Assembly (NCBI GenBank): GCA_947088865.1
Contig: CAMUHY010000011.1
Coordinates: forward strand, 1-64,000
DNA from: an uncultured Eubacterium sp.
GTDB lineage: Bacteria; Bacillota; Clostridia; Lachnospirales; Lachnospiraceae
Length of the DNA: 64,000 bases
Direction: 5' to 3'
A program made the translations under genes and the position numbers. Position 1 is the stretch's first letter. Each line of letters begins with the position of its first letter. Of the stretch, positions 1-64,000 are shown piece by piece. The notes under the pieces were generated by a model. That model searched no databases. It was not told the origin of the DNA and saw nothing but the letters and a program-made list of their open reading frames with translations.

Positions 1-62
1 TCAGCTGGGAGAGCATCTGCCTTACAAGCAGAGGGTCATAGGTTCGAGCCCTATTGGTCCCA
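1..62 (+). tRNA. tRNA-Val (TAC), 5' end cut by window edge
   Basis: The segment begins inside the D-arm and runs through an anticodon loop reading CTTACAA (anticodon TAC, valine), a T-arm with GGTTCGAGCC, and a 3' acceptor strand ending TGGTCCC plus discriminator A. The first bases of the acceptor stem lie outside the window. No CCA is encoded. Confidence 0.9.
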
Positions 63-117
63 TACCTACATTTATTTTATATAAGAATGGCTTAAAGCAT
101 GACATTCGTTATAATAT

Positions 118-191
118 GGCGAGATAGCTCAGCTGGCTAGAGCACACGGTTCATACCCGTGTTGTCGTGGGTTCAAGTCCCTCTCTCGCTA
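118..191 (+). tRNA. tRNA-Met (CAT), elongator type
   Basis: A full cloverleaf can be folded: acceptor GGCGAGA pairs with TCTCGCT (one G-U pair), the D-arm is AGCTCAGCTGGCTAGAGC, the anticodon stem-loop ACGGTTCATACCCGT carries CAT, and the T-arm is GTGGGTTCAAGTCCC. The first acceptor pair is a wobble pair rather than the mismatch plus GC-rich anticodon stem of initiators, so it is read as elongator Met. It follows tRNA-Val by about 55 bases, so the two probably form one transcript. Confidence 0.88.
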
Positions 192-195
192 CTAT

Positions 196-228
196 AAAAA
201 AGGAATCTGGTGACAGATTCCTTTTTTG
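196..228 (+). terminator. Rho-independent terminator after the tRNA pair
   Basis: An A-flanked stem AGGAATCTG pairs with CAGATTCCT around a GTGA loop and is followed by a run of six T. It closes the tRNA transcript just upstream of ispF. Confidence 0.85.
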
Positions 229-261
229 CATAGTTAAATATAAAAATGATGGAGGGGTTAT

Positions 262-810
262 ATGAGAGTTGGACTTGGATATGATGTTCATCGATTGGTT
301 GAAAATAGAAAACTGATACTTGGAGGCGTTGAGATTCCTTATGAAAAAGGATTGTTGGGACATTCCGATGCAGATGTATTGATACACGCTATTATGGATG
401 CATTGCTTGGCGCGGCTGCACTAGGCGATATAGGTCAGCATTTTCCAGATACCGATGAGACTTACAAAGGGATTTCAAGCGTGAAACTTTTAAGTGAAGT
501 TGCAAAATTGTTGGAAGAACATAATTATTTTATTGAAAATATCGATGCTACGATTATTGCACAAAAGCCAAAGATGGCGCCTTATATTAAAATGATGAGA
601 GAAAATATATCCAAGACGCTTGGCATTGAATTAAGTCAAATTAATATAAAGGCAACCACAGAGGAAGGGCTTGGTTTTACAGGAAATGGAGAAGGTATAT
701 CATCACAGGCAATCTGTTCTATTTCTTCTGTTCTTGATTATATTTATAAGGAACCTGTGTCAAGTTGCTGTAATGGCTGCAATAAAAAGAACTGTGATAA
801 AAAAAATTGA
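262..810 (+). CDS. ispF: 2-C-methyl-D-erythritol 2,4-cyclodiphosphate synthase IspF with Cys-rich tail
   Basis: IspF converts CDP-ME 2-phosphate to the cyclic diphosphate in the MEP isoprenoid pathway. Seen: the N-terminal GYDVHRL motif with the Asp/His zinc ligands, [11 protein letters not shown], the FPDTDE segment, and [10 protein letters not shown] near residue 140. The start follows a GGAGGGG ribosome-binding site at good spacing. The core of the family ends around residue 155. This protein continues for about 27 residues ending in a CCNGC then KKNC pattern with several lysines, which is unusual and could bind metal. The gene heads a run with cysS, mrnC, rlmB and sigH. Confidence 0.95.
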
Positions 811-894
811 AGTTAAAGTAAAACGATATTTTAATTTCATCAAGGAAGTACTCATAAAAAATTATAAAGAAAAATAACAGAAATGAGGATTGAT

Positions 895-2313
895 ATGAAA
901 ATTTATAATACACTTACCAGAAGAAAAGAAGATTTTATTCCTTTAGAGGATAATAAAGTAAAGATGTATGTGTGTGGACCAACCGTCTATAATTTAATTC
1001 ATATTGGCAATGCCCGTCCAATGATTTGCTTTGATACGGTTAGAAGATATCTTGAATATAAAGGGTATGAAGTGAATTTTGTATCAAATTTTACCGATGT
1101 TGATGACAAGATTATAAAAAAGGCAATGGAGGAAGGCGTGTCGGCTGAGGAGATATCAACTCGATATATCGAAGAATGTAAAAAAGATATGCAGGGTATG
1201 AATATTAAGCCTGCCACGACACATCCTTTGGCAACGAAGGAAATTGATGGCATGATTGATATGATTGATACGCTTATTGATAAGGGATACGCATATAATG
1301 TAAATGGGACAGTATATTATAGAACCAGAAAATTTGAAGGATATGGGAAGCTTTCAAAAAAGAATATTGATGATTTAGAGGCAGGACACAGAGACGAGGC
1401 ACATAAGTTAAAAGTTTCTGGCGAAGATGAGAAAGAAGACCCACTTGATTTTGTATTGTGGAAACCTAAGAAAGAAGGAGAACCTTCATGGCATTCTGCT
1501 TGGAGTGATGGAAGACCAGGCTGGCATATTGAATGTTCGGTGATGTCTAAAAAATATTTAGCGGATGAGATTGATATTCATGCAGGCGGGGAAGACCTTA
1601 TTTTCCCGCACCATGAAAATGAAATTGCCCAATCGGAAGCGGCAAATGGCGTGCCATTTGCAAAATATTGGATGCATAATGCGTTTTTAAATATTAATAA
1701 TAAAAAAATGTCAAAGTCGGAAGGCAATTTTTTTACAGTGCGTGATATAAGTCAAGAATATGATTTACAAGTACTACGATTTTTTATGTTGTCGGCACAT
1801 TATAGAAATCCTATTAATTTTAGCCGTGAATTGATGGAGTCTGCAAAAAATGGACTGGATAGAATAATTACATCAATATCGAATTTAAAACATTTGCTTC
1901 AAAGTGCAAAAGAATCGGCTATAACAAAAGAAGAACAGCAAAAATTGGATGAGACGAATATATTTCGTGATAAATTTGAGCAGGCAATGGATGATGATTT
2001 TAATACAGCTGATGCCATTTCAGCCGTATTTGAATTGGTAAAGTACGCAAATTCTAACAGCAGCAGCGATAATACAAAAGAATATATTGAGCATTTATTG
2101 AAAAGAATAATAACACTTACGGATATATTAGGGTTAATTGTGGAGAAAAAGGAAGAAATCCTTGACAGTGATATTGAAGCGTTGATTTTACAAAGACAGC
2201 AGGCAAGAAAAGAAAAGAATTTTGCAAGAGCAGATGAAATTAGGCAAGAGTTGCTTTCAAAAAATATTGTGCTAGAAGATACTAGAGAAGGCGTAAGATG
2301 GAAAAGAATTTAA
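895..2313 (+). CDS. cysS: Cysteine-tRNA ligase
   Basis: Class I aminoacyl-tRNA synthetase charging tRNA-Cys. The HIGH-type motif is HIGN at residues 36-39, the zinc cysteine is C27, and KMSKSEGN appears near residue 266. The protein is 472 residues, normal for bacterial CysRS. An earlier in-frame ATG at 883 is not used in this call, because its own AUGAGG forms the ribosome-binding site for the ATG at 895, which gives the canonical MKIYNT N-terminus. The 3' end overlaps mrnC by 16 bases, so the two are translationally linked. Confidence 0.97.
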
Positions 2314-2750
2314 CAAAATCATTGGAAGAGATATTTAAAATTCATATGGGTTCGCCTGCGCAATTGTCTCCTTTGGTGTTGGCTTACATTGGCGACAGTA
2401 TATATGATTTGGTAATAAAAACGTATCTTTTAGAGACAAAGGGCAATATGCCAGTTAATAAACTAAATCACTATGCCAGTCATCTTTTAAAAGCAGTAAC
2501 CCAGTCTGCTATGATGGAACCAATTGAACCTATATTGTCAAAAGAAGAGGAAGCGGTGTATAAAAGAGGACGCAATGCAAAGTCTTATACATGCGCTAAA
2601 AATGCCAGTGTGGCAGAGTATAGAAGAGCTACCGGATTTGAGGCGCTTTTAGGCTGGCTGTATCTAAAAGGTGAGTTTGATAGAATGATGGAAATAATTA
2701 AAATAGGTGTTGATAGTGTAACTTTGTCAAGGAAATCTCCTGCTCTTTAA
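2298..2750 (+). CDS. mrnC: Mini-ribonuclease III (23S rRNA maturation)
   Basis: A 150-residue RNase III-like domain without a double-stranded RNA-binding domain, as in B. subtilis MrnC, which trims 23S rRNA precursors. Seen: the signature around [17 protein letters not shown] with its acidic metal ligand, a YKRGRNAKS segment, and the second acidic motif EALLGWLYL. It overlaps the end of cysS and is followed by rlmB, the same order as in B. subtilis, which supports the assignment. Confidence 0.95.
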
Positions 2751-2817
2751 GAGGAAGTTAGGCTTGTCTATTAAAAAATGTCATAAAGTGGCAATTTACT
2801 GCGAAAGTGAGGCATAT

Positions 2818-3558
2818 ATGCGATATACAGAATTTACGATAGAGGGCAGAAATGCAGTGTTGGAGGCATTTCGTTCAAAGAAGACAGTAGATAAATTATT
2901 TGTGCTTGAACAGTGTCAGGATGCGCCTGTCAGGACAATAATTAAAGAGGCTAAAAAAGCAGATACGGTTATTCATTATGTTGACAAAGAACGTCTTGAT
3001 AACATGTCAAAGACAGGGCGTCATCAAGGGGTCATTGCATATACTGCTGCCTATGAATATGCACAGGTAGAGGATATTCTTTTTGCTGCAAAAGAAAAGA
3101 ACGAGCCGCCTTTTTTATTTATACTTGATGAGATTGAAGACCCACATAATTTGGGGGCAATTATAAGAACAGCAAATTTGGCGGGAGCGCATGGCGTGAT
3201 TATACCCAAAAGGCGTGCGGTAGGGCTTACATCAACCGTTGCCAAAACGTCGGCAGGAGCGATTAATTACACGCCTGTTGCAAAGGTGACCAATATATCA
3301 AAGACCATTGATGAATTAAAAGAGCAAGGGTTATGGTTTGTATGTGCAGATATGGACGGAACGGTGATGTATAATCTGGATTTAAAAGGTGCGATTGCGC
3401 TGGTTATTGGAAATGAAGGAAGCGGCGTAAGCAGACTTGTCAAAGAAAAGTGTGATTTTATTGCCTCTATTCCAATGAAGGGGAATATTGATTCCCTAAA
3501 TGCATCTGTTGCAGCAGGTGTGTTGGCTTATGAGATTGTTAGGCAGAGAATGAGTTGA
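2818..3558 (+). CDS. rlmB: 23S rRNA (guanosine-2'-O)-methyltransferase RlmB, TrmH/SpoU family
   Basis: SPOUT-class methyltransferase of 246 residues. The N-terminal substrate-binding domain begins MRYTEFTIEGRNAV. The catalytic domain carries the three SPOUT motifs: LDEIEDPHNLGAIIRTA near residue 103, LVIGNEGSGVS, and IPMKGNIDSLNASVA. The ATG at 2818 is chosen over an upstream TTG at 2764 because GTGAGG lies 6-8 bases ahead of it and it gives the usual N-terminus. The usual neighbour yacP (NYN nuclease) is absent between this gene and sigH. Confidence 0.94.
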   Translation: MRYTEFTIEGRNAVLEAFRSKKTVDKLFVLEQCQDAPVRTIIKEAKKADTVIHYVDKERLDNMSKTGRHQGVIAYTAAYEYAQVEDILFAAKEKNEPPFLFILDEIEDPHNLGAIIRTANLAGAHGVIIPKRRAVGLTSTVAKTSAGAINYTPVAKVTNISKTIDELKEQGLWFVCADMDGTVMYNLDLKGAIALVIGNEGSGVSRLVKEKCDFIASIPMKGNIDSLNASVAAGVLAYEIVRQRMS

Positions 3559-3639
3559 AGCGTTGAAAATTTTTGATGGCGGACTGTTGTTTTTTGTGAC
3601 AGTTTCCGTATAGCAGTATTAAATGGTGAGGCGTTGACA

Positions 3640-4251
3640 ATGAGATTTGATAATTGTGATGATGAAACATTAATTGAGATGTATAGAGTTGGCAATGAAG
3701 CAGCGTTTGAAGTGCTTGTTGAACGGTATAAATATCTGGTGCGAAAAAAGGCAAAAGCAATGTATATTGCAGGCGGTGACAGTGACGACCTTATACAGGA
3801 AGGTATGTTAGGTCTTTTTAAAGCAGTGAAAGATTTTGATGAGACAAGGGATGTTACGTTTAGTTCGTTTGCCAGTATGTGCGTTAATAGGCAGATAATG
3901 ACCGCCGTTACGATATCAAACAGGAAAAAAAATTCGCCGCTTAATTCTTATGTATCATTTAATGCGCCATTATATTCGGAAGATGAATATAGTGATATGC
4001 ACTATGTTGATATTATGACAACACAGCGAGAAAAAAGTCCAGAAGATATTTATATAGAAAATGAAAGTGCAGATAATTTTAGAACCAAGCTAGACAGTGT
4101 GTTAAGCCGGTATGAGCGGATTGTCTTTGGTATGTATTTACAGGGTATTGATTATATAGAGATAGCAAAGAAATTGGGAAAAACGCCAAAATCCGTTGAT
4201 AATGCCATACAGAGAATAAAAAATAAAGGAATTATTGTAAGTAGAAAATAA
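3640..4251 (+). CDS. sigH: RNA polymerase sigma-H factor (early sporulation)
   Basis: Sigma-70 family protein of 203 residues with region 2 (VERYKYLVRKKAKAMY, then DDLIQEGMLGLFKAVKDF and the YSSFA-like FSSFASMCVNRQI) and region 4 (LSRYERIVFGMYLQGIDYIEIA ending in a helix-turn-helix). Length, order after rlmB, and the DDLIQEGM core fit SigH/Spo0H, which switches on early sporulation genes. The ATG at 3640 is preceded by GGTGAGG at 8 bases; a TTG two codons upstream is less likely. Its stop overlaps the following kinase start by one base. Confidence 0.93.
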   Translation: MRFDNCDDETLIEMYRVGNEAAFEVLVERYKYLVRKKAKAMYIAGGDSDDLIQEGMLGLFKAVKDFDETRDVTFSSFASMCVNRQIMTAVTISNRKKNSPLNSYVSFNAPLYSEDEYSDMHYVDIMTTQREKSPEDIYIENESADNFRTKLDSVLSRYERIVFGMYLQGIDYIEIAKKLGKTPKSVDNAIQRIKNKGIIVSRK

Positions 4252-5093
4252 TGAGTAAATGGATTAAAAAGATATTTGTTCGGTTAAAAGCCGCGTGTTA
4301 TATGATGTTTTTTCTGACCATTTTGTTTTGGATATGTGCAGGAGCAGGGATATTTTGGGTACCCAATCCTGCATTTTATATTTTTATGGGATTGCTTACC
4401 TTATGTGAAATTATTATATTGCTATCTATCATTTTATTAGACCGATTTTATTTTAATGAGGTTAATGAAATCCTAAATAATTTGGAAAAGCTAAATTTAA
4501 GACTGCGCACTCAAAGGCATGAGTATCTTAATGAGATGCAGGTGGTTTATGGTTTGTTGGAATTAGAAGAGTATGAGGAGGCAAGGCGGTATCTTAAGCC
4601 AGTGTATACAGATATTGCAACGATTAACAAGGCGATGAAAACCAGCAAACCAGCAGTAAACGCTTTGCTTGCTGCCAAGATAGAAGCATCAAAATTAGCA
4701 AAGGCATCTTTATATATTGAAATTAATTCCAATTTGGAAAATTTAAAAATGAGGCAATGGGATTTTTGTAAGATTATAGGAAATCTTATTGATAATGCGA
4801 TAACAGCAGTAAGCGGTAATGTAGGAAGCAGAGATATTCATGTTATTTTGTGGGAAGATGTTTCTTTTATTTATCTTACCGTTTACAATAATGGACCGAT
4901 GATTTCAAAAGAAAAACAAGCATTGATATTTAAAAAAGGGTACACTAGCAAAAAGGGCGAAGGTCATGGATTTGGATTAGCTATTGTAAAAGATATTATT
5001 GTGGAAGCAAATGGAAGTATTGAGGTTGAATCAAAAGAAAATAAGACAAGTTTTTGTGTAAAACTGCCGAAAAGGGAGGTTATAAACAAATAA
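4251..5093 (+). CDS. Membrane sensor histidine kinase, GHKL/Spo0B-like type
   Basis: Two transmembrane helices at about residues 15-37 and 41-64 with almost no outside loop. These are followed by a linker helix and an H-box RTQRHEYLNEMQ with candidate phospho-acceptor H90, as in DcuS/CitA-type kinases. The ATPase domain shows the N-box NLIDNAITAV and a G-box GHGFGLAIVKDI. The short input region suggests it senses membrane state or a partner protein. Translation is coupled to sigH (TAATG). A LytTR response regulator lies four genes downstream on the same strand and is the most plausible partner; that pairing is inference. Confidence 0.85.
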   Translation: MSKWIKKIFVRLKAACYMMFFLTILFWICAGAGIFWVPNPAFYIFMGLLTLCEIIILLSIILLDRFYFNEVNEILNNLEKLNLRLRTQRHEYLNEMQVVYGLLELEEYEEARRYLKPVYTDIATINKAMKTSKPAVNALLAAKIEASKLAKASLYIEINSNLENLKMRQWDFCKIIGNLIDNAITAVSGNVGSRDIHVILWEDVSFIYLTVYNNGPMISKEKQALIFKKGYTSKKGEGHGFGLAIVKDIIVEANGSIEVESKENKTSFCVKLPKREVINK

Positions 5094-5096
5094 TAA

Positions 5097-5191
5097 GGGC
5101 TGTTTTTAAAATGAGAATTTATACAATATATAGTGATAAAAACTATAAAATAAAACTATATAGTGATTAAAATTCTTTTTATAACGGTCTT
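5097..5191. repeat. Interspersed hairpin, GGCTGT/ACGGTCT family copy
   Basis: GGGCTGTTTTTAAAATGAGAA at the left pairs imperfectly with TTCTTTTTATAACGGTCT at the right, with two internal TATATAGTGAT-type repeats. It matches the element at 12939-13022 in arrangement (outer arms, internal TATATAGT units, AAAATTCTTTTT right arm). It fills much of the gap between the kinase and the next membrane gene; the rest of the gap to 5340 is AT-rich with nothing recognised. Confidence 0.6.
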
Positions 5192-5364
5192 GATGGCGTT
5201 TCATACAATGATAAAATAAAAGTGTTATTTCATTTTATAAAAGTGACATTTAAAAGGCTAAAAAGTATAGTTTATCAAGTATCTATATCCATTTTTAAAA
5301 AGTTATGTAAAATAAGATTATAAAAAATAATTTACAGCAATTTTTATGAAAGGAGAGGATACGT

Positions 5365-5862
5365 ATGAAATCAGGAAATAAAAATAGTTTGTTTCTTTCG
5401 GATAGACAAAACAGAAATGCTTATGATTTTGAAGGCAGCGGCGTAGGTAATGGAAGATATGATAAAAATAAAGAATTTAGAGAAAATATTAAAAATTCAA
5501 TACTTCCGATAGTGCTGCTTATTGTAACAATTTTGTTTACTGTATTTTTTATCAAATATGCTTCTCATTATGTATATGTTATCAATCATTATACAAAGGC
5601 GGTTATTGAAAAAGATATTTATGGCGGATTTGAGTTTAGAACACCTGACGGAAAAGCATATAAAGTTGCTGGTGACAGTGATGTTTATTATTCGCAAGAC
5701 GATTATGAGAAGTTTGAAAAAGTACCAAAAATGTATTTGTGGGTGCTTGGTATAGTCATTATTATTACAGCATATGTGTTGATTATAAGGTCTTTATACA
5801 AAACATTTCATAAAACACATCACAGTGAAAAGCGTATTGAATTATATGATATGGACGATTAG
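5365..5862 (+). CDS. Uncharacterised two-helix membrane protein
   Basis: 165 residues, not recognised. A hydrophilic N-terminal segment of about 45 residues is followed by a transmembrane helix (about residues 49-68). A 55-residue external domain rich in Tyr and Asp follows (VYYSQDDYEKFE), then a second helix (about 126-146) and a basic cytoplasmic tail. A strong AGGAGAGG ribosome-binding site precedes the ATG. It sits 18 bases before the NfeD gene in what looks like one operon, so a role alongside NfeD/FloA membrane domains is possible but unproven. Confidence 0.75.
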   Translation: MKSGNKNSLFLSDRQNRNAYDFEGSGVGNGRYDKNKEFRENIKNSILPIVLLIVTILFTVFFIKYASHYVYVINHYTKAVIEKDIYGGFEFRTPDGKAYKVAGDSDVYYSQDDYEKFEKVPKMYLWVLGIVIIITAYVLIIRSLYKTFHKTHHSEKRIELYDMDD

Positions 5863-5880
5863 AAAAGAGGTGAGAAAACG

Positions 5881-6369
5881 ATGAATATATTTCTATTCTT
5901 GGGAATCATATTATTAGTTGCAGGGTTTGTATTTATTGGAATAGAAACGATTGTGCCAGGTTTTGGCGCACCTGGAATTATTGGAATATGCTGTATTGTG
6001 GCAGGGATTTTATTGACGGCAGACGGATTTGAGACAACGCTTATTGTGACGGCAATTGTGCTTGTTTTGCTTGTTATTATGATTTTTATATTGCTTCGTT
6101 TTTTAGCGACAGGAAAAATTAAGCCGCCTATTGTGCTTACGGATAAACTGGATAAAGAACAAGGATACATAAGTGGAGCAGATTTGCAATACCTTATAGG
6201 AAAGACTGGAATAACGACAACGGATTTACGACCAGCAGGAAAAGTCAAAGTTGATGATGTGGAGTTGGATGTAATATCCGATGGTCGATTTATAAGTAAA
6301 GGAACGCAAGTCGAAATATACAATGTTAGCAATTCTTCGCTGGTGGTAAAGCAGAAGGATTCTATATAA
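5881..6369 (+). CDS. NfeD-like membrane protein
   Basis: 162 residues: two to three N-terminal membrane helices with the glycine/proline-rich turn GFGAPGIIG characteristic of NfeD-family proteins. A C-terminal OB-fold-like domain follows (LIGKTGITTTDLRPAGKVKVDD, then GTQVEIYNVSNSSLVV). NfeD proteins partner with flotillins/stomatins in membrane microdomains; in B. subtilis the equivalent gene precedes floA, and floA follows here too. Confidence 0.9.
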   Translation: MNIFLFLGIILLVAGFVFIGIETIVPGFGAPGIIGICCIVAGILLTADGFETTLIVTAIVLVLLVIMIFILLRFLATGKIKPPIVLTDKLDKEQGYISGADLQYLIGKTGITTTDLRPAGKVKVDDVELDVISDGRFISKGTQVEIYNVSNSSLVVKQKDSI

Positions 6370-6429
6370 ATAAAATAATTGAAAAGATTGTCTTCTCAAT
6401 TAGAAACAAAGAAAGGTATGGTGGTTATA

Positions 6430-7425
6430 ATGGAAATTGAAAGCAGCAGCTTGGTAGCGCCTATTGTAATTGTAGCAATAGTGGCCGTAATTTTGGTATT
6501 GTTTTTTACATTTGTACCAGTAGGATTATGGATATCGTCTTTAGCGGCAGGGGTGAAAGTCAAAATATTTAGTCTGGTTGGAATGAGACTTAGAAGAGTT
6601 GTTCCATCACGTATTGTGCTTCCTCTTGTAAAGGCGACAAAAGCAGGACTTTCACTTAGCGTCAATCAGTTGGAAGCCCATTATCTTGCAGGCGGCAATG
6701 TAGATGGGGTAGTTGATGCACTGATAGCTTCAGCAAGGGCAGGAATTGATTTAACTTTTGAGAAGGCAGCAGCCATTGACCTTGCTGGTCGAAATGTGTT
6801 AGAGGCAGTGAAGATGAGCGTTAATCCTAAAGTTATTGAAACGCCAAATATTTCAGCCGTTGCAAAAGATGGTATTGAGCTTTTGGTAAAAGCTAGAGTT
6901 ACTGTCCGGACAAATCTGGAAAGACTGGTCGGAGGTGCAGGCGAATCAACAATTATTGCACGAATTGGTGAAGGTATTGTCACTACGGTAGGTTCAGCAA
7001 GTTCTCATAAAAGTGTGTTGGAAAATCCAGATGATATTTCAAAATTAATATTGACAAAAGGACTGGATGCAGGAACGGCTTTTGAAATTCTTTCCATTGA
7101 TATTGCAGATATTGATATTGGCAGGAATATTGGAGCACAGCTTCAAAGCCTTCAGGCGGAAGCCGATAAGAATATAGCACAGGCAAAAGCTGAAGAGAGA
7201 AGAGCGATGGCTGTTGCCAAAGAGCAAGAAATGAGAGCGTATGTTGTTGAGGCGGAAGCCGAAGTTCCAAAAGCGCTTGCCTATGCTTTAAGAGAGGGCA
7301 AGATGGGAATTATGGATTATTATGATTTGCAAAATGTTAAGGCAGATACAAGAATGCGTGAAAATATTGCCGGTACAGAAACCAATGCCAAAAGTATTTT
7401 AGAGGGTGATAACAGTGAACAATAA
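6430..7425 (+). CDS. floA: Flotillin-like protein FloA
   Basis: 331 residues, the same size as B. subtilis FloA, which organises functional membrane microdomains. Seen: an N-terminal membrane hairpin ending [16 protein letters not shown], the SPFH/PHB-like region (about 60-230), and a C-terminal coiled coil rich in Ala/Glu ([20 protein letters not shown]). The ATG at 6430 is preferred: GGTGG lies 5 bases before it, and upstream in-frame starts add residues not typical of the family. It follows the nfeD-like gene and overlaps the next gene. Confidence 0.93.
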
Positions 7426-7747
7426 GAGGTTAGAAATTCCGTACAGCGTTCGTATACAACAGACAAAAGACCGTCTGAGAGCAAAAAGAGCGCAGATGGA
7501 AAAGAATGTTCATATTCGTTCTAAGGTTGCAAAAACGGTGGATAATGAGACATCAAATGTATCACAAGAGAAAAAGGATAATACTGTTGTCAGACAGTCG
7601 CAGAAAGTTTTGTCAAACATATCAAAAAGTGATATAATATCTGACAGTGATAGAAGAAATCGACTTAGACAAATGGTGGTAATGTCAGAGATATTGTCAA
7701 AACCTGTATCGATGAGAAAAAGGCATCGAAGAAGAGGAAATCCATGA
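7415..7747 (+). CDS. Small basic hypothetical protein downstream of floA
   Basis: About 110 residues, strongly basic at both ends ([20 protein letters not shown] and [12 protein letters not shown]), with no membrane segment and a low-complexity middle. The GTG at 7415 is chosen because GAGGG stands 9 bases ahead; it overlaps the floA stop. Its own stop overlaps the start of the LytTR regulator (ATGA), so it is embedded in the operon. B. subtilis also has a small gene after floA, but no sequence similarity can be claimed. Function unknown. Confidence 0.6.
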
Positions 7748-8445
7748 TTAAAGTAATGCTTGTGGACGATGAACCGCGAATTATTATGATATTGCAGCGA
7801 GTAATAGAAAAAAACAGCGAATATGAGGTTGTTGCTACAAGTGATAACATGACTGAGGCTTTGATGCAGTTTAATGCACACAAGCCTCAGGTTGTGTTTA
7901 TTGATATTGAGTTAAAAGGCAGCAGCGGGGTAGACCTTGCCAAAGTGATTATGGATATGGCGCCAGATACAAAAATAATCTTTGCGACAGCTCATTCAGA
8001 GTATATGTCTGATGCTTTTTCAATTTATGCGTTTGATTATCTTGTAAAACCGTTTGATATAGAACGGATTACACATACACTAGAGCGAATTGCGGCAAAA
8101 AAGAAAGATGACAGCGACAGCAAGCGATTGATTATTAGAGGCAAGGAAAGCATAAGTTTTATTGATATTGCAAAGATTGTTTTTATTGAGCGTGAAAATA
8201 ATGCGACGCATATTTTTACAGATGACGGAGGCGATTATACAACTTCAATGTCAATGGCAGAGATAGAAGAAAAGCTTGATTCATCAACTTATCTTAGAAG
8301 TCATAAATCGTATATTATCAATATGATGAAAATTTCAAGGATTGAACCTTATGGTCGATGGACTTATATTGTAAAATTTGATGGAATTTTAAAAGATGCA
8401 CTGATTACAAAGGAAAATTATGACCGCATTAAAAAGATGTGGTAA
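7744..8445 (+). CDS. LytTR-family response regulator
   Basis: 233 residues. The receiver domain spans about 1-120, with acidic pocket DDE at 8-10, phospho-acceptor D54 in VFIDIEL, and the conserved lysine in YLVKPF. The C-terminal LytTR DNA-binding domain (about 130-233) shows the typical LRSHKSYIINMMKI stretch. Such regulators usually work with GHKL kinases like the one encoded at 4251, in the same operon. Translation is coupled to the preceding ORF by a 4-base overlap. Confidence 0.92.
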   Translation: MIKVMLVDDEPRIIMILQRVIEKNSEYEVVATSDNMTEALMQFNAHKPQVVFIDIELKGSSGVDLAKVIMDMAPDTKIIFATAHSEYMSDAFSIYAFDYLVKPFDIERITHTLERIAAKKKDDSDSKRLIIRGKESISFIDIAKIVFIERENNATHIFTDDGGDYTTSMSMAEIEEKLDSSTYLRSHKSYIINMMKISRIEPYGRWTYIVKFDGILKDALITKENYDRIKKMW

Positions 8446-8504
8446 TTGATTCGGTAAAAAAGTTAAATTGTTACAAATTATACTAGTTGAATTATTTTTA
8501 TCCC

Positions 8505-8532
8505 TTGACAATACAATACAAGTATATATAAT
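8505..8532 (+). promoter_or_regulatory. Sigma-A-type promoter
   Basis: A perfect TTGACA -35 box is separated by 16 bases from a perfect TATAAT -10 box, 32 bases before the GTG start of the zinc-ribbon/SHOCT gene. Confidence 0.75.
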
Positions 8533-8563
8533 TATTATATTATTATACGAAGGAGGGATTAAT

Positions 8564-9031
8564 GTGTTTGGCTATATTGTAGCAGTTATTATTTGGGGCG
8601 TTGTATGGGGCTTTGCTACGAAAACAATTATTAATAACAAAGGATATGATGAAAATTGGTTTTGGTGGGGCTTCTTTTTTGGATTTATTGCAACGATAGT
8701 TGCAGCGTGCAAGCCTGAAAATCATAATTATTATGATTATAAAACATCAAGTGTACTTTCAAAAACCACAGAACAGATAAGAAAAAATGATATCATTAAT
8801 AAAGGTGGATGGCAGTGTACAAGATGTAACCGAACGAATCCAAGTTACACAGGAACTTGTAGTTGTGGAATGACAAAAAGTATGAATGATTCTTTTCTAA
8901 ATGAACAACAAAAAGGTAATGATGAATTAGAGAATCTTGAAAAACTAAAATCATATAAAGAATTACTGGATTCTGGCGTTATAACACAAAAAGAATTTGA
9001 CGAGAAAAAAGCGCAATTACTTAATTTGTAA
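8564..9031 (+). CDS. Membrane protein with zinc ribbon and SHOCT-like tail
   Basis: 155 residues. Two membrane helices (about 2-20 and 30-45) separated by a short loop with NWFWWGF. A CxxC...C-x-C zinc-ribbon-like motif follows (WQCTRCNRTN, then GTCSCGM), then a charged C-terminal helix pair LKSYKELLDSGVITQKEFDE that matches the SHOCT motif found at the end of many short membrane proteins. The GTG start is set by an AAGGAGGG ribosome-binding site 7 bases upstream; the ATG two bases earlier is out of frame. Own promoter just upstream. Function unknown. Confidence 0.75.
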   Translation: MFGYIVAVIIWGVVWGFATKTIINNKGYDENWFWWGFFFGFIATIVAACKPENHNYYDYKTSSVLSKTTEQIRKNDIINKGGWQCTRCNRTNPSYTGTCSCGMTKSMNDSFLNEQQKGNDELENLEKLKSYKELLDSGVITQKEFDEKKAQLLNL

Positions 9032-9096
9032 AGTGCAGTAAAAGATGCTTTGTGGTTCTTGACAAAAACAAAAATTTATAATATAGTTTATCAGAA

Positions 9097-9125
9097 AGGG
9101 CAGAAACAATATTTTTATCTGCCCT
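9097..9125 (+). terminator. Possible terminator hairpin
   Basis: GGGCAGA and TCTGCCC form a stem around a 15-base AT-rich loop about 65 bases after the SHOCT gene. The tail is only moderately T-rich (TATTGTTT), so termination is likely but not certain. Confidence 0.45.
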
Positions 9126-9170
9126 ATTGTTTCATATAAGGATAGATTGCAAGGTAAGATATCCATTTTT

Positions 9171-9243
9171 GCTACTATAGCTCAGGAGGTAGAGCGCAAC
9201 ATTGGTAATGTTGAGGTCACGGGTTCAACTCCCGTTAGTAGCT
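9171..9243 (+). tRNA. tRNA-Thr (GGT)
   Basis: Cloverleaf: acceptor GCTACTA pairs with TAGTAGC, discriminator T; D-arm GCTCAGGAGGTAGAGC; anticodon arm CAACATTGGTAATGTTG with anticodon GGT; T-arm ACGGGTTCAACTCCCGT. No encoded CCA. Confidence 0.9.
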
Positions 9244-9267
9244 TTTTGTGTTTTTTGGAGGGCTGTT

Positions 9268-9777
9268 ATGAAAAAAACGTTGATTGTAGTGGATATGCAA
9301 AATGATTTTATTGATGGTTCGTTAGGCACAAAGGAAGCACAGCAGATTGTTGAAAAAGTAAAGGATAAGATTAGACAATATCACGATGCAAAAGAACAGA
9401 TTATTTTTACAAGAGATACACATGAGGAAAATTATTTAGACACGCCTGAAGGGAAAAAATTGCCCGTTAAGCATTGTATTATTGGTACAAAAGGCTGGGA
9501 GATTGCAGAAGGTTTGGAAGTTGAAGGTGCAGAGTATATCAATAAACCTACTTTTGGGTGGACGCACTGGAATGATATAAAAGATTTTGAAGCGATTGAA
9601 TTGGTTGGACTTTGTACAGATATCTGTGTAGTCAGCAATGCGCTTATTTTAAAGGCGATGTTTCCGGAAGCTGAGATTACAGTGGATGCTAGTTGTTGTG
9701 CAGGTGTGACGCCACAGACGCACAAAGCTGCTTTAGAGACAATGAAAATGTGCCAGATTCAAGTTGTTGGAGAGTAA
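9268..9777 (+). CDS. Isochorismatase-family cysteine hydrolase (nicotinamidase-like)
   Basis: 169 residues of the isochorismatase/nicotinamidase fold. The catalytic triad is visible: D9 in VVDMQNDF, the lysine in LPVKHC, and nucleophile C120 in CTDICVVSNA, with the cis-peptide region just before. PncA-type metal ligands are less clear, so the substrate (nicotinamide or another amide) is not assigned. The ATG at 9268 follows TGGAGGG; longer frames would run through the tRNA-Thr gene. A strong terminator follows. Confidence 0.85.
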   Translation: MKKTLIVVDMQNDFIDGSLGTKEAQQIVEKVKDKIRQYHDAKEQIIFTRDTHEENYLDTPEGKKLPVKHCIIGTKGWEIAEGLEVEGAEYINKPTFGWTHWNDIKDFEAIELVGLCTDICVVSNALILKAMFPEAEITVDASCCAGVTPQTHKAALETMKMCQIQVVGE

Positions 9778-9795
9778 ATAAAAAATAATGTTTTC

Positions 9796-9838
9796 AAGGT
9801 TACAAGTAATATTGGGTATTGCTTGTAACCTTTTTTTA
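9796..9838. terminator. Strong hairpin terminator between convergent genes
   Basis: AAGGTTACAAGTAAT pairs with ATTGCTTGTAACCTT (one mismatch) around GTATTG-type loop bases and is followed by seven T on the plus strand. It sits between the hydrolase gene and the convergent C39-like gene. Confidence 0.88.
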
Positions 9839-10666
9839 TTTTATCACAACAGCTTGATAAAAATATTTTTGATAAAAATAGGTGAAATCATCTAAATTGC
9901 GCTGTACAATACCATAAGTTGGGTCGGTGAGAGTAACCGTATTGTTTTCAAGGTCATATCCGCTTAACACAACACAATGTTCATAGGAAGGCCATGAAAA
10001 ATGACTTCCGTCAGGCTGTGCAATATCTTTATAGGTTACTTCTTTCTCATCATAGTTAAAACTTGTCCATACAATCACAGGATTTCCGTTTGATAACTCA
10101 GAAAAAAGCGTATTGACAGAAGAATAACTGATAGAGTAAGCTTGTTTGTCGGATTGATTATCTTTTAAAAAATTGTTGGCGGCAGTCACAATGGCAGGGG
10201 CAAAACAACCCATTCCGCTGGTTTTCCAAGGGGAACCAAAAAAATAATTGATAAACATGCCCTCGCCTGTTTCATTGCTCATAGGAAGATAATTTTTAGC
10301 AAGTGTTTGTTTATCAATATGAAACCCCAAGTAGAGAAGAACAGAGGTGAGGGACGTGATTTCACACCCCGTAGGAAGTTCTGGATTTTGATTGACAAAA
10401 GGAACATCGAGTTCAACCGTTTGGTCAAAGGCAATATCGTTTTCTGCTGCTGTCGTGAGAATGATATTGCTGGAATATTTTGATGTATCTACGGAAGATG
10501 TTTCCTGCTGTGATATAACCGATACTTTAAAATCTGTTGGTGTATTTCTTTTTTTGATTTCTTCAACACATATATAAACGGTGACGATAAGAGCCAAAGC
10601 AGAGGATATCAGCAATATTCTTTTAAGCACAATATTCTTCATAATTGATAAATTTAAACCTTTCAT
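9836..10666 (-). CDS. Secreted or membrane-anchored C39-type papain-like peptidase
   Basis: 276 residues with an N-terminal hydrophobic helix (about 15-35, uncleaved anchor or signal). A linker precedes a C39_2-type cysteine peptidase domain: LPTGCEITSLTSVLLYLG holds the candidate catalytic Cys, EHCVVLSGY the His and LTDPTYG the Asp. Family members are extracytoplasmic. The start is uncertain: the first ATG has no clear ribosome-binding site, and an internal ATG eight codons on has AAAGG at 14 bases. The upstream gap holds AT-rich repeats. Confidence 0.78.
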   Translation of the reverse strand: MKGLNLSIMKNIVLKRILLISSALALIVTVYICVEEIKKRNTPTDFKVSVISQQETSSVDTSKYSSNIILTTAAENDIAFDQTVELDVPFVNQNPELPTGCEITSLTSVLLYLGFHIDKQTLAKNYLPMSNETGEGMFINYFFGSPWKTSGMGCFAPAIVTAANNFLKDNQSDKQAYSISYSSVNTLFSELSNGNPVIVWTSFNYDEKEVTYKDIAQPDGSHFSWPSYEHCVVLSGYDLENNTVTLTDPTYGIVQRNLDDFTYFYQKYFYQAVVIK

Positions 10667-10696
10667 TTTCGTGGGTAGAAATACAATGATACATAT

Positions 10697-10775
10697 TCAA
10701 TCATATGGTAATATTTATTCATATAACAATATTCATTAATATAGTGATATTAATTAATATAGCAATATTATTCTT
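10697..10775. repeat. AT-rich imperfect repeat tract
   Basis: Short units of the form ATTCATATAACAATATT and ATTAATATAGTGATATT are repeated about four times between the C39 peptidase gene and purA. It looks like slippage-prone upstream DNA with no coding content. Confidence 0.5.
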
Positions 10776-10948
10776 TGATTGCAAATTATATATTATGGTA
10801 TTATACTATAAAATGGTTGTTGTCTTGATTGAATAACAATCATATGAAAAGAAAACGATAATCGATTTAAATTTAAGTGTTGTGTTTGATTGGTATAAGA
10901 CAAATTACGTATTTATATATAGTGAAACGCAACAGAATGGAGGAATTT

Positions 10949-12244
10949 ATGGTAAAAGCAATTGTTGGTGCCAACTGGGGCGATGAGGGCAAAGGCAAGA
11001 TTACAGATATGCTTGCAGAAGAATCCGATATTATAGTAAGGTTTCAGGGCGGAAGCAATGCAGGACATACAATTATTAATAATTATGGTAAATTTGCACT
11101 TCATCTTTTACCATCAGGTGTGTTTTACAATCACACAACAAGTATTATAGGAAATGGTGTAGCGCTGAATATACCATATTTGGTGAAAGAGATTGACAGT
11201 CTTGTAGAACGAAATGTTCCAATGCCTAAAATTCTTGTATCTGACAGAGCACAGATTCTTATGCCATATCATGTAGATTTTGATACATATGAGGAGGCAA
11301 GGCTGGCAGGGAAGTCGTTTGGCTCTACAAAGTCTGGTATTGCACCTTTTTATTCAGACAAGTATGCAAAAATTGGTTTTCAGGTTAGTGAACTTTTTGG
11401 AAGCGAGAAGGATTTAAAGGATAAGGTTGCCAATATTTGTACAATTAAAAATTGTCTATTAGAACATCTTTATCATAAACCACTTTTAAAAGAAGAAGAG
11501 GTATTCAATACACTGATGGAATATAAAACTATGGTGGAACCTTATGTATGTGATACATCAGCATTTTTACATCAGGCATTGAAAGAAGGAAAAAGAATCC
11601 TTCTTGAAGGACAGCTCGGTTCATTAAAAGACCCTGACCATGGGATTTATCCTATGGTTACATCATCATCAACACTTGCTTCGTATGGTGCGGTTGGAGC
11701 AGGTATTCCAGCTAGTGCAATTACGGATGTTATTACAGTTGTCAAGGCCTATTCTTCTGCGGTTGGAGCAGGTGGATTTGTCAGTGAAATATTTGGTGAA
11801 GAAGCCGATGAGTTGAGAAAACGCGGCGGTGATGGCGGAGAGTTTGGCGCTACAACAGGCAGACCAAGAAGAATGGGCTGGTTTGATGCGGTGGCAACCC
11901 GTTACGGTGTTCGGATGCAGGGAACAACACAAGTAGCGCTTACCGTTATTGATGTATTGGGTTATCTTGACGAGATACCAATGTGTGTTGGATATGAAAT
12001 TGATGGAAAAGTTACAAAAGATTTTCCTACAACAGTAGAGCTTGAAAAAGCAAAACCAGTATTAAAAACGTTTAAGGGCTGGAAATCTGATATCAGAGGA
12101 ATCACAAAATATGAAGATTTGCCAGTTGAGTGTAGGGCATATATTGAAGCCATTGAACAAGAGATAGAAGCTCCAATTACAATGGTTTCAAACGGACCGG
12201 GAAGACATGAGATTATTTATAGAAAAAGCGCTTATTGTAAGTAA
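10949..12244 (+). CDS. purA: Adenylosuccinate synthetase
   Basis: Catalyses the GTP-dependent step from IMP and aspartate toward AMP. Seen: the P-loop-like GDEGKGK at residues 11-17 with catalytic Asp, QGGSNAGHTI with catalytic His, LEGQLGSLKDPDHG, the TTGRPRRMGWFDAVATRYG block, and the C-terminal GPGRHE. 431 residues is normal. The start follows AATGGAGGAATTT; an upstream in-frame extension from 10877 is not supported. The leader resembles that of groES (TTTGATTGG, then ACAGAATGGAGGAAT). Confidence 0.96.
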   Translation: MVKAIVGANWGDEGKGKITDMLAEESDIIVRFQGGSNAGHTIINNYGKFALHLLPSGVFYNHTTSIIGNGVALNIPYLVKEIDSLVERNVPMPKILVSDRAQILMPYHVDFDTYEEARLAGKSFGSTKSGIAPFYSDKYAKIGFQVSELFGSEKDLKDKVANICTIKNCLLEHLYHKPLLKEEEVFNTLMEYKTMVEPYVCDTSAFLHQALKEGKRILLEGQLGSLKDPDHGIYPMVTSSSTLASYGAVGAGIPASAITDVITVVKAYSSAVGAGGFVSEIFGEEADELRKRGGDGGEFGATTGRPRRMGWFDAVATRYGVRMQGTTQVALTVIDVLGYLDEIPMCVGYEIDGKVTKDFPTTVELEKAKPVLKTFKGWKSDIRGITKYEDLPVECRAYIEAIEQEIEAPITMVSNGPGRHEIIYRKSAYCK

Positions 12245-12320
12245 AAAATTATGATGTTAAAGTTATATTGCAAGTGGAATTTTTTAGATATGCAAAGTGG
12301 AAATAAGTAAGGTGAAAAGA

Positions 12321-12860
12321 ATGAAATATGCAGTAGAATTATATTATGATGCAGAAACGGAAAAGAAGCTTTTGTATTTGGCACAAAGAGTAGCCGACGA
12401 ACATTTAAGCACAAAATTTTTAGAATGGAAAACAAGACCACATCTTACATTAGCTTGTTTTAATGATGTAGATGAGAAAAAATGTATAGAACAATTAAAA
12501 AAATTTGCACAAAATCATAAAATATTGCCTGCATATATTGGTTCTATTGGAATGTTTACGGATACCAAAACAATTTTTGCTTCACCGATAATGAATAAAA
12601 GTATGTACCAATTTCATCAAGAATTGCATGAGTGTTTAAATGAGTTTGACACCACTGGCTGGAAATGGTATTCTCCAGATAATTGGGTACCACATTGTAC
12701 ACTTGCACTTACAGAAGAAGAGGATGATAGCGTGTTTTACAAAGCAAGTAATTTGCTTTTACATGAGTTCAAAAAAATCAGTGGAAAATTTATTTCAATA
12801 GGATTAGTAAAAATAACATTTCCTGTAAAAGAAATAGATACCGTTGAATTGTGTAGATAA
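12321..12860 (+). CDS. 2'-5' RNA ligase/cyclic phosphodiesterase superfamily protein
   Basis: 179 residues of the 2H phosphoesterase fold, recognised from its two His-x-Thr motifs: RPHLTLACF near residue 44 and VPHCTLAL near residue 124, placed symmetrically as the family requires. Members hydrolyse or ligate 2'-phosphodiester or cyclic-phosphate RNA ends; the substrate here is not known. The ATG follows AAGGTG at 7 bases. Confidence 0.85.
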   Translation: MKYAVELYYDAETEKKLLYLAQRVADEHLSTKFLEWKTRPHLTLACFNDVDEKKCIEQLKKFAQNHKILPAYIGSIGMFTDTKTIFASPIMNKSMYQFHQELHECLNEFDTTGWKWYSPDNWVPHCTLALTEEEDDSVFYKASNLLLHEFKKISGKFISIGLVKITFPVKEIDTVELCR

Positions 12861-12938
12861 ATTTTGTTTTGTTTAAGGAATTTTGTGGTTTTAAATGTCT
12901 ATTTAATGGTTGTTACAAGTCGCTTTATATTAATGAGA

Positions 12939-13022
12939 AGGGGCTGTCGCAAAATAGAACTTTGATTCTATATATAGTAAAAACTATATATAGTACTTAA
13001 AATTCTTTTTGCAACAGCCTCT
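12939..13022. repeat. Interspersed hairpin, GGGCTGTCGCAAAA family
   Basis: AGGGGCTGTCGCAAAATAGAA at the left pairs with TTCTTTTTGCAACAGCCTCT at the right; inside, TATATATAGT and ACTATATATA form a second palindrome. It lies between convergent genes and may serve as a bidirectional terminator. Related copies are at 5097, 23065, 53588 and 56672. Confidence 0.75.
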
Positions 13023-13023
13023 T

Positions 13024-13233
13024 TTATTTTTTACCAGACATATATTTGTATGCTAACATCATTGCATATGCAACGATAGGAAGACCAATATCCGTTATAA
13101 TTAAACCAGTAAATAATTTTTTCATATTTTCGGTATCAATAAAGGATACGATTAGGGTTATAATTAAAAGACTTATCCACAGGATAACGACTGTTAAAGC
13201 TCCAAGTCTTTTGATTTTTGAATGATTGTTCAT
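13024..13233 (-). CDS. Small two-helix membrane protein
   Basis: 69 residues: a basic N-terminus, a transmembrane helix (about 12-32), a short charged loop with DTENMKK, a second helix (about 42-63) and a basic end. AAAGGA stands 8 bases before the ATG. Not recognised; it looks like a typical small inner-membrane protein. Confidence 0.65.
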   Translation of the reverse strand: MNNHSKIKRLGALTVVILWISLLIITLIVSFIDTENMKKLFTGLIITDIGLPIVAYAMMLAYKYMSGKK

Positions 13234-13311
13234 AAATAAAGTCCTTTCGTTTTGTGTAAGTCAAAATTCATTGTAAATTTAAAAATTCCATTTATGCTAT
13301 GATTATTATAT

Positions 13312-13420
13312 TATATATACAAAGTAAAAAGCCAGAAGTTTATGAAATAAATTTTTATATTATAGTTTCATAGAGGATATTATATCGTATATACATAATG
13401 AAAAGCCAGAAATTTGTGAA
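13312..13420. repeat. Two direct copies of a 33-base sequence upstream of the adenylation gene
   Basis: TATATACAAAGTAAAAAGCC followed by AGAAGTTTATGAA (ending 13346) recurs at 13388-13420 as TATATACATAATGAAAAGCC followed by AGAAATTTGTGAA. The copies are about 77 bases apart. They may be a duplicated operator or a tandem duplication with decay. Confidence 0.5.
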
Positions 13421-13488
13421 TCAACCTTTTATGCCACAGCTTCCCTGTGGTTATTATAACATAAATTTATATATAAGAAAGGATAGTT

Positions 13489-15018
13489 ATGTCAAAAAAT
13501 GTTATAGAATACCTTGAAAATTCTGCTGTCTTGTTTCCAGAAAAAACAGCGGTTGCGGATGATAAATCGTCAATGACTTACAAGGAATTGCTTTGTTATT
13601 CTAAAAATATAGCAGCCGCCTTATTGCCCTATGCCAGACAAGGACATGCAGTCCCCGTTTATATGGAAAAAAGCTGTAAAACGTTAGCTGCCTTTCTTGG
13701 TGTAGCGACAGCAGGCTGCTTTTATGTTTTATTAGACCCTTCTTACCCAGTTGACCGAATTAACAGTATTATTCATACATTGGGAGCGGATATGCTGATT
13801 GTTGATGAAAAGTCTGCAAAAAAGCAGGAAAAATTAGGGTTTGAAGGGAATGTTCTTAAAATAGAAGAACTTATAGAATATACAGCTTCCAAAGAAGAAT
13901 ATATACAGCTTAAAAAAATCCGAGAGCAAGCGTTAGATATAGACCCGCTTTATGCAATTTTCACATCAGGTTCAACGGGAGTCCCAAAAGGCGTTATTGT
14001 AAATCATCGCAGTGTTATGGATTTTATTGATTGCTTTACAAAACAGTTTGGAATTTCATCAGAGGATATTATAGGAAATCAGGCGCCGTTTGATTTTGAT
14101 GTGTCGGTTAAAGACATTTATTCAGGCTTAAAATGTGGAGCAACCATACAAATTATACCAAAGTCGATGTTTTCATTTCCGACAAGACTGCTTGACTATC
14201 TGGATAACAATCATGTTACAACGCTTATTTGGGCTGTCTCTGCACTGTGTATTGTCACAACGCTAAATGGTTTTGATTACAAAACGCCAAGCAGTATTAA
14301 CAAAATTATTTTTTCAGGTGAAGTGATGCCAATCAAGCATTTGAATTTGTGGAGGGCGGCTTATCCAGACGCGATGTTTGTCAATGTTTATGGTCCTACG
14401 GAGATAACATGCAACTGTACATATTACGTTGTTGACAGAGCATTTGATTTGGATGAGACATTGCCGATAGGCAAAGCCTTTCCAAATGAGCGTGTATTTT
14501 TGTTAGATGAAAAAGACGTGCTTATCACAGAGCAGGATTGTCATAAAATTGGTGAGATATGTGTTTCTGGAACATCCGTTACATTGGGATATTATAATAA
14601 TTCAGAAAAAACAAAAGAGGCATTTGTGCAGAATCCTCTTAATGACAAATATATAGAAATTATATATAGAACTGGCGATTTGGGGTATTATAATGAGAAG
14701 AAAGAGTTGTGTTTTTCATCACGCAAGGATTTTCAGATTAAACATAATGGGCATAGGATTGAACTAGGAGAAATTGATACGGCAATTAATGCCGCTGATG
14801 GCGTTGTCAGAGCATGTTGTATCTATGATGAAAAAAAGCAGCTTATTATTGGTTTTTATGAAGGGGAAGCTGATAAGAAGGCAATAACACACACGCTTTT
14901 AGCAAAGCTTCCAAAGTTTATGCTTCCTCAAGACTTTGTAAAAGTGGAATCTATGCCTGTTACAAAAAATGGTAAGATAGATAGAAAACAGCTTATAGGA
15001 AAATATGATGAAACGTAG
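13489..15018 (+). CDS. Amino-acid adenylation enzyme, DltA-like stand-alone A domain
   Basis: 509 residues of the ANL superfamily. Motifs in order: FTSGSTGVPKG (158-168, ATP P-loop), the GPTE motif in VNVYGPTEITCN, YRTGDLGYY, the hinge SSRKDFQIKHNGHRIELGEI and the C-terminal catalytic lysine NGKIDRK. Closest in type to DltA and free-standing NRPS A domains, which activate an amino acid as an adenylate and load it on a carrier protein. A carrier protein lies two genes on, but no dltB or dltD is present. The intervening gene is a PLP decarboxylase, so this is not a normal D-alanylation operon. Amino-acid specificity cannot be read safely. Confidence 0.85.
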   Translation: MSKNVIEYLENSAVLFPEKTAVADDKSSMTYKELLCYSKNIAAALLPYARQGHAVPVYMEKSCKTLAAFLGVATAGCFYVLLDPSYPVDRINSIIHTLGADMLIVDEKSAKKQEKLGFEGNVLKIEELIEYTASKEEYIQLKKIREQALDIDPLYAIFTSGSTGVPKGVIVNHRSVMDFIDCFTKQFGISSEDIIGNQAPFDFDVSVKDIYSGLKCGATIQIIPKSMFSFPTRLLDYLDNNHVTTLIWAVSALCIVTTLNGFDYKTPSSINKIIFSGEVMPIKHLNLWRAAYPDAMFVNVYGPTEITCNCTYYVVDRAFDLDETLPIGKAFPNERVFLLDEKDVLITEQDCHKIGEICVSGTSVTLGYYNNSEKTKEAFVQNPLNDKYIEIIYRTGDLGYYNEKKELCFSSRKDFQIKHNGHRIELGEIDTAINAADGVVRACCIYDEKKQLIIGFYEGEADKKAITHTLLAKLPKFMLPQDFVKVESMPVTKNGKIDRKQLIGKYDET

Positions 15019-15048
15019 CATGGATATGTCAATTTGGAGGCTAAAGGA

Positions 15049-16371
15049 ATGATTCGTGAGGAAAAAATAGAGGAATTAGCAAAGCTGCATGGCACACCAC
15101 TGTATATTTTTGATAAAGAAGAACTTTGTAAAAGAATTGGTGATATACAAAAAATACTGGGAGAAGATATTACGCTTTGTTATGCAATGAAAGCAAATCC
15201 ATTTCTTGTGGACGCGCTCAAGCCATTGGTGTCAAAGTTTGAAGTTTGTTCGCCAGGAGAGTTTGCTATATGCAGGCGTGAAAATGTAGATATGTCGTCC
15301 ATTGTATTATCGGGTGTTTATAAGAAACAAAGCGACATGGAGTATGTGATGGACGAATGCGGCGGTGTTGGCGTATATACAATAGAATCAATGGAACAAT
15401 GGAATATGCTTTGCAGCTGCGTCCAAATAAGAAATATTAAAATTTCTGTTCTTTTAAGGCTTACCAGTAAAAATCAATTTGGGCTGGATTCAGTAGAAAT
15501 TGAAAAAATTATTGAGAACAGAGCGGATTATCCTTATATAGATATTATTGGAATACAATATTATTCAGGAACACAAAAAAAGAAAGCAGAAATCAATATA
15601 AAAGAATTGCAGCAGCTTGTGGTATTTTGTGAACAATTAAAAAGTACATATGATTTTACAGTAAAAGAATTAGAGTATGGTCCAGGATTTATGGTGTCCT
15701 ATTTTGGAGAGGATGCTTACAACAATAATTATGAGATGCTGCAGGAATTTTTGACAGAGCTGGAAAAAGTAAAAAAGAATTATCATATTACCTTAGAGAT
15801 GGGGCGTTATCTTGTTGCGACATGCGGCATATATGTGTCAAAAGTTGTTGATATCAAAGTTCATTCTGAACAGCAATATTGTATTATTGATGGAGGAATC
15901 AATCATATTAATTATTATGGACAGACTATGGCAATGAAAATTCCAGCATATGCGTATTTAAAGAAAGATGGCACCATCGTAAAAGCATATGGATTATTAG
16001 AAAAATTGCGTGACAATACGGAAAAACTTAATAGAAATGATAATAAATCAAGTGCAGATATTGAAAAAGTTAGTACAGATGACAGAAATTCTAGTATAGA
16101 CAACGAAACATCAAAATGGACAATATGCGGTTCATTGTGTACCGTTGCAGACGTTCTTGTCAAAAATTTACCAATTGGAAAACCCGATAAGGGCGATATG
16201 ATATTTTTTTATAATATAGGCGCATACTCTGTTACAGAAGGTATATATTTATTTCTTAGCAGAACACTTCCTAAAATTATTACATATGATACAAATGGTG
16301 TGGTTGAGGTATTGCGTGATTTTTATGATTCCGATATAATCAATTCTCGTAAGTTTGTGTTGAATAAATAA
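15049..16371 (+). CDS. Fold-type III PLP decarboxylase (DAP/ornithine decarboxylase family)
   Basis: 440 residues with the PLP lysine K48 in YAMKANP, the EVCSPGEF and GIQYYSG segments, LEYGPGF and LEMGRYL of the barrel, and the C-terminal beta-domain motif CGSLCTVADVL followed by NIGAYS. This is the alanine-racemase-like fold that includes DAP decarboxylase and BtrK. It has a low-complexity Asn/Asp/Ser-rich insertion at about 324-355, just before the C-terminal domain. Its place between an adenylation enzyme and a carrier protein suggests it acts on a carrier-bound aminoacyl group, as BtrK does in butirosin synthesis; that is inference. The ATG follows TTGGAGG. Confidence 0.83.
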   Translation: MIREEKIEELAKLHGTPLYIFDKEELCKRIGDIQKILGEDITLCYAMKANPFLVDALKPLVSKFEVCSPGEFAICRRENVDMSSIVLSGVYKKQSDMEYVMDECGGVGVYTIESMEQWNMLCSCVQIRNIKISVLLRLTSKNQFGLDSVEIEKIIENRADYPYIDIIGIQYYSGTQKKKAEINIKELQQLVVFCEQLKSTYDFTVKELEYGPGFMVSYFGEDAYNNNYEMLQEFLTELEKVKKNYHITLEMGRYLVATCGIYVSKVVDIKVHSEQQYCIIDGGINHINYYGQTMAMKIPAYAYLKKDGTIVKAYGLLEKLRDNTEKLNRNDNKSSADIEKVSTDDRNSSIDNETSKWTICGSLCTVADVLVKNLPIGKPDKGDMIFFYNIGAYSVTEGIYLFLSRTLPKIITYDTNGVVEVLRDFYDSDIINSRKFVLNK

Positions 16372-16484
16372 TATTCTTCTTGACTAACGAACTAATATGT
16401 TATATTTTACTTGGTAGAGTTGGTAAATTGTGGTTTAGAATTACCAATATAAAAAATAAAATGATAGAAAGGCAAGGTTTTTTT

Positions 16485-16709
16485 ATGGACCAGTTAATGG
16501 AAATTTTAACAGAGGTAAATGCAGATGTAGATTTTGAAAATTGTGATACGCTTGTTGATGATGGGATTCTTGATTCTTTTGATATTGTGTCAATCGTAGG
16601 AGAGCTGAATGACACATTTGATATTGAGATTACACCTGTTGATATTATACCAGAGAATTTCAATTCGGCTGAGGCTATGTGGGAGATGATACAGCGTCTT
16701 TCTGAATAA
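16485..16709 (+). CDS. Acyl/aminoacyl carrier protein (DltC-like)
   Basis: 74 residues, acidic and four-helix like. The phosphopantetheine attachment serine is S31 in DDGILDSFDIVSIVGEL, and the following FDIEI and WEMIQRL segments fit DltC and small PCPs. The ATG follows GAAAGGCAAGG. It closes the three-gene group with the adenylation enzyme and PLP decarboxylase. No phosphopantetheinyl transferase is in the window. Confidence 0.88.
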   Translation: MDQLMEILTEVNADVDFENCDTLVDDGILDSFDIVSIVGELNDTFDIEITPVDIIPENFNSAEAMWEMIQRLSE

Positions 16710-16751
16710 TTTATTTGTAGTGATATTAAACAATGAAAGGTAGATAAAGAT

Positions 16752-17258
16752 ATGGCATTACTTGATACTTGGAGACAGTTAGCTTACCAGACAGAGATGA
16801 ACCAAAAGCAGGCAGGAGAATTTTGGGGAACCTATTTTAATTTTGAAAAAGGAATTTATGAAAAGATTTTAGCAACTCCTGATGAACCTGTTAAAGGCAG
16901 TGTTAAGGAGCTTGCAGAAAAATTTGGAGTTGAGCTGTTGATAATGACAGGTTTTCTGGATGGAATTAATGACAGTTTAAAGGAGCCAAATCCAATCGAG
17001 AGTATGGACGAGGATACGATTGTCAATCTTGATTATGATGTTGAAAAGCTATATTATAATATGGTTGCTTGTAAAGCGGACTGGCTATATGAATTGCCTG
17101 CATGGGACAACTTGCTTTCAGAGGAGAAAAGAAAGCAGTTATATAAGGAACAGAAGGCTTCAGGAACAGTGGTAAAAGGCAAAAAGATTGGACGTAATGA
17201 ACCATGTCCATGCGGAAGTGGTAAGAAGTATAAACTTTGCTGTGGAAGAAATCAATAA
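16752..17258 (+). CDS. SEC-C motif protein
   Basis: 168 residues: an all-helical N-terminal domain (about 1-135) not recognised, ending in a SEC-C zinc-binding motif [19 protein letters not shown], the metal ligands being CxC and CC. SEC-C tails occur in SecA and in many ribosome- or RNA-associated proteins. It lies 42 bases after the carrier protein gene and is probably co-transcribed with it, but it need not share its function. A terminator follows at once. Confidence 0.8.
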
Positions 17259-17262
17259 TTAT

Positions 17263-17302
17263 AGTACCATCGGCGTTGGTTATTGTCGATGGTACTTTTT
17301 TG
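17263..17302 (+). terminator. Rho-independent terminator
   Basis: AGTACCATCG pairs perfectly with CGATGGTACT and is followed by seven T. It ends the adenylation/decarboxylase/carrier/SEC-C transcript. Confidence 0.9.
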
Positions 17303-17367
17303 TATAATAAGAAGTATAATTTTATGTCTTATTTTTAAGCAATCATTATATGATAGAACTAATATTA

Positions 17368-17982
17368 TTATGATTTCGTGTAAATGCGTGGAATATGACT
17401 TGCCTGAAGAATAATGATAAAGCCAAATACAATGGATAATACAAATCCTAGAATAGTAAGTATAGCAATGATAACATAGATTTCAATATGATAGTCATAT
17501 TCATTGATAATTGTTTGCTGTGTATATTTAGACAGCCCGTCATAGTTCCATTTTAAATCGGATGCCATATAGTTTAATAGAGATTTGATGTGTTGGTTGT
17601 GATTTTCGAGGTTTGCTGTAAAGTTGAGTGATTCAATGGTAATAGGTGGAACTTCGGGATTTTCAAGTTTGTTTGAAGATATAAGATATATAGTGCAAGT
17701 ATTGTTATTTAACGTATAATAATAATGAGCTTTTACTACATTATTGATGATATAATCATGCCCTGAATAATGAAGATTGGTAGCGGTGCCATGAACAGAG
17801 TTTATATCATTTTTGTAGAGTTCATCAATATGATTCTCACAAGAATAGTAGGAAGGGAACAGGTGTGATATAATATTAATTTTAAAACATATCATTAGTG
17901 CAAATAATGTGAAGATAATGGAAAAAATAAAATGATATAGGATATATTTGTAAAATTTAATATTATGCCGAGTTGTATTCAT
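17368..17982 (-). CDS. Uncharacterised membrane protein with extracytoplasmic domain
   Basis: About 204 residues: an N-terminal transmembrane helix (about 15-37), a 120-residue polar domain rich in Asn, Tyr and His with few charged clusters, and a C-terminal helix (about 168-193). GGGGA 5 bases before the ATG at 17982 supports this start over two upstream ones. No family recognised. Confidence 0.65.
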   Translation of the reverse strand: MNTTRHNIKFYKYILYHFIFSIIFTLFALMICFKINIISHLFPSYYSCENHIDELYKNDINSVHGTATNLHYSGHDYIINNVVKAHYYYTLNNNTCTIYLISSNKLENPEVPPITIESLNFTANLENHNQHIKSLLNYMASDLKWNYDGLSKYTQQTIINEYDYHIEIYVIIAILTILGFVLSIVFGFIIILQASHIPRIYTKS

Positions 17983-18212
17983 AGTAATCCCCATTCGTAC
18001 ATTACTTTTGAGCAATCTTTAAAAGTAATTTAATCTGTCCATTTAGTATATTAAATTATTGCGGAATTGACAAGTCATTATGTACAAGTTAGGTGTGAAA
18101 AATAAGTTTTCTAGTTATAAAAAATTAAAAAGTGCTTTATGCTTGCCCTAAGTCCTATTATTTGTTACAATTCCATTATGTTTTGCTAAAGATTATGGAA
18201 TTGGAGGGCTGT

Positions 18213-18959
18213 ATGAGAGAATATACCGATTTTGCATATGTCTATGATGAATATATGGATAATATTCCATATGATGAATGGTGTGCCTACCTCATTCAAT
18301 TGCTGGAGGAATATCATATTAATAGTGAAGATTCAATTGTAGATTTAGGCTGTGGTACGGGAACCGTCACAAGGATTCTTGACAAAGCCGGTTATGATTG
18401 TATAGGAATTGATATGTCACAGGATATGTTGACCATTGCCTCTGAAAAAACGATTGATAGTGGACAAGAAATTATTTATAGTTTGCAGGATATGAGAGAG
18501 TTTAGCCTTCCATACGAGGTTTCGGCGATGATTAGCATTGGCGATTCAATGAATTATATAACGTCGATGGATGATTTAAAAAATGTATTTGAATCTGTAA
18601 AAAAAGGCTTGGTTTTAGGGGGCATATTTATTTTTGACCTAAAGACGATACATTTTTTTAAAGATATTTTAAGGGATAATACGTATGCAGAAAATAGAGA
18701 GACATCTGCTTTTATATGGAATAATTACTATGAAGATGATACGAGAAATAATATATATGATTTGGCAATATTTGTTCAAAATGAAGATGGTCTTTTTGAA
18801 CGCTTTGAGGAACAGCATTTTCAGCATGGATTTGAGGTTGATGAGGTGAAAAATGCAGCACAGGCAGCAGGATTGGAAGTGATAGCAGTCTATGATGCAT
18901 TTACACACAACGAACAAAATAAGGATAGTGAACGATTGTATTATATTGTTAAAAAATAA
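18213..18959 (+). CDS. Class I SAM-dependent methyltransferase
   Basis: 248 residues with the SAM-binding motif I VDLGCGTGTVTRIL (near residue 46), motif II acidic residue in CIGIDMSQDML, and a downstream FDLKT segment. The N-terminus MREYTDFAYVYDEYMD is typical of YqeM-like methyltransferases of Firmicutes. Substrate unknown. The ATG follows TTGGAGGGCT. Confidence 0.88.
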   Translation: MREYTDFAYVYDEYMDNIPYDEWCAYLIQLLEEYHINSEDSIVDLGCGTGTVTRILDKAGYDCIGIDMSQDMLTIASEKTIDSGQEIIYSLQDMREFSLPYEVSAMISIGDSMNYITSMDDLKNVFESVKKGLVLGGIFIFDLKTIHFFKDILRDNTYAENRETSAFIWNNYYEDDTRNNIYDLAIFVQNEDGLFERFEEQHFQHGFEVDEVKNAAQAAGLEVIAVYDAFTHNEQNKDSERLYYIVKK

Positions 18960-19114
18960 GATGTTAGTAAAGCATAAAGATTGCCGCAAGGGTCAAATAC
19001 CATAGCGTCCTTTGGACGCATTGCAGCTTGCTATGGGGTATTTGACTGATTGCAGGCAGAATTTGAGATTCTGGCGGCGTTTTTACCACAGAACGCTTTG
19101 GAATGGAGGACAGA

Positions 19115-20020
19115 ATGAAAGATTATATTGTAAGAGGGGTTGCCTGTGAAGGTCAAATTAGAGCATTTGCGGCAACAACAAAAAATCTTGTTGAGGAGGC
19201 AAGAAGGAGGCATAATACAAGTCCAATAGCCACAGTGGCACTTGGCAGGCTGCTTACAGGCGGCGCTATGATGGGAACCATGATGAAAAATGACACCGAC
19301 CTTATGACAATACAGATTAAGGCAAATGGACCAATTGGCGCAATGACTGTGACAGCAGACCCTAAAGGTAATGTTAAGGGATTTGTGGCACATCCGGAAG
19401 TGATGCTCCCGTTGGTTGATGGCAAGCTTGACATTGCAGGCGCTTTGGGAATAGGCGTGCTGAGTGTTATAAAAGATATTGGCTTGAAAGAACCTTATGT
19501 TGGAGATACCATTTTAGTGACTAGTGAAATTGGCGATGACTTGACTTATTATTTTGCGACAAGCGAGCAAATTCCATCATCTGTGGCGCTTGGTGTTCTT
19601 ATGAATAAAGATAATACCGTCCAGCAGGCAGGTGGATTTATTATTCAATTGATGCCAGGAGCCGATGCGGCAATTCTGGATAAACTTGAACAAAGAATTG
19701 CAACAATTCAATCGGTGACCGACTTTTTTGAACAGCAGATGACGCCGGAAGATATCCTTGCACATGTGTTGGAGGGGATGAATTTTGAGGTGTTAGAAAA
19801 AATAGAAACAAAATTTTATTGTGACTGTTCAAAAGAAAAAGTGAGTAAAGCTGTTATTAGTATAGGAAGACAAGAGCTTATATCAATGATTGAGGATAAT
19901 GAGCCGATTGAGGTCAATTGTCATTTTTGCAACAGCCATTATCAATTTGATGTAGAGGAGCTTAAAGTGATGCTTGAGCAAGCAACGAAGCGCACAAAGC
20001 TAAAATCAAAAATGGAATAG
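19115..20020 (+). CDS. hslO: Redox-regulated chaperone Hsp33
   Basis: 301 residues. The N-terminal chaperone domain starts [19 protein letters not shown]. The C-terminal redox switch has the four zinc cysteines as CDC (near 237) and CHFC (near 268), which form disulphides on oxidation to activate the holdase. The ATG is set by TGGAGGA 4-5 bases upstream; the ATG at 19103 overlaps that ribosome-binding site. The leader ACGCTTTGGAATGGAGG resembles those of the genes at 55644 and 48849. Confidence 0.96.
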
Positions 20021-20055
20021 TTCACATAAATTGTAAGAATAGAATGGAGTATGTA

Positions 20056-21720
20056 ATGGAAAACGAAGTTGTATCAAGAAATTTTATTGAGCAGATTATT
20101 GATAATGATATTGAAGATGGACATTGTAAAAAAGTTATTACAAGGTTTCCGCCAGAACCAAATGGTTATCTTCATATAGGACATGCGAAGTCCATATTAT
20201 TAAATTATGGGTTATCTCAAAAATATCATGGTCAGTTTAACTTGCGGTTTGATGATACAAATCCAACAAAAGAAAAAGAGGAATTTGTAGAGTCTATTAA
20301 AAGTGATGTGGAGTGGCTTGGCGCGAAATGGCATGGAGATGTATTGTTTGCATCCAGTTATTTTACACAAATGTATGAGGCGGCAGTGAAGCTGATTAAA
20401 AAGGGGAAAGCCTATGTCTGTGATTTGACGCCGGAACAGATAAGAGAGTACAGAGGAACACTTACACAGCCCGGTAAGGAAAGTCCATACCGAAATCGAA
20501 GTGTTGAAGAAAATCTTGAATTGTTTGAAAATATGAAAAATGGTGTGTATGAAGATGGCGCTAAGGTATTAAGGGCAAAAATTGATATGGCATCGCCTAA
20601 TATTAATATGAGAGACCCTATTATTTATCGTGTTGCGCATATCACACATCACAGAACAGGGGATACATGGTGCATTTATCCAATGTATGATTTTGCGCAT
20701 CCAATTGAAGATGCCATTGAAGGGGTGTCACACTCTATATGTACATTGGAATTTGAAGACCACAGACCGCTTTATGACTGGGTTGTAAAAGAATTAGAGT
20801 ATGAGAATCCGCCAAAGCAGATTGAGTTTGCAAAATTATACTTAAATAATGTGGTGACAGGAAAGCGATATATTAAGAAACTGGTAGAAGACGGCATTGT
20901 AGATGGATGGGATGACCCAAGACTGGTGTCGATTGCCGCATTGCGAAGAAGAGGCTTTACACCGGAATCAATTAAGATGTTTGTTGATTTGGTGGGTGTT
21001 ACAAAAAGTCAAGGTGCTGTGGAATATCCTATGCTGGAGTATTGCATAAGAGAAGATTTAAAGTCAAAGGCAAGCCGAATGATGGCAGTTTTAGACCCTG
21101 TAAAGCTGATTATTGACAATTATCCAGAAGGTCAGGTTGAATATATGGAGGTTCCTAATAATCAAGAAAATCCAGAGCTTGGTACAAGAAAAGTTCCATT
21201 TACAAAGGAGTTGTATATTGAAAGAGAGGATTTTATGGAGGAACCGCCAAAAAAATATTTCAGGCTGTTTCCGGGCAATGAAGTGCGATTGATGAATGCG
21301 TACTTTGTGACATGTGTTGACTATAAAAAGGATGCATCAGGTAATATTACAGAAATTCATTGCACATATGACCCGCAGACAAAAGGCGGCAATTTTGCAG
21401 GGCGCAAAGTAAAGGGAACGATTCATTGGGTTTCAGTTAGTGAGGGAGTAAATGTCGAGGCAAGATTATATGAAAATATAGTTGATGAAGAAAAAGGCGT
21501 TTATGACGAGGAGACAGGAGAGATAAATCTTAACCCACATTCATTGAAAGTAGTAAAAAATTGTTATGTGGAACCAGCGTTAGCGCAGGCAAAAGCACAA
21601 GATAAATTTCAGTTTGTCCGCAATGGGTATTTTTGTGCAGATGTAAAGGATAGCACGGAGGGAAAACCTGTATTTAATAGAATTGTATCATTGAAAAGTT
21701 CTTTTAAATTGCCAGTATAG
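20056..21720 (+). CDS. glnS: Glutamine-tRNA ligase
   Basis: Class Ic synthetase, 554 residues. Seen: [17 protein letters not shown] (HIGH at 40-43), the FDDTNP acceptor-binding segment, and the GlnRS-type C-terminal anticodon-binding barrels. The usual KMSKS equivalent (MSKRK in E. coli) reads VTGKRYIKK at about 266-275, a variant that keeps the basic residues but not the serine. Start chosen at the second ATG, with GGAG 6 bases upstream. A dedicated GlnRS implies direct charging of tRNA-Gln. Confidence 0.95.
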
Positions 21721-21770
21721 TTAGAACGTATAAGGTAAAAATGGCAGTTTTTAAATGTGTTTGATTGGTT

Positions 21771-21870
21771 TGTTTTGAGATTGCTACCTTTTGATGCGAC
21801 AGTCTCAAAACAGCTAATCGCTAGTAAGATATAAACAAGTAGTAAAGTGGATTGTCAATACCGCTTGACT
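21771..21870. repeat. Hairpin plus degenerate REP-like palindrome
   Basis: TGTTTTGAGA (21771-21780) pairs with TCTCAAAACA (21803-21812), a terminator-like stem after glnS with GATGCGACAG in its loop. It is followed at 21835-21870 by CAAGTAGTAAAGTGGATTG then TCAATACCGCTTGAC, a diverged copy of the REP-like repeat seen at 35728, 38381, 49052 and 56729. Confidence 0.55.
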
Positions 21871-21899
21871 AATATACATAAAAAGAAGGGAAATAAGTA

Positions 21900-22676
21900 A
21901 TGAGCGATAGTAATCAACCAAAAGAAGCACAGTATCTTTTTGATAAAAGAGTGACTTGTGCAATATGTGATAAGGAGTTTAAGAACAAGGTCGTTAAGAC
22001 CGGAAAAGCAAGATTTCTTGGGACAGATGAAGATTTAAGACCCAAATATTCTAATCTGGATACAATTAAATATGATGTATATATGTGTCCATACTGTGGA
22101 TATGCTTCTGTGTCAAGAGAATTTGAAAATGTTACGCCAAAGCAGAGACTGTTATTAAAAGCAGAGGTGTGTAATCAGCAGTTTGGCATAAATAATCCGA
22201 CAGAAGATATTGGATATTATGATTATGATATGGCTATTGCAAGATATAAAAGAGCATTGCTTATTGCAACGAAAAAACCTTCTAAGGTTAGTGAGTGTTC
22301 TTATCTTCGTTTAAAAATAGCATGGCTTAATCGTTCAATGTATGAAGAGATTATACAGGATAAAGAAGAAGAGTCTTTAACAGAAGAAGAAAAAGCAAAA
22401 TATGACAAGTATAAGAGTGAAGAAAAAAATTATCTAAAAGAAGCCTATGAAGGATTTGTAGAAGCTCTTTTAAAAGAATACCCACCAATATGTGGTATGG
22501 ATGAGTGTACATTTAACTATCTTATGTCTGTATTGTCTTACAAAAATGGAGAGTATGATAATGCGCTGCGATTTGGTTATGATGTTATTCAATCGATTAA
22601 TGCCTCGTCAAAATTAAAGGATAAACAAAGAGAACTTCTTGATAAATTGAAAGATATGAAGAAAAGTGAAAATTAG
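21900..22676 (+). CDS. DUF2225 family protein
   Basis: 258 residues. Two CxxC pairs near the N-terminus (VTCAICDKEF and CPYCGYAS) suggest a zinc ribbon, followed by a helical, TPR-like region of charged repeats. This matches the DUF2225 family of Firmicutes, whose function is unknown. It has its own gap upstream and is followed by a cold-shock gene with a separate promoter. Confidence 0.8.
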   Translation: MSDSNQPKEAQYLFDKRVTCAICDKEFKNKVVKTGKARFLGTDEDLRPKYSNLDTIKYDVYMCPYCGYASVSREFENVTPKQRLLLKAEVCNQQFGINNPTEDIGYYDYDMAIARYKRALLIATKKPSKVSECSYLRLKIAWLNRSMYEEIIQDKEEESLTEEEKAKYDKYKSEEKNYLKEAYEGFVEALLKEYPPICGMDECTFNYLMSVLSYKNGEYDNALRFGYDVIQSINASSKLKDKQRELLDKLKDMKKSEN

Positions 22677-22697
22677 AGAGGTTTTTTGGAATATTTA

Positions 22698-22726
22698 TTG
22701 ACAATAATGAGCGTGAATGATAAGAT
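22698..22726 (+). promoter_or_regulatory. Promoter of the cold-shock gene
   Basis: TTGACA, 17 bases, TAAGAT. Transcription would start near 22732, giving a leader of about 40 bases that can form a GCATCT/AGATGC hairpin before the ribosome-binding site. Confidence 0.7.
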
Positions 22727-22774
22727 GCATCTGGCATTGCTTAGATGCCGCATATTTTTTTGGAGGTACTTATA

Positions 22775-22975
22775 ATGAAAGGTACAGTAAAGTGGTTCAG
22801 CAATCAAAAAGGGTACGGATTCATTAATGACGAGAATGGCAATGATGTTTTCGTACACTACTCAGGACTTAACATGAGTGGCTTTAAGTCATTAGACGAA
22901 GGCGCTAGTGTAGAGTTTGACGTTACTGATGGGGCTAATGGTCGTCCACAGGCTACAAACGTAACGAAATTATAA
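22775..22975 (+). CDS. Cold-shock domain protein (CspA family)
   Basis: 66 residues with RNP1 KGYGFI and RNP2 VFVHYS in the canonical five-strand OB fold beginning MKGTVKWF. Single-stranded nucleic acid chaperone. Strong TGGAGG ribosome-binding site. Confidence 0.97.
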
Positions 22976-23064
22976 TCCAGGATGTGCTACAGTGTGCCTT
23001 TTTAAATATATAAGTTTAGTGGTTATTATTGAAAAGATATATTGTTACAATTCAGATTATGAGT

Positions 23065-23160
23065 GGGACTGTTGTAAAATGAGAGATTCTACAAGATAGG
23101 AAGCAGCGTTGTTTCGTTGATATCCGTATGTTGTATGGAAATTCATTTTGTGACAGTCCT
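23065..23160. repeat. Long interspersed hairpin, GGACTGT/ACAGTCC family
   Basis: GGGACTGTTGTAAAATGAGAG pairs with ATTCATTTTGTGACAGTCCT across a loop of about 55 bases. Same family as 12939 and 56672. It lies between the cold-shock gene and the next membrane protein gene. Confidence 0.65.
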
Positions 23161-23222
23161 GTTGCTTTATAGACACAAATCGCAAAGTTTGAGCAATAAG
23201 CTCTTTGACAGGGAGGATTCTT

Positions 23223-24038
23223 ATGGATACGATTGATTTTAATCAGACATTGCCGTCAGGCATAACATTTATGTTGCAAGCGGGAGGCTTTTTGGCTGTT
23301 TCTATATTTCTTGTAATGTTTATTGTTATCAAAAAGCGATGGAAAGGAAGAATGACGCCCTTTTTTTTAGGGTTGACCGTTTTTGCATTTGTCCGAATAT
23401 TTGTTATGCTTACAGAATCGGCGTTAGCTTTAATTCCTAGCGTTGATATTGCATTTTCATATAATCCAATAGCGCTTACCATTGTTGATTGCCTGCTTTG
23501 TGCAGCTGGATATGTAGCAGGTCGAATTGTTCTTTGCAAAGTGCTAGAAGAACGTTTTGAGCGAAAAGGAGACATTTATTTAGGCGGTCTTGGCTTGGGA
23601 TTTGGCGATGCTTTGTTATATGGATTTACGGTAGTTTCTTATTTTGTATGGTGTATAGGTATAGAAGGCAGCGGCTTGGAAGCGGCACTTTCAGAGATAT
23701 CCGGCGAAGAACTTATTGCAACATATCAATCCATATCAGATTTATTTGTAGCGCCTGTTATATTATGGTTGTTTATGGGTGTAAGTACAGTAATTGATAT
23801 GATTTTGCAGATGGCTTTAATGACAGTAACGTTTGGTATTGAAAAGAAAACATTGCCTTCTATGTTTCATGGCATCTGTTTTGTTATCAATGTAGTATCT
23901 GTTATTACATTTCAAATATATGATGTAAATTCAATTACAAGTATTTCTATTTTATTTGCTGTTAAATTGATAATATTTGCGGTTGTTGTTTATTATATAT
24001 TTAATGTTGTAGGAAAAAAAGTTCAATATGAAGAGTAG
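23223..24038 (+). CDS. Multi-pass membrane protein, possibly YhfC-like
   Basis: 271 residues with about seven hydrophobic helices. The segment GGLGLGFGDALLYGF lies where the glycine-rich motif of YhfC-type (glutamic intramembrane peptidase-like) proteins would be, but the key glutamate is not evident, so the family call is weak. A ribosome-binding site AGGGAGG precedes the ATG; the upstream TTG is not used. Confidence 0.55.
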   Translation: MDTIDFNQTLPSGITFMLQAGGFLAVSIFLVMFIVIKKRWKGRMTPFFLGLTVFAFVRIFVMLTESALALIPSVDIAFSYNPIALTIVDCLLCAAGYVAGRIVLCKVLEERFERKGDIYLGGLGLGFGDALLYGFTVVSYFVWCIGIEGSGLEAALSEISGEELIATYQSISDLFVAPVILWLFMGVSTVIDMILQMALMTVTFGIEKKTLPSMFHGICFVINVVSVITFQIYDVNSITSISILFAVKLIIFAVVVYYIFNVVGKKVQYEE

Positions 24039-24060
24039 TTGAACAATGAAAATTTATAAT

Positions 24061-24128
24061 TTAACCTTATCAAGGAAGTCCCCCCCCACTTTAATGCTGC
24101 AAAGGCATAAGTGGGGGGGACTTGCTTG
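24061..24128. repeat. C-tract/G-tract hairpin element, copy 1
   Basis: AAGTCCCCCCCCACTT pairs with AAGTGGGGGGGACTT around a TAATGCTGCAAAGGCAT loop that is itself partly palindromic. A near-identical inverted copy lies at 35792-35857 inside intervening element 2. The size and ends suggest a miniature mobile element. Confidence 0.65.
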
Positions 24129-24178
24129 TTTCAGTTTAACGAGCCAATTAAAAATAGCTGTTTCATTAAAATGATTTA

Positions 24179-24228
24179 TTTCACACATAGATTGTAATTT
24201 TTTACAAACTATGTGTGAAATTTTTTAT
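24179..24228. terminator. Hairpin terminator between convergent genes
   Basis: ATTTCACACATAG pairs with CTATGTGTGAAAT, followed by TTTTTT on the plus strand. The preceding AAAATGATTTATT gives an A/T-rich tail for the minus-strand gene too. Confidence 0.8.
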
Positions 24229-24250
24229 AGAAATTTAACTTATCAGCAAG

Positions 24251-25273
24251 TTATTTGTTTGCAGCTTTTTTAGAAAAATCTGTTGTGACAAGTTTGTCAT
24301 ATGGAACTTCTGCATCCAATTCGCCGGCTTCTGTCAGAATATCTTTTAAAAGGTCAAACGATTGTTTTTCAAATATTGTATCACCTTTCCAAGTGTCTTG
24401 TGATTTGTAGCGTTCCACTATTTTTGTAAGTGTTGCAATATCCGTCTCTTGAAATTGAGGAGCAATTACCTCTGCTATTTCACTGCTGGTATGGCTGTTC
24501 ACATAGTCGAGACCTTTTTGAATAGCATTAGTAAATGATTGGATAATTTCAGGATTTTTTTCTAAATAACTTTTTTTGGCACAGTAGGCAGTATAAGGAA
24601 CATATCCGCTGTCAACGCCCATAGAAGCGACAACATATCCTCTGCCTTCATTTTCAATCGTTGTTGCAGTTGGTTCAAATTCGGCTGTAAAGTCGCCTAA
24701 GCCTGATGAATAGGCAGCCGCAGTAGAACCAAAGTCAATATTTTGAATAATCTCTACATCCTTTTTAGGGTCAATGCCTTGTTTTTTAAGGATATATTCC
24801 AAAAGCATTTGAGGCATACCACCAGCTCTGCCGCCTAAAATAGTCTTTCCTTTGACATCATTCCAAGTAAAATTACTGTAAGACTGCCTTGATACCAAGA
24901 AATTTCCAGCTCGTTGTGTAAGCTGTGCAAAGTTGACAGCATAGTCTGCTGAACCGCCAGTATATACATATATTGAGGCTTCAGAACCCATAAAACCAAT
25001 GTCTGCATCACCGCTTACCAGTGAAGTCATAACTTTATCAGCGCCAAATCCAGTAACAAGGTTTAGCTCAATACCTTCCTCCAAAAAGTATCCTTTTTCA
25101 ATAGCGACGTATTGCGGTGCATAAAATATTGAATGTGCAACTTCATTTAAAGTAACTTTTTGAACTTTATTACCTTCAATTTCATTTGATTTGTTTTTTG
25201 AACATCCAAAAAATGTCAGCAACATTACAAATGTCAATAGTAAAACAGACAATTTTTTTATTGTTGATTTCAT
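24251..25273 (-). CDS. ABC-transporter substrate-binding lipoprotein, NMT1/SsuA-like
   Basis: 340 residues: a lipoprotein signal peptide with lipobox LTFFGC (Cys about 24), then a periplasmic-binding fold of the NMT1/ThiY/SsuA class (EVAHSIFYAPQYVAIEKGYF, DADIGFMGSEASI, GRAGGMPQMLLEYIL). Such proteins bind sulfonates, pyrimidine precursors of thiamine or similar. No permease or ATPase gene adjoins it, so it is an orphan here and its ligand cannot be assigned. Confidence 0.88.
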   Translation of the reverse strand: MKSTIKKLSVLLLTFVMLLTFFGCSKNKSNEIEGNKVQKVTLNEVAHSIFYAPQYVAIEKGYFLEEGIELNLVTGFGADKVMTSLVSGDADIGFMGSEASIYVYTGGSADYAVNFAQLTQRAGNFLVSRQSYSNFTWNDVKGKTILGGRAGGMPQMLLEYILKKQGIDPKKDVEIIQNIDFGSTAAAYSSGLGDFTAEFEPTATTIENEGRGYVVASMGVDSGYVPYTAYCAKKSYLEKNPEIIQSFTNAIQKGLDYVNSHTSSEIAEVIAPQFQETDIATLTKIVERYKSQDTWKGDTIFEKQSFDLLKDILTEAGELDAEVPYDKLVTTDFSKKAANK

Positions 25274-25356
25274 TAAGTTAAATCCTTATTATTTTTTATT
25301 ATACTATGAAATAATATCAAATGTGTCACAAAACAGTTTTCAACTAAATTTTTATG

Positions 25357-25365
25357 TGATATAAT
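25357..25365 (+). promoter_or_regulatory. Extended -10 promoter element before the CZB chemoreceptor
   Basis: TGATATAAT gives an extended -10 (TG-N-TATAAT) about 138 bases before the start codon; no clear -35 box is seen. Confidence 0.4.
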
Positions 25366-25502
25366 ATCTATATAATTAGAAATTTTAAAATAGAAAGGAT
25401 GAAGGTATTGAAGGGGAAATTGTATGAAAAATAAATTTTTCATACATACATTTGTGCTTATGCCTAGAATTGTGGGCTGAACAAGAATGGAGGGGTAATA
25501 CT

Positions 25503-26912
25503 ATGTTTGGAAAGAAGAAGAGCGAAGTTCAAAATACGAACCATGATGTTGAACTAATGATGTCCATGATGGATAAGGTTATCGAGGGCGATTTTAGCGA
25601 GATTGATGTATCTCCATTTGTGGACAAACGATATGGAGAAAAGGTCAATGGTATGATTCAAGCTTTTAAAAAGGCGAACAATAATTTTGTTATGAGATTA
25701 AATGAGGCGATGGAATCCATTGGTGACAATTCTTATGTTAAAAATACGTTTGACCAAGTTCAATCACAATATGAGTCCATTAATGATATGGAAGAAGCCA
25801 GTCATCATCTTGAGACATCCATCAATGATATTTCGACTTCAATGGAGGATATTCGAGATAATACACATGATATTCTTGATGTTATACAAAAAAGTGCAGT
25901 GGGCATGAATGAGAGTATTCAAGTTGTCAATGAGTCTTCTGAAAAAATTGGTGTCATCAATGGACAGATGCAGAAGTTTCAAGATAAGATACAAAAAATT
26001 GGAGAGATTGTAGATATTGTAAAGGCGGTTGCAAGTCAAAGCAATCTTCTTGCATTAAATGCTTCGATTGAAGCAGCAAGAGCAGGGGAGGCTGGTAAAG
26101 GCTTTGCGGTTGTTGCCGACCAAGTAAGAGAGTTGTCAAGCAATACTTCATCATCTGCGGAAGATATTGTAAAATATGTAAATGAGTTACGAAATGATAT
26201 TACAGAGCTTGCTCAATTGATGGATGATACAACGACAAAGTTAGCTGAAGGCAACAGCAAAGTGGAAGGTTCGTTGAATGATATTAATAGAATGACCAAT
26301 CAAATGGAAGTTGTCAAGGATAAAGTTGATAATATATTTAAGGCGATTGATAAACAGACGACCGTTACATCGAATTTTTCTAGTCAAGTTGAAAATATTG
26401 CTGTAAGTTACGATGAATTGACAAAGGATTGCATGGCACAGGGAACACATGTGTACAAGATTAGCCGTTATATTGATACGACCAGAAGCGATATGGTTCG
26501 AGGTTTTGCTAATGTGACCACGCAAGATTGGCTGAAGATATTTGAGATAGACCATTTTATTCTGATGTGGCGTGTATATAGCCATGAAATTGGTTTTGAG
26601 GAGCTTAAGATTACACAGCTTAACAATCCTACAAGCTGTAAGCTGGGTGTTTGGCTAGGTAAGCAGACAGACCCAGCAATTACGGGAAGTCAAGAGTTTG
26701 CAGCTGTTAAAAATGCTCATAATGAGCTACATAGATGTGCAACGGAAACATGGAAGGCAAAAGATGCTGGAAATACTGAAAAAGCAAAAGAATGCTTTAA
26801 AAATACATACGATGCATTTTATGTATATAGAGATGCGATTAGAAAATTACAAGATAAGTTAATGACATTAGGGTACACTGATAAGACAAAAATTGTTGTC
26901 TTTCGTAATTAA
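25503..26912 (+). CDS. Soluble methyl-accepting chemotaxis protein with C-terminal CZB domain
   Basis: 469 residues, no membrane helix. A helical N-terminal region precedes the MCP signalling hairpin whose tip reads [20 protein letters not shown] followed by [15 protein letters not shown] (about 175-215). The C-terminal 120 residues are a chemoreceptor zinc-binding domain: the [19 protein letters not shown] and AHNELHRCA segments supply the 3-His/1-Cys site. CZB receptors respond to zinc or hypochlorous acid. Start set by GGAGGGG upstream. Expected to act in cytoplasmic receptor clusters. Confidence 0.93.
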
Positions 26913-26937
26913 TTTTTAAATAGCTATATCATAAAAA

Positions 26938-27098
26938 ATAGTTATTGCTATAACAACTATTTGTATTTATGCACACAGGCATCCAAAAGAAAATTATCAG
27001 TAAAAGCTGACGGGTGTCTGGCGTGGCGAGTAGGAGAAGATAGCTCTTCCCTACTCGATTTTTATCAGAAAAGTCCCCGCTGAAAAAGCGGGGTACTT
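26938..27098 (+). other. Series of stem-loops after the CZB chemoreceptor gene
   Basis: Four structures in 160 bases: AAATAGTTA with AACAACTATTT (likely terminator). Then AGGCATCC (26977-26984) with GGGTGTCT (27012-27019), enclosing TCAG/CTGA. Then CGAGTAGG with CCTACTCG (27027-27057) plus ATTTTT. Then AAGTCCCCGC with GCGGGGTACTT (27070-27098). The middle pair could be a small structured RNA with its own terminator; no known riboswitch motif is recognised. Confidence 0.45.
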
Positions 27099-27165
27099 GA
27101 TTTTGTGGGAAGTTGTATTATTGGAAGTGACAAATTAACAGATTATGGAAAGGCAAGGTTATTTT

Positions 27166-28806
27166 ATGGATAATCCGGTTTATGTATTTGGACATAGAAA
27201 TCCAGATACCGATTCAATTTGTTCAGCTATTTGTTATGCTAGGTTAAAGACTTTATTGACAGGCAAAGAACATATTGCTAAGAGAGCAGGTCACTTAAAT
27301 GAAGAGACACAATATGTACTAAATAGGAATGAAGTGAGTACCCCTGAATATATTAAGGATGTAAGACCACAAGTTCGGGATGTGGATATACATATTATTG
27401 AGGGTGTCAGCGACGATATATCAATGAAGGCGGCTTATCGTTATATGAAAGAAAATAATACCGTCACATTGCCGATATTGTCCAACGGTGAATTAGAAGG
27501 GCTTATCACACTTGGCGATATATCCAAATCATATTTTGACGTTTATGACAGCAATATTTTATCCGTGGCACATACGAGTATGAAAAATATTGTAGATACA
27601 CTGGATGCAACAGTGGTAACAGGTGATATAGACCAAATTGTCGATAAAGGAAAAGTTGTGATTGCAACGGCAAATCCAGATATGATGGAACAGTATATCG
27701 AGGAGGGCGACATTATCATTTTAGGTAATCGATATGATGCACAACTGTGCGCTGTTGAGATGAATGCACGCTGTATTGTTATCTGTGAGGGCGTCAATGT
27801 GTCAAAGACAATTATTAAAGTGGCACAGGAAAATAACTGTATGATTATAACAACAGATTATGATACCTATACTGTGGCGCGTCTTATCAATCAAAGTCTT
27901 CCTATTCGATTTTATATGACGCCCAAAGAAAAAATGATTAAGTTTAAAATAACCGATTATATTGAAGATATTGAGGATACGATGGCAAAAAGAAGATTTC
28001 GTGATTTTCCAATATTAGGTGAAAACGGCAAATATATTGGTATGATATCCAGACGTAATCTTTTAAAACATGGAAAGAAAAAATTAATTTTAGTAGACCA
28101 TAACGAAAAAAGTCAAGCAGTGTTTGGTGTTGAGACAGCAGAAATTCTTGAAATTATTGACCATCATCGGTTGGGTTCTATTCAGACAATGACGCCTGTA
28201 TTTTTTAGAAATCAGCCGTTGGGCTGTACGTCAACCATTATTGGTTTGATGTATGAAGAAAATGGATTGACGCCAGAAAAGACAATAGCGGCACTTCTTT
28301 GTTCAGCCATTATATCGGATACTTTAATTTTAAAATCACCGACATGTACGCAAGTCGATATTGATATATGTAAAAAAATGGCGCAGATAGCGGATATTGA
28401 TATTGAAAGTTATGGACGTGAGATGTTTAAGGCAGGCAGCAATCTTATAGGAAGAACGTCCGAAGAATTATTTGCCAGAGATTTTAAGAAGTTCTCTGTC
28501 AATGACATTGTCATTGGAGTGGGGCAGGTAAATTGCATGACAAAAGAAGAGACGGATATGGTGCGTCAGCCAATGATGGATTATCTTTCAGGCGATATTT
28601 CAAAAATGGGGCTTGATATGGCATTTTTTATGATAACCAACGTTTTAACAGAATCTTCAGAAGTCGTTTGTTTTGGCAACAATTCTACACAGATTATTAC
28701 CAATTCATTTAGTACCGTGTCTGATGGCAATGTTGTCTCATTAAAAGGGGTTGTATCGCGTAAAAAGCAGTTGCTGCCAGCAATTATGGAAGAATTGCAG
28801 CAGTAA
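27166..28806 (+). CDS. Manganese-dependent inorganic pyrophosphatase with CBS and DRTGG domains
   Basis: 546 residues. DHH family II pyrophosphatase split by a regulatory insert: GHRNPDTDSICSAICYA at the N-terminus, then CBS half (about 65-125), a DRTGG-like domain (about 130-245), second CBS (about 250-300), then VDHNEKSQ, IDHHRLG and the DHHA2 part ending SRKKQ. CBS pyrophosphatases are controlled by adenine nucleotides, and the DRTGG-containing type binds diadenosine polyphosphates. The start follows AAAGGCAAGG, a leader shared with the carrier-protein gene. Confidence 0.93.
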   Translation: MDNPVYVFGHRNPDTDSICSAICYARLKTLLTGKEHIAKRAGHLNEETQYVLNRNEVSTPEYIKDVRPQVRDVDIHIIEGVSDDISMKAAYRYMKENNTVTLPILSNGELEGLITLGDISKSYFDVYDSNILSVAHTSMKNIVDTLDATVVTGDIDQIVDKGKVVIATANPDMMEQYIEEGDIIILGNRYDAQLCAVEMNARCIVICEGVNVSKTIIKVAQENNCMIITTDYDTYTVARLINQSLPIRFYMTPKEKMIKFKITDYIEDIEDTMAKRRFRDFPILGENGKYIGMISRRNLLKHGKKKLILVDHNEKSQAVFGVETAEILEIIDHHRLGSIQTMTPVFFRNQPLGCTSTIIGLMYEENGLTPEKTIAALLCSAIISDTLILKSPTCTQVDIDICKKMAQIADIDIESYGREMFKAGSNLIGRTSEELFARDFKKFSVNDIVIGVGQVNCMTKEETDMVRQPMMDYLSGDISKMGLDMAFFMITNVLTESSEVVCFGNNSTQIITNSFSTVSDGNVVSLKGVVSRKKQLLPAIMEELQQ

Positions 28807-28827
28807 ATAAAAAGATGGAATAATATG

Positions 28828-28903
28828 TTTTGTGTTTGCGCGCCGCTTGCACAAAATCATAAAAATATAAAATTTTTATATAAAAGCAGCGCAGAAATGG
28901 GAA
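28828..28903 (+). repeat. Leader repeat copy (AGCAGCGCAGAAATG type) before map
   Basis: TTGTGTTTGCGCGCCGCTTG near the left and AAAAGCAGCGCAGAAATGGG at the right, separated by an A/T-only palindrome AAAATATAAAATTTT. The left and right GC-rich parts can pair (GCxGCTT with AAGCAGCGC). The right end carries the ribosome-binding region of the map gene. Same family as 47352-47431 and 61051-61134. Confidence 0.65.
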
Positions 28904-28908
28904 TAAAT

Positions 28909-29781
28909 ATGAAAAAGCTAAGAAGAGAAGAACCCTGCTGGTGTAATAGTGGTAAAACGTATGGCACATGTCATATGGAATTTGATAAAAAACTTGAAAT
29001 GTATAAAAAAAAGTTTCATAAAGTACCACCAAGAAATATTATCAAAAATGAAAAACAATTACAGGGTATGAGAGATAGTGCTAAGATTAATATTGCAGTG
29101 CTTGACTATGTGGCAGAGCATATCCATGAAGGTATGACAACAGAGGAAATAGACCAGATGGTATATGAAAAGACAACGGCTATGGGTGGGATTCCAGCGC
29201 CGCTCAATTATGAGGGCTTTCCTAAGAGTGTCTGTACATCTATCAATGAACAAGTTTGTCATGGGATACCTTCTTCCAATATTCAATTAATTGATGGAGA
29301 TATTGTCAATGTGGATTGTTCAACGATTCTTAATGGATATTTTTCAGATTCTTCCCGAATGTTTTTAATTGGAAATGTATCAGAGGAGAAGAGACGGCTT
29401 GTAAGAGTGGCAAAAGAATGCGTTAAACTGGGATTAGAAAAAGTAAAACCTTGGGGACATCTTGGCGATGTTGCGCAGGCAATCAGCGACCATGCAAAAT
29501 TAAATGGTTATTCGGTTGTCAAACAAGTTGGCGGTCATGGCATAGGGCTTGAGTTCCATGAGACACCATTTGTAAGCTATGTTATTAAAAGAGGCACTGG
29601 CATGGTTATGGCGCCAGGCATGGTGTTTACAATTGAGCCAATGATTAATATGGGGACATCAGACATATATATTGATGAAACTAATGGTTGGACAATTTAC
29701 ACGGATGATGAAAAACCTTCTGCACAGTGGGAATTAATGGTATTAGTGACCGATACAGGATATGAGGTTATAAGTTATTGA
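28909..29781 (+). CDS. map: Type I methionine aminopeptidase with N-terminal SEC-C motif
   Basis: 290 residues. An N-terminal extension with REEPCWCNSGKTYGTCH is a SEC-C zinc motif, followed by the pita-bread catalytic fold: NEQVCHGIP, the metal ligands Asp in VNVDCS and GYFSDSSR, His in GGHGIGLEFHE, and Glu in TIEPMI and SAQWELMVL. It removes N-terminal methionine from nascent proteins. The SEC-C extension occurs in a subset of Firmicute enzymes and may aid ribosome docking (inference). Confidence 0.95.
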   Translation: MKKLRREEPCWCNSGKTYGTCHMEFDKKLEMYKKKFHKVPPRNIIKNEKQLQGMRDSAKINIAVLDYVAEHIHEGMTTEEIDQMVYEKTTAMGGIPAPLNYEGFPKSVCTSINEQVCHGIPSSNIQLIDGDIVNVDCSTILNGYFSDSSRMFLIGNVSEEKRRLVRVAKECVKLGLEKVKPWGHLGDVAQAISDHAKLNGYSVVKQVGGHGIGLEFHETPFVSYVIKRGTGMVMAPGMVFTIEPMINMGTSDIYIDETNGWTIYTDDEKPSAQWELMVLVTDTGYEVISY

Positions 29782-29800
29782 TAGAATGGGTTGGAAAAAC

Positions 29801-29860
29801 CTCCCTTTATAAAGGCAAGTAAAAAATGAAACTTGCCTTTATATAAAGGGAGTATTTTTT
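29801..29860 (+). terminator. Long hairpin terminator after map
   Basis: CTCCCTTTATAAAGGCAAGT pairs with ACTTGCCTTTATATAAAGGGAG (one bulge) and ends in TATTTTTT. It separates map from the convergent cotJC tail. Confidence 0.88.
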
Positions 29861-29980
29861 TATTGGCTTCAAATTATCATAAAAAATGTTTGATATAACA
29901 ATAAAATTATCATTGTAAATTTATATTATGCTATTTTTAAGTTGCATTTTGGAATCAAATATAAATATAAAAAACAAATA

Positions 29981-30398
29981 TTAACATTTAAATGCAGGGT
30001 TAAAATAGTAATAGTTTTTAGAGTTTAATTTATCTTGGACAATAGAAAGTCCTTCACCAAAACGCTGAAAATGCACAACTTCACGTTCACGCAAGAATCT
30101 GAGAGGGTCTAACACATCAGGGTCATCGGTTAGTCTTATAAGGTTGTCATATGTGGTTCTAGCTTTTTGCTCTGCTGCCATATCTTCAAAAAGGTCTGTG
30201 ATAGGGTCGCCTTTTGACTGAAATTCACATGCGTTAAATGGAATACCGCCAGCTGCTTGAGGCCATATAGCAGCAGTATGGTCGACATAGTATGCCTCAA
30301 AAGGCGTTCCTTTTATCTGTTCCATTGAAAGATTCCTAGTTAATTGATGAACCATTGTACTAATCATTTCAAAATGACCTAGTTCTTCTGTACCTATA
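29981..30398 (-). CDS. cotJC: cotJC segment 3 of 3 (C-terminal part of spore coat Mn-catalase-like protein)
   Basis: Codes for the last 136 residues of CotJC plus the shared junction, starting at TATAGGTA and reading IGTEELGHFEM onward. It contains three of the expected metal-ligand regions of manganese catalases: EELGH, DMAAEQKART and EREVVHFQRF. It has no stop codons or frameshifts. Standing alone it lacks the first 62 residues and has only a chance ATG (MWNISVAF) supplied by the adjacent element. Joined at TATAGGTA to segment 2, it continues ACC GAT ATA GGT ACA GAA in frame. Expression as a whole protein therefore needs loss of the 8,053-bp element. Confidence 0.92.
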
Positions 30399-30419
30399 AA
30401 AGCAACAGAAATGTTCCAC
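30391..30419 (-). other. att site of element 2, cotJC segment 3 side
   Basis: Core TATAGGTA (minus strand, 30398-30391) shared with 38451-38444. The element-side arm 30399-30419 reads GTGGAACATTTC at its outer end on the minus strand and is an inverted match of the arm at 38421-38441 (18 of 21 positions). Confidence 0.85.
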
Positions 30420-30443
30420 ATAGGTCAACAGTCAAATAAGCGG

Positions 30444-31253
30444 CTAAAAGGAAGGTGCAAAGAGTGGTTTTTTCGGTATATAAGGTTCCGCTTTTTGTGC
30501 GGTGATATCACGTATAATAATAAAAGGCGTTTGCTCATCATCTTGCCCTGCGGGATTATCTTCAATAAGAGCGGCTAGATTTTCATTTGAAATATTGTTT
30601 AATGGGGTGCATTTTCCCAAAATATTGACATGGATATCATTGGCATCGACAATCATAATTGGAATGTGGAATTGTTTATAAATTTCATTACAAACTTTTG
30701 TTGGTTCTTTTGGATTGAGTGTTGCTATGGTTCGATATATCTCAAAGGCAGAGTGATTGTAAAAACCATCAATTCCAGCAGTTTCCTCACCTAAAATTTT
30801 ATAAAATAATCCTCGCTTGCCGATTAATTTTCCTAAAGTACCGATGATGCCAGCATACAATACATTGCCGAAACCATTGATATCAATCATTAATTGAAGT
30901 TTGTAGGGCTGTGTAATGCCAATTCCGCTGTCTGTCTTTTTTCCAAATTTGCTCATCAGCTTTGTAAGCGGATGTAATTTTATATCCTCCATGTGTACAA
31001 TATTTTTTTGACACATAGAGATAACTTTTTCACTGACACTGACAATATCTCCTTTTTCTATAAAAGGAACGATATATTGCTGTATTAAATTTAGATAATT
31101 TTCTCCAGCTTCAATAAAATGTGTCTTAATGCCATAACGCTCATAAGTGTGACCATTTGCTTTGATAGTACCGCGAATATAGTATTCAATAGAGCCTTTT
31201 TTTCTATAATTAACAGGTTCATTTAAATTTCCTTCATATAAATATTTTGCCAT
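30444..31253 (-). CDS. Coenzyme F420:glutamate ligase (CofE)-like protein
   Basis: 269 residues. The region IKTHFIEAGENYLNLIQQYI then KGDIVSVSEKVISMCQ matches the N-terminal pattern of the F420-0:gamma-glutamyl ligase fold, and the later YRTIATLNPKEPTKVCNEI and DANDIHVNILG fit its C-terminal half. Related proteins occur in Firmicutes that do not make F420, so the substrate is open. A good AAAAGGAGA ribosome-binding site precedes the ATG. It is the element-2 gene closest to cotJC segment 3 and ends 25 bases from the att arm. Confidence 0.7.
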   Translation of the reverse strand: MAKYLYEGNLNEPVNYRKKGSIEYYIRGTIKANGHTYERYGIKTHFIEAGENYLNLIQQYIVPFIEKGDIVSVSEKVISMCQKNIVHMEDIKLHPLTKLMSKFGKKTDSGIGITQPYKLQLMIDINGFGNVLYAGIIGTLGKLIGKRGLFYKILGEETAGIDGFYNHSAFEIYRTIATLNPKEPTKVCNEIYKQFHIPIMIVDANDIHVNILGKCTPLNNISNENLAALIEDNPAGQDDEQTPFIIIRDITAQKAEPYIPKKPLFAPSF

Positions 31254-31351
31254 AATAAAAAATCTCCTTTTATTAAATTTCTTTAGGTAAGCGTTGAACT
31301 TACCTGTTTAAAAATGTGGCGAAATAGCAATATAGTGAATTGCTTATAAAT

Positions 31352-31399
31352 AAAAAAGCTTTTATCTGATAGAAATTTTATCAAATAAAAGCTTTTTAT
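31352..31399. terminator. Hairpin terminator after the kinase gene
   Basis: AAAAAAGCTTTTATCTGAT pairs with ATCAAATAAAAGCTTTTTT around GAAATTTT, with A and T tracts on both sides, so it can stop transcription in either direction. It separates the VanS-like gene from the CofE-like gene. Confidence 0.85.
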
Positions 31400-31463
31400 A
31401 ATTTAATATTGAATTGATTAATTATTAAGAAAATATAAATATAATATTGAAATTTTTATAGAA

Positions 31464-32612
31464 TTAGGATGGCAGTATAATATGAAAAGTGGTCTGTTCC
31501 TGCTCGCTTTCTGCCCAGATAGTTCCGCCATGTAATGTAATAATTTCCTTTGAAATTGCCAGTCCAAGACCTGCACAGCCCGTATTGATGGAACGCGATT
31601 CATCTAGGCGAAAGAATTTTTCAAAGATGGATTCTAGTTTATGTTTTGGAATCGTTTTTCCTCTGTTTTGAAAATCAATATGGATTTCTTTTTCGTTGCC
31701 GCTGGCAAAAACTTGAATTTCAGTGTTGGGATAACTGTAAGCAACCGCATTTTTTAAGATATTATTAAATACTCTTGCAAGCTTTTCAGAATCGCCATAT
31801 AAAATTAAATTTTCGTCTGCATGAAGTGAAATTGTGTTGCCGTGTGCTTGAAAAATAGGATAAAATTCATCCGTCAATTGAACAAGCATATAATAAAGAT
31901 TTATACTTTCCTTTTCTAAGCTGATTTGAGAAAGGTTATATCTTGTTATATCAAAAAATTCATTAATCAGTTTTTCTAAACGCAACGCCTTATCTAATGT
32001 AATATTGATATAGTTGGATTGTTGTGCAATTGGCATTTCTGGTATTTCCTTTAATAAACTTAAATAACCGATAATGGAAGTAAGCGGTGTTTTTAAATCG
32101 TGAGCAAGATAGACAATCAAGTCATTTTTTCGGGTAGACTCTTCTTTTAACATTTGTTCGTGATGTTGGATGGTTGATTTAATTTCTACCATTTGAGCAA
32201 AAAGCTCTGCATTTTCTTCTTTGTATATATCAGGAATAGCCATGTTGTCTATCATATAGAACTGTACCATTTTGTTGGCATTAGAAATAGTTTGATTCAC
32301 TTTTTTTTCAGCGTAAAGCCATGCTGCTGCAAATATACTTGTTGCCCATAAAACGACCGTTATACATAATGTTATCAAAAAAATTTGTTTAATCGTATGC
32401 CATTGTGGCTCAATAATAGTTATTTTATACATTTCATCAACTGTTGAAATTGCACGGTGGGCCATTAAATTTTCAGAGAACCAGTTACGAATGGTAGCAC
32501 TCCAATTTATATCTATCCAGTAATAAAGCTTAAAACATAGTATTAATAAAATAATAAGGGTGGTGATATATATTAATAATCGTTTACTTGTTTTTTTACT
32601 ATTATTTTTCAA
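31464..32612 (-). CDS. VanS-like sensor histidine kinase
   Basis: 382 residues: transmembrane helices at about 12-30 and 76-100 flank a 45-residue outside loop. The dimerisation domain has the phospho-acceptor in YLAHDLKTPLTSIIGYLSLL. The ATPase domain shows NNILKNAVAYS (N-box) and CAGLGLAISKEI (G-box). The TTG start overlaps the end of the response regulator gene by 11 bases, so the pair is co-translated. Sequence style is that of VanS, but no van ligase or dipeptidase genes follow. Confidence 0.9.
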   Translation of the reverse strand: MKNNSKKTSKRLLIYITTLIILLILCFKLYYWIDINWSATIRNWFSENLMAHRAISTVDEMYKITIIEPQWHTIKQIFLITLCITVVLWATSIFAAAWLYAEKKVNQTISNANKMVQFYMIDNMAIPDIYKEENAELFAQMVEIKSTIQHHEQMLKEESTRKNDLIVYLAHDLKTPLTSIIGYLSLLKEIPEMPIAQQSNYINITLDKALRLEKLINEFFDITRYNLSQISLEKESINLYYMLVQLTDEFYPIFQAHGNTISLHADENLILYGDSEKLARVFNNILKNAVAYSYPNTEIQVFASGNEKEIHIDFQNRGKTIPKHKLESIFEKFFRLDESRSINTGCAGLGLAISKEIITLHGGTIWAESEQEQTTFHIILPS

Positions 32613-33297
32613 TTTTATATCCGCACCCCCAAACTGTTTTTATATATTTAGGGTCTTCAAAAGAGTCACCCATTTTTTCACGCAGATGCCGAATATGAAC
32701 AGTAATGGTATTATTGTTTTTATTAAAATATTCATCACCCCATATTTGTTGGAATAATTCTTCTGAGCTTACAACATTTCCTTTTTGTTCACATAAGATT
32801 CGTAAAATAGAAAATTCAATAGGCGTCAGTGACAATGGTTGTTCATTTAAAGTACATTGATGACTTTTGATATTTAAAACCAAACCAGAATGAACAAGAA
32901 TATCATTTTCTTGACTGGTATCTTGATTGTAGCGTTTATAGCGGCGAAGCTGTGCTTTTACCCGAGCGACAAGTTCCAATGGCAGAAAAGGTTTTGTAAT
33001 ATAGTCGTCTGCTCCCAGCGTCAACCCTGTAATTTTGTCAATTTCTTCGCTTTTTGCGGTAAGCATAATAACAGGATAATGATAGTTTTCTCGGATTTTT
33101 TGGCATAGCTGAAAGCCGTTTATATCTGGAAGCATAATATCTAAAATGGCTAAATCCAATATCGTATTTTGAATACAATTTAAACCATCAGTACCATTAT
33201 AATATTTAAAAACTTCATAATTTTCATTTTGAAGATATAATTCAATAAGGTCTGCAATCTCACGCTCATCATCAATAATTAATATTTTTTCTTTCAT
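32602..33297 (-). CDS. VanR-like OmpR/PhoB-family response regulator
   Basis: 231 residues. Receiver domain with D9, D10, phospho-acceptor D53 (LDLAILDIMLPD) and lysine in YITKPF; C-terminal winged helix with RILCEQKGNVVSSEEL and TVHIRHLREKMG. First gene of a two-gene transcript with the kinase. Target genes are unknown; the CofE-like gene downstream of the terminator is one candidate. Confidence 0.93.
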   Translation of the reverse strand: MKEKILIIDDEREIADLIELYLQNENYEVFKYYNGTDGLNCIQNTILDLAILDIMLPDINGFQLCQKIRENYHYPVIMLTAKSEEIDKITGLTLGADDYITKPFLPLELVARVKAQLRRYKRYNQDTSQENDILVHSGLVLNIKSHQCTLNEQPLSLTPIEFSILRILCEQKGNVVSSEELFQQIWGDEYFNKNNNTITVHIRHLREKMGDSFEDPKYIKTVWGCGYKIEK

Positions 33298-33442
33298 TAG
33301 TTTAAAGTCCTTTCTCTTATCTGTTTTTATTTTATCAAAATAAAGAATGGTTATTTTAATATTTTCTTAATAAATAGTAAAGATTTTCTTACATCAAGGT
33401 AAAATATATAGTATATAAAGTAAGAGATTAGAAGATAAGAAA

Positions 33443-33790
33443 ATGGTGTATAAAGATTTGGCGGCAAATGATATTCTTTATATGGTGGAAGAAATTAATG
33501 ATTTTAAAGGTGGCATGGTTGAAAATTATGTTAATACACAATTAATTATGAATGGATATAACACTTATTATTGGGAGTCTGAGCGTGGTGCTGAAATTGA
33601 TTTTGTAATTCAGCGTGATGGAAAGTTAATACCAATTGAGGTTAAATCGGCAGATAATACAAAAGCAAAAAGCTTAAAATTATATATGCAGACATATAAC
33701 CCAGATTATGCAATAAAACTTTCTACGAAAAATTTTGGTTTTGAGGATAAGAAAAAGACGGTTCCTCTTTATGCTGCTTTTTGTATTTGA
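33443..33790 (+). pseudogene. Remnant of a DUF4143 ATPase (C-terminal domain only)
   Basis: 115 residues matching only the C-terminal nuclease-like domain of the AAA ATPase/DUF4143 family: MVENYVNTQLIMNG, then YWESERGAEIDFVI and PIEVKSADNTKAKSLK. The usual ATPase domain of about 250 residues with Walker motifs is missing and no sequence for it lies upstream. There is no good ribosome-binding site. It reads as a decayed passenger gene of element 2. Confidence 0.7.
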
Positions 33791-33918
33791 CTTTATCAGA
33801 GCATTTTTTTACTTTTTAAGCAAAACTTTGGTTTGTCTGTATTGTTATATTGTACAAGCTTTTATGAATACATTATATCAATGACAGATAATCAATGATG
33901 GATAAGGAAAATTGATAA

Positions 33919-34104
33919 TTGAAATGCCGTGAGTTTATTTATGATGGAGAGCCTGCTTTAAAAATGACAGAACAAGAATATACCGCATTTTATCTGCAAT
34001 TTGAAAAATCGATTATGGCTTCCTTAAAAAAAAGAGGGCTGTTGACCGATTTGCAGTATGAGCGTTGTATGGAGGAACTAGAAAGGAAAGCTTATGTCGA
34101 TTGA
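33919..34104 (+). CDS. Small protein overlapping the serine recombinase gene
   Basis: 61 residues with a TTG start (AAGGA about 10 bases upstream). Acidic N-terminal half and a helical C-terminal half, RGLLTDLQYERCMEELERK, resembling the short helix pair found in SHOCT-like motifs. Its stop overlaps the recombinase start by 11 bases, so the two are co-expressed. Position and size make it a possible recombination directionality or accessory factor, but no family is recognised. Confidence 0.55.
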   Translation: MKCREFIYDGEPALKMTEQEYTAFYLQFEKSIMASLKKRGLLTDLQYERCMEELERKAYVD

Positions 34105-35695
34105 TAAATATAAAGCGCTTAACAGGAAACGAGCAATACAGCATACGAAAAAAAGAGTTGCTGCATATTGCCGCGTTTCAACAGAACGTGAAGACCAAGC
34201 CAATTCATTTGAAAGCCAGTGTTTGTTTTTTAAGCAGTATATAGAACATAATCCAGATTGGGAACTTTACGAAATATTTGCGGATTCAGGGATTTCTGGC
34301 ACCAATACCAAAAAGCGCAAAGAATTTAATCGTATGATTGCCTGTGCAAAAAGCGGTCAATTGGATTTGATTCTCACAAAAGAGATTTCCCGTTTTGCAA
34401 GAAATACACTAGACAGTATCTATTATACACGCGACCTTAAAAAGTATGGTGTTGGCGTTATTTTTATGAATGACAATATCAATACATTGGATGGGGATGC
34501 GGAGCTTCGGTTGTCTATTATGGCATCGATTGCGCAGGAAGAGAGCCGCAGGACTTCGGAGCGTGTGAAGTGGGGACAGAAACGGCAGATGGAACAAGGC
34601 GTTGTGTTTGGACGGAGTATGTTAGGTTATGATATAAAAGGCGGCAAGATGTATATTAACGAGGAGGGGGCAGCGATTGTCCGCCTTATTTTTTATAAAT
34701 TTGTCCATGAGAGAAAAGGCGCTTATGTGATTGCGCGCGAGCTTCGCGAAGCAGGCATTGCACCTATGCGTGCAAACGAGTGGAACAACACCGTTATTTT
34801 GCGCATTATTCGCAATGAAAAATATTGTGGTGATTTAGTGCAAAAAAAAACCTATACGCCTGATTTTCTTTCACATGAAAAGAAAATGAATCACGGAGAG
34901 GAAGAGTTTGTGATTATCAAAGACCATCATATGCCTATTATACCGCGTGATTTATTTGATAAAGCCAATGAGATTTTAAATGAAAAATCCCATTGTCAAA
35001 AAGGAAAGGCAAAATATAGCAATCGCTATTTATTTTCTGGAAAAATTAAATGCGGCATATGTGGTGCAAGTTATGCTGCACGGTATAAAAACAGAAAGGA
35101 TGGCAGTAAATATAAGGCTTGGAGCTGTCTTACACGTGTTCAAAACGGAAGTCCTCATATAGATAGAGCAGGCAATCAAACAGGGTGTTCTGGAATTCGT
35201 ATCCGCAATGAAGAAGCTCTTTATATCATGTATCTTACCTGTAAACGATTAGATATAGAACGGGAAAAAATATCACAGCATTTAATAAAAATAATAGATA
35301 AAGTTTTTTTAATGGATACAGGGAATTACAGTAATATCTGGGCAGAACAGATGGAGATGGCAGAGAAAAAATATAGAAATTTGATTGAATTATATACAAA
35401 TGGCGATATTGACCAAAAGGAATTTATTGTTTTTAGGGAAAAATATTATGCACAGATAGAGGATTTAAAGGCAAAGATAGAATATGGTAAGCAACAATTT
35501 GTTGTAATAGAAAATCAAAAAAAATTAATAGAACATATAAAAAATGTTATTGATGAACTTATGGATGGTGTTTTATATGAAGATGAATTTTATGCACATC
35601 TTCTTGATAAAATGGTGGTGAGTGAACAAAATAGCATTGCTGTGTATTTAAAGGGGCTGTCTTTTGAGTGGCGTTATATAATGAAAAGAAAGTGA
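34094..35695 (+). CDS. Large serine recombinase of element 2
   Basis: 533 residues. Catalytic resolvase domain with YCRVSTEREDQ (nucleophile S29), EISRFARNT and EESRRTSERVKWGQ; recombinase domain with GRSMLGYDI and the arginine-rich ARELREAGI stretch; zinc ribbon with CGICGASYAARY near residue 320; then a C-terminal coiled coil. Such enzymes integrate and, with a directionality factor, excise DNA between attP and attB. It is encoded in the middle of element 2 rather than at an end, and opposite to cotJ, so its cognate site is inferred. Confidence 0.93.
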   Translation: MSIDKYKALNRKRAIQHTKKRVAAYCRVSTEREDQANSFESQCLFFKQYIEHNPDWELYEIFADSGISGTNTKKRKEFNRMIACAKSGQLDLILTKEISRFARNTLDSIYYTRDLKKYGVGVIFMNDNINTLDGDAELRLSIMASIAQEESRRTSERVKWGQKRQMEQGVVFGRSMLGYDIKGGKMYINEEGAAIVRLIFYKFVHERKGAYVIARELREAGIAPMRANEWNNTVILRIIRNEKYCGDLVQKKTYTPDFLSHEKKMNHGEEEFVIIKDHHMPIIPRDLFDKANEILNEKSHCQKGKAKYSNRYLFSGKIKCGICGASYAARYKNRKDGSKYKAWSCLTRVQNGSPHIDRAGNQTGCSGIRIRNEEALYIMYLTCKRLDIEREKISQHLIKIIDKVFLMDTGNYSNIWAEQMEMAEKKYRNLIELYTNGDIDQKEFIVFREKYYAQIEDLKAKIEYGKQQFVVIENQKKLIEHIKNVIDELMDGVLYEDEFYAHLLDKMVVSEQNSIAVYLKGLSFEWRYIMKRK

Positions 35696-35727
35696 TAAAG
35701 TATTATTTGGAATATTATAACGATTTG

Positions 35728-35857
35728 TTAAGCGGATATTCGCAATCCGCTACGCTACTTGCTCATAACCTCATAGCTACTATCGTAGCTTTTGCAAGTC
35801 CCCCTCCACTTATGCCTTTGCAGCATTGAAGTGGGGGACTTCCTTGATGAGGTTAAA
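35728..35857. repeat. REP-like palindrome plus C-tract hairpin (copy 2) inside element 2
   Basis: 35728-35762 is the REP-like repeat in reverse (AAGCGGATATTCGCAATCCG then CTACGCTACTTGC). 35763-35791 holds GAGGTTATGAGC-type linker with a GCTAC/GTAGC hairpin. 35792-35857 is an inverted copy of the C-tract hairpin at 24061. The remainder of this 347-base gap, to 36042, is AT-rich with no gene seen. Confidence 0.65.
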
Positions 35858-36042
35858 TAAATGAATATATATATTTCGTGATTATTTGTAAAGATTGTTT
35901 ATAAGGATAAATACATTTATTAACAGAAACTTTTAAATGATGCCAAGTGAAAAGATAAAAAGTTTCTGCTAATGAATGATTTATTTTGAATGATTTTTTG
36001 TAGAATAAGAAAAAACAAATGTTGAAATTTTTAATGAATAAA

Positions 36043-38280
36043 CTATTTATGTTTTTTTGGACATTTATGATTATGTATTGTCTTTGCAATGGATTCTAAC
36101 AGTAAAGGAACATCAATTGGTTTGGTAAGATGTGCATCCATACCGCTCTCAATAGACAGTTGTCTGTCGCTTTCAAAGGCGTTTGCAGATAATGCAATAA
36201 TTGGAATATTGGCTAATTCCGGGTTGTCTAATTTGCGTATTGCTTGTGTTGCCTCACGACCGTCCATAACAGGCATCTGAATATCCATTAAAATAAGGGC
36301 GTATTCTCCAGGTTTAGATTGTTTGATTTTTTCAACGGCAATACTGCCATTGACAGCCGTTTCAATAAGAAATCCAAGTTCTTGCAGCAGTTCTACTTCA
36401 ATTTCTAAATTAATTTCATTGTCTTCTGCCAGTAGTATTTTTTGGTTGAGCAATTGAGCAATAATTTCCTTGCTTTCCGTAGAAAAAGGCAATGGGCGAT
36501 TTTGTATATGAAGACGAAGTGTAACTGTAAAAGTAGTGCCTCTGCCAACAGCACTGTCTACACTTATCTCGCCGCCCATCATATCAACAATATTTTTGAC
36601 AATAGTAAGACCTAATCCGGTGCCATGAATACCACTAATTGTTGTATTGTTTTCGCGTTCAAATGGTTCATAGATATGTTCTAAAAAATCTTTACTGATT
36701 CCAATGCCAGTATCTTGAATCGTAAATTGATACATGGCATAATCGTCTGGCAATTCTTTTAGTTCAGTCGCCGTTATATCAACTTTGCCTTCCGATGGCG
36801 TATAAATAATAGCATTTTGAGCCAAATATAAAAGGCATTGCCGTATTTTGGTATTATCGCCATAAATATCACAATGTTCCAAAGAAGAGCAGTGAACAGA
36901 AAAAGTTATATTTTTTTCTGCTGCCTGCGGCAATAATGTTTTATGGATACCTTGTATAATATCACATATATTACATTCGCTTTCTGTAAGATGAATGTTG
37001 TTGGTTTCCATCCACGATATTTCTAATGTTTTATCAATTAGGTCTAAAAGTTGTCTGCCTGCTGTTTCAAGTTTGTCGAGATAGGTGCAGACTGCTTCAG
37101 TGTCATCAATATGCTGTTTTGCAAGAGAAGTAAAACCAAAAATGGCATTGAGTGGTGTGCGCATATCGTGTGACATGTTGGACAGAAATGTATTTTTTGC
37201 GATAATTGCCAGCTTTGCATTATCAAGCGCTTCTTCCAATATTTGTTTTTGTTCCATTTCACGCCGGATTTCTTCATCAACTCTTCGATATCCCATAACA
37301 ATTTGTGAAATGTCCTTTTTATTCCCAACATTTACAATACGAAGTTGTAAAAATTGAATTTCTCCTTCGTTTATAATACGATAATTGACATAGTATGTTT
37401 TATTATTTGATAGTTGGCTGCGAATATACTCAGGAGAGGTTGTTTTAGTAACAAGTTCACGGTCTTCAGGATGAACCCAAGTCTTAATATAGTCAGAAAT
37501 ATACCAAATAAATCGGCGAGGTTGAAATTTTTTGCCAAATTGGAGCTGTGTTCGGCTGCTTAATCGATATGGAAGAATTTTATCGGTATCTAAATCGGCA
37601 TATAGAATAGACTCATAATTAATGCTAAGACCTTCTATAACTTCAAGACGCCGTAGATATTCTTGAGTGATTAAGCTTTTTTCTTTGTTATATTCTTTAA
37701 GCAAATTTTGCAGATGTTCTTCTTTTAAACTTTTTTCCTCAGATGAAGCTTTTTCCAACAACATACGATTTCTTTTTTCCGTTGCATCACTTAAAAAGAC
37801 ATAAAAGACATCCCCTAAATGCTGTGTGTGAATAAAATGTCCATAATCTTCAATCCAACGAATTTGTCCATCTTTTCGGATAATCCGGTATTCGACATAG
37901 TCTAAATCATATTGACTGTCAAAAATTTGTTCTTGGATACTTTGTTCTATTTTATCTAAATCACATGGATGAACCATTCCTTTAAAAGAATTTCCAGTTA
38001 ATTCTACAAATTCTTTTTTTGTAGTGCAGCCAAAAATGCGAAGTAAAGCATCGTTGGCATAAATAATATGCTCATCATCATCTGCACGATAAATAAAAAA
38101 GCCTCCAGGCATTTCATTCATAAATTTTATAATTTCATGCGCAATGCTTATATTTTGTGAAGGTGAAAAGGGAGATAATTCTGTTTGTATGTAGTCTTCT
38201 GTTAAGTTGTTTAGAAGTACAGTGTCTAATATGGGTAGTATATGTTCAATCAGTCTATGCTCCATTTCATGTTCGTTCAT
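36043..38280 (-). CDS. PAS-domain hybrid sensor histidine kinase/response regulator
   Basis: 745 residues, no membrane helix, so cytoplasmic. Order: PAS domain (about 40-165, GGFFIYRADDDEHIIYAND then RRIIRKDGQI-like), coiled coil, second PAS-like region (about 210-350), HisKA with FLSNMSHDMRTPLNAI, HATPase with QNAIIYTPSEG and GTGLGLTIVKNI, and a receiver with KILLAEDNEIN and ALILMDIQMPVMDG. No output domain, so it should feed a phosphotransfer relay. The ATG at 38280 follows GGGAGG; a longer frame adds 13 residues without support. It lies next to the att arm of element 2. Confidence 0.92.
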   Translation of the reverse strand: MNEHEMEHRLIEHILPILDTVLLNNLTEDYIQTELSPFSPSQNISIAHEIIKFMNEMPGGFFIYRADDDEHIIYANDALLRIFGCTTKKEFVELTGNSFKGMVHPCDLDKIEQSIQEQIFDSQYDLDYVEYRIIRKDGQIRWIEDYGHFIHTQHLGDVFYVFLSDATEKRNRMLLEKASSEEKSLKEEHLQNLLKEYNKEKSLITQEYLRRLEVIEGLSINYESILYADLDTDKILPYRLSSRTQLQFGKKFQPRRFIWYISDYIKTWVHPEDRELVTKTTSPEYIRSQLSNNKTYYVNYRIINEGEIQFLQLRIVNVGNKKDISQIVMGYRRVDEEIRREMEQKQILEEALDNAKLAIIAKNTFLSNMSHDMRTPLNAIFGFTSLAKQHIDDTEAVCTYLDKLETAGRQLLDLIDKTLEISWMETNNIHLTESECNICDIIQGIHKTLLPQAAEKNITFSVHCSSLEHCDIYGDNTKIRQCLLYLAQNAIIYTPSEGKVDITATELKELPDDYAMYQFTIQDTGIGISKDFLEHIYEPFERENNTTISGIHGTGLGLTIVKNIVDMMGGEISVDSAVGRGTTFTVTLRLHIQNRPLPFSTESKEIIAQLLNQKILLAEDNEINLEIEVELLQELGFLIETAVNGSIAVEKIKQSKPGEYALILMDIQMPVMDGREATQAIRKLDNPELANIPIIALSANAFESDRQLSIESGMDAHLTKPIDVPLLLESIAKTIHNHKCPKKHK

Positions 38281-38380
38281 GCAAATAATCCTCCCAATAT
38301 TTTGAGCAAATTTTAACATAAAAAAGTGTATTTGTCATTATTCTTGTATATATATATTAATAATTTTTATTTAACATCAT

Positions 38381-38413
38381 CAAGTAGTGTAGCGGATTGT
38401 GAATATCCGCTTA
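38381..38413 (+). repeat. REP-like palindrome near the end of element 2
   Basis: CAAGTAGTGTAGCGGATTGT followed by GAATATCCGCTTA; AGCGGAT and ATCCGCT pair. It sits 8 bases from the att arm and matches the copy at 49052 closely. Confidence 0.7.
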
Positions 38414-38420
38414 CCGAATG

Positions 38421-38451
38421 GTGGAACATTTCCGTAGCTTCACTACCTATA
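38421..38451 (-). other. att site of element 2, cotJC segment 2 side
   Basis: Core TATAGGTA (minus strand 38451-38444), then the element-side arm 38441-38421 ending GGAAATGTTCCAC on the minus strand. The arm is an inverted match of 30399-30419. Confidence 0.85.
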
Positions 38452-38546
38452 TCGGTTAAAAGACCAGATACTTCCCTATAAGGCATACTATATCGTTGAG
38501 AAATATATCTCAAAGAAGCTCCAAGTTCTCCGTCAGGACCACCATA
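38444..38546 (-). CDS. cotJC: cotJC segment 2 of 3 (stranded between two elements)
   Basis: Only 103 bases lie between the two elements. They code for YGGPDGELGASLRYISQRY and then SMPYREVSGLLTDIG, the second 31-residue block of CotJC including the first expected metal-ligand glutamate (DGEL). The block begins at the core repeat of element 1 and ends at the core repeat of element 2. It has no start codon of its own that belongs to the gene; the apparent ATG in AATGAAG and the tail after TDIG come from element DNA. Confidence 0.92.
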
Positions 38547-38561
38547 CTTCATTAAGGGGCA
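38537..38561 (-). other. att site of element 1, cotJC segment 2 side
   Basis: Core TATGGTGGTC (minus strand 38546-38537) preceded on the minus strand by the arm TGCCCCTTAATGAAGTA (38561-38545), which mirrors the arm at 41644-41660 in 15 of 17 positions. Confidence 0.87.
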
Positions 38562-38569
38562 TGTTTGTA

Positions 38570-39994
38570 TTATAAATATAAAAATATTTTTAACATATCC
38601 TTCTTTTTGTCGTACACCATATGGTCAACAATACTTCTTAAAGCCGCCGCTCGAACGGCAGTATCAAAAGATTCCTCTTTTATAATATCATAAACAGAGT
38701 GAATTTCATTTACGCCTTGTTTTTTTGTTGCCGTTTCATTTATTGTGTTAAGTACAGTCGTCAATGTATCACGTTCTTTTGACAAAAGCAATTTATTTTC
38801 TTTATATTCTTCTAATGAATCAATCCCATCACGGTAAGCTTGTTTGATACGCTGTTCTTTATCTGCTATTTTTTGCAGCTGAACAGTGAGCAATTGGATA
38901 GGGCTATCGGCTGTCTTATAATTGTCCTTTGAAATAAAAGTAAATTCATCTAAGTTTAATATGTTTTTTAAAGCATCCAATACGGTATGTTCTAATAGTT
39001 GAATTGAGATATAGTGACTATCAGGACAAGCTCCTTTATTATATTTGCTGCACTGATAATATTGTTTGTTTTTTACCACCAGAGAAGCACCGCATGATGA
39101 ACATTTTACAATGCCACTCAGCCAATGCGACATAGAAGCTGCTGATTTTGCTTTATAAGGAAGAGTTCGTCTGTGCAGTTGTTCCTGTGTTTGGTCAAAT
39201 AAAGATTCGGATATAATGGCTTTGTGTTGTCCTTTGGCAATAATCCATTCTGATTGATTTTTAATCGTATGGTCGTCATGATGCTGGCGGTTCCAGCGCA
39301 CATATCCTTTGTAAAATGGATTTTCTAATATATATCGAATCGTGCGGTGTTCAAATGCAGCCCCGCGTTTTGTCTTGCATCCAAGAAGATTGATATAGCG
39401 TGCAATCTCAAGAAAACTTTTTCCTTCATTATAAAGGTCAAATATAATTGTGACAATCTTTGCTTCTGGTTCATAAATTTGTGGACAAGAATGGCTATGA
39501 TCATACCGATAACCGTAAGGGAGTGCGCTTTGATATCCGCCATGCAGCGCTTTTTCAGTCATACCGCGCATCACCTCACCGGACAGACGAATAGAATAGT
39601 ATTCATCCATCCATTCAATAATGCGCTCGATAAGGCTTCCAAACGGACCATCAATAAGCGGTTCTGATATACTAATCACTTCTACGTTTGACTTTTTTAA
39701 CAGCGATTTATAAACAATAGATTCTTCTTGATTTCTGGCAAATCGACTAAATTTCCACACTAATATAATATCAAAGGGATGCTCTTTTGATTTTGCCATG
39801 TGAATCATTTTTTGGAATTGAGGTCTCTTGTCCGCTTTTTTGCCAGAGATACCATTTTCAATAAATAGAAATTCCTCAGATATTTGATAATTATTTTTTT
39901 TGCAGTAATCAAGAATAAGGCGTTTTTGTGCATTGGGGGAAAGCTCTTCTTGTTTGTCTGTGCTAACGCGAATATAGGCACAAGCTGTTTTCAT
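38570..39994 (-). CDS. Large serine recombinase of element 1
   Basis: 474 residues. Resolvase-type catalytic domain starting MKTACAYIRVSTDKQ with nucleophile S11 and VWKFSRFARN; recombinase domain with YGYRYDH and NPFYKGYVRWNRQ; zinc ribbon CSSCGASLVVKNKQYYQC then CPDSHY; coiled coil near the C-terminus. Same class as SpoIVCA and SprA, which excise intervening DNA from sporulation genes. It runs in the direction of cotJ and ends 9 bases from the att arm, the normal place for an integrase. AAGGAGG precedes the ATG. It differs clearly from the element-2 enzyme. Confidence 0.95.
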   Translation of the reverse strand: MKTACAYIRVSTDKQEELSPNAQKRLILDYCKKNNYQISEEFLFIENGISGKKADKRPQFQKMIHMAKSKEHPFDIILVWKFSRFARNQEESIVYKSLLKKSNVEVISISEPLIDGPFGSLIERIIEWMDEYYSIRLSGEVMRGMTEKALHGGYQSALPYGYRYDHSHSCPQIYEPEAKIVTIIFDLYNEGKSFLEIARYINLLGCKTKRGAAFEHRTIRYILENPFYKGYVRWNRQHHDDHTIKNQSEWIIAKGQHKAIISESLFDQTQEQLHRRTLPYKAKSAASMSHWLSGIVKCSSCGASLVVKNKQYYQCSKYNKGACPDSHYISIQLLEHTVLDALKNILNLDEFTFISKDNYKTADSPIQLLTVQLQKIADKEQRIKQAYRDGIDSLEEYKENKLLLSKERDTLTTVLNTINETATKKQGVNEIHSVYDIIKEESFDTAVRAAALRSIVDHMVYDKKKDMLKIFLYL

Positions 39995-40160
39995 AGCGCC
40001 TCCTTAAAGGCAATAAATAAGATAGTATATTGTATTAACTTATTTTAAAAATAGTGCAATATATTGGGCTTTCGTATGCTAAATCACACAAAATTACAGA
40101 TAGGAACAAGGACAAGGACTGTCGAATAAATTACTTATAGATAAAAAGGATGGTTTGACT

Positions 40161-40343
40161 ATGAATGTTATTTATTATGCTTGCAGCAGGTCTGATGGAA
40201 TATTAAGCAATGTAAGGCTCTTTAGCGATATGAGCAAGCAAGAGCAAGAAACGTTTAAGCGAAAGTTAATAATAACATCGGCAAAAGAAGCAGGATATAA
40301 AATAAACAGTAGGAAGAACGCCTATAAGAAACCAAAGGAATAA
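40161..40343 (+). CDS. Small basic protein of element 1 (possible directionality factor)
   Basis: 60 residues, net positive with a lysine/arginine-rich end (RKNAYKKPKE) and an IYYAC start. AAGGA is 10 bases before the ATG. It is the first gene of the plus-strand run with holin and amidase. SprB, the directionality factor of SP-beta, is of similar size (58 residues), but no sequence match is claimed; a small phage lysis-module protein is the alternative. Confidence 0.6.
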   Translation: MNVIYYACSRSDGILSNVRLFSDMSKQEQETFKRKLIITSAKEAGYKINSRKNAYKKPKE

Positions 40344-40381
40344 ATTGATTAATATAAAAAATATAGTGGAGAAATGTAAAT

Positions 40382-40648
40382 ATGGATTTATCAAATTATG
40401 CAACGGTTTTACCTATTGTGATTATATGTTATCTGATTGGTTATGGATGTAAGGTTATCAAGCATGTGCCAAACAAATATATTCCAATTATTGTAGGTGT
40501 AGCAGGCGGCATTCTTGCAATACCAGCCGTAAAAATCATGCCCGATTTTCCTGCTACCGATGTTATAACAGCTATCTCAATTGGGATTATGTCTGGTTTG
40601 ACAAGTACGGGTGTGAATCAGGTATTTAAAGTAGTAAAAGCAAAATAA
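40382..40648 (+). CDS. Phage holin-like membrane protein
   Basis: 88 residues with three hydrophobic stretches (about 6-20, 33-52 and 60-80) and short polar turns (KHVPNKYIPI, PDFPATDV), ending in a basic tail. Size, topology and position directly before an amidase gene match phage holin families of Firmicutes, which make the membrane lesions that let endolysin reach the wall. Confidence 0.8.
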   Translation: MDLSNYATVLPIVIICYLIGYGCKVIKHVPNKYIPIIVGVAGGILAIPAVKIMPDFPATDVITAISIGIMSGLTSTGVNQVFKVVKAK

Positions 40649-40670
40649 AGACTTTGGAATGGAGAACATT

Positions 40671-41636
40671 ATGAGTAATAGTAGTCTAGTTGATGTTGTT
40701 ATAAAATCGCCAAATTGTGATAGTCCAAGAAATGATACGATTCAAGGAATTACAATTCATCATATGGCAGATGTATTAACCGTAGAAGAATGTGGTGAAA
40801 GCTTTGCAAATCCTGAGAGAAAAGCATCTTCAAACTATGGGATTGACAGCGATGGCAAGGTCGGGCTTTATGTAGATGAGGCAGATAGACCATGGACGTC
40901 GGGAAATGCTGAAAATGATAATAAGACGATTACAATAGAGGTGTCTAATAGTGAAGCAGGTGGAGAGTGGCCTGTATCTGATACAGCGTATGATAAGTTG
41001 ATTGATTTGTGCGTTGATATTTGTCAGCGGAATAATATAAAAGAACTCAACTACACAGGCGACCTTTCTGGAAATCTTTACATCCATAAAATGTTTCAAG
41101 CAACATCATGTCCTGGCCCCTTTCTTGAATCCAGAATGCCTGATATAGCAAATAAGGTTAATGAGCGTTTAGGCTCACAAGAAAATGGCGAACAAGGAAT
41201 TTCCGTTGACTATCAAGTTCAGCTAAATGAGGGGAAAAGATGGCTTCCAGTGGTGCGAAATCAAAACGATTATGCAGGGTTGGTTGGCATGGAGATTATT
41301 GGGATTGCTATCAAAGTGTCCAAAGGGTATGCTCAGTATCGAGTACATGATGCCGATGGATGGTATGGTATGATTGATACACGAAATACAAATATTGATG
41401 ATTTTCAAAATGGTTATGCAGGCAATAACAAGCCGATTGACGCATTGGAAATCTATTATTACACACCAGATGAAATTATCAATAATACTGGATATAAAAA
41501 AGCAGTTTATCGCGTCTCACCAGTAAATGGCGAATATTTTGACTGGCAGCATGATAATGAAACAGGGAATGGTCAAGATGGATATGCAGGCGCTTTTGGT
41601 ATGCCATTGGATAGGGTGCAGATTGTAATTGAGTAG
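40671..41636 (+). CDS. N-acetylmuramoyl-L-alanine amidase (endolysin)
   Basis: 321 residues. N-terminal Amidase_2 domain with the zinc ligands in ITIHHMAD and in YIHKMFQATSCPG, and the RPWTSGN segment. The C-terminal half (about 175-321) has two wall-binding repeats recognisable by VHDADGWYG then YAGNNKPIDALEI, and DWQHDN then YAGAFGMPLDRVQI. No signal peptide, as expected for a holin-dependent endolysin. Its stop is 7 bases from the att arm of element 1. Confidence 0.9.
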   Translation: MSNSSLVDVVIKSPNCDSPRNDTIQGITIHHMADVLTVEECGESFANPERKASSNYGIDSDGKVGLYVDEADRPWTSGNAENDNKTITIEVSNSEAGGEWPVSDTAYDKLIDLCVDICQRNNIKELNYTGDLSGNLYIHKMFQATSCPGPFLESRMPDIANKVNERLGSQENGEQGISVDYQVQLNEGKRWLPVVRNQNDYAGLVGMEIIGIAIKVSKGYAQYRVHDADGWYGMIDTRNTNIDDFQNGYAGNNKPIDALEIYYYTPDEIINNTGYKKAVYRVSPVNGEYFDWQHDNETGNGQDGYAGAFGMPLDRVQIVIE

Positions 41637-41643
41637 TCTTTTT

Positions 41644-41672
41644 TGCCCCTTATGGAAGTATAGACCACCATA
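41644..41672 (-). other. att site of element 1, cotJC segment 1 side
   Basis: Core TATGGTGGTC (minus strand 41672-41663) followed by element-side arm TACTTCCATAAGGGGCA (41660-41644), the inverted partner of the arm at 38545-38561. Confidence 0.87.
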
Positions 41673-41756
41673 TTGACTTATTATCATTGCTGCCAATGTT
41701 GGATTGGTCTGTTTGATATTGACAGGATATTCTAATCTTTTCTCATAATTCCACAT
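41663..41756 (-). CDS. cotJC: cotJC segment 1 of 3 (start codon and first 31 codons)
   Basis: Begins ATG TGG AAT TAT two bases after the cotJB stop, with GGAGG 9 bases upstream. It reads MWNYEKRLEYPVNIKQTNP then TLAAMIISQYGG, the canonical CotJC N-terminus. Beyond TATGGTGGTC the frame enters element 1 and no longer resembles CotJC. Joined to segment 2 the sequence continues GGT GGT CCT GAC GGA (GGPDG) in frame. The three joined segments give 597 bases, 198 residues plus stop. Confidence 0.93.
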
Positions 41757-41757
41757 A

Positions 41758-42153
41758 TTAACAGCCCTCCATTTCCCAAGGCATTGGTGTTGCAACCCAA
41801 GTCCAATAGTTATCACAGTCTACACTGGTAAAGGTCAAAGGTCCTATTTTGTCTTCATAAATTTTTACTGCCTTATTATATTTTTCCTTCATCTTATTAT
41901 AATATTCGATGGCTTCTAAGTCATTAGGGTGCGTGTCAAGATAAAGTAAAATTTCAGTCATAACAAATCCTAATTCATAGACATTCATACAAATTTCTTT
42001 TTTATTAAAACAAGGTTTTTCAGGAATATTTGCATCATTACATGGCATATTCATATTGTAGGTGTTTCTCATAGGCATTTGTCCACGAGGACGCATGTTG
42101 CCTTGCATCGCCGTTTTATTATTGCAGGAGTTGTTCATATTGTTATTATTCAT
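41758..42153 (-). CDS. cotJB: Spore coat protein CotJB
   Basis: 131 residues. An N-terminal Met/Asn-rich segment of about 50 residues with several Cys is followed by the conserved CotJB domain: NVYELGFVMTEILLYLDTHP, then EAIEYYNKM and the WTWVATPMPWE end. The ATG chosen overlaps the cotJA stop (TAATG); its ribosome-binding site AAAGGAGG is inside the last cotJA codons. A component of the inner spore coat with CotJA and CotJC. Confidence 0.93.
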   Translation of the reverse strand: MNNNNMNNSCNNKTAMQGNMRPRGQMPMRNTYNMNMPCNDANIPEKPCFNKKEICMNVYELGFVMTEILLYLDTHPNDLEAIEYYNKMKEKYNKAVKIYEDKIGPLTFTSVDCDNYWTWVATPMPWEMEGC

Positions 42154-42308
42154 TAACATTTACCTCCTTTAAATGGTTTATCAAGCACAGCAAATAGCGT
42201 CCCTCTGGCAAATGCTTTACAAGGTTCATATAAATCCCCCCAGCGCTGCCATGGGACATACGCCATTGCAGGTGATTGGACTTGTGTTGTCCGATTATTA
42301 CAATCCAT
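42153..42308 (-). CDS. cotJA: Spore coat-associated protein CotJA
   Basis: 51 residues with the diagnostic YVPWQRWGDLYEP and AFARGTLFAVLDKPF segments. The ATG at 42308 has GAAGGA at 6 bases; a longer frame to 42350 has no ribosome-binding site. First gene of the cotJABC operon, which in B. subtilis is transcribed by the mother-cell factor sigma-E. Confidence 0.92.
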   Translation of the reverse strand: MDCNNRTTQVQSPAMAYVPWQRWGDLYEPCKAFARGTLFAVLDKPFKGGKC

Positions 42309-42352
42309 AAAACTTCCTTCTGCCTGATTAAAGGCTTGAGTTATACTCAATT

Positions 42353-42361
42353 TAGGTTATG
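42353..42361 (-). promoter_or_regulatory. Possible mother-cell sigma (K/E) -10 element for cotJ
   Basis: The minus strand reads CATAACCTA, fitting the sigma-K -10 pattern CATANNNTA, 45 bases upstream of the cotJA start. An AC-containing -35 (CACACAACT) lies about 17 bases further up. The sigma-E pattern fits less well. Short motif, so only suggestive. Confidence 0.4.
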
Positions 42362-42412
42362 CACAAATTAATAGTTGTGTGAATAATTATTTGTTGCTAA
42401 AATAAAAACGTT

Positions 42413-43309
42413 ATGAAAGTTATAGTTGATGGTAAAGATATTATAATAAAGGAATTAAACGATTTTGATTTAGGACAAACATTAGAGTGTGGTCAATGTT
42501 TTCATTTTGCAAAGATAGGGCATAATGATTATGGGCTGGTGGCTTACGGCAAATTTTTACATGCCGTTCAACAAGAAAATGTATTGATATTAAAGGATAC
42601 TTCAGCTGATGATTATCAGTCTTTGTGGCGTTCTTATTTTGATTTGGATAGAGATTATAGTAAAATAAAACAATATTTATTAAAAAAAGATAAAAAATTA
42701 AAAGAAGCCATTGAAATGATGTGGGGCGTACATATTTTAAATCAGGAGTTTTTTGAAGTCTTAATTTCGTTTATTATATCACAAAATAAACAGATTCCCC
42801 ATATTAAACAGATTGTGGCTCAGATTTCAAAAAAGTATGGTAAATTTGTCGGTCAAATAAATGATATTGAATTTTATTCTTTTCCTGATGTTGATATGAT
42901 GTATCATTTGACAGAAGAGGAATTAAGGGCATGTAAGACAGGATTTCGTGCGCCTTATATATGTGATGCAGTAAGGTGTGTCAAAGAGGGCGTTATTTCA
43001 TATGAAAGCTTGTTCAATGCAAATATAAAAGAATGTATCAATGAATTAATACAGATAAAGGGCATAGGCAATAAGGTTGCAAATTGTGTCAGTCTGTTTG
43101 GGTTAGGGCGCAGAGAGGCGTTTCCGGTTGATGTATGGATAAAAAGAATTGTTGAGTATCTTTATTTTGATGGAAAGGAATGTTCAACACAAACCATTGA
43201 GCAATTTGGTCAGAAACGGTTTGGCGTTTATGGAGGATATGCACAGCAATATTTATTTTATTATGGAAAAACGGTAAAGATGGGGCTAAATAATAAAAAA
43301 TCACAGTGA
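42413..43309 (+). CDS. ogg: 8-oxoguanine DNA glycosylase/AP lyase (OGG1 family)
   Basis: 298 residues. N-terminal OGG domain with LGQTLECGQCFHF; HhH-GPD domain with the hairpin IKGIGNKVANCVSLFGLG carrying K221, and the general base D240 in FPVDVWIKR, spaced 19 residues apart as in human OGG1 (K249/D268). Removes oxidised guanine from DNA. Divergent from the cotJ operon. No ribosome-binding site is obvious before the ATG. Confidence 0.9.
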   Translation: MKVIVDGKDIIIKELNDFDLGQTLECGQCFHFAKIGHNDYGLVAYGKFLHAVQQENVLILKDTSADDYQSLWRSYFDLDRDYSKIKQYLLKKDKKLKEAIEMMWGVHILNQEFFEVLISFIISQNKQIPHIKQIVAQISKKYGKFVGQINDIEFYSFPDVDMMYHLTEEELRACKTGFRAPYICDAVRCVKEGVISYESLFNANIKECINELIQIKGIGNKVANCVSLFGLGRREAFPVDVWIKRIVEYLYFDGKECSTQTIEQFGQKRFGVYGGYAQQYLFYYGKTVKMGLNNKKSQ

Positions 43310-43410
43310 GCAATGAAAGGGACAAAGGATTCAAATGTATTGTCAATAGTGCATTCAATAAAATAATTATAAATATATTGTAAACTTTCTAAATATAATT
43401 AAATTAGCTG

Positions 43411-43439
43411 TTGACATTTATCTGTGACAGTGCTATTTT
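43411..43439 (+). promoter_or_regulatory. groESL promoter
   Basis: TTGACA, 17 bases, TATTTT. The transcription start would fall just before the CIRCE operator. Confidence 0.8.
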
Positions 43440-43452
43440 AATCATATCGGTG

Positions 43453-43479
43453 TTAGCACTCGAATTAAAAGAGTGCTAA
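43453..43479. promoter_or_regulatory. CIRCE operator (HrcA-binding site)
   Basis: A perfect 9-base inverted repeat TTAGCACTC and GAGTGCTAA separated by 9 bases, the consensus CIRCE element, between the promoter and groES. It predicts repression by HrcA and induction on heat or protein stress. Confidence 0.98.
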
Positions 43480-43532
43480 CAGATAGGAAAATGTGTTGTT
43501 TGATTGGGACAACAGAATGGAGGAATACATTT

Positions 43533-43817
43533 ATGAAATTAGTACCATTGGGAGACAGAGTTGTAATTAAGGCTTTGGTTGCTGAAGAGACAACCAAGTC
43601 TGGTATTGTATTGCCAGGACAGGCTAAGGAAAAACCACAACAGGCAGAAGTTGTTGCTGTTGGACCAGGTGGAGTGATTGATGGAAAAGAAGTTACTATG
43701 CAGGTAAAACCAGGAGATAAGATTATATATTCTAAATATTCTGGAACAGAGGTTGAACTTGAGGAAGAAAATTTGATTATTGTAAAACAATCTGATATTT
43801 TGGCAGTTATTGAGTAA
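43533..43817 (+). CDS. groES: Co-chaperonin GroES
   Basis: 94 residues: MKLVPLGDRVVIKALVAEE, the mobile loop region around KSGIVLPGQAKEKPQ, and the LIVKQSDILAVI end. Caps the GroEL ring. Start set by TGGAGGAATACATTT; first gene after CIRCE. Confidence 0.98.
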   Translation: MKLVPLGDRVVIKALVAEETTKSGIVLPGQAKEKPQQAEVVAVGPGGVIDGKEVTMQVKPGDKIIYSKYSGTEVELEEENLIIVKQSDILAVIE

Positions 43818-43847
43818 ATGTTTCATAATAGGAAATTGTAATTTTAG

Positions 43848-45488
<1,641 letters not shown>

Positions 45489-45528
45489 TGATGAGATATT
45501 GGACGCGATAAAAGATAAAGAAAACTAT

Positions 45529-45577
45529 AAGGATGCTGCAAGGTCATTTTTAAATGGTCTTGCAGCATCCTTGTTAT
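45529..45577 (+). terminator. groESL terminator
   Basis: AAGGATGCTGCAAG pairs perfectly with CTTGCAGCATCCTT around a 16-base loop; tail TGTTATTGT. Confidence 0.85.
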
Positions 45578-45648
45578 TGTAGTTGTAATATATATTTTTA
45601 AAGATAGTATAAAATTTGAAAAATATATAAATTAGATATGTACTTATT

Positions 45649-47349
45649 TTAAGCCGTTACATTAAATTTGGATACCAAATCAGCCATACAAGTTGCCTCT
45701 GCACTTAATTCTTGGCTTGTTGCAGAAGTTTCTTGTGCGGTGGCAGCATTGGATTGTACGATTTCAGAAATTCGATTGATACCTTCCGTAGCTTGATTCA
45801 TAGCAACAGATTGGTCAGCAGAAATATCACTTAAATCTTTAGAAGCTGAAGCAATATTTTCTACACCATCAACAACATTTTTTAATGATTCAGAAGTACG
45901 TTGCGTAACGATATTGCCATCGGTTACCTCATGGAGTACATCTTCAAGTAATGTCCTAGAATCGACAGCAGATTTTGCGCTCTGTTCTGCTAATGTACGA
46001 ATTTGGTCAGCTACAACAGCAAATCCTTTTCCAGCTTCACCAGCTCTTGCTGCTTCAATAGAAGCATTTAAGGAAAGTAGGTTGGTCTGGCTTGCAATAT
46101 CTTCAATATCAGAAATAATATTTCCAATTTGTTGTGTGGATGCACTGATGCGTGACATCGATTCCATTAAGGCAGTCATATCACCATTGCTTGCCTCTGC
46201 CAATTCTGAATATTTTTTTGCATTTAGATAAGCTTCTTTCAATTGTGAAGCAGTAGATTGAATGCCATCTGAAAGAGTAGTAATTGTTGCCTGCATTTCT
46301 TCAACAGAAGCCGCTTGGTCTGTTGCTCCCTCAGCCAATACCTGAGCTGCTTCAGATAAGTTATCAGAACCTATGGATACTTGGGCAGCCGCTTGATGAA
46401 TATTGGTAAGCGTATCTGTCATTTGTTTAATTAAGGTCTTAATAGAGGTAAGCATATGTTCAAATTTTCCTACATAGAGTTCTTCATGTTGAATTTGAAC
46501 AACAAAATTTCCTTGTGCCATTTCATCTAATACATTATTTGTATCACTGATAATGTTTTGTAAATGTTCTGCCATATTAAGAACTTCTGTTATCATATCA
46601 GCAATCTCATCTTTGCTTTCTACGGTAGGAAATGGTGAATCAAAGTCCCCTTGTGCAAATGTCTTAAACCGTTCTCCCAGTGATTTTAAAGGTTTTTCAA
46701 TACCTCTTGCAATTTTTTTGGCTATTCGTGTAGATATAAGAATAGCTGTGATAATAGCGATTATTATAAGAGCGATAAGGACCAATGCCAATATAGATAG
46801 CATATTGTTAGCAGAATCTCCTTTTTCTACATTAACATCCATTAAGCTAATCATTGCTTCATCTAATGCGTTATATAAAGGTTCTACTTCATTTATCATT
46901 TTTTGCTGTGCCTGAAGACTTGATGAGGAATTAGCGGTAGTTCCCATCTTTATTACAGTTGCATCAATTTCTTTATATGTTTTCCATGCAGCATCGATTT
47001 TGTCCATACAAGCATGTCCTTCCTCTGTTATCATGGTTGGACGAATTTTTTGCAGATAGTTTTCAAATTCATTGACTGAGCTATCATGTTTAACAAGAAC
47101 TTTATCAATCAATTCTTGACTGTCATATCCAATTATCGCACGTGTTGCACTCCGTATTTCTGCACTTGCATTCATCAATCGTCCGATATCTCCTTGTGGA
47201 AAGGCATAATTATCAAGCACTTTTTGATATTGATTTATCATAAAAAATAAAGCAATACCTACAATCGTGCAAACAGAACTAAAGATTACCACAATAATTG
47301 TAAAAGCAGTAACCAAGCGTTTTTTAATGCGCATTTCATTAAATTTCAT
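45649..47349 (-). CDS. Transmembrane methyl-accepting chemotaxis protein
   Basis: 566 residues. Transmembrane helix 1 at about 15-38, a four-helix-bundle external sensor (about 39-187), helix 2 (about 188-208), HAMP domain, a long coiled coil and the signalling tip [18 protein letters not shown] then [18 protein letters not shown] (about 420-450). A classic chemoreceptor; ligand unknown. It has a copy of the leader repeat (AAGCAGCGCAGAAATGAGGA) with the ribosome-binding site just before the ATG. Confidence 0.93.
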
Positions 47350-47351
47350 TT

Positions 47352-47431
47352 TATCCTCATTTCTGCGCTGCTTTTTGTGCTAAGAACAAATGTTCTTACG
47401 AATTTATGGCAAGCAGCGCGCAGACACAAAT
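47352..47431 (-). repeat. Leader repeat copy before the MCP gene
   Basis: On the minus strand: TTGTGTCTGCGCGCTGCTTG, then CGTAAGAACATTTGTTCTTA (a perfect small hairpin), then GCACAAAAAGCAGCGCAGAA ahead of ATGAGGA. GCGCTGCTT at the left is the exact complement of AAGCAGCGC at the right, so the whole leader can fold into one stem ending at the ribosome-binding site. Confidence 0.7.
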
Positions 47432-47495
47432 CTCGCTATTGAATTTATATACACTGGGTTCGTAATACTATTTTCATTGCTTATAAAAAACAAAA

Positions 47496-47581
47496 AAGTG
47501 CCATAAAATAAAAATATACAAGATATTGATATTACTAACTTACATCAACATCTTGTATAGAAATTTTATTTTATGACACTT
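47496..47581. repeat. Long inverted repeat in a 393-base gap
   Basis: AAGTGCCATAAAATAAAAA and TATACAAGAT at the left pair with ATCTTGTATA and TTTTATTTTATGACACTT at the right, about 33 paired bases per arm. It lies between the MCP gene and the convergent-side end of the DUF4349 gene and may terminate the latter. The rest of the gap (47582-47742) shows nothing recognisable. Confidence 0.6.
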
Positions 47582-47742
47582 GTGTTTATGATAGATGTTA
47601 AAAGTTATCCATAATTTATAAGCAATGTTTCAAGTATTAATTATATGATACTACGTTTTAAAAATCTTTCAACCTTTTATTTAAATATTACCTAAAAATT
47701 TTTAATTGTAAAAAGATATTACAGCATATTTTATAGACGATT

Positions 47743-48849
47743 TTAATTTGGTTGGTTGGTGTCTTGATTAGTCTGCTTTTGCTGATTGGAATTATCAGGC
47801 GCAGCAGGCGATGCATTATCAACAGGATGATGAATCGGGTGGTTCATTGTATTGTTTATATGTTTGTTCATATGATTGTTTATATTATTTCCCATATTAG
47901 GATTTGGAGGTCCTTGTGTTCTTTTCGTATAATTTTGTGGATTTTTCTTCTTTTTGTTTTTGGTTATTTTAAATATAACCAGTATAATAATAGCAATAAT
48001 TACAATATAAGGAAGGAAGAATATAAATATAAACAATATGGTCTGGCAGATATATAAGAAATATTCCCAGCTTCTCTTTACGGTTTCTTGTAATTTTTGC
48101 AGGAAAGTCTTTTCAGAATAAGGCGTAGTATATTCTGTAACTTCATTTAATTCAATATTGACATAAGAGTAAGCCACATCATTATTCATCTTATTCATAT
48201 TGGTTTTTAATTTTTTAATTTCGATTTCGATATTGGTTAATTCCTTTTCAATGCTAATAGCATGTTCATTGTCTGTTATTGTGCTAAGCATTTTTATATA
48301 GCGGTCGCGTTTGGCTTCATAAATTTCAAGAGTGGTTTTGGCATCGCTATATTCTTGGCTAATATTTTCAGCGTTTGCAGTCTTAAAACGAAGCGTGCCG
48401 ATGGAATCTAAGCCAGATACAAAGTTTTCATATTTACTGCTGGGAACTCTTACCGTTGCAGAATAGGTGTGCATCAGTGTTTTATCATTGTTTAGATAAT
48501 GGCTTCTTGAACCGTTATCGTTATAATTTTCAGATTCGACAAAACCATTATACTCTTTTAATGTGCTTTTAAAATCCGATACAGCTTTTTGAAAGTCCAT
48601 TACATCAATTTCCATATTGCAGGAATATACAAGCATTTCTTCGGATAATGTCGTATTTTCAGAATTATTATTAAAAGTATTTTTGTCGTTTTCTATTTCA
48701 GACTTTGATATACTATCTTTTGAGCCTGATGATTCACTAGAAGTACCAGAGCTGCCTATATTATTTTTACCGCCTGAAGAAGTACCTCCGCAAGATACAA
48801 GGCATAATAAAAATAGAATGGCAACACATGCAATTATTTTTCTTTTCAT
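47743..48849 (-). CDS. DUF4349 lipoprotein with Asn/Pro-rich cytoplasmic tail
   Basis: 368 residues. Lipobox LCLVSCGG (Cys about 20), a Ser/Gly/Asn-rich linker, the DUF4349 domain (about 75-255) with a central coiled coil (DAKTTLEIYEAKRDRYIK), a transmembrane helix (about 268-292) and a tail rich in Asn, Pro and His (MGNNINNHMNKHINNTMNHP). Lipid anchor plus helix implies both ends at the membrane. Function of the family is not known. The start is preceded by CGCTTCGGAATGGAGG. Confidence 0.85.
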   Translation of the reverse strand: MKRKIIACVAILFLLCLVSCGGTSSGGKNNIGSSGTSSESSGSKDSISKSEIENDKNTFNNNSENTTLSEEMLVYSCNMEIDVMDFQKAVSDFKSTLKEYNGFVESENYNDNGSRSHYLNNDKTLMHTYSATVRVPSSKYENFVSGLDSIGTLRFKTANAENISQEYSDAKTTLEIYEAKRDRYIKMLSTITDNEHAISIEKELTNIEIEIKKLKTNMNKMNNDVAYSYVNIELNEVTEYTTPYSEKTFLQKLQETVKRSWEYFLYICQTILFIFIFFLPYIVIIAIIILVIFKITKNKKKKNPQNYTKRTQGPPNPNMGNNINNHMNKHINNTMNHPIHHPVDNASPAAPDNSNQQKQTNQDTNQPN

Positions 48850-48884
48850 AATAAACCTCCATTCCGAAGCGTAGCGTAGGAATT

Positions 48885-48997
48885 GCGCAATAGAAATTCG
48901 CGGAGGCGATTTCTATTGTCGCATCAAGCCCTATTTGTGACGCTTCGGCACAAATAGGCGTGTGAAAAATAAGCGCATCAGCATTATTTTTCACACT
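48885..48997. repeat. Three consecutive perfect stem-loops upstream of the DUF4349 gene
   Basis: Stem 1 (48887-48922): GCAATAGAAAT with ATTTCTATTGTC. Stem 2 (48929-48959): GCCTATTTGTG-type arms CCTATTTGTG and CACAAATAGG. Stem 3 (48960-48997): GTGTGAAAAATAA with TTATTTTTCACAC. They follow one another with almost no gap and lie in the probable 5' leader of the minus-strand lipoprotein gene. Confidence 0.6.
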
Positions 48998-49051
48998 AAA
49001 CCTCCATTTCTGCATTGTTTTTTGTTAAATTTTTACCTAAATAGGTTTATG

Positions 49052-49085
49052 TCAAGCAGCGTAGCGGATTGCGAATATCCGCTTA
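49052..49085 (+). repeat. REP-like palindrome
   Basis: CAAGCAGCGTAGCGGATTGC then GAATATCCGCTTAA; AGCGGAT/ATCCGCT stem. It touches the 3' end of the minus-strand gene at 49083. Confidence 0.7.
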
Positions 49086-49430
49086 ATATTCACCATTATA
49101 TTCGTTATATTTATATACGGAGAAAAAATCAATGTGGTATGGCATATAGATATTTTTTAATTTAGGAAAATTATGTTCTAAAAATTGTATAATATCCTCT
49201 GTCATTTCTTCACAAAAATGGTTTTGATTTAAGCTGCCGCTTAAAACGGCATCATTGCCTATGTATTGAAGTAACAAGTATCCATATGAAGGTTCAACAA
49301 TCACTAAATCACTTAATAAATCCGAATGCAGTTCATTGCTGGCAGCATAAAAACGAATCATATCTGCATTGTCACTGTGGAAATATTCTACATTATAAGA
49401 ATAACCATGACTGTAAAACATTGGTTGCAT
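49083..49430 (-). CDS. Hypothetical protein
   Basis: About 115 residues, acidic, Tyr/Asn rich, no membrane segment (MQPMFYSHGYSYNVEYFHSD onward). The start is uncertain: ATG at 49430 with GAGAG 8 bases upstream is preferred to TTG/GTG further up. Codon usage and uninterrupted length support a real gene, but no family is recognised. It lies alone between the REP-like repeat and a divergent gene. Confidence 0.55.
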   Translation of the reverse strand: MQPMFYSHGYSYNVEYFHSDNADMIRFYAASNELHSDLLSDLVIVEPSYGYLLLQYIGNDAVLSGSLNQNHFCEEMTEDIIQFLEHNFPKLKNIYMPYHIDFFSVYKYNEYNGEY

Positions 49431-49637
49431 TTGTATCACTCTCAATTTTAATTTATATAATTATTATAGTATATAGACAATCTCGTTGCAATGTATAATT
49501 TATTTTCTTTAAATAAGTAAAAAATCTTGACGAAAATCACAATATGACAGATAATTACAATAAATGATTTGTGCCTGCATATAGAACAGCGAACGATTTA
49601 TTACATTTGCAGGTTATGGAAAGGTATGGTAATTTTT

Positions 49638-50156
49638 ATGGAAATATCCGATATTTCAGTGGAACAGATTATTAAACAAAAAGCGTCAAATAATTCTATT
49701 ATATTTAAAGTGGTAATGATAATTGCATGTATATTGGCGGCAACGACGATTCCATCAACACAATCCTTTGGATTTTTGGTTCTTTGTATGCTTATTGTAT
49801 TTACAGTGATGCTGTTTAGATATTATAAGATAGAAATTGAATATGCGATTGTTGACAATGAACTGATAATTGATAAGATAACAGCTAGAAATTCCAGAAG
49901 GCGATGCGGCAGATATAGTTTGGAAAAAGCGGAACTGGTTGCAAAAAAAAATTCACAGGCAGCCCTTAGAATGGCGCATAGAGATTTGAGAACATATGAT
50001 TATACATCACGTGAAAATGAAGAAAACAGCGTTGTTTTGTACACGTATAATGACAGCAATGAGATGGAACGGATACTGTTAGAACCCAATGAACGAATAA
50101 CAGAGCGCATAAAAGAAATTGTGTCAAAACAATGTTATAAACTTGATGAAAATTGA
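49638..50156 (+). CDS. Membrane protein with C-terminal PH-like domain (DUF6106-like)
   Basis: 172 residues: two adjacent transmembrane helices (about 23-42 and 46-62), then a soluble domain (about 68-170) with YYKIEIEYAIVDNELIIDKI and alternating strand pattern. It resembles small Lachnospiraceae membrane proteins annotated DUF6106; I hold that name loosely. AAAGGTATGG precedes the ATG, the same leader style as 27166. The last bases overlap the -35 box of guaB. Confidence 0.65.
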   Translation: MEISDISVEQIIKQKASNNSIIFKVVMIIACILAATTIPSTQSFGFLVLCMLIVFTVMLFRYYKIEIEYAIVDNELIIDKITARNSRRRCGRYSLEKAELVAKKNSQAALRMAHRDLRTYDYTSRENEENSVVLYTYNDSNEMERILLEPNERITERIKEIVSKQCYKLDEN

Positions 50157-51681
<1,525 letters not shown>

Positions 51682-51706
51682 TCATTATAGGAAATTAGTT
51701 CTATAC

Positions 51707-51735
51707 TTGCACAATGATTTAATATATTGTATACT
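51707..51735 (+). promoter_or_regulatory. Promoter of the CheX/CheY-like pair
   Basis: TTGCAC, 17 bases, TATACT, about 97 bases before the start of the CheX-like gene. Confidence 0.65.
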
Positions 51736-51832
51736 AAACTAAATGATTATCTAATCTCTATGTCATATTTATAGAGAGCAATTTAGAGAAAACTGTAACT
51801 GTGTTTAATATAGGCTGAGAGGAAGTTGACAT

Positions 51833-52420
51833 ATGAATAATGCAATGTTGGGTAGTTACATTGCCAAGAGTCATAATAATGGCAATTTTACAGATTATGA
51901 GTTAAAAGTGTTGAGAGAAAATAATCTGGATGATATGGTAGCTACATTTATTAAATTAAAAAATGATAGATATACAATTCAGTTTCAGTGTGTTTTTAAG
52001 ACTTTGGAGTATTTTGTTGGTGATGGTTTTATGCTGGAACAGATAAATACAGCGAATGAATATGGCGGACATTTTATAGGATGTCAGTTTATGGACGGAG
52101 ACGAAAATGTTTTTTTCGGTATCAGCGGTGATGATGATGCACTTTTAGAATTGGCATCTATTTTTGCAAAAGAAGACTTTAAAGATTTTGATGATAATGC
52201 GTATGATTCCGTTTGTGAACTTATTAATTGTATCAATGGTTTATTTGCAACAAAACTGAGTGATGAGAAAGTAGAAGTTGTATTAAGACCGCCTGTTTTT
52301 TATGGAGATGCACATATTGTCAGTGATAAGTCATTTTATATTGCTACTTTTTATGTAAAAGGCAAAAAAATAGATATGATTATGAGTGTTTCTAGTAAGA
52401 TTCATTTAGAGAGTAATTGA
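51833..52420 (+). CDS. CheX/CheC-like chemotaxis protein
   Basis: 195 residues. The C-terminal half carries a CheC/CheX-type pattern: ALLELASIFAKEDF, then a helix with DNAYDSVCELINCINGLFA (the E-x-x-N phosphatase-like motif), then paired strands. CheX proteins dephosphorylate CheY-P. It is followed 47 bases on by a CheY-like receiver protein, which would be its natural substrate or partner. Similarity is moderate, so adaptor rather than phosphatase remains possible. Confidence 0.7.
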   Translation: MNNAMLGSYIAKSHNNGNFTDYELKVLRENNLDDMVATFIKLKNDRYTIQFQCVFKTLEYFVGDGFMLEQINTANEYGGHFIGCQFMDGDENVFFGISGDDDALLELASIFAKEDFKDFDDNAYDSVCELINCINGLFATKLSDEKVEVVLRPPVFYGDAHIVSDKSFYIATFYVKGKKIDMIMSVSSKIHLESN

Positions 52421-52467
52421 TATTCCGTAGACAAAGTGTGCCATTTAGACAGATTGGAGGAATAGTT

Positions 52468-52830
52468 ATGGCAAAGATATTGATTGTAGATGATTCAATG
52501 ACTTCAAAGAAATTTTTAAGAACGATGCTTGAGAGAGCCGGATGTGAAATTATAGGAGAGGCTTCTGACGGCCAGGAAGGTATTGATAAATATAAAGAAC
52601 TTAAGCCAGACGTAGTTACTATGGATATTACTATGCCGATAAAAAATGGAATTGAAGCATTACAAGAAATTATGCAATATGATTCTAATGCAAAGGTTGT
52701 TATGGTGACAGCAGCAGGACAAAATACAAATATGGTGGAAGCTTTAAAGTTGGGCGCTGCTGATTTTATACAAAAGCCTTTTGAGATTGACCAGATTTCT
52801 GCTGTTATTAAAAAGGTATTAGACGAGTAA
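52468..52830 (+). CDS. CheY-like single-domain response regulator
   Basis: 120 residues, receiver only: VDDS at 7-10, phospho-acceptor D53 (VVTMDITMP), the TAAG switch region and lysine in IQKPFE. The ATG follows TGGAGG; the stop overlaps the next gene (TAATG). Pairs with the CheX-like gene upstream. Confidence 0.93.
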   Translation: MAKILIVDDSMTSKKFLRTMLERAGCEIIGEASDGQEGIDKYKELKPDVVTMDITMPIKNGIEALQEIMQYDSNAKVVMVTAAGQNTNMVEALKLGAADFIQKPFEIDQISAVIKKVLDE

Positions 52831-53567
52831 TGTATAATTATAAAATAAATATACAATATGATGGTGGAAGATACGAAGGATGGCAGCGAATTGGCAAGGA
52901 TTTTTCATCAAATACGGTTGAAAATAAAATTGTGACAGTCATAGAGAAGATGACTGGAGAACAGATAGAATTGCCATGTGGCTGCCGCACGGAAACAGGC
53001 GTTCATGCACTGGGTCAGGTTGCTAATTTTAAATTATCGCAAAAGAAAGAAAAAAATGATATTAAAAATTACTTAAACCGATATCTTCCTAGAGATATTG
53101 CAGTTCTTAGCGTAGAGCAGGTTGACGAGCGTTTTCATAGTCAGCTTAATGCAAAGAGTAAAACATATATGTATGTGTTGGATATGGGAAATGTTGCTAA
53201 TGTATTTAAACGCAAGTATTCGTACCATACATTTCATCGTTTAAATATTGAGGCAATGCAAAAAGCTAGTCATTTTTTTGTTGGGGAGCATGATTTTAAG
53301 GCATTTACCACAGCTAAAAAAAATAAATCTACAATAAGAAATGTAGAAGCTATTGGTATTGATGTTCAAGGCAGTGAAGCTGTTATTGAAATAACAGCAA
53401 ATGATTTTATGCACAATATGGCAAGGTATATGATAGGTATGCTGCTTGATATTGGCAACGAAATTAGAAAGCCAGAGATAATAAATGATGTATTTGAAAA
53501 CAAAGAAGTAACCATGTCATTTCCAGCAGAAAGTTATGGATTATTTTTAAAAAATATTATGTATTAA
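52830..53567 (+). CDS. TruA-family pseudouridine synthase-like protein with altered catalytic residue
   Basis: 245 residues with the TruA fold: NYKINIQYDGGRYEGWQR, GCRTETGVHALGQVANF, NRYLPRDIAVL, SKTYMYVLD, GEHDFKAFT and the C-terminal NDFMHNMARYMIG. In TruA the motif is R-T-D-x-G-V-H-A with an essential Asp; here the codon at 52992 is GAA, giving E55. The enzyme may be inactive, altered, or a paralogue with another role, while a canonical truA could lie elsewhere. Start overlaps the CheY-like stop. Confidence 0.85.
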   Translation: MYNYKINIQYDGGRYEGWQRIGKDFSSNTVENKIVTVIEKMTGEQIELPCGCRTETGVHALGQVANFKLSQKKEKNDIKNYLNRYLPRDIAVLSVEQVDERFHSQLNAKSKTYMYVLDMGNVANVFKRKYSYHTFHRLNIEAMQKASHFFVGEHDFKAFTTAKKNKSTIRNVEAIGIDVQGSEAVIEITANDFMHNMARYMIGMLLDIGNEIRKPEIINDVFENKEVTMSFPAESYGLFLKNIMY

Positions 53568-53587
53568 CATCAAAATCTTTGAATGAA

Positions 53588-53714
53588 TGGGCTATCGCAT
53601 TAAGCTTTAAGCTGCAAGATATGTATTCTTGTACCTTTTGTTTTGTGTGACAGCCTTGTTTTATATTATAAAAATATATATGTCTATGCGCAAAAAGCAG
53701 CGCAGAAAAGAGGG
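53588..53714. repeat. Degenerate hairpin-family copy plus partial leader repeat before argS
   Basis: GGGCTATCGCATTAAG at the left and TTTTGTGTGACAGCCTT at the right are weakened arms of the GGCTGTCGCAAAA family (53588-53656). They are followed by TGTCTATGCGC then AAAAAGCAGCGCAGAAAAG (53681-53714), a partial copy of the leader repeat that supplies the argS ribosome-binding region. Confidence 0.5.
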
Positions 53715-53718
53715 ATTT

Positions 53719-55485
53719 ATGGATACCATTATTGAAAACATAAGTAATGTGCTTGGTCAAGCTTTTACATTGTGTGGTTATGATGCAAAATATGCAAAGG
53801 TGACTCTTTCCAATAGACCTGATTTGTGTGAATATCAGTGTAATGGTGCTATGGCGGCGGCAAAAGTTTATAAAAAGGCACCGTTGACAATTGCTGATGA
53901 AGTTGTCAATCAGTTGAAAGAAGATGTGCTATTTGAGCAGATAGAAAGTGTAAAGCCAGGATTTATCAATATTTGCGTTTCGCCAGCATATCTTACAGAA
54001 TTTCTTAATACAATGTCTGTATCGAAGCAATTTGGATATGTTCCTAAGGTGACAAATAAGACGGTTATTGTAGATTATGGCGGAGCTAATGTTGCCAAAC
54101 CGCTGCATATAGGGCATTTGCGTTCGGCAGTTATCGGCGAGAGTATCAAACGTATTCAAAGATATGCAGGTAATACCATAATAGGCGATGTACATTTAGG
54201 AGACTGGGGTCTTCAAATGGGGCTTATTATAGAAGAATTAAGAGACAAAAATCCAAATCTTTCTTATTTTGATGAATTCTTTTTGGGAGAGTATCCATCC
54301 GAACCGCCTTTTACTATATCCGAGTTAGAACAAATATATCCCGTTGCCAGCAAAAAGTCCAAAGAAGATGAGACATTTATGGAGAGAGCCCATCAGACAA
54401 CATTGGCGTTACAGGGCGGCAATAAAGCATATACAGCTATTTGGAAACATATAATGAATATTTCCAAAGCAGATTTAAAGAAAAATTATGATGAGCTTCA
54501 TGTATCGTTTGATTTGTGGAAGGGTGAGAGCGATTCTCAAGTCTATATTAAAGATATGCTTCAGCAAATGAACGATAATGGTTTGACTTATGAAAGTCAA
54601 GGTGCTATGGTGATTGATATACAAGAGGAGACCGACAAAAAAGAACTTCCTCCATGTATTGTCCAAAAATCCGATGGTGCAGCGTTGTATGCTACATCAG
54701 ACCTTGCCACAATGGTTCAAAGGGAATTGGATTATCACCCCGATGCTTACATTTATTTGGCAGATAAGAGGCAGGAACTTCATTTTACACAGGTGTTTCG
54801 TGTTGCAAAGAAAGCAGGAATTGTAAAGCAAAATACCGATATGACCTTTTTGGGGTTTGGAACAATGAACGGCAGTGATGGAAAACCTTTCAAAACACGT
54901 TCAGGCGGCGTGATGAGACTGGAATACCTTATAAAGGATATTCAAGAAGCTGTGTATAATAAAGTTATAAACAATCGGGATATGTCGGATGAGGAAGCTT
55001 TAAATATTGCTAAAATAGTAGGATTGGCGGCATTAAAATATGGTGATTTGTCCAATCAGGCCTCAAAGGATTATGTATTTGATATAGACCGATTTATATC
55101 GTTTGAGGGGAATACAGGACCTTATATTTTGTATACGATTGTAAGAATCAAGTCTATATTGTCAAAATATCAAGAAGAGGGAAATTCTATTTTATGTGAT
55201 AAAGTGCAGGCCGCTTCATCCGATATTGAAAAAAATCTTCAGTTATCCCTTGCTCGATTTTTAGATATGATAGATATGGCATATATGGAGAAGGCTCCAC
55301 ATAAAATATGCCAATATATTTATGAAGTGTCCAATATATTTAATCAATTTTATCATAGTACTAAAATACTTGGTGAAAAAGATAAGGAAAAAAAGCAAGG
55401 CTATATTGCGTTGATTTGTTTGACAAAAGATATTTTACTTACATGTATTGATTTATTAGGGTTTGAATGTCCAGATAAAATGTAG
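53719..55485 (+). CDS. argS: Arginine-tRNA ligase
   Basis: 588 residues, class I. N-terminal Arg-tRNA-synthetase add-on domain, HIGH motif at 130-133 in KPLHIGHLRSAVIGES, GDWGLQMGL, the KPFKTRSGG segment in place of KMSKS, and a DALR-type C-terminal domain ending in DLLGFECPDKM. The ATG follows AGAGGGA at 5 bases; the frame upstream runs through the repeat and is not used. Confidence 0.96.
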   Translation: MDTIIENISNVLGQAFTLCGYDAKYAKVTLSNRPDLCEYQCNGAMAAAKVYKKAPLTIADEVVNQLKEDVLFEQIESVKPGFINICVSPAYLTEFLNTMSVSKQFGYVPKVTNKTVIVDYGGANVAKPLHIGHLRSAVIGESIKRIQRYAGNTIIGDVHLGDWGLQMGLIIEELRDKNPNLSYFDEFFLGEYPSEPPFTISELEQIYPVASKKSKEDETFMERAHQTTLALQGGNKAYTAIWKHIMNISKADLKKNYDELHVSFDLWKGESDSQVYIKDMLQQMNDNGLTYESQGAMVIDIQEETDKKELPPCIVQKSDGAALYATSDLATMVQRELDYHPDAYIYLADKRQELHFTQVFRVAKKAGIVKQNTDMTFLGFGTMNGSDGKPFKTRSGGVMRLEYLIKDIQEAVYNKVINNRDMSDEEALNIAKIVGLAALKYGDLSNQASKDYVFDIDRFISFEGNTGPYILYTIVRIKSILSKYQEEGNSILCDKVQAASSDIEKNLQLSLARFLDMIDMAYMEKAPHKICQYIYEVSNIFNQFYHSTKILGEKDKEKKQGYIALICLTKDILLTCIDLLGFECPDKM

Positions 55486-55582
55486 TGTAAAAAATTTTAG
55501 CTTGAAACAGGAATTTATGCTGAAGCGTCATAAGTTCTGATTATTGCAGGAAATGTTACAAAATAGTAACAGTTTTGTTTAG

Positions 55583-55615
55583 CAGGCAGCAAATGGATTG
55601 TAAATATCCTTTGAC
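55583..55615 (+). repeat. Degenerate REP-like copy
   Basis: GGCAGCAAATGGATTGTAAA then TATCCTTTGACTA retains the spacing of the REP-like repeat with a shortened GGATT/ATCC stem. Confidence 0.35.
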
Positions 55616-55643
55616 TATAAAACGCTTCGGAATGGAAGGCAAC

Positions 55644-56657
55644 ATGAAATTAATATCGTTTACAATACCATGTTATAATTCAGCAGCTTATATGGATAAA
55701 TGTATTCAGTCTGTATTGGCAGGCGGCAAAGATGTTGAGGTAATTATTGTTGATGATGGTTCTACGAAAGATGACACAGCAAGGATAGCAGACAATTATT
55801 CAAAAAAGTATCCCGATATTGTAAAAGTGATACATCAAGAAAATGGCGGGCATGGAGAGGCTGTCAACACGGGGCTTGCACATGCAACAGGAAAGTTTTT
55901 TAAAGTTGTTGACAGTGATGATTGGGTTGATTTGAAAAGTTATAAAAAGATTTTATCGGTTCTTAAAAGTTTTGAAGATGGAGAAGAACCCGATATGCTG
56001 ATTGCAAATTATGTATATAATAAAGTTGGTGTCAGCCGAAAAAAAGTTATTCATTATGACAATGTCTTTCCTGTGGAAAAAATGTTTGGCTGGAATGAAG
56101 TGGGAAATTTTAAAATTGACCAGTATATTCTTATGCACTCTGCTATTTATAGAACGCAGATACTGAGGGAGTGTTCTTTACAACTGCCAAAGCATACGTT
56201 TTATGTGGATAATATATTTGTCTTTGAGCCATTGCCATTTGTTAAAAAAATGTATTATGTAAATACAAATTTTTATAGGTATTTTATTGGAAGAGCAGAC
56301 CAATCCGTAAACGAAGATATTATGATATCAAGAATTGACCAACAAATTGATGTTACCAAACGAATGATTAATTTTTATCTTGAAAGCCACATAGAAAATG
56401 TAAAATGTGATTTGTATATGGTTCAATATTTAAGAATTATGATGGAGGTATCGTCAATATTTTTGATAATATCAGGAACAAAAGAAAATTTAGCAAAAAA
56501 GAAAGAACTTTGGAATTACGCAAAAAAAGATAAAAAACTATACAGAAGATTGCGATACAGTCTGCTTGGATTTTCCGTTAATTTTCCAGGAAAAATCGGC
56601 AGAATGATATCAAAAAATGGTTATAAGGTAATGAATAAATTGATAGGATTTAACTAA
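55644..56657 (+). CDS. Family 2 glycosyltransferase
   Basis: 337 residues. GT-A fold N-terminal part with SFTIPCYNSAAYMDKCIQSV, VIIVDDGSTKDDT and the metal-binding VDSDDW (near 93); the C-terminal part has no membrane helices. Likely adds a sugar to a cell-surface polymer; no other glycan genes adjoin. The ATG follows GGAATGGAAGG. A strong hairpin follows at 56672. Confidence 0.9.
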   Translation: MKLISFTIPCYNSAAYMDKCIQSVLAGGKDVEVIIVDDGSTKDDTARIADNYSKKYPDIVKVIHQENGGHGEAVNTGLAHATGKFFKVVDSDDWVDLKSYKKILSVLKSFEDGEEPDMLIANYVYNKVGVSRKKVIHYDNVFPVEKMFGWNEVGNFKIDQYILMHSAIYRTQILRECSLQLPKHTFYVDNIFVFEPLPFVKKMYYVNTNFYRYFIGRADQSVNEDIMISRIDQQIDVTKRMINFYLESHIENVKCDLYMVQYLRIMMEVSSIFLIISGTKENLAKKKELWNYAKKDKKLYRRLRYSLLGFSVNFPGKIGRMISKNGYKVMNKLIGFN

Positions 56658-56671
56658 ATAAAACTAAAATA

Positions 56672-56764
56672 GGACTGTCACAAAATGAATAAATAGCAAT
56701 TCATTTTGTGACAGTCTTATCTAATCTCATCAGGCAAGTAGCAAAGCAGATTATCCATATCTGC
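56672..56764. repeat. Perfect GGACTGTCACAAAATGAA hairpin plus REP-like copy
   Basis: GGACTGTCACAAAATGAA (56672-56689) has its near-complete inverse TTCATTTTGTGACAGTC at 56699-56716, a perfect stem of 17 pairs that can also terminate the glycosyltransferase transcript. At 56729-56764 CAAGTAGCAAAGCAGATTA then TCCATATCTGCTTGAC is a REP-like copy with a compensated stem (AGCAGAT/ATCTGCT). Confidence 0.75.
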
Positions 56765-56771
56765 TTGACGA

Positions 56772-57293
56772 TTAAAAGAGAACTTTACAATGGTTCATAT
56801 CAATATGCGATTTGATATATTGTGATACAATGAAACGTTTATCTTCTGGAATGTCCGCTTCTCTTAGCATAACAATCATTTTTGATTTATTAAAGAAAAG
56901 ATAATATCCATATTTTTTATAAATGGTAGTTGGCTCGTCCCAGCCATAGTTTTCTGTTCGCTCAAAATCAGGTATATCCGCTATAATACCTGTTTCTTGC
57001 AAGGTTATTTTACACGGTGCGCTCTCAGCAGGGTCACGGTGTTTTAAATGATAATTGACGCTGTTTTTAAATTGTATGAGAAAAATATATAGTGGGTAAG
57101 CCCAGCAGGCAGCATATAAAACAGCTAGATACGTATTAAAAAATCCCATAACCGTAAGTACAATAGTAATAATAGAAGGAATCCATGTTAAAATGGTTTC
57201 TAGGGGGTTGCGTATAAAGCGATTCCAAAACACAATTTTTTTATATTCATCACCACATGCCTTTAGTGTCGTCGTATAAGTAATAAAATCCAT
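56772..57293 (-). CDS. YcxB-like membrane protein
   Basis: 173 residues: two transmembrane helices (about 36-56 and 58-78), then a cytoplasmic YcxB-like domain with YGWDEPTTIYKKYGYYLFF and MIVMLREADIPEDKR, the signature of the small YcxB family of unknown function. The start follows AGAAAGGCATAGTTACAATT-type leader bases. Confidence 0.8.
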   Translation of the reverse strand: MDFITYTTTLKACGDEYKKIVFWNRFIRNPLETILTWIPSIITIVLTVMGFFNTYLAVLYAACWAYPLYIFLIQFKNSVNYHLKHRDPAESAPCKITLQETGIIADIPDFERTENYGWDEPTTIYKKYGYYLFFNKSKMIVMLREADIPEDKRFIVSQYIKSHIDMNHCKVLF

Positions 57294-57503
57294 AATTGTA
57301 ACTATGCCTTTCTATGATTAAAAAATAACGTAAGCGTACAGCCATATAGTGCCAATTGTAAAAAATATGCAAACAGCATGGCTGAATTATTACAGAATAT
57401 AATAACATTTATAGATAACCATGTCAAAACACTTTCCAAATACTTCAAAATGAGATATACTGTAATATATTTAGGTGAAAAATTAAGATGAGAGGACGAA
57501 ACA

Positions 57504-59642
57504 TTGGATAATTATAATTTGAAAGACGATGTAATGACAAATATTGTTAATCTTCTTGACAAAGACGGCACATTTATGGAAATCGTTGAAGAGATTATCC
57601 ATGAAACACAGAAGTATCTTTGTACGTCACATGCAGCTATCTTACAGATAAGCGTTGACAATAGCTGGATTAATTCAGTTATAAGCTATGTGGGTGAAGA
57701 TGAGGAGCCTTTGCCTGTAACGAATATGGCAATGGAAAAGTTCCATATTGACGTCGAGGAATTAAAATGCTGCAATATGGATAACAGTACAGAACAAGAA
57801 CGTAAGACATTACAGTATATGGGTATTAAATCAATTGTTATTGCCCCTGTGTTTATTAATGATATCCGAGTGATGTATTTTGCTGTTATGGATGTTCATT
57901 CTGTGATTGAGTATAACAAAGAACAATTAAAGTTTATAAGTGATGTTGTCAATATTATTCAAGCGATAGCACAAAAGAAGGTGACAAAAAATTCATTACT
58001 TTCATCATATGAAGTTTTAAAAGCGATATTAAATAGTATTGGTTCTGGTATTATTGTGTTTGGCAGGACAGATGGCAATATATTTTTTGAAAATGATATT
58101 GCACAGCAGATTGAGGAAGTCAATAGAACAGCCAGCAAGGCGGTAAAAGAGTTTCTTCACATTGATAAAAGAAAAACCAAACTGTTAAAACCGATGGAGC
58201 ATTATGACCCACAGTCTGGTTTATGGTTTGAGGTAAAGTTTTCGGATTTAACCTGGATTGATGGAAGTGCGGTGAGTGTTTGTACCATTATGGATATCAC
58301 TCAAAAAAAGAAAAATCAGCAAAAAATTGAATATCAAGCAAATAATGATTTTCTTACAGGCATATACAATCGAATGAAATGTGAGGCAGATTTAAGAACA
58401 ATTTTAAAACAAGCCGTTGAAGAGCATATAAAAGGTGCTGTGATGTTTCTTGACTTAGACGATTTTAAACATATTAATGATGGTTTGGGACATCAATATG
58501 GCGATGTGCTTTTACAGCAAATTGCGGCAGGATTGCAGAGTGTTCCGGGACTTCGCGGGCATTGCTACCGAATGGGCGGCGATGAATTTTTAGTGATTGT
58601 ACCGCCAAATCAATATAGTAATTTAGATAGGATTGTTGAAAATGTAATAGCCATGTTTAACAAGCCTTGGTATCTGATGGGGACAGAGTATTTTTGTACA
58701 ATGAGTATGGGTATAGCAACCTTTCCAGATAATAGCTGTGAAGTCCACGAGTTGGTGAAGATGGCAGATACAGCGATGTATGATGCAAAAAAATCCGGAA
58801 AGAATCGTTATTCGTTTTATGACAGCAAAAAAGATGTCAATACAATCAAGCGATTGGATATTGAAAATAATATGCGTCAGGCGATAGCGACACAGATACA
58901 AGAATTTATTGTATTTTTTCAGCCTGTTGTTGATATAGAAACGAGAAAATGTGTATCATGTGAGGCGCTTGTCAGATGGGACAGCAAGACGTTAGGATTT
59001 ATGGGACCAGGTGATTTTGTACCGCTTGCCGAATATTTGGGATTGATAACCGACATTGGCGATTATGTCTTAGAGGAGGCCTGCAAACAGTGTAAATTGT
59101 GGAATGATATGGGATATAAAGATTTTCATATCAATGTCAATTTGTCTGTTGTTCAGCTTTTACAGAAAGATGTCGTTAAAAATGTGCGTGAAATTTTTGA
59201 TAAGACAGGTGTCAATCCATGCAATATTGTACTAGAAATCACAGAATCCTTTGCCATTAATGATATGGACCGTGTAATGAAAATTATTGATGGCTTAAAA
59301 GAATTGGGACCAGAAATCGCACTAGATGATTTTGGAACAGGATATTCTTCATTAAATTACATAAAACAACTCCCTTTAAATATAATAAAAGTGGACAAAA
59401 CATTTATTGATGATATTGTGGAAGACGAGTATGCACAGGCATTTATTAAGCTGATTGTCGATTTGTCAAAAACAATAGGAACAGAAATTGTCGTTGAGGG
59501 AATAGAGGACATCCATCAGTTTCAGTTGTTAAAGGAGATTGGTGTTGATTATATTCAGGGCTATTTCTTTGGAAAGCCAGTGGATGCAGAAACATTTGAG
59601 AAGACCTATCTAGGAAAAGTGTTAGGAAAAGAAGCGTTGTAA
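57504..59642 (+). CDS. GAF-PAS-GGDEF-EAL protein (cyclic di-GMP synthesis/degradation)
   Basis: 712 residues, soluble. GAF domain (about 10-155), PAS-like region (about 165-270), GGDEF domain with intact YRMGGDEFLVIV (about 353-364) and EAL domain with CEALVRWD (E487-L489) plus DDFGTGYSSL and KVDKTFIDDI. Both active-site motifs look intact. No RxxD inhibitory site precedes GGDEF (the bases encode RGHC there). Start is TTG with GAGAGGA 7 bases upstream. Confidence 0.93.
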   Translation: MDNYNLKDDVMTNIVNLLDKDGTFMEIVEEIIHETQKYLCTSHAAILQISVDNSWINSVISYVGEDEEPLPVTNMAMEKFHIDVEELKCCNMDNSTEQERKTLQYMGIKSIVIAPVFINDIRVMYFAVMDVHSVIEYNKEQLKFISDVVNIIQAIAQKKVTKNSLLSSYEVLKAILNSIGSGIIVFGRTDGNIFFENDIAQQIEEVNRTASKAVKEFLHIDKRKTKLLKPMEHYDPQSGLWFEVKFSDLTWIDGSAVSVCTIMDITQKKKNQQKIEYQANNDFLTGIYNRMKCEADLRTILKQAVEEHIKGAVMFLDLDDFKHINDGLGHQYGDVLLQQIAAGLQSVPGLRGHCYRMGGDEFLVIVPPNQYSNLDRIVENVIAMFNKPWYLMGTEYFCTMSMGIATFPDNSCEVHELVKMADTAMYDAKKSGKNRYSFYDSKKDVNTIKRLDIENNMRQAIATQIQEFIVFFQPVVDIETRKCVSCEALVRWDSKTLGFMGPGDFVPLAEYLGLITDIGDYVLEEACKQCKLWNDMGYKDFHINVNLSVVQLLQKDVVKNVREIFDKTGVNPCNIVLEITESFAINDMDRVMKIIDGLKELGPEIALDDFGTGYSSLNYIKQLPLNIIKVDKTFIDDIVEDEYAQAFIKLIVDLSKTIGTEIVVEGIEDIHQFQLLKEIGVDYIQGYFFGKPVDAETFEKTYLGKVLGKEAL

Positions 59643-59671
59643 AAAAGGCAGTGCAGAAATGAGGACAAAGA

Positions 59672-60991
59672 ATGAAAATTTTAATTAAAGGCGGAAGGGT
59701 GCTTGACCCTGCCAGCAATACCGATGCAGTAAAGGATATATTAATAGAGGATGATATGATTGCAAAGGTTGAAGAAAATATTACCGATGAGGTGGATAGT
59801 GTTATTGAGGCAAACAACTATTATGTTATGCCAGGTTTGATTGATTTGCATGTTCATTTTAGGGAACCTGGTTTTGAGCATAAGGAAACGATAAGAACGG
59901 GAGCCAGAGCAGCGGCAAGAGGAGGATTTACAACGGTTTGTTGTATGCCAAACACAAAGCCAGTAATTGACAGTGTTGAGATGGTTGACTATATTGTTAA
60001 TAAGGCAAAGGAAGTCACAGATATTAATGTGCTGCCAATTGCAGCAATAACAGCAGGACAAGACGGCGAGTATTTAACTGATTTTGAAGGATTAAAAGAG
60101 CATGGCGCTGTTGCTGTGAGCGAAGATGGAAAGTCTGTTATGAATGCAAGGGTGGCAAGACAAGCTATGAGACTTGCAGCAGAAGTGGATATACCCGTTT
60201 TTGCACATTGTGAAGATAAGAATCTTGCGGCAAGAGGTGTGATGAATGCAGGAGAACATGCAAGACAGCTTGGATTGTATGGTATTATGAACGCAGTGGA
60301 AGATGTGATTGTGGCAAGAGATATTATACTGGCAAAAAATGCAGGAGCAAGGCTTCATCTGTGCCACTGTTCAACAAAGGACAGCGTTCGTATGATTGAG
60401 GATGCAAAGAAAGAAGGACTGCAAGTTACAGGGGAAGTGACACCACATCATTTTACATTGACAGAAAAGTCGGTGACATCAGACGATGCAAATTTTAAGA
60501 TGAATCCGCCGCTTCGCACGCAGGATGATGTTGATGCCTTAAAAGATGGTTTAAAACATGGTGTTATGGACTGTATTTCGACAGACCATGCCCCACATCA
60601 TAAAACGGAAAAAGAGCGTCCGTTTGCAGAGGCGCCGTTTGGTATAACAGGGCTTGAAACATCCGTTGCAATTACAATAACAGAGCTTGTAGATACAGGG
60701 ATACTCACACCATTACAGATGGCAGATAAAATGAGTTATTCGCCTGCGACGATTATTAACAGTGACAGGGGAACTTTGCTGCCTGGACGAATTGCCGATA
60801 TTACGATTATCAATCCAAGTGAACAGTATAAGATAGATAGCAATACATTTGCCTCACTTGGAAAAAATACGCCGTTTAATGGAAAGACAGTCAAGGGCAG
60901 AGTGGTTTATACGATTGTGGGCGGTAAAACGGTTTATTCATACAGACCAGGACGAGAGTCGATTGTTGATAAAGATGTGTTAAAATATTAG
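59672..60991 (+). CDS. pyrC: Dihydroorotase
   Basis: 439 residues, class I. Metal ligands in DLHVHFREPG, the bridging region SEDGKSV, His in FAHCEDK and LCHCSTKDS, and catalytic DHAPHH near 305. Closes carbamoyl-aspartate to dihydroorotate. First of the pyrC-pyrF-pyrK-pyrD run. Leader GTGCAGAAATGAGGACAAAG is a short form of the leader repeat. Confidence 0.96.
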   Translation: MKILIKGGRVLDPASNTDAVKDILIEDDMIAKVEENITDEVDSVIEANNYYVMPGLIDLHVHFREPGFEHKETIRTGARAAARGGFTTVCCMPNTKPVIDSVEMVDYIVNKAKEVTDINVLPIAAITAGQDGEYLTDFEGLKEHGAVAVSEDGKSVMNARVARQAMRLAAEVDIPVFAHCEDKNLAARGVMNAGEHARQLGLYGIMNAVEDVIVARDIILAKNAGARLHLCHCSTKDSVRMIEDAKKEGLQVTGEVTPHHFTLTEKSVTSDDANFKMNPPLRTQDDVDALKDGLKHGVMDCISTDHAPHHKTEKERPFAEAPFGITGLETSVAITITELVDTGILTPLQMADKMSYSPATIINSDRGTLLPGRIADITIINPSEQYKIDSNTFASLGKNTPFNGKTVKGRVVYTIVGGKTVYSYRPGRESIVDKDVLKY

Positions 60992-61050
60992 TGTACAATT
61001 TTTGGATAATGGTAAAAGATATAAGTTGCTATTGAATGAGGTTATAAGCA

Positions 61051-61134
61051 AGCTGTGTCTACGCGTTGCTTGACACAAAGTTGCAAAAATAAAATTTTGT
61101 TTTTTGTGCAAAAAAGCAGCGCAGAAATGAGGAT
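61051..61134 (+). repeat. Leader repeat copy before pyrF
   Basis: AGCTGTGTCTACGCGTTGCT and TGACACAAA at the left, an AAAATAAAATTTT palindrome, then TTTGTGCAAAAAAGCAGCGC and AGAAATGAGGA at the right, ending in the pyrF ribosome-binding site. Closest to copies at 28828 and 47352. Confidence 0.7.
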
Positions 61135-61138
61135 TTTT

Positions 61139-62065
61139 ATGATAAACAAGTTAATTGATGGTATTAAAAAGAAAAATGCGCCTATTGTTGTGGGTTTAGA
61201 CCCTATGATGAAGTTTATTCCCGCACCTGTAAAAGATGCTGCATTTAAGGAATATGGCGAGACGTTAGAGGGGGCAGCAGAGGCAATATGGCAGTTTAAC
61301 AGACAAATTATAGACCATATATATGATATTATTCCGGCAGTAAAGCCACAGGTGGCAATGTATGAACAGTTTGGTGTTCCAGGACTTACAGCATTTAAAA
61401 AGACGGTTGATTATTGCCATGAAAAAGGATTGATTGTGATAGGCGACGTCAAGCGAGGGGATATCGGTTCTACATCAGAGGCTTATGCGGTTGCCCATTT
61501 AGGTAAAGTTTTGGTAGGCAATGCTTATATAAGCGCATTTGATGAAGATTTTGCAACGGTGAATCCATATTTGGGAACGGATGGAATAAAGCCATTTTTA
61601 GATGTATGCACACAGGAGAAAAAAGGTATTTTTATTCTTGTCAAAACGTCCAATCCATCCAGCGGAGAATTTCAAGACCAGCTTGTTGATGGAAAACCAT
61701 TGTATGAGTTGGTTGGAAAGAAAGTTGACGAATGGGCAAGCAGGTGTATGGGTGATACGTATAGTTATGTTGGCGCTGTTGTCGGCGCAACATATCCAGA
61801 GATGGGGAAAGTATTAAGAAAAGTGATGCCAAAGTCTTTTATATTGGTGCCAGGTTATGGCGCGCAGGGCGGAAAAGCGAAAGATTTAGTGCCATATTTT
61901 AATGATGATGGGTTAGGCGCTATTGTAAATAGTTCAAGAGGCATTATTGCAGCCTACGCGAAAGAGGAATATGCAGCGTTTGGCGAGAGTCGTTTTGCTG
62001 AGGCTTCAAGACAGGCTACAATGGATATGATTGAGGACATTAATCAAGCGTTACAAAATAAATAA
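61139..62065 (+). CDS. pyrF: Orotidine 5'-phosphate decarboxylase
   Basis: 308 residues, the longer type 2 form. VVGLDPMMKF at the N-terminus, the catalytic IGDVKRGDIGST (Asp-x-Lys-x-x-Asp), and the phosphate-binding VPGYGAQGG and VNSSRGI. Makes UMP from OMP. The ATG at 61139 follows GAGGATTTTT in the leader repeat. Confidence 0.96.
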   Translation: MINKLIDGIKKKNAPIVVGLDPMMKFIPAPVKDAAFKEYGETLEGAAEAIWQFNRQIIDHIYDIIPAVKPQVAMYEQFGVPGLTAFKKTVDYCHEKGLIVIGDVKRGDIGSTSEAYAVAHLGKVLVGNAYISAFDEDFATVNPYLGTDGIKPFLDVCTQEKKGIFILVKTSNPSSGEFQDQLVDGKPLYELVGKKVDEWASRCMGDTYSYVGAVVGATYPEMGKVLRKVMPKSFILVPGYGAQGGKAKDLVPYFNDDGLGAIVNSSRGIIAAYAKEEYAAFGESRFAEASRQATMDMIEDINQALQNK

Positions 62066-62102
62066 TATAAAATAAATAGTATAATCAGGAATGGAGTAAG
62101 AT

Positions 62103-62870
62103 ATGTCATACAGAGAAAATGCTGTAATAAAGAGTACATCATGTCTGGCGACAGACGTATATGAGATATGGTTTCAGACTTCTGATATTGCAAAGGCAGC
62201 AAAACCAGGACAATTTATTAATGTTTATTCAGGTGATGGCGCGCATTTATTGCCGCGACCAATCAGTATATGTGAAATTCAAGGGAATTTGTTAAGAATT
62301 GTCTATCGCGTTGTGGGAGATGGCACAAGAGAATTTTCTCAAATGAAGGCTGGTGATACGCTTTCTATACAAGGACCGCTCGGCAATGGATATGACGTAG
62401 AAGCCGCTTATGCCAATAAAAAGGCAATTCTTTTTGGCGGTGGAATTGGTATTCCTCCTATGTTAGAATTGGCAAAAAGGCTTCACTGTGAAAAAAATAT
62501 TGTTTTGGGCTACAAAGATGAGTTGTTTCTCAATGATGAATTTAAACCGTATGGAACGGTTACCATTGCCACAGAGGACGGCAGTGCAGGCGTAAAAGGA
62601 AATGTATTAGATGCCGTTTGTGAGTATTCTATACAAGGAGAAGTGATATATGCCTGCGGACCATTGCCAATGTTAAGGGCAATTAAGGCATATGCGTTAG
62701 AACATCAGATTGATTGTTATTTGTCGCTTGAGGAAAAAATGGCGTGCGGAATAGGTGCATGTCTTGCATGTGTCTGTGATTCAACACAGGTTGATGAACA
62801 TTCCAAAGTAAAAAATAAACGTATCTGTAAAGAAGGACCTGTATTTCATGCAATGGAGGTTGAATTTTGA
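62103..62870 (+). CDS. pyrK: Dihydroorotate dehydrogenase B electron-transfer subunit
   Basis: 255 residues. FAD domain with LLPRPISICEI, NAD domain with FGGGIGIPPMLELAKRL and YACGPLPMLRAIK, and the 2Fe-2S site ACGIGACLACVC with a further Cys near the end. Passes electrons from PyrD to NAD. Stop overlaps the pyrD start (TGATG), as expected for subunits of one complex. Confidence 0.96.
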   Translation: MSYRENAVIKSTSCLATDVYEIWFQTSDIAKAAKPGQFINVYSGDGAHLLPRPISICEIQGNLLRIVYRVVGDGTREFSQMKAGDTLSIQGPLGNGYDVEAAYANKKAILFGGGIGIPPMLELAKRLHCEKNIVLGYKDELFLNDEFKPYGTVTIATEDGSAGVKGNVLDAVCEYSIQGEVIYACGPLPMLRAIKAYALEHQIDCYLSLEEKMACGIGACLACVCDSTQVDEHSKVKNKRICKEGPVFHAMEVEF

Positions 62871-63787
62871 TGAATAATTTGGTAAATATGAATGTAGATA
62901 TAGCAGGCATATCTTTTAAAAATCCTGTAACCGTTGCCTCTGGTACGTTTGGTTCTGGTATGGAATATGCGGATTACGTTGACTTAAACCGATTGGGAGC
63001 CGTCACAACAAAGGGTGTTGCAACAGTGGCTTGGGCTGGCAATAAAACGCCAAGAATTGCAGAGACTTATGGCGGTATGATAAATGCAATTGGTTTGCAA
63101 AATCCAGGTATAGATACATTTTTAACAAGAGATATTCCTTTTTTAAAGCAATACGATACAAAAATTATTGTCAATGTTTGCGGAAGAAGTAAGGAAGATT
63201 ACGTTGAGGCAGTACAAAAGCTTTCAGAAGCTCCTGTTGATATGTTAGAAATTAATATTTCATGCCCAAACGTAAAAGAAGGCGGCATTGCATTTGGACA
63301 AAATGCGGCGGTGGCAGAGGATATTACGGCTGCTGTTAAAAAAGTGTCAAAACATCCAATTGTAATGAAATTAAGTCCTAATGTTACGGATATTACAGAG
63401 ATGGCGAAAGCAGTGGAAGCAGGAGGGGCAGATGCTATATCGCTTATTAATACCATAACAGGCATGAAAATTGATATTAATAGAAGAACATTTGCGGTTG
63501 CAAATAGGACAGGCGGTTTGTCAGGACCTGCAATAAAGCCGGTTGCGGTGCGTATGGTTTATCAAGTTGCAAATGCAGTGAACGTGCCTATTATCGGTAT
63601 GGGTGGCATTTCCAATGCGGCTGATGCGCTGGAGTTTATAATGGCAGGCGCAACAATGGTTGCTGTTGGAACAGCAAATTTTCATGACCCATTGACCACC
63701 ATTAAGGTGATAGATGGAATTGAACAATTTATGAGAGAAAAAAATGTAAAAGATATCCATGAACTTATTGGATGTGTGAATGGATAA
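62870..63787 (+). CDS. pyrD: Dihydroorotate dehydrogenase B catalytic subunit
   Basis: 305 residues, class 1B. VASGTFGSGMEY, VTTKGVA, NAIGLQNPG, the active-site Cys in EINISCPNVKEGG (Cys rather than Ser, as in class 1), and FMN-binding GMGGISNAADALEFIMAGA. Works with PyrK. ATG at 62870 with ATGGAGG 11 bases upstream. The pyrE gene usually near it is not in the window. Confidence 0.96.
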   Translation: MNNLVNMNVDIAGISFKNPVTVASGTFGSGMEYADYVDLNRLGAVTTKGVATVAWAGNKTPRIAETYGGMINAIGLQNPGIDTFLTRDIPFLKQYDTKIIVNVCGRSKEDYVEAVQKLSEAPVDMLEINISCPNVKEGGIAFGQNAAVAEDITAAVKKVSKHPIVMKLSPNVTDITEMAKAVEAGGADAISLINTITGMKIDINRRTFAVANRTGGLSGPAIKPVAVRMVYQVANAVNVPIIGMGGISNAADALEFIMAGATMVAVGTANFHDPLTTIKVIDGIEQFMREKNVKDIHELIGCVNG

Positions 63788-63817
63788 AAAATTTTTGTGC
63801 AAAAAATGGAGGATAGT

Positions 63818-64000
63818 GTGAAAAAGCGAATTTCTTTAAAAATTATGATACCCCAGTTGTTTTTACTGGTACTTACTGTTGTTGTCAATATGACTACAAC
63901 AAGCAAAATGCAGGAAATTAGAACATTTCTTGAAGGATTGATACAAAAGGCGGATATTTCATCGGATATCGTCTCTTCGGCTTCAAAGATGAACGACAGT
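63818..64000 (+). CDS. N-terminus of a membrane protein, possibly a chemoreceptor (cut by window edge)
   Basis: GTG start after ATGGAGGATA. The 61 residues seen begin KKRISLKIMIPQLFLLVLTV, a signal-anchor helix, followed by a helical segment (KMQEIRTFLEGLI, then ADISSDIVSSASKM). The layout is that of an MCP or sensor kinase N-terminus; the leader TTTTGTGCAAAAAATGGAGGA is a short relative of the leader repeat. Confidence 0.55.
   Translation, partial: MKKRISLKIMIPQLFLLVLTVVVNMTTTSKMQEIRTFLEGLIQKADISSDIVSSASKMNDS

Follow-up and report, generated by a model that had tools for sequence, protein, structure and literature searches.

The window, a 64,000-nucleotide stretch from the genome of an uncultured Eubacterium sp. 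(hereafter the host), contains a cotJABC operon, the third gene of which, cotJC, is split into three pieces; both intervening elements are therefore inserted in the coding sequence of a gene for sporulation. The cotJC pieces were located by direct reading and junction computation.

42153..42350, minus strand: cotJA (Pfam CotJA, 2.1e-19), the true start of which is probably an internal ATG inside the listed open frame
41758..42159, minus strand: cotJB (Pfam CotJB, 8.6e-28)
41663..41756, minus strand: cotJC piece 1 (codons 1-28 and the core of attL at position A)
38444..38546, minus strand: cotJC piece 2 (codons 29-62), 103 bp
29981..30398, minus strand: cotJC piece 3, ending at the stop codon

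An earlier note on this DNA had claimed that cotJC lies in three minus-strand pieces separated by 3,126 and 8,053 bp, that the breaks fall on short direct repeats, and that joining yields 597 bases and 198 residues with no stop. Our junction script confirmed this to the base, with core-to-core distances of 3126 and 8053 bp, and the recomputed join, in which the pieces are fused at repeats of 10 and 8 bp, had the same length and no stop codon; the rebuilt junctions read SQYGGPDGE and TDIGTEELG. Residues 1-183 of the joined CotJC matched Pfam Mn_catalase (PF05067) at 169.9 bits (E 8e-50), whereas the open frame that contains only piece 3 (29981-30421) scored 102.9 bits (2e-29). The best NCBIfam match of the joined protein, manganese catalase, reached 88 bits, below the model cut-off of 350. 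A second intact copy, which the earlier note had named among the findings that would refute it, was sought across the whole host assembly (3.29 Mb, 48 contigs, 99.98% complete), in which the three pieces were the only cotJC matches. Uninterrupted copies, which the same note had proposed looking for in close relatives, were found ten times in the same genus; they are 82-89% identical, and their DNA runs gap-free across both junctions, as expected of empty sites. A chance origin of the split is excluded both by these ten copies and by the recurrence of the break points in other genera.

The first element occupies position A and contains the following features.

38547..41672: element 1, 3126 bp by core-to-core distance, at cotJC codon 28/29 (position A)
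41663..41672, minus strand: attL core, TATGGTGGTC (direct reading and junction computation)
40659..41636, plus strand: N-acetylmuramoyl-L-alanine amidase (Pfam Amidase_2, 8.3e-20)
40382..40648, plus strand: phage holin (Pfam Phage_holin_5_2, 1.9e-21)
40155..40343, plus strand: 62-aa ORF divergent from recombinase 1 (open reading frame list)
40029..40036, minus strand: AATACAAT, one base off a mother-cell-type -10, at -42 of recombinase 1 (motif scan)
38570..39994, minus strand: large serine recombinase 1, 474 aa (Pfam Resolvase, Recombinase, Zn_ribbon_recom)
38537..38546, minus strand: attR core, TATGGTGGTC (direct reading and junction computation)

The core of element 1 is the 10-bp TATGGTGGTC, and the arms of its joined attP are palindromic, with 34 of 44 bases self-complementary. 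The 3' end of the recombinase 1 gene adjoins cotJC piece 2, and the holin and amidase were the phage genes recognised by Pfam. The 62-aa ORF, for which no relative was found among the loci compared and no family match in Pfam or NCBIfam, is a candidate directionality factor solely by its position.

The second element is larger and occupies position B.

30399..38451: element 2, 8053 bp by core-to-core distance, at cotJC codon 62 (position B)
38444..38451, minus strand: attL core, TATAGGTA (direct reading and junction computation)
36043..38319, minus strand: PAS sensor kinase with receiver domain (Pfam)
34094..35695, plus strand: large serine recombinase 2, 533 aa (Pfam Resolvase, Recombinase, Zn_ribbon_recom)
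33919..34104, plus strand: 61-aa ORF overlapping the start of recombinase 2 (comparison among loci)
33844..33874, plus strand: GTTATATT, 15 bases, AATACATT, upstream of the 61-aa ORF (motif scan)
33443..33790, plus strand: DUF4143 protein fragment (Pfam DUF4143, end of the model only)
32602..33297, minus strand: response regulator (Pfam Response_reg, Trans_reg_C)
31464..32612, minus strand: sensor kinase (Pfam HisKA, HATPase_c)
30444..31253, minus strand: F420-ligase-like protein adjoining attR (Pfam F420_ligase, 5.8e-9)
30391..30398, minus strand: attR core, TATAGGTA (direct reading and junction computation)

Its core is the 8-bp TATAGGTA, with 40 of 52 bases self-complementary in the joined attP arms, and Pfam recognised no phage gene among its cargo. 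Recombinase 2 lies 2.7 kb inside the element and its att site is not adjacent; it was assigned to the position-B junction because its closest relatives, in other genera, are found at this very cotJC break. The idea that it is an unrelated passenger was dropped, its lineage being tied to position B by the recombinase tree. Relatives of the 61-aa ORF were present in nine other loci, every one with a position-B recombinase, and it had no family match in Pfam or NCBIfam; it may be an accessory or directionality factor. The motif upstream of it is what we take to be a sigE-like promoter with one -10 mismatch. The Resolvase, Recombinase and zinc-ribbon domains all exceeded the Pfam cut-off in both recombinases; together with the att sites and recombinase lineages, this supports the earlier claim that the elements are separate and that each has a serine recombinase, which is full-length in both.

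The split is not confined to the host. Among 299 genomes of the family, 183 had a cotJC match, and in at least 47 of these besides the host the gene was broken at one of four positions (A, B, C and D), at two positions in seven of them; two further genomes had three breaks. Cultured commensal relatives are among the carriers: Blautia massiliensis GD8 (L094) has about 39 kb inserted in cotJC and no second match, and Mobilitalea sibirica DSM 26468 (L040) has about 34 kb and, in addition, a homologue of 35% identity. Of the 57 rechecked genomes that lacked a near full-length cotJC, 47 contained both sides of a break, and 30 of 33 distinct junctions joined in frame within one residue. In-frame joins were obtained for G321 at position C and G324 at position A, and L032, which had no in-frame core at first, was resolved with a trimmed piece. 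In L131, GGTACAGAAG on both sides of the break was seen by eye only; L129, with a short recombinase, joined poorly (208 vs 196 residues) and was excluded from the clean joins; the breaks of G333 at B and C gave no in-frame join and rest on piece order; and the cotJC pieces of L018 lie on opposite strands. In G319, the search for the missing piece (residues about 137-166) hit nothing beyond the end of a piece already identified, so the C and D breaks of this genome are one-sided and were left out of the counts. The earlier note knew of no description of two stacked elements in one short gene. This holds for the literature searched, no report of elements inside cotJC having been found in the open-licence papers covered, but the arrangement is not unique to the host, as stacking recurs in the family.

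The recombinase lineage matches the cotJC position. In the recombinase tree, positions A to D required three changes, the minimum for four states, and when rows without cotJC were given a fifth label, 10 changes were required as against a shuffled mean of 69.8. Recombinase 1 fell in a nine-row all-A lineage (support 100), and recombinase 2 within all-B sets of 11 and 14 rows (support 99 and 98). Elements at position A reach about 34-55 kb, the size of a prophage, and on two viral contigs lacking a cotJC piece (L221 and L222), a position-A-type integrase gene precedes a palindrome that has TACGGCGGCC or TACGGAGGTCC at its centre. The best matches of recombinases 1 and 2 among phage records reached identities of 37.5% and 45.0%, respectively, and are not close relatives; the phage origin therefore rests on the prophage-size elements and the viral contigs.

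Considering these results, the elements are very probably phage-derived and leave cotJC in the mother cell during sporulation, much as skin and SPbeta leave their target genes. Two integrative elements, at least the first of phage origin, would have been acquired independently through attP x attB recombination, carried out in each case by the large serine integrase of the element. The sites used, coding for YGGP (element 1) and DIGTEELGH (element 2), are stretches of conserved cotJC codons. During sporulation, each recombinase and a small directionality factor would be made in the mother cell, and excision of each element at attL x attR would restore the 198 codons of cotJC to one uninterrupted gene, transcribed from the promoter of the cotJABC operon. 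The rearranged chromosome would not be inherited because the mother cell dies, and the forespore would retain the split gene. Excision itself, its timing to sporulation, its confinement to the mother cell and the identity of the directionality factors are what we infer from the sequences.

The link to sporulation was approached through promoter motifs. The mother-cell-type CATAnnnT, scanned at -70 to -15 of genes, preceded 42 of 127 recombinases vs 41 of 654 other ORFs (Fisher p 6e-15), as well as 14 of 15 cotJA genes. By lineage, the counts were 15/48 for A, 2/17 for B1, 1/10 for C and 0/5 for D, with enrichment before lineages A, B2 and a sister lineage. The intended control, ATACnnnT, which overlaps CATAnnnT, was also enriched (z 4.5 vs 6.9 for CATAnnnT), and a SpoIIID-type motif was not (2 of 127 recombinases vs 4.2 expected). 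No exact CATAnnnT occurs in this interval before the two recombinases of the host, only one-mismatch forms. The sporulation regulators of the host include sigE (over cut-off), a sigK-like gene and spo0A. Excision might instead occur at random or upon phage induction during growth, so that CotJC would be produced in part of the population with no link to sporulation. The prophage size of some position-A elements, the integrases and attP-like site on viral contigs and the lack of a CATAnnnT signal in lineages C and D are compatible with this, as is the yin element of yabG, described in the source excerpt as excised at all time points (PMC10747680). However, the CATAnnnT enrichment seen in lineage A, lineage B2 and the sister lineage argues against it, as do the short elements, which have shed the majority of their phage genes but kept a constrained recombinase; we therefore regard it as unlikely.

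An even less likely explanation is that cotJC is a dispensable coat gene disrupted by prophages or their remnants, a pseudogene in its carriers that is never rebuilt. Bacillus subtilis mutants lacking CotJC show no apparent defects, as far as the excerpt of that study goes (PMC12122855), some broken genomes (G308, G322 and G325) have a second full-length cotJC, and recombinase frames are short in some loci. Moreover, no excision product was seen: the excised circle of element 1, sought in the assembly by its joined attP with up to two mismatches allowed, was absent. Against this stand the in-frame junctions and the selection on broken copies. Among congeners, dS was finite in 16 of 50 pairs with one broken copy (median dN/dS 0.043, range 0.017-0.083), in two of 10 pairs with both broken (0.026 and 0.059) and in 16 of 45 with both intact (median 0.053); where dS is measurable, broken congeneric copies are constrained like intact ones. 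L064 and L065, which have breaks at A and B in common, gave a dN/dS of 0.084 and 0 for cotJC pieces and of 0.080 and 0.107 for recombinases; both the pieces and the recombinases have thus stayed under constraint since a common ancestor in which cotJC was already broken twice. The dS of the host cotJC was saturated against every congener, so its constraint is supported by low dN only (0.084-0.147 to intact copies; median of intact pairs, 0.126). On the in-frame junctions, the dN/dS of broken copies and the L064/L065 constraint, the pseudogene explanation was set aside, and the precise in-frame reconstruction claimed earlier, as well as a conserved coding sequence, is supported. Assembly errors at both junctions are scarcely credible even in a 48-contig draft, since both lie within one contig with att-type arms on either side and genomes assembled independently share the break points.

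Taking excision in the mother cell as the preferred reading, we tentatively propose a wider one. cotJC may serve as a docking gene, its four conserved codon stretches accommodating a stack of up to three or perhaps four phage-derived elements. Every position would have an integrase lineage to itself, and all elements would leave in the doomed mother cell, so that the gene would behave as one with several DNA-level introns. Short elements would retain cell-wall lysis genes of unrelated families, a cargo that could aid the mother cell in spore release. The sister integrase lineage would split a second gene, encoding SpoIID and peptidoglycan-binding domains, which would suggest a phage group specialised on genes needed only in a dying cell. 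Across a bacterial family, several integrase lineages have repeatedly landed in a single coat gene of 600 bp, and two or three elements would all need to leave it before the protein is synthesised. The choice of mother-cell-only genes by phages, the order of excision and the benefit to the host become testable, many pairs of integrases and att sites are gained from these loci, and the annotation of a split cotJC as a pseudogene is a risk to be avoided.

Regulated gene integrity, in which integration inactivates a gene and excision restores it, is known for comK, hlb, mlrA and others, and the cotJC elements would resemble these systems in both respects. Among sporulation genes, the prophage-like skin in sigK of B. 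subtilis and Clostridioides difficile, the gene being rebuilt by precise excision (PMC5595907, PMC10747680), is likewise a serine-recombinase element splitting a mother-cell gene, but it differs in gene and recombinases and is described in the text available as one element per gene. SPbeta, a prophage removed from spsM of B. subtilis in sporulation, whereby a spore-envelope gene is rebuilt (PMC4191935, in part), is resembled by the prophage-size position-A elements; however, it is a single element in another target, and those of the host are only 3.1 and 8.1 kb. Element 2, with no recognised phage gene, resembles gin, a non-phage-like element in the very short gerE of B. cereus ATCC10987, which has a 9-bp core and serine recombinases together with an extra factor (PMC5595907); as outlined there, gin is one insertion with three recombinases, whereas cotJC has two insertions with one recombinase each. 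The phi027 prophage of C. difficile adjoins the gene for a CotJC homologue (PMC11222575, PMC12122855), but from the excerpts of these papers that gene is whole and lies downstream of attR, whereas the cotJC of the host is split. The intervening elements yin in yabG and vfbin in spoVFB (PMC10747680), to the extent described there, are single insertions in other genes and are described only, with no test proposed. As far as these sources extend, the rearrangements of sigK, spsM, spoVFB, gerE and yabG are all single insertions (PMC5595907, PMC4191935, PMC10747680), whereas in cotJC several positions are used within one coat gene.

The split of cotJC is real and recurrent. Direct reading of the sequence placed the three pieces on the minus strand of the window as the earlier note had described, and a junction script returned the same core-to-core gaps of 3126 and 8053 bp. 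The joined gene, as had been claimed, comprised 597 bases encoding 198 residues without an inner stop, and its product matched Mn_catalase over residues 1-183 (Pfam, E 8e-50). Piece 1 ends in TATGGTGGTC, the same ten bases starting piece 2, which itself ends in TATAGGTA, the eight bases that open piece 3. Pfam searches located cotJB and cotJA upstream, and no further cotJC match was detected in the window's genome (3.29 Mb, 48 contigs, 99.98% complete). The frame of piece 2 runs past attL of element 2 for approximately 25 residues before a stop (38367-38552, minus strand), and a short alternative peptide could be made there from unrearranged DNA.

The uninterrupted cotJC that the earlier note had proposed to seek in close relatives was present. 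Of 22 congeneric genomes, counting the window's own, 18 gave a match, and ten congeners carried a full-length copy (82-89% identical), the DNA of which was continuous over both window junctions. Since cotJC was broken near codon 62 in two other congeners (G312 and G311) and at codon 28 in a third (G314), each of the two window positions also occurs in the genus as the sole site of interruption. In a fourth (G318), residues 1-32 and those from approximately 52 onward were found, the stretch between being unseen. Three 99%-complete congeneric genomes (G300, G301, and G302) matched neither cotJC nor the second target gene described below, which would fit a loss of sporulation.

In a survey of 299 genomes from 298 genera of the family, 183 had a cotJC match, and the 61 whose matches were too weak for the match list were re-examined. 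Four of these gave a near full-length match, one of which (G272) was only 31% identical. Among the remaining 57, many of them draft or metagenome assemblies in which the two sides of a break were often on different contigs, 47 had pieces from either side of a break, which fell approximately at codon 28 (A, 16 genomes), 62 (B, 25), 136 (C, 9), or 170 (D, 4); seven were broken at two positions, and the other 10 were one-sided, contig-edge, or frameshift cases. Therefore, cotJC is broken in at least 47 of the 183 genomes, the window's own excluded, this being a lower bound because broken copies were not sought in genomes with a listed full-length copy. In one genome (G060), two C-terminal pieces starting at residues 56 and 57 lie approximately 3 kb apart on one strand (contig C68, 14663-15094 and 18203-18631) and the single N-terminal piece is located elsewhere; are these two alternative ends of one gene?

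The sites are precise. The cores fall on conserved codons, for YGGP (A), DIGTEELGH (B), DMAAEQKARTT (C), and HFQRFGEALR (D), which are presumably metal-site stretches of the catalase fold. The joined attP halves are self-complementary at 34 of 44 bases for element 1 and 40 of 52 for element 2, as would be expected for sites of large serine integrases. An in-frame core was found by the script in 34 of 36 pairs of pieces in order on the same contig, the exceptions being loci L032 and L131. After the removal of two duplicate loci and one pair skipping a middle piece, 30 of 33 distinct junctions, including the two in the window, joined to the expected length, give or take one residue; that of L129 joined poorly. 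The shortest element in this set was 2.4 kb (L105) and the longest 16.9 kb (L112), and the pieces were approximately 34, 39, and 55 kb apart in the genomes of L040, L094, and L081. At L018 (7640-12062), the N-terminal piece lies on one strand and the C-terminal piece on the other, each flanked by the same att arm; this is either a genuine inversion or a fault of the assembly.

Stacking is also found elsewhere. G321, the genome of L064, has three breaks: residues 26-71, residues 60-138, and the C-terminal part follow in order on one contig, with in-frame joins at B and C, and the N-terminal piece is on another. G333 (L020) carries four pieces on two contigs, joined in frame at A, the script giving no in-frame join at B and C. 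In G319 (L031), cotJC joins at A and B and is one-sided at C, residues 167-196 being on a separate contig. Two viral-collection contigs (L162/L230 and L213/L233) hold a middle piece between A-type and B-type recombinases.

The recombinase tree held 135 of 140 frames, four duplicates and a copy of the window's own having been dropped; 51 were labeled A, 29 B, 11 C, and 5 D, 13 labels being assigned by hand, and for 39 no cotJC piece lay nearby. On this quick tree without bootstrap, in which several long branches meet and deep relations are unsure, positions A-D require three changes, which is the minimum. Recombinases of C and D each occupy one side of a branch, B forms two lineages of 19 and 10, and A falls in one branch of 87 that also holds 36 rows lacking cotJC. 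Recombinase 1 is within a nine-row all-A set (support 100), and recombinase 2 within sets of 11 and 14 rows that are all B (support 99 and 98). The B recombinases of L116 and L152 are near-identical (dS 0.11), while their cotJC is saturated in synonymous change, a contrast that points to movement between genera.

Adjoining the A lineages is a single lineage (support 96) of 31 rows lacking cotJC. Of the 14 most frequently shared downstream fragments, 12 came from one protein and 2 from its opposite strand. This sister lineage splits a second gene at residue ~295; the gene encodes peptidoglycan-binding (PG_binding_1, 3.5e-16) and SpoIID (20.8 bits, below the cut-off of 23) domains. Using the intact congeneric protein as the query, part of the gene was found in 27 of the 31 loci and not in four; both halves were present at four (L021, L052, L070, and L091), and at L069 the gene was continuous over the split. 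In the genome of the window, the stretch of this gene that matched (contig C1, 377636-378016) is unbroken.

Of 127 recombinases, 58 had CATAnnnT, the -10 form common to sigE and sigK promoters, no more than 150 bp away (expected 27.8, z 6.9); in the same test, the overlapping ATACnnnT gave z 4.5 and TATAAT z 2.6. Start codons were picked by rule, and motif positions are thus rough: 33 of the occurrences fall 21-40 bases ahead of the start, and the -70 to -15 interval contains the motif in 42/127 recombinases, 41/654 other ORFs of the same loci, and 14/15 cotJA genes (by lineage, A 15/48, B1 2/17, B2 10/10, C 1/10, D 0/5, and rows without cotJC 14/37). AATACAAT lies at -42 of recombinase 1 and AATACATT at -52 of the small ORF preceding recombinase 2, a form that precedes this ORF in 4 of 10 loci, that of the window among them. 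The host has spo0A, sigE over the cut-off (363.8 bits), and a sigK-like gene below its own cut-off (279.6 against 298.65 bits).

By NG86, using only pairs with finite dS, median dN/dS was 0.043 (range 0.017-0.083; 16 of 50 pairs) with one cotJC copy broken and 0.053 (16 of 45) with both intact; the two finite of 10 both-broken pairs gave 0.026 and 0.059. In each of the 14 comparisons with the window's cotJC, dS was saturated; dN between this copy and the intact ones was 0.084-0.147 (intact median 0.126). Descent in the broken state is the stronger test. L064 and L065 share insertions at A and B, with values of 0.084 and 0 for cotJC pieces and 0.080 and 0.107 for recombinases; L031/L032 and L016/L020, alike at A, gave 0.016-0.076 for cotJC and 0.139-0.141 for recombinases. 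Finite cotJC values reached 0.226 across this comparison.

A-type integrases occur at 75 viral-collection loci, and the phage-collection relatives of the recombinases are distant. At L221 and L222, among 26 loci examined downstream of the integrase, this gene is followed by a palindrome with TACGGCGGCC and TACGGAGGTCC, respectively, at its center, and a cotJC piece is absent, an arrangement that fits free phage; L195 has the core within a weaker palindrome, and the palindromes of other loci contain different cores. Of 19 short or cut elements, the window's element 1 among them, eight carried genes for the cell wall or for lysis that belong to unrelated families; in 14 others, chosen ORFs were scanned with Pfam.

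Cargo of short or cut cotJC elements
Window element 1, 40382-41636: Amidase_2 and holin
L016 and L020: CHAP
L071: Amidase_3
L080: Hydrolase_2
L101: GH25 and a relative of the window's holin
L104: LrgA and LrgB
L128: LD-carboxypeptidase
L103, 462-1244: Spo0A homologue (receiver and Spo0A_C) inside a 3.9-kb position-B element (genome G030)
L057: Uma2
L043: hydrogenase with rubrerythrin
L061: acyl-CoA dehydrogenase
L036: exonuclease

G030 has another Spo0A_C gene besides this copy. Since phage lysis genes are often at the end distant from the integrase, inner deletion alone could leave some, and a service of this cargo in mother-cell lysis is speculation.

No report of an element inside cotJC was found in the open-licence literature on cotJC, intervening elements, integration sites, manganese catalase, regulated gene integrity, and Lachnospiraceae. 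Taken together, the precise sites, matching recombinase lineages, and constraint in relatives suggest developmental excision as the likeliest account of the cotJC elements.
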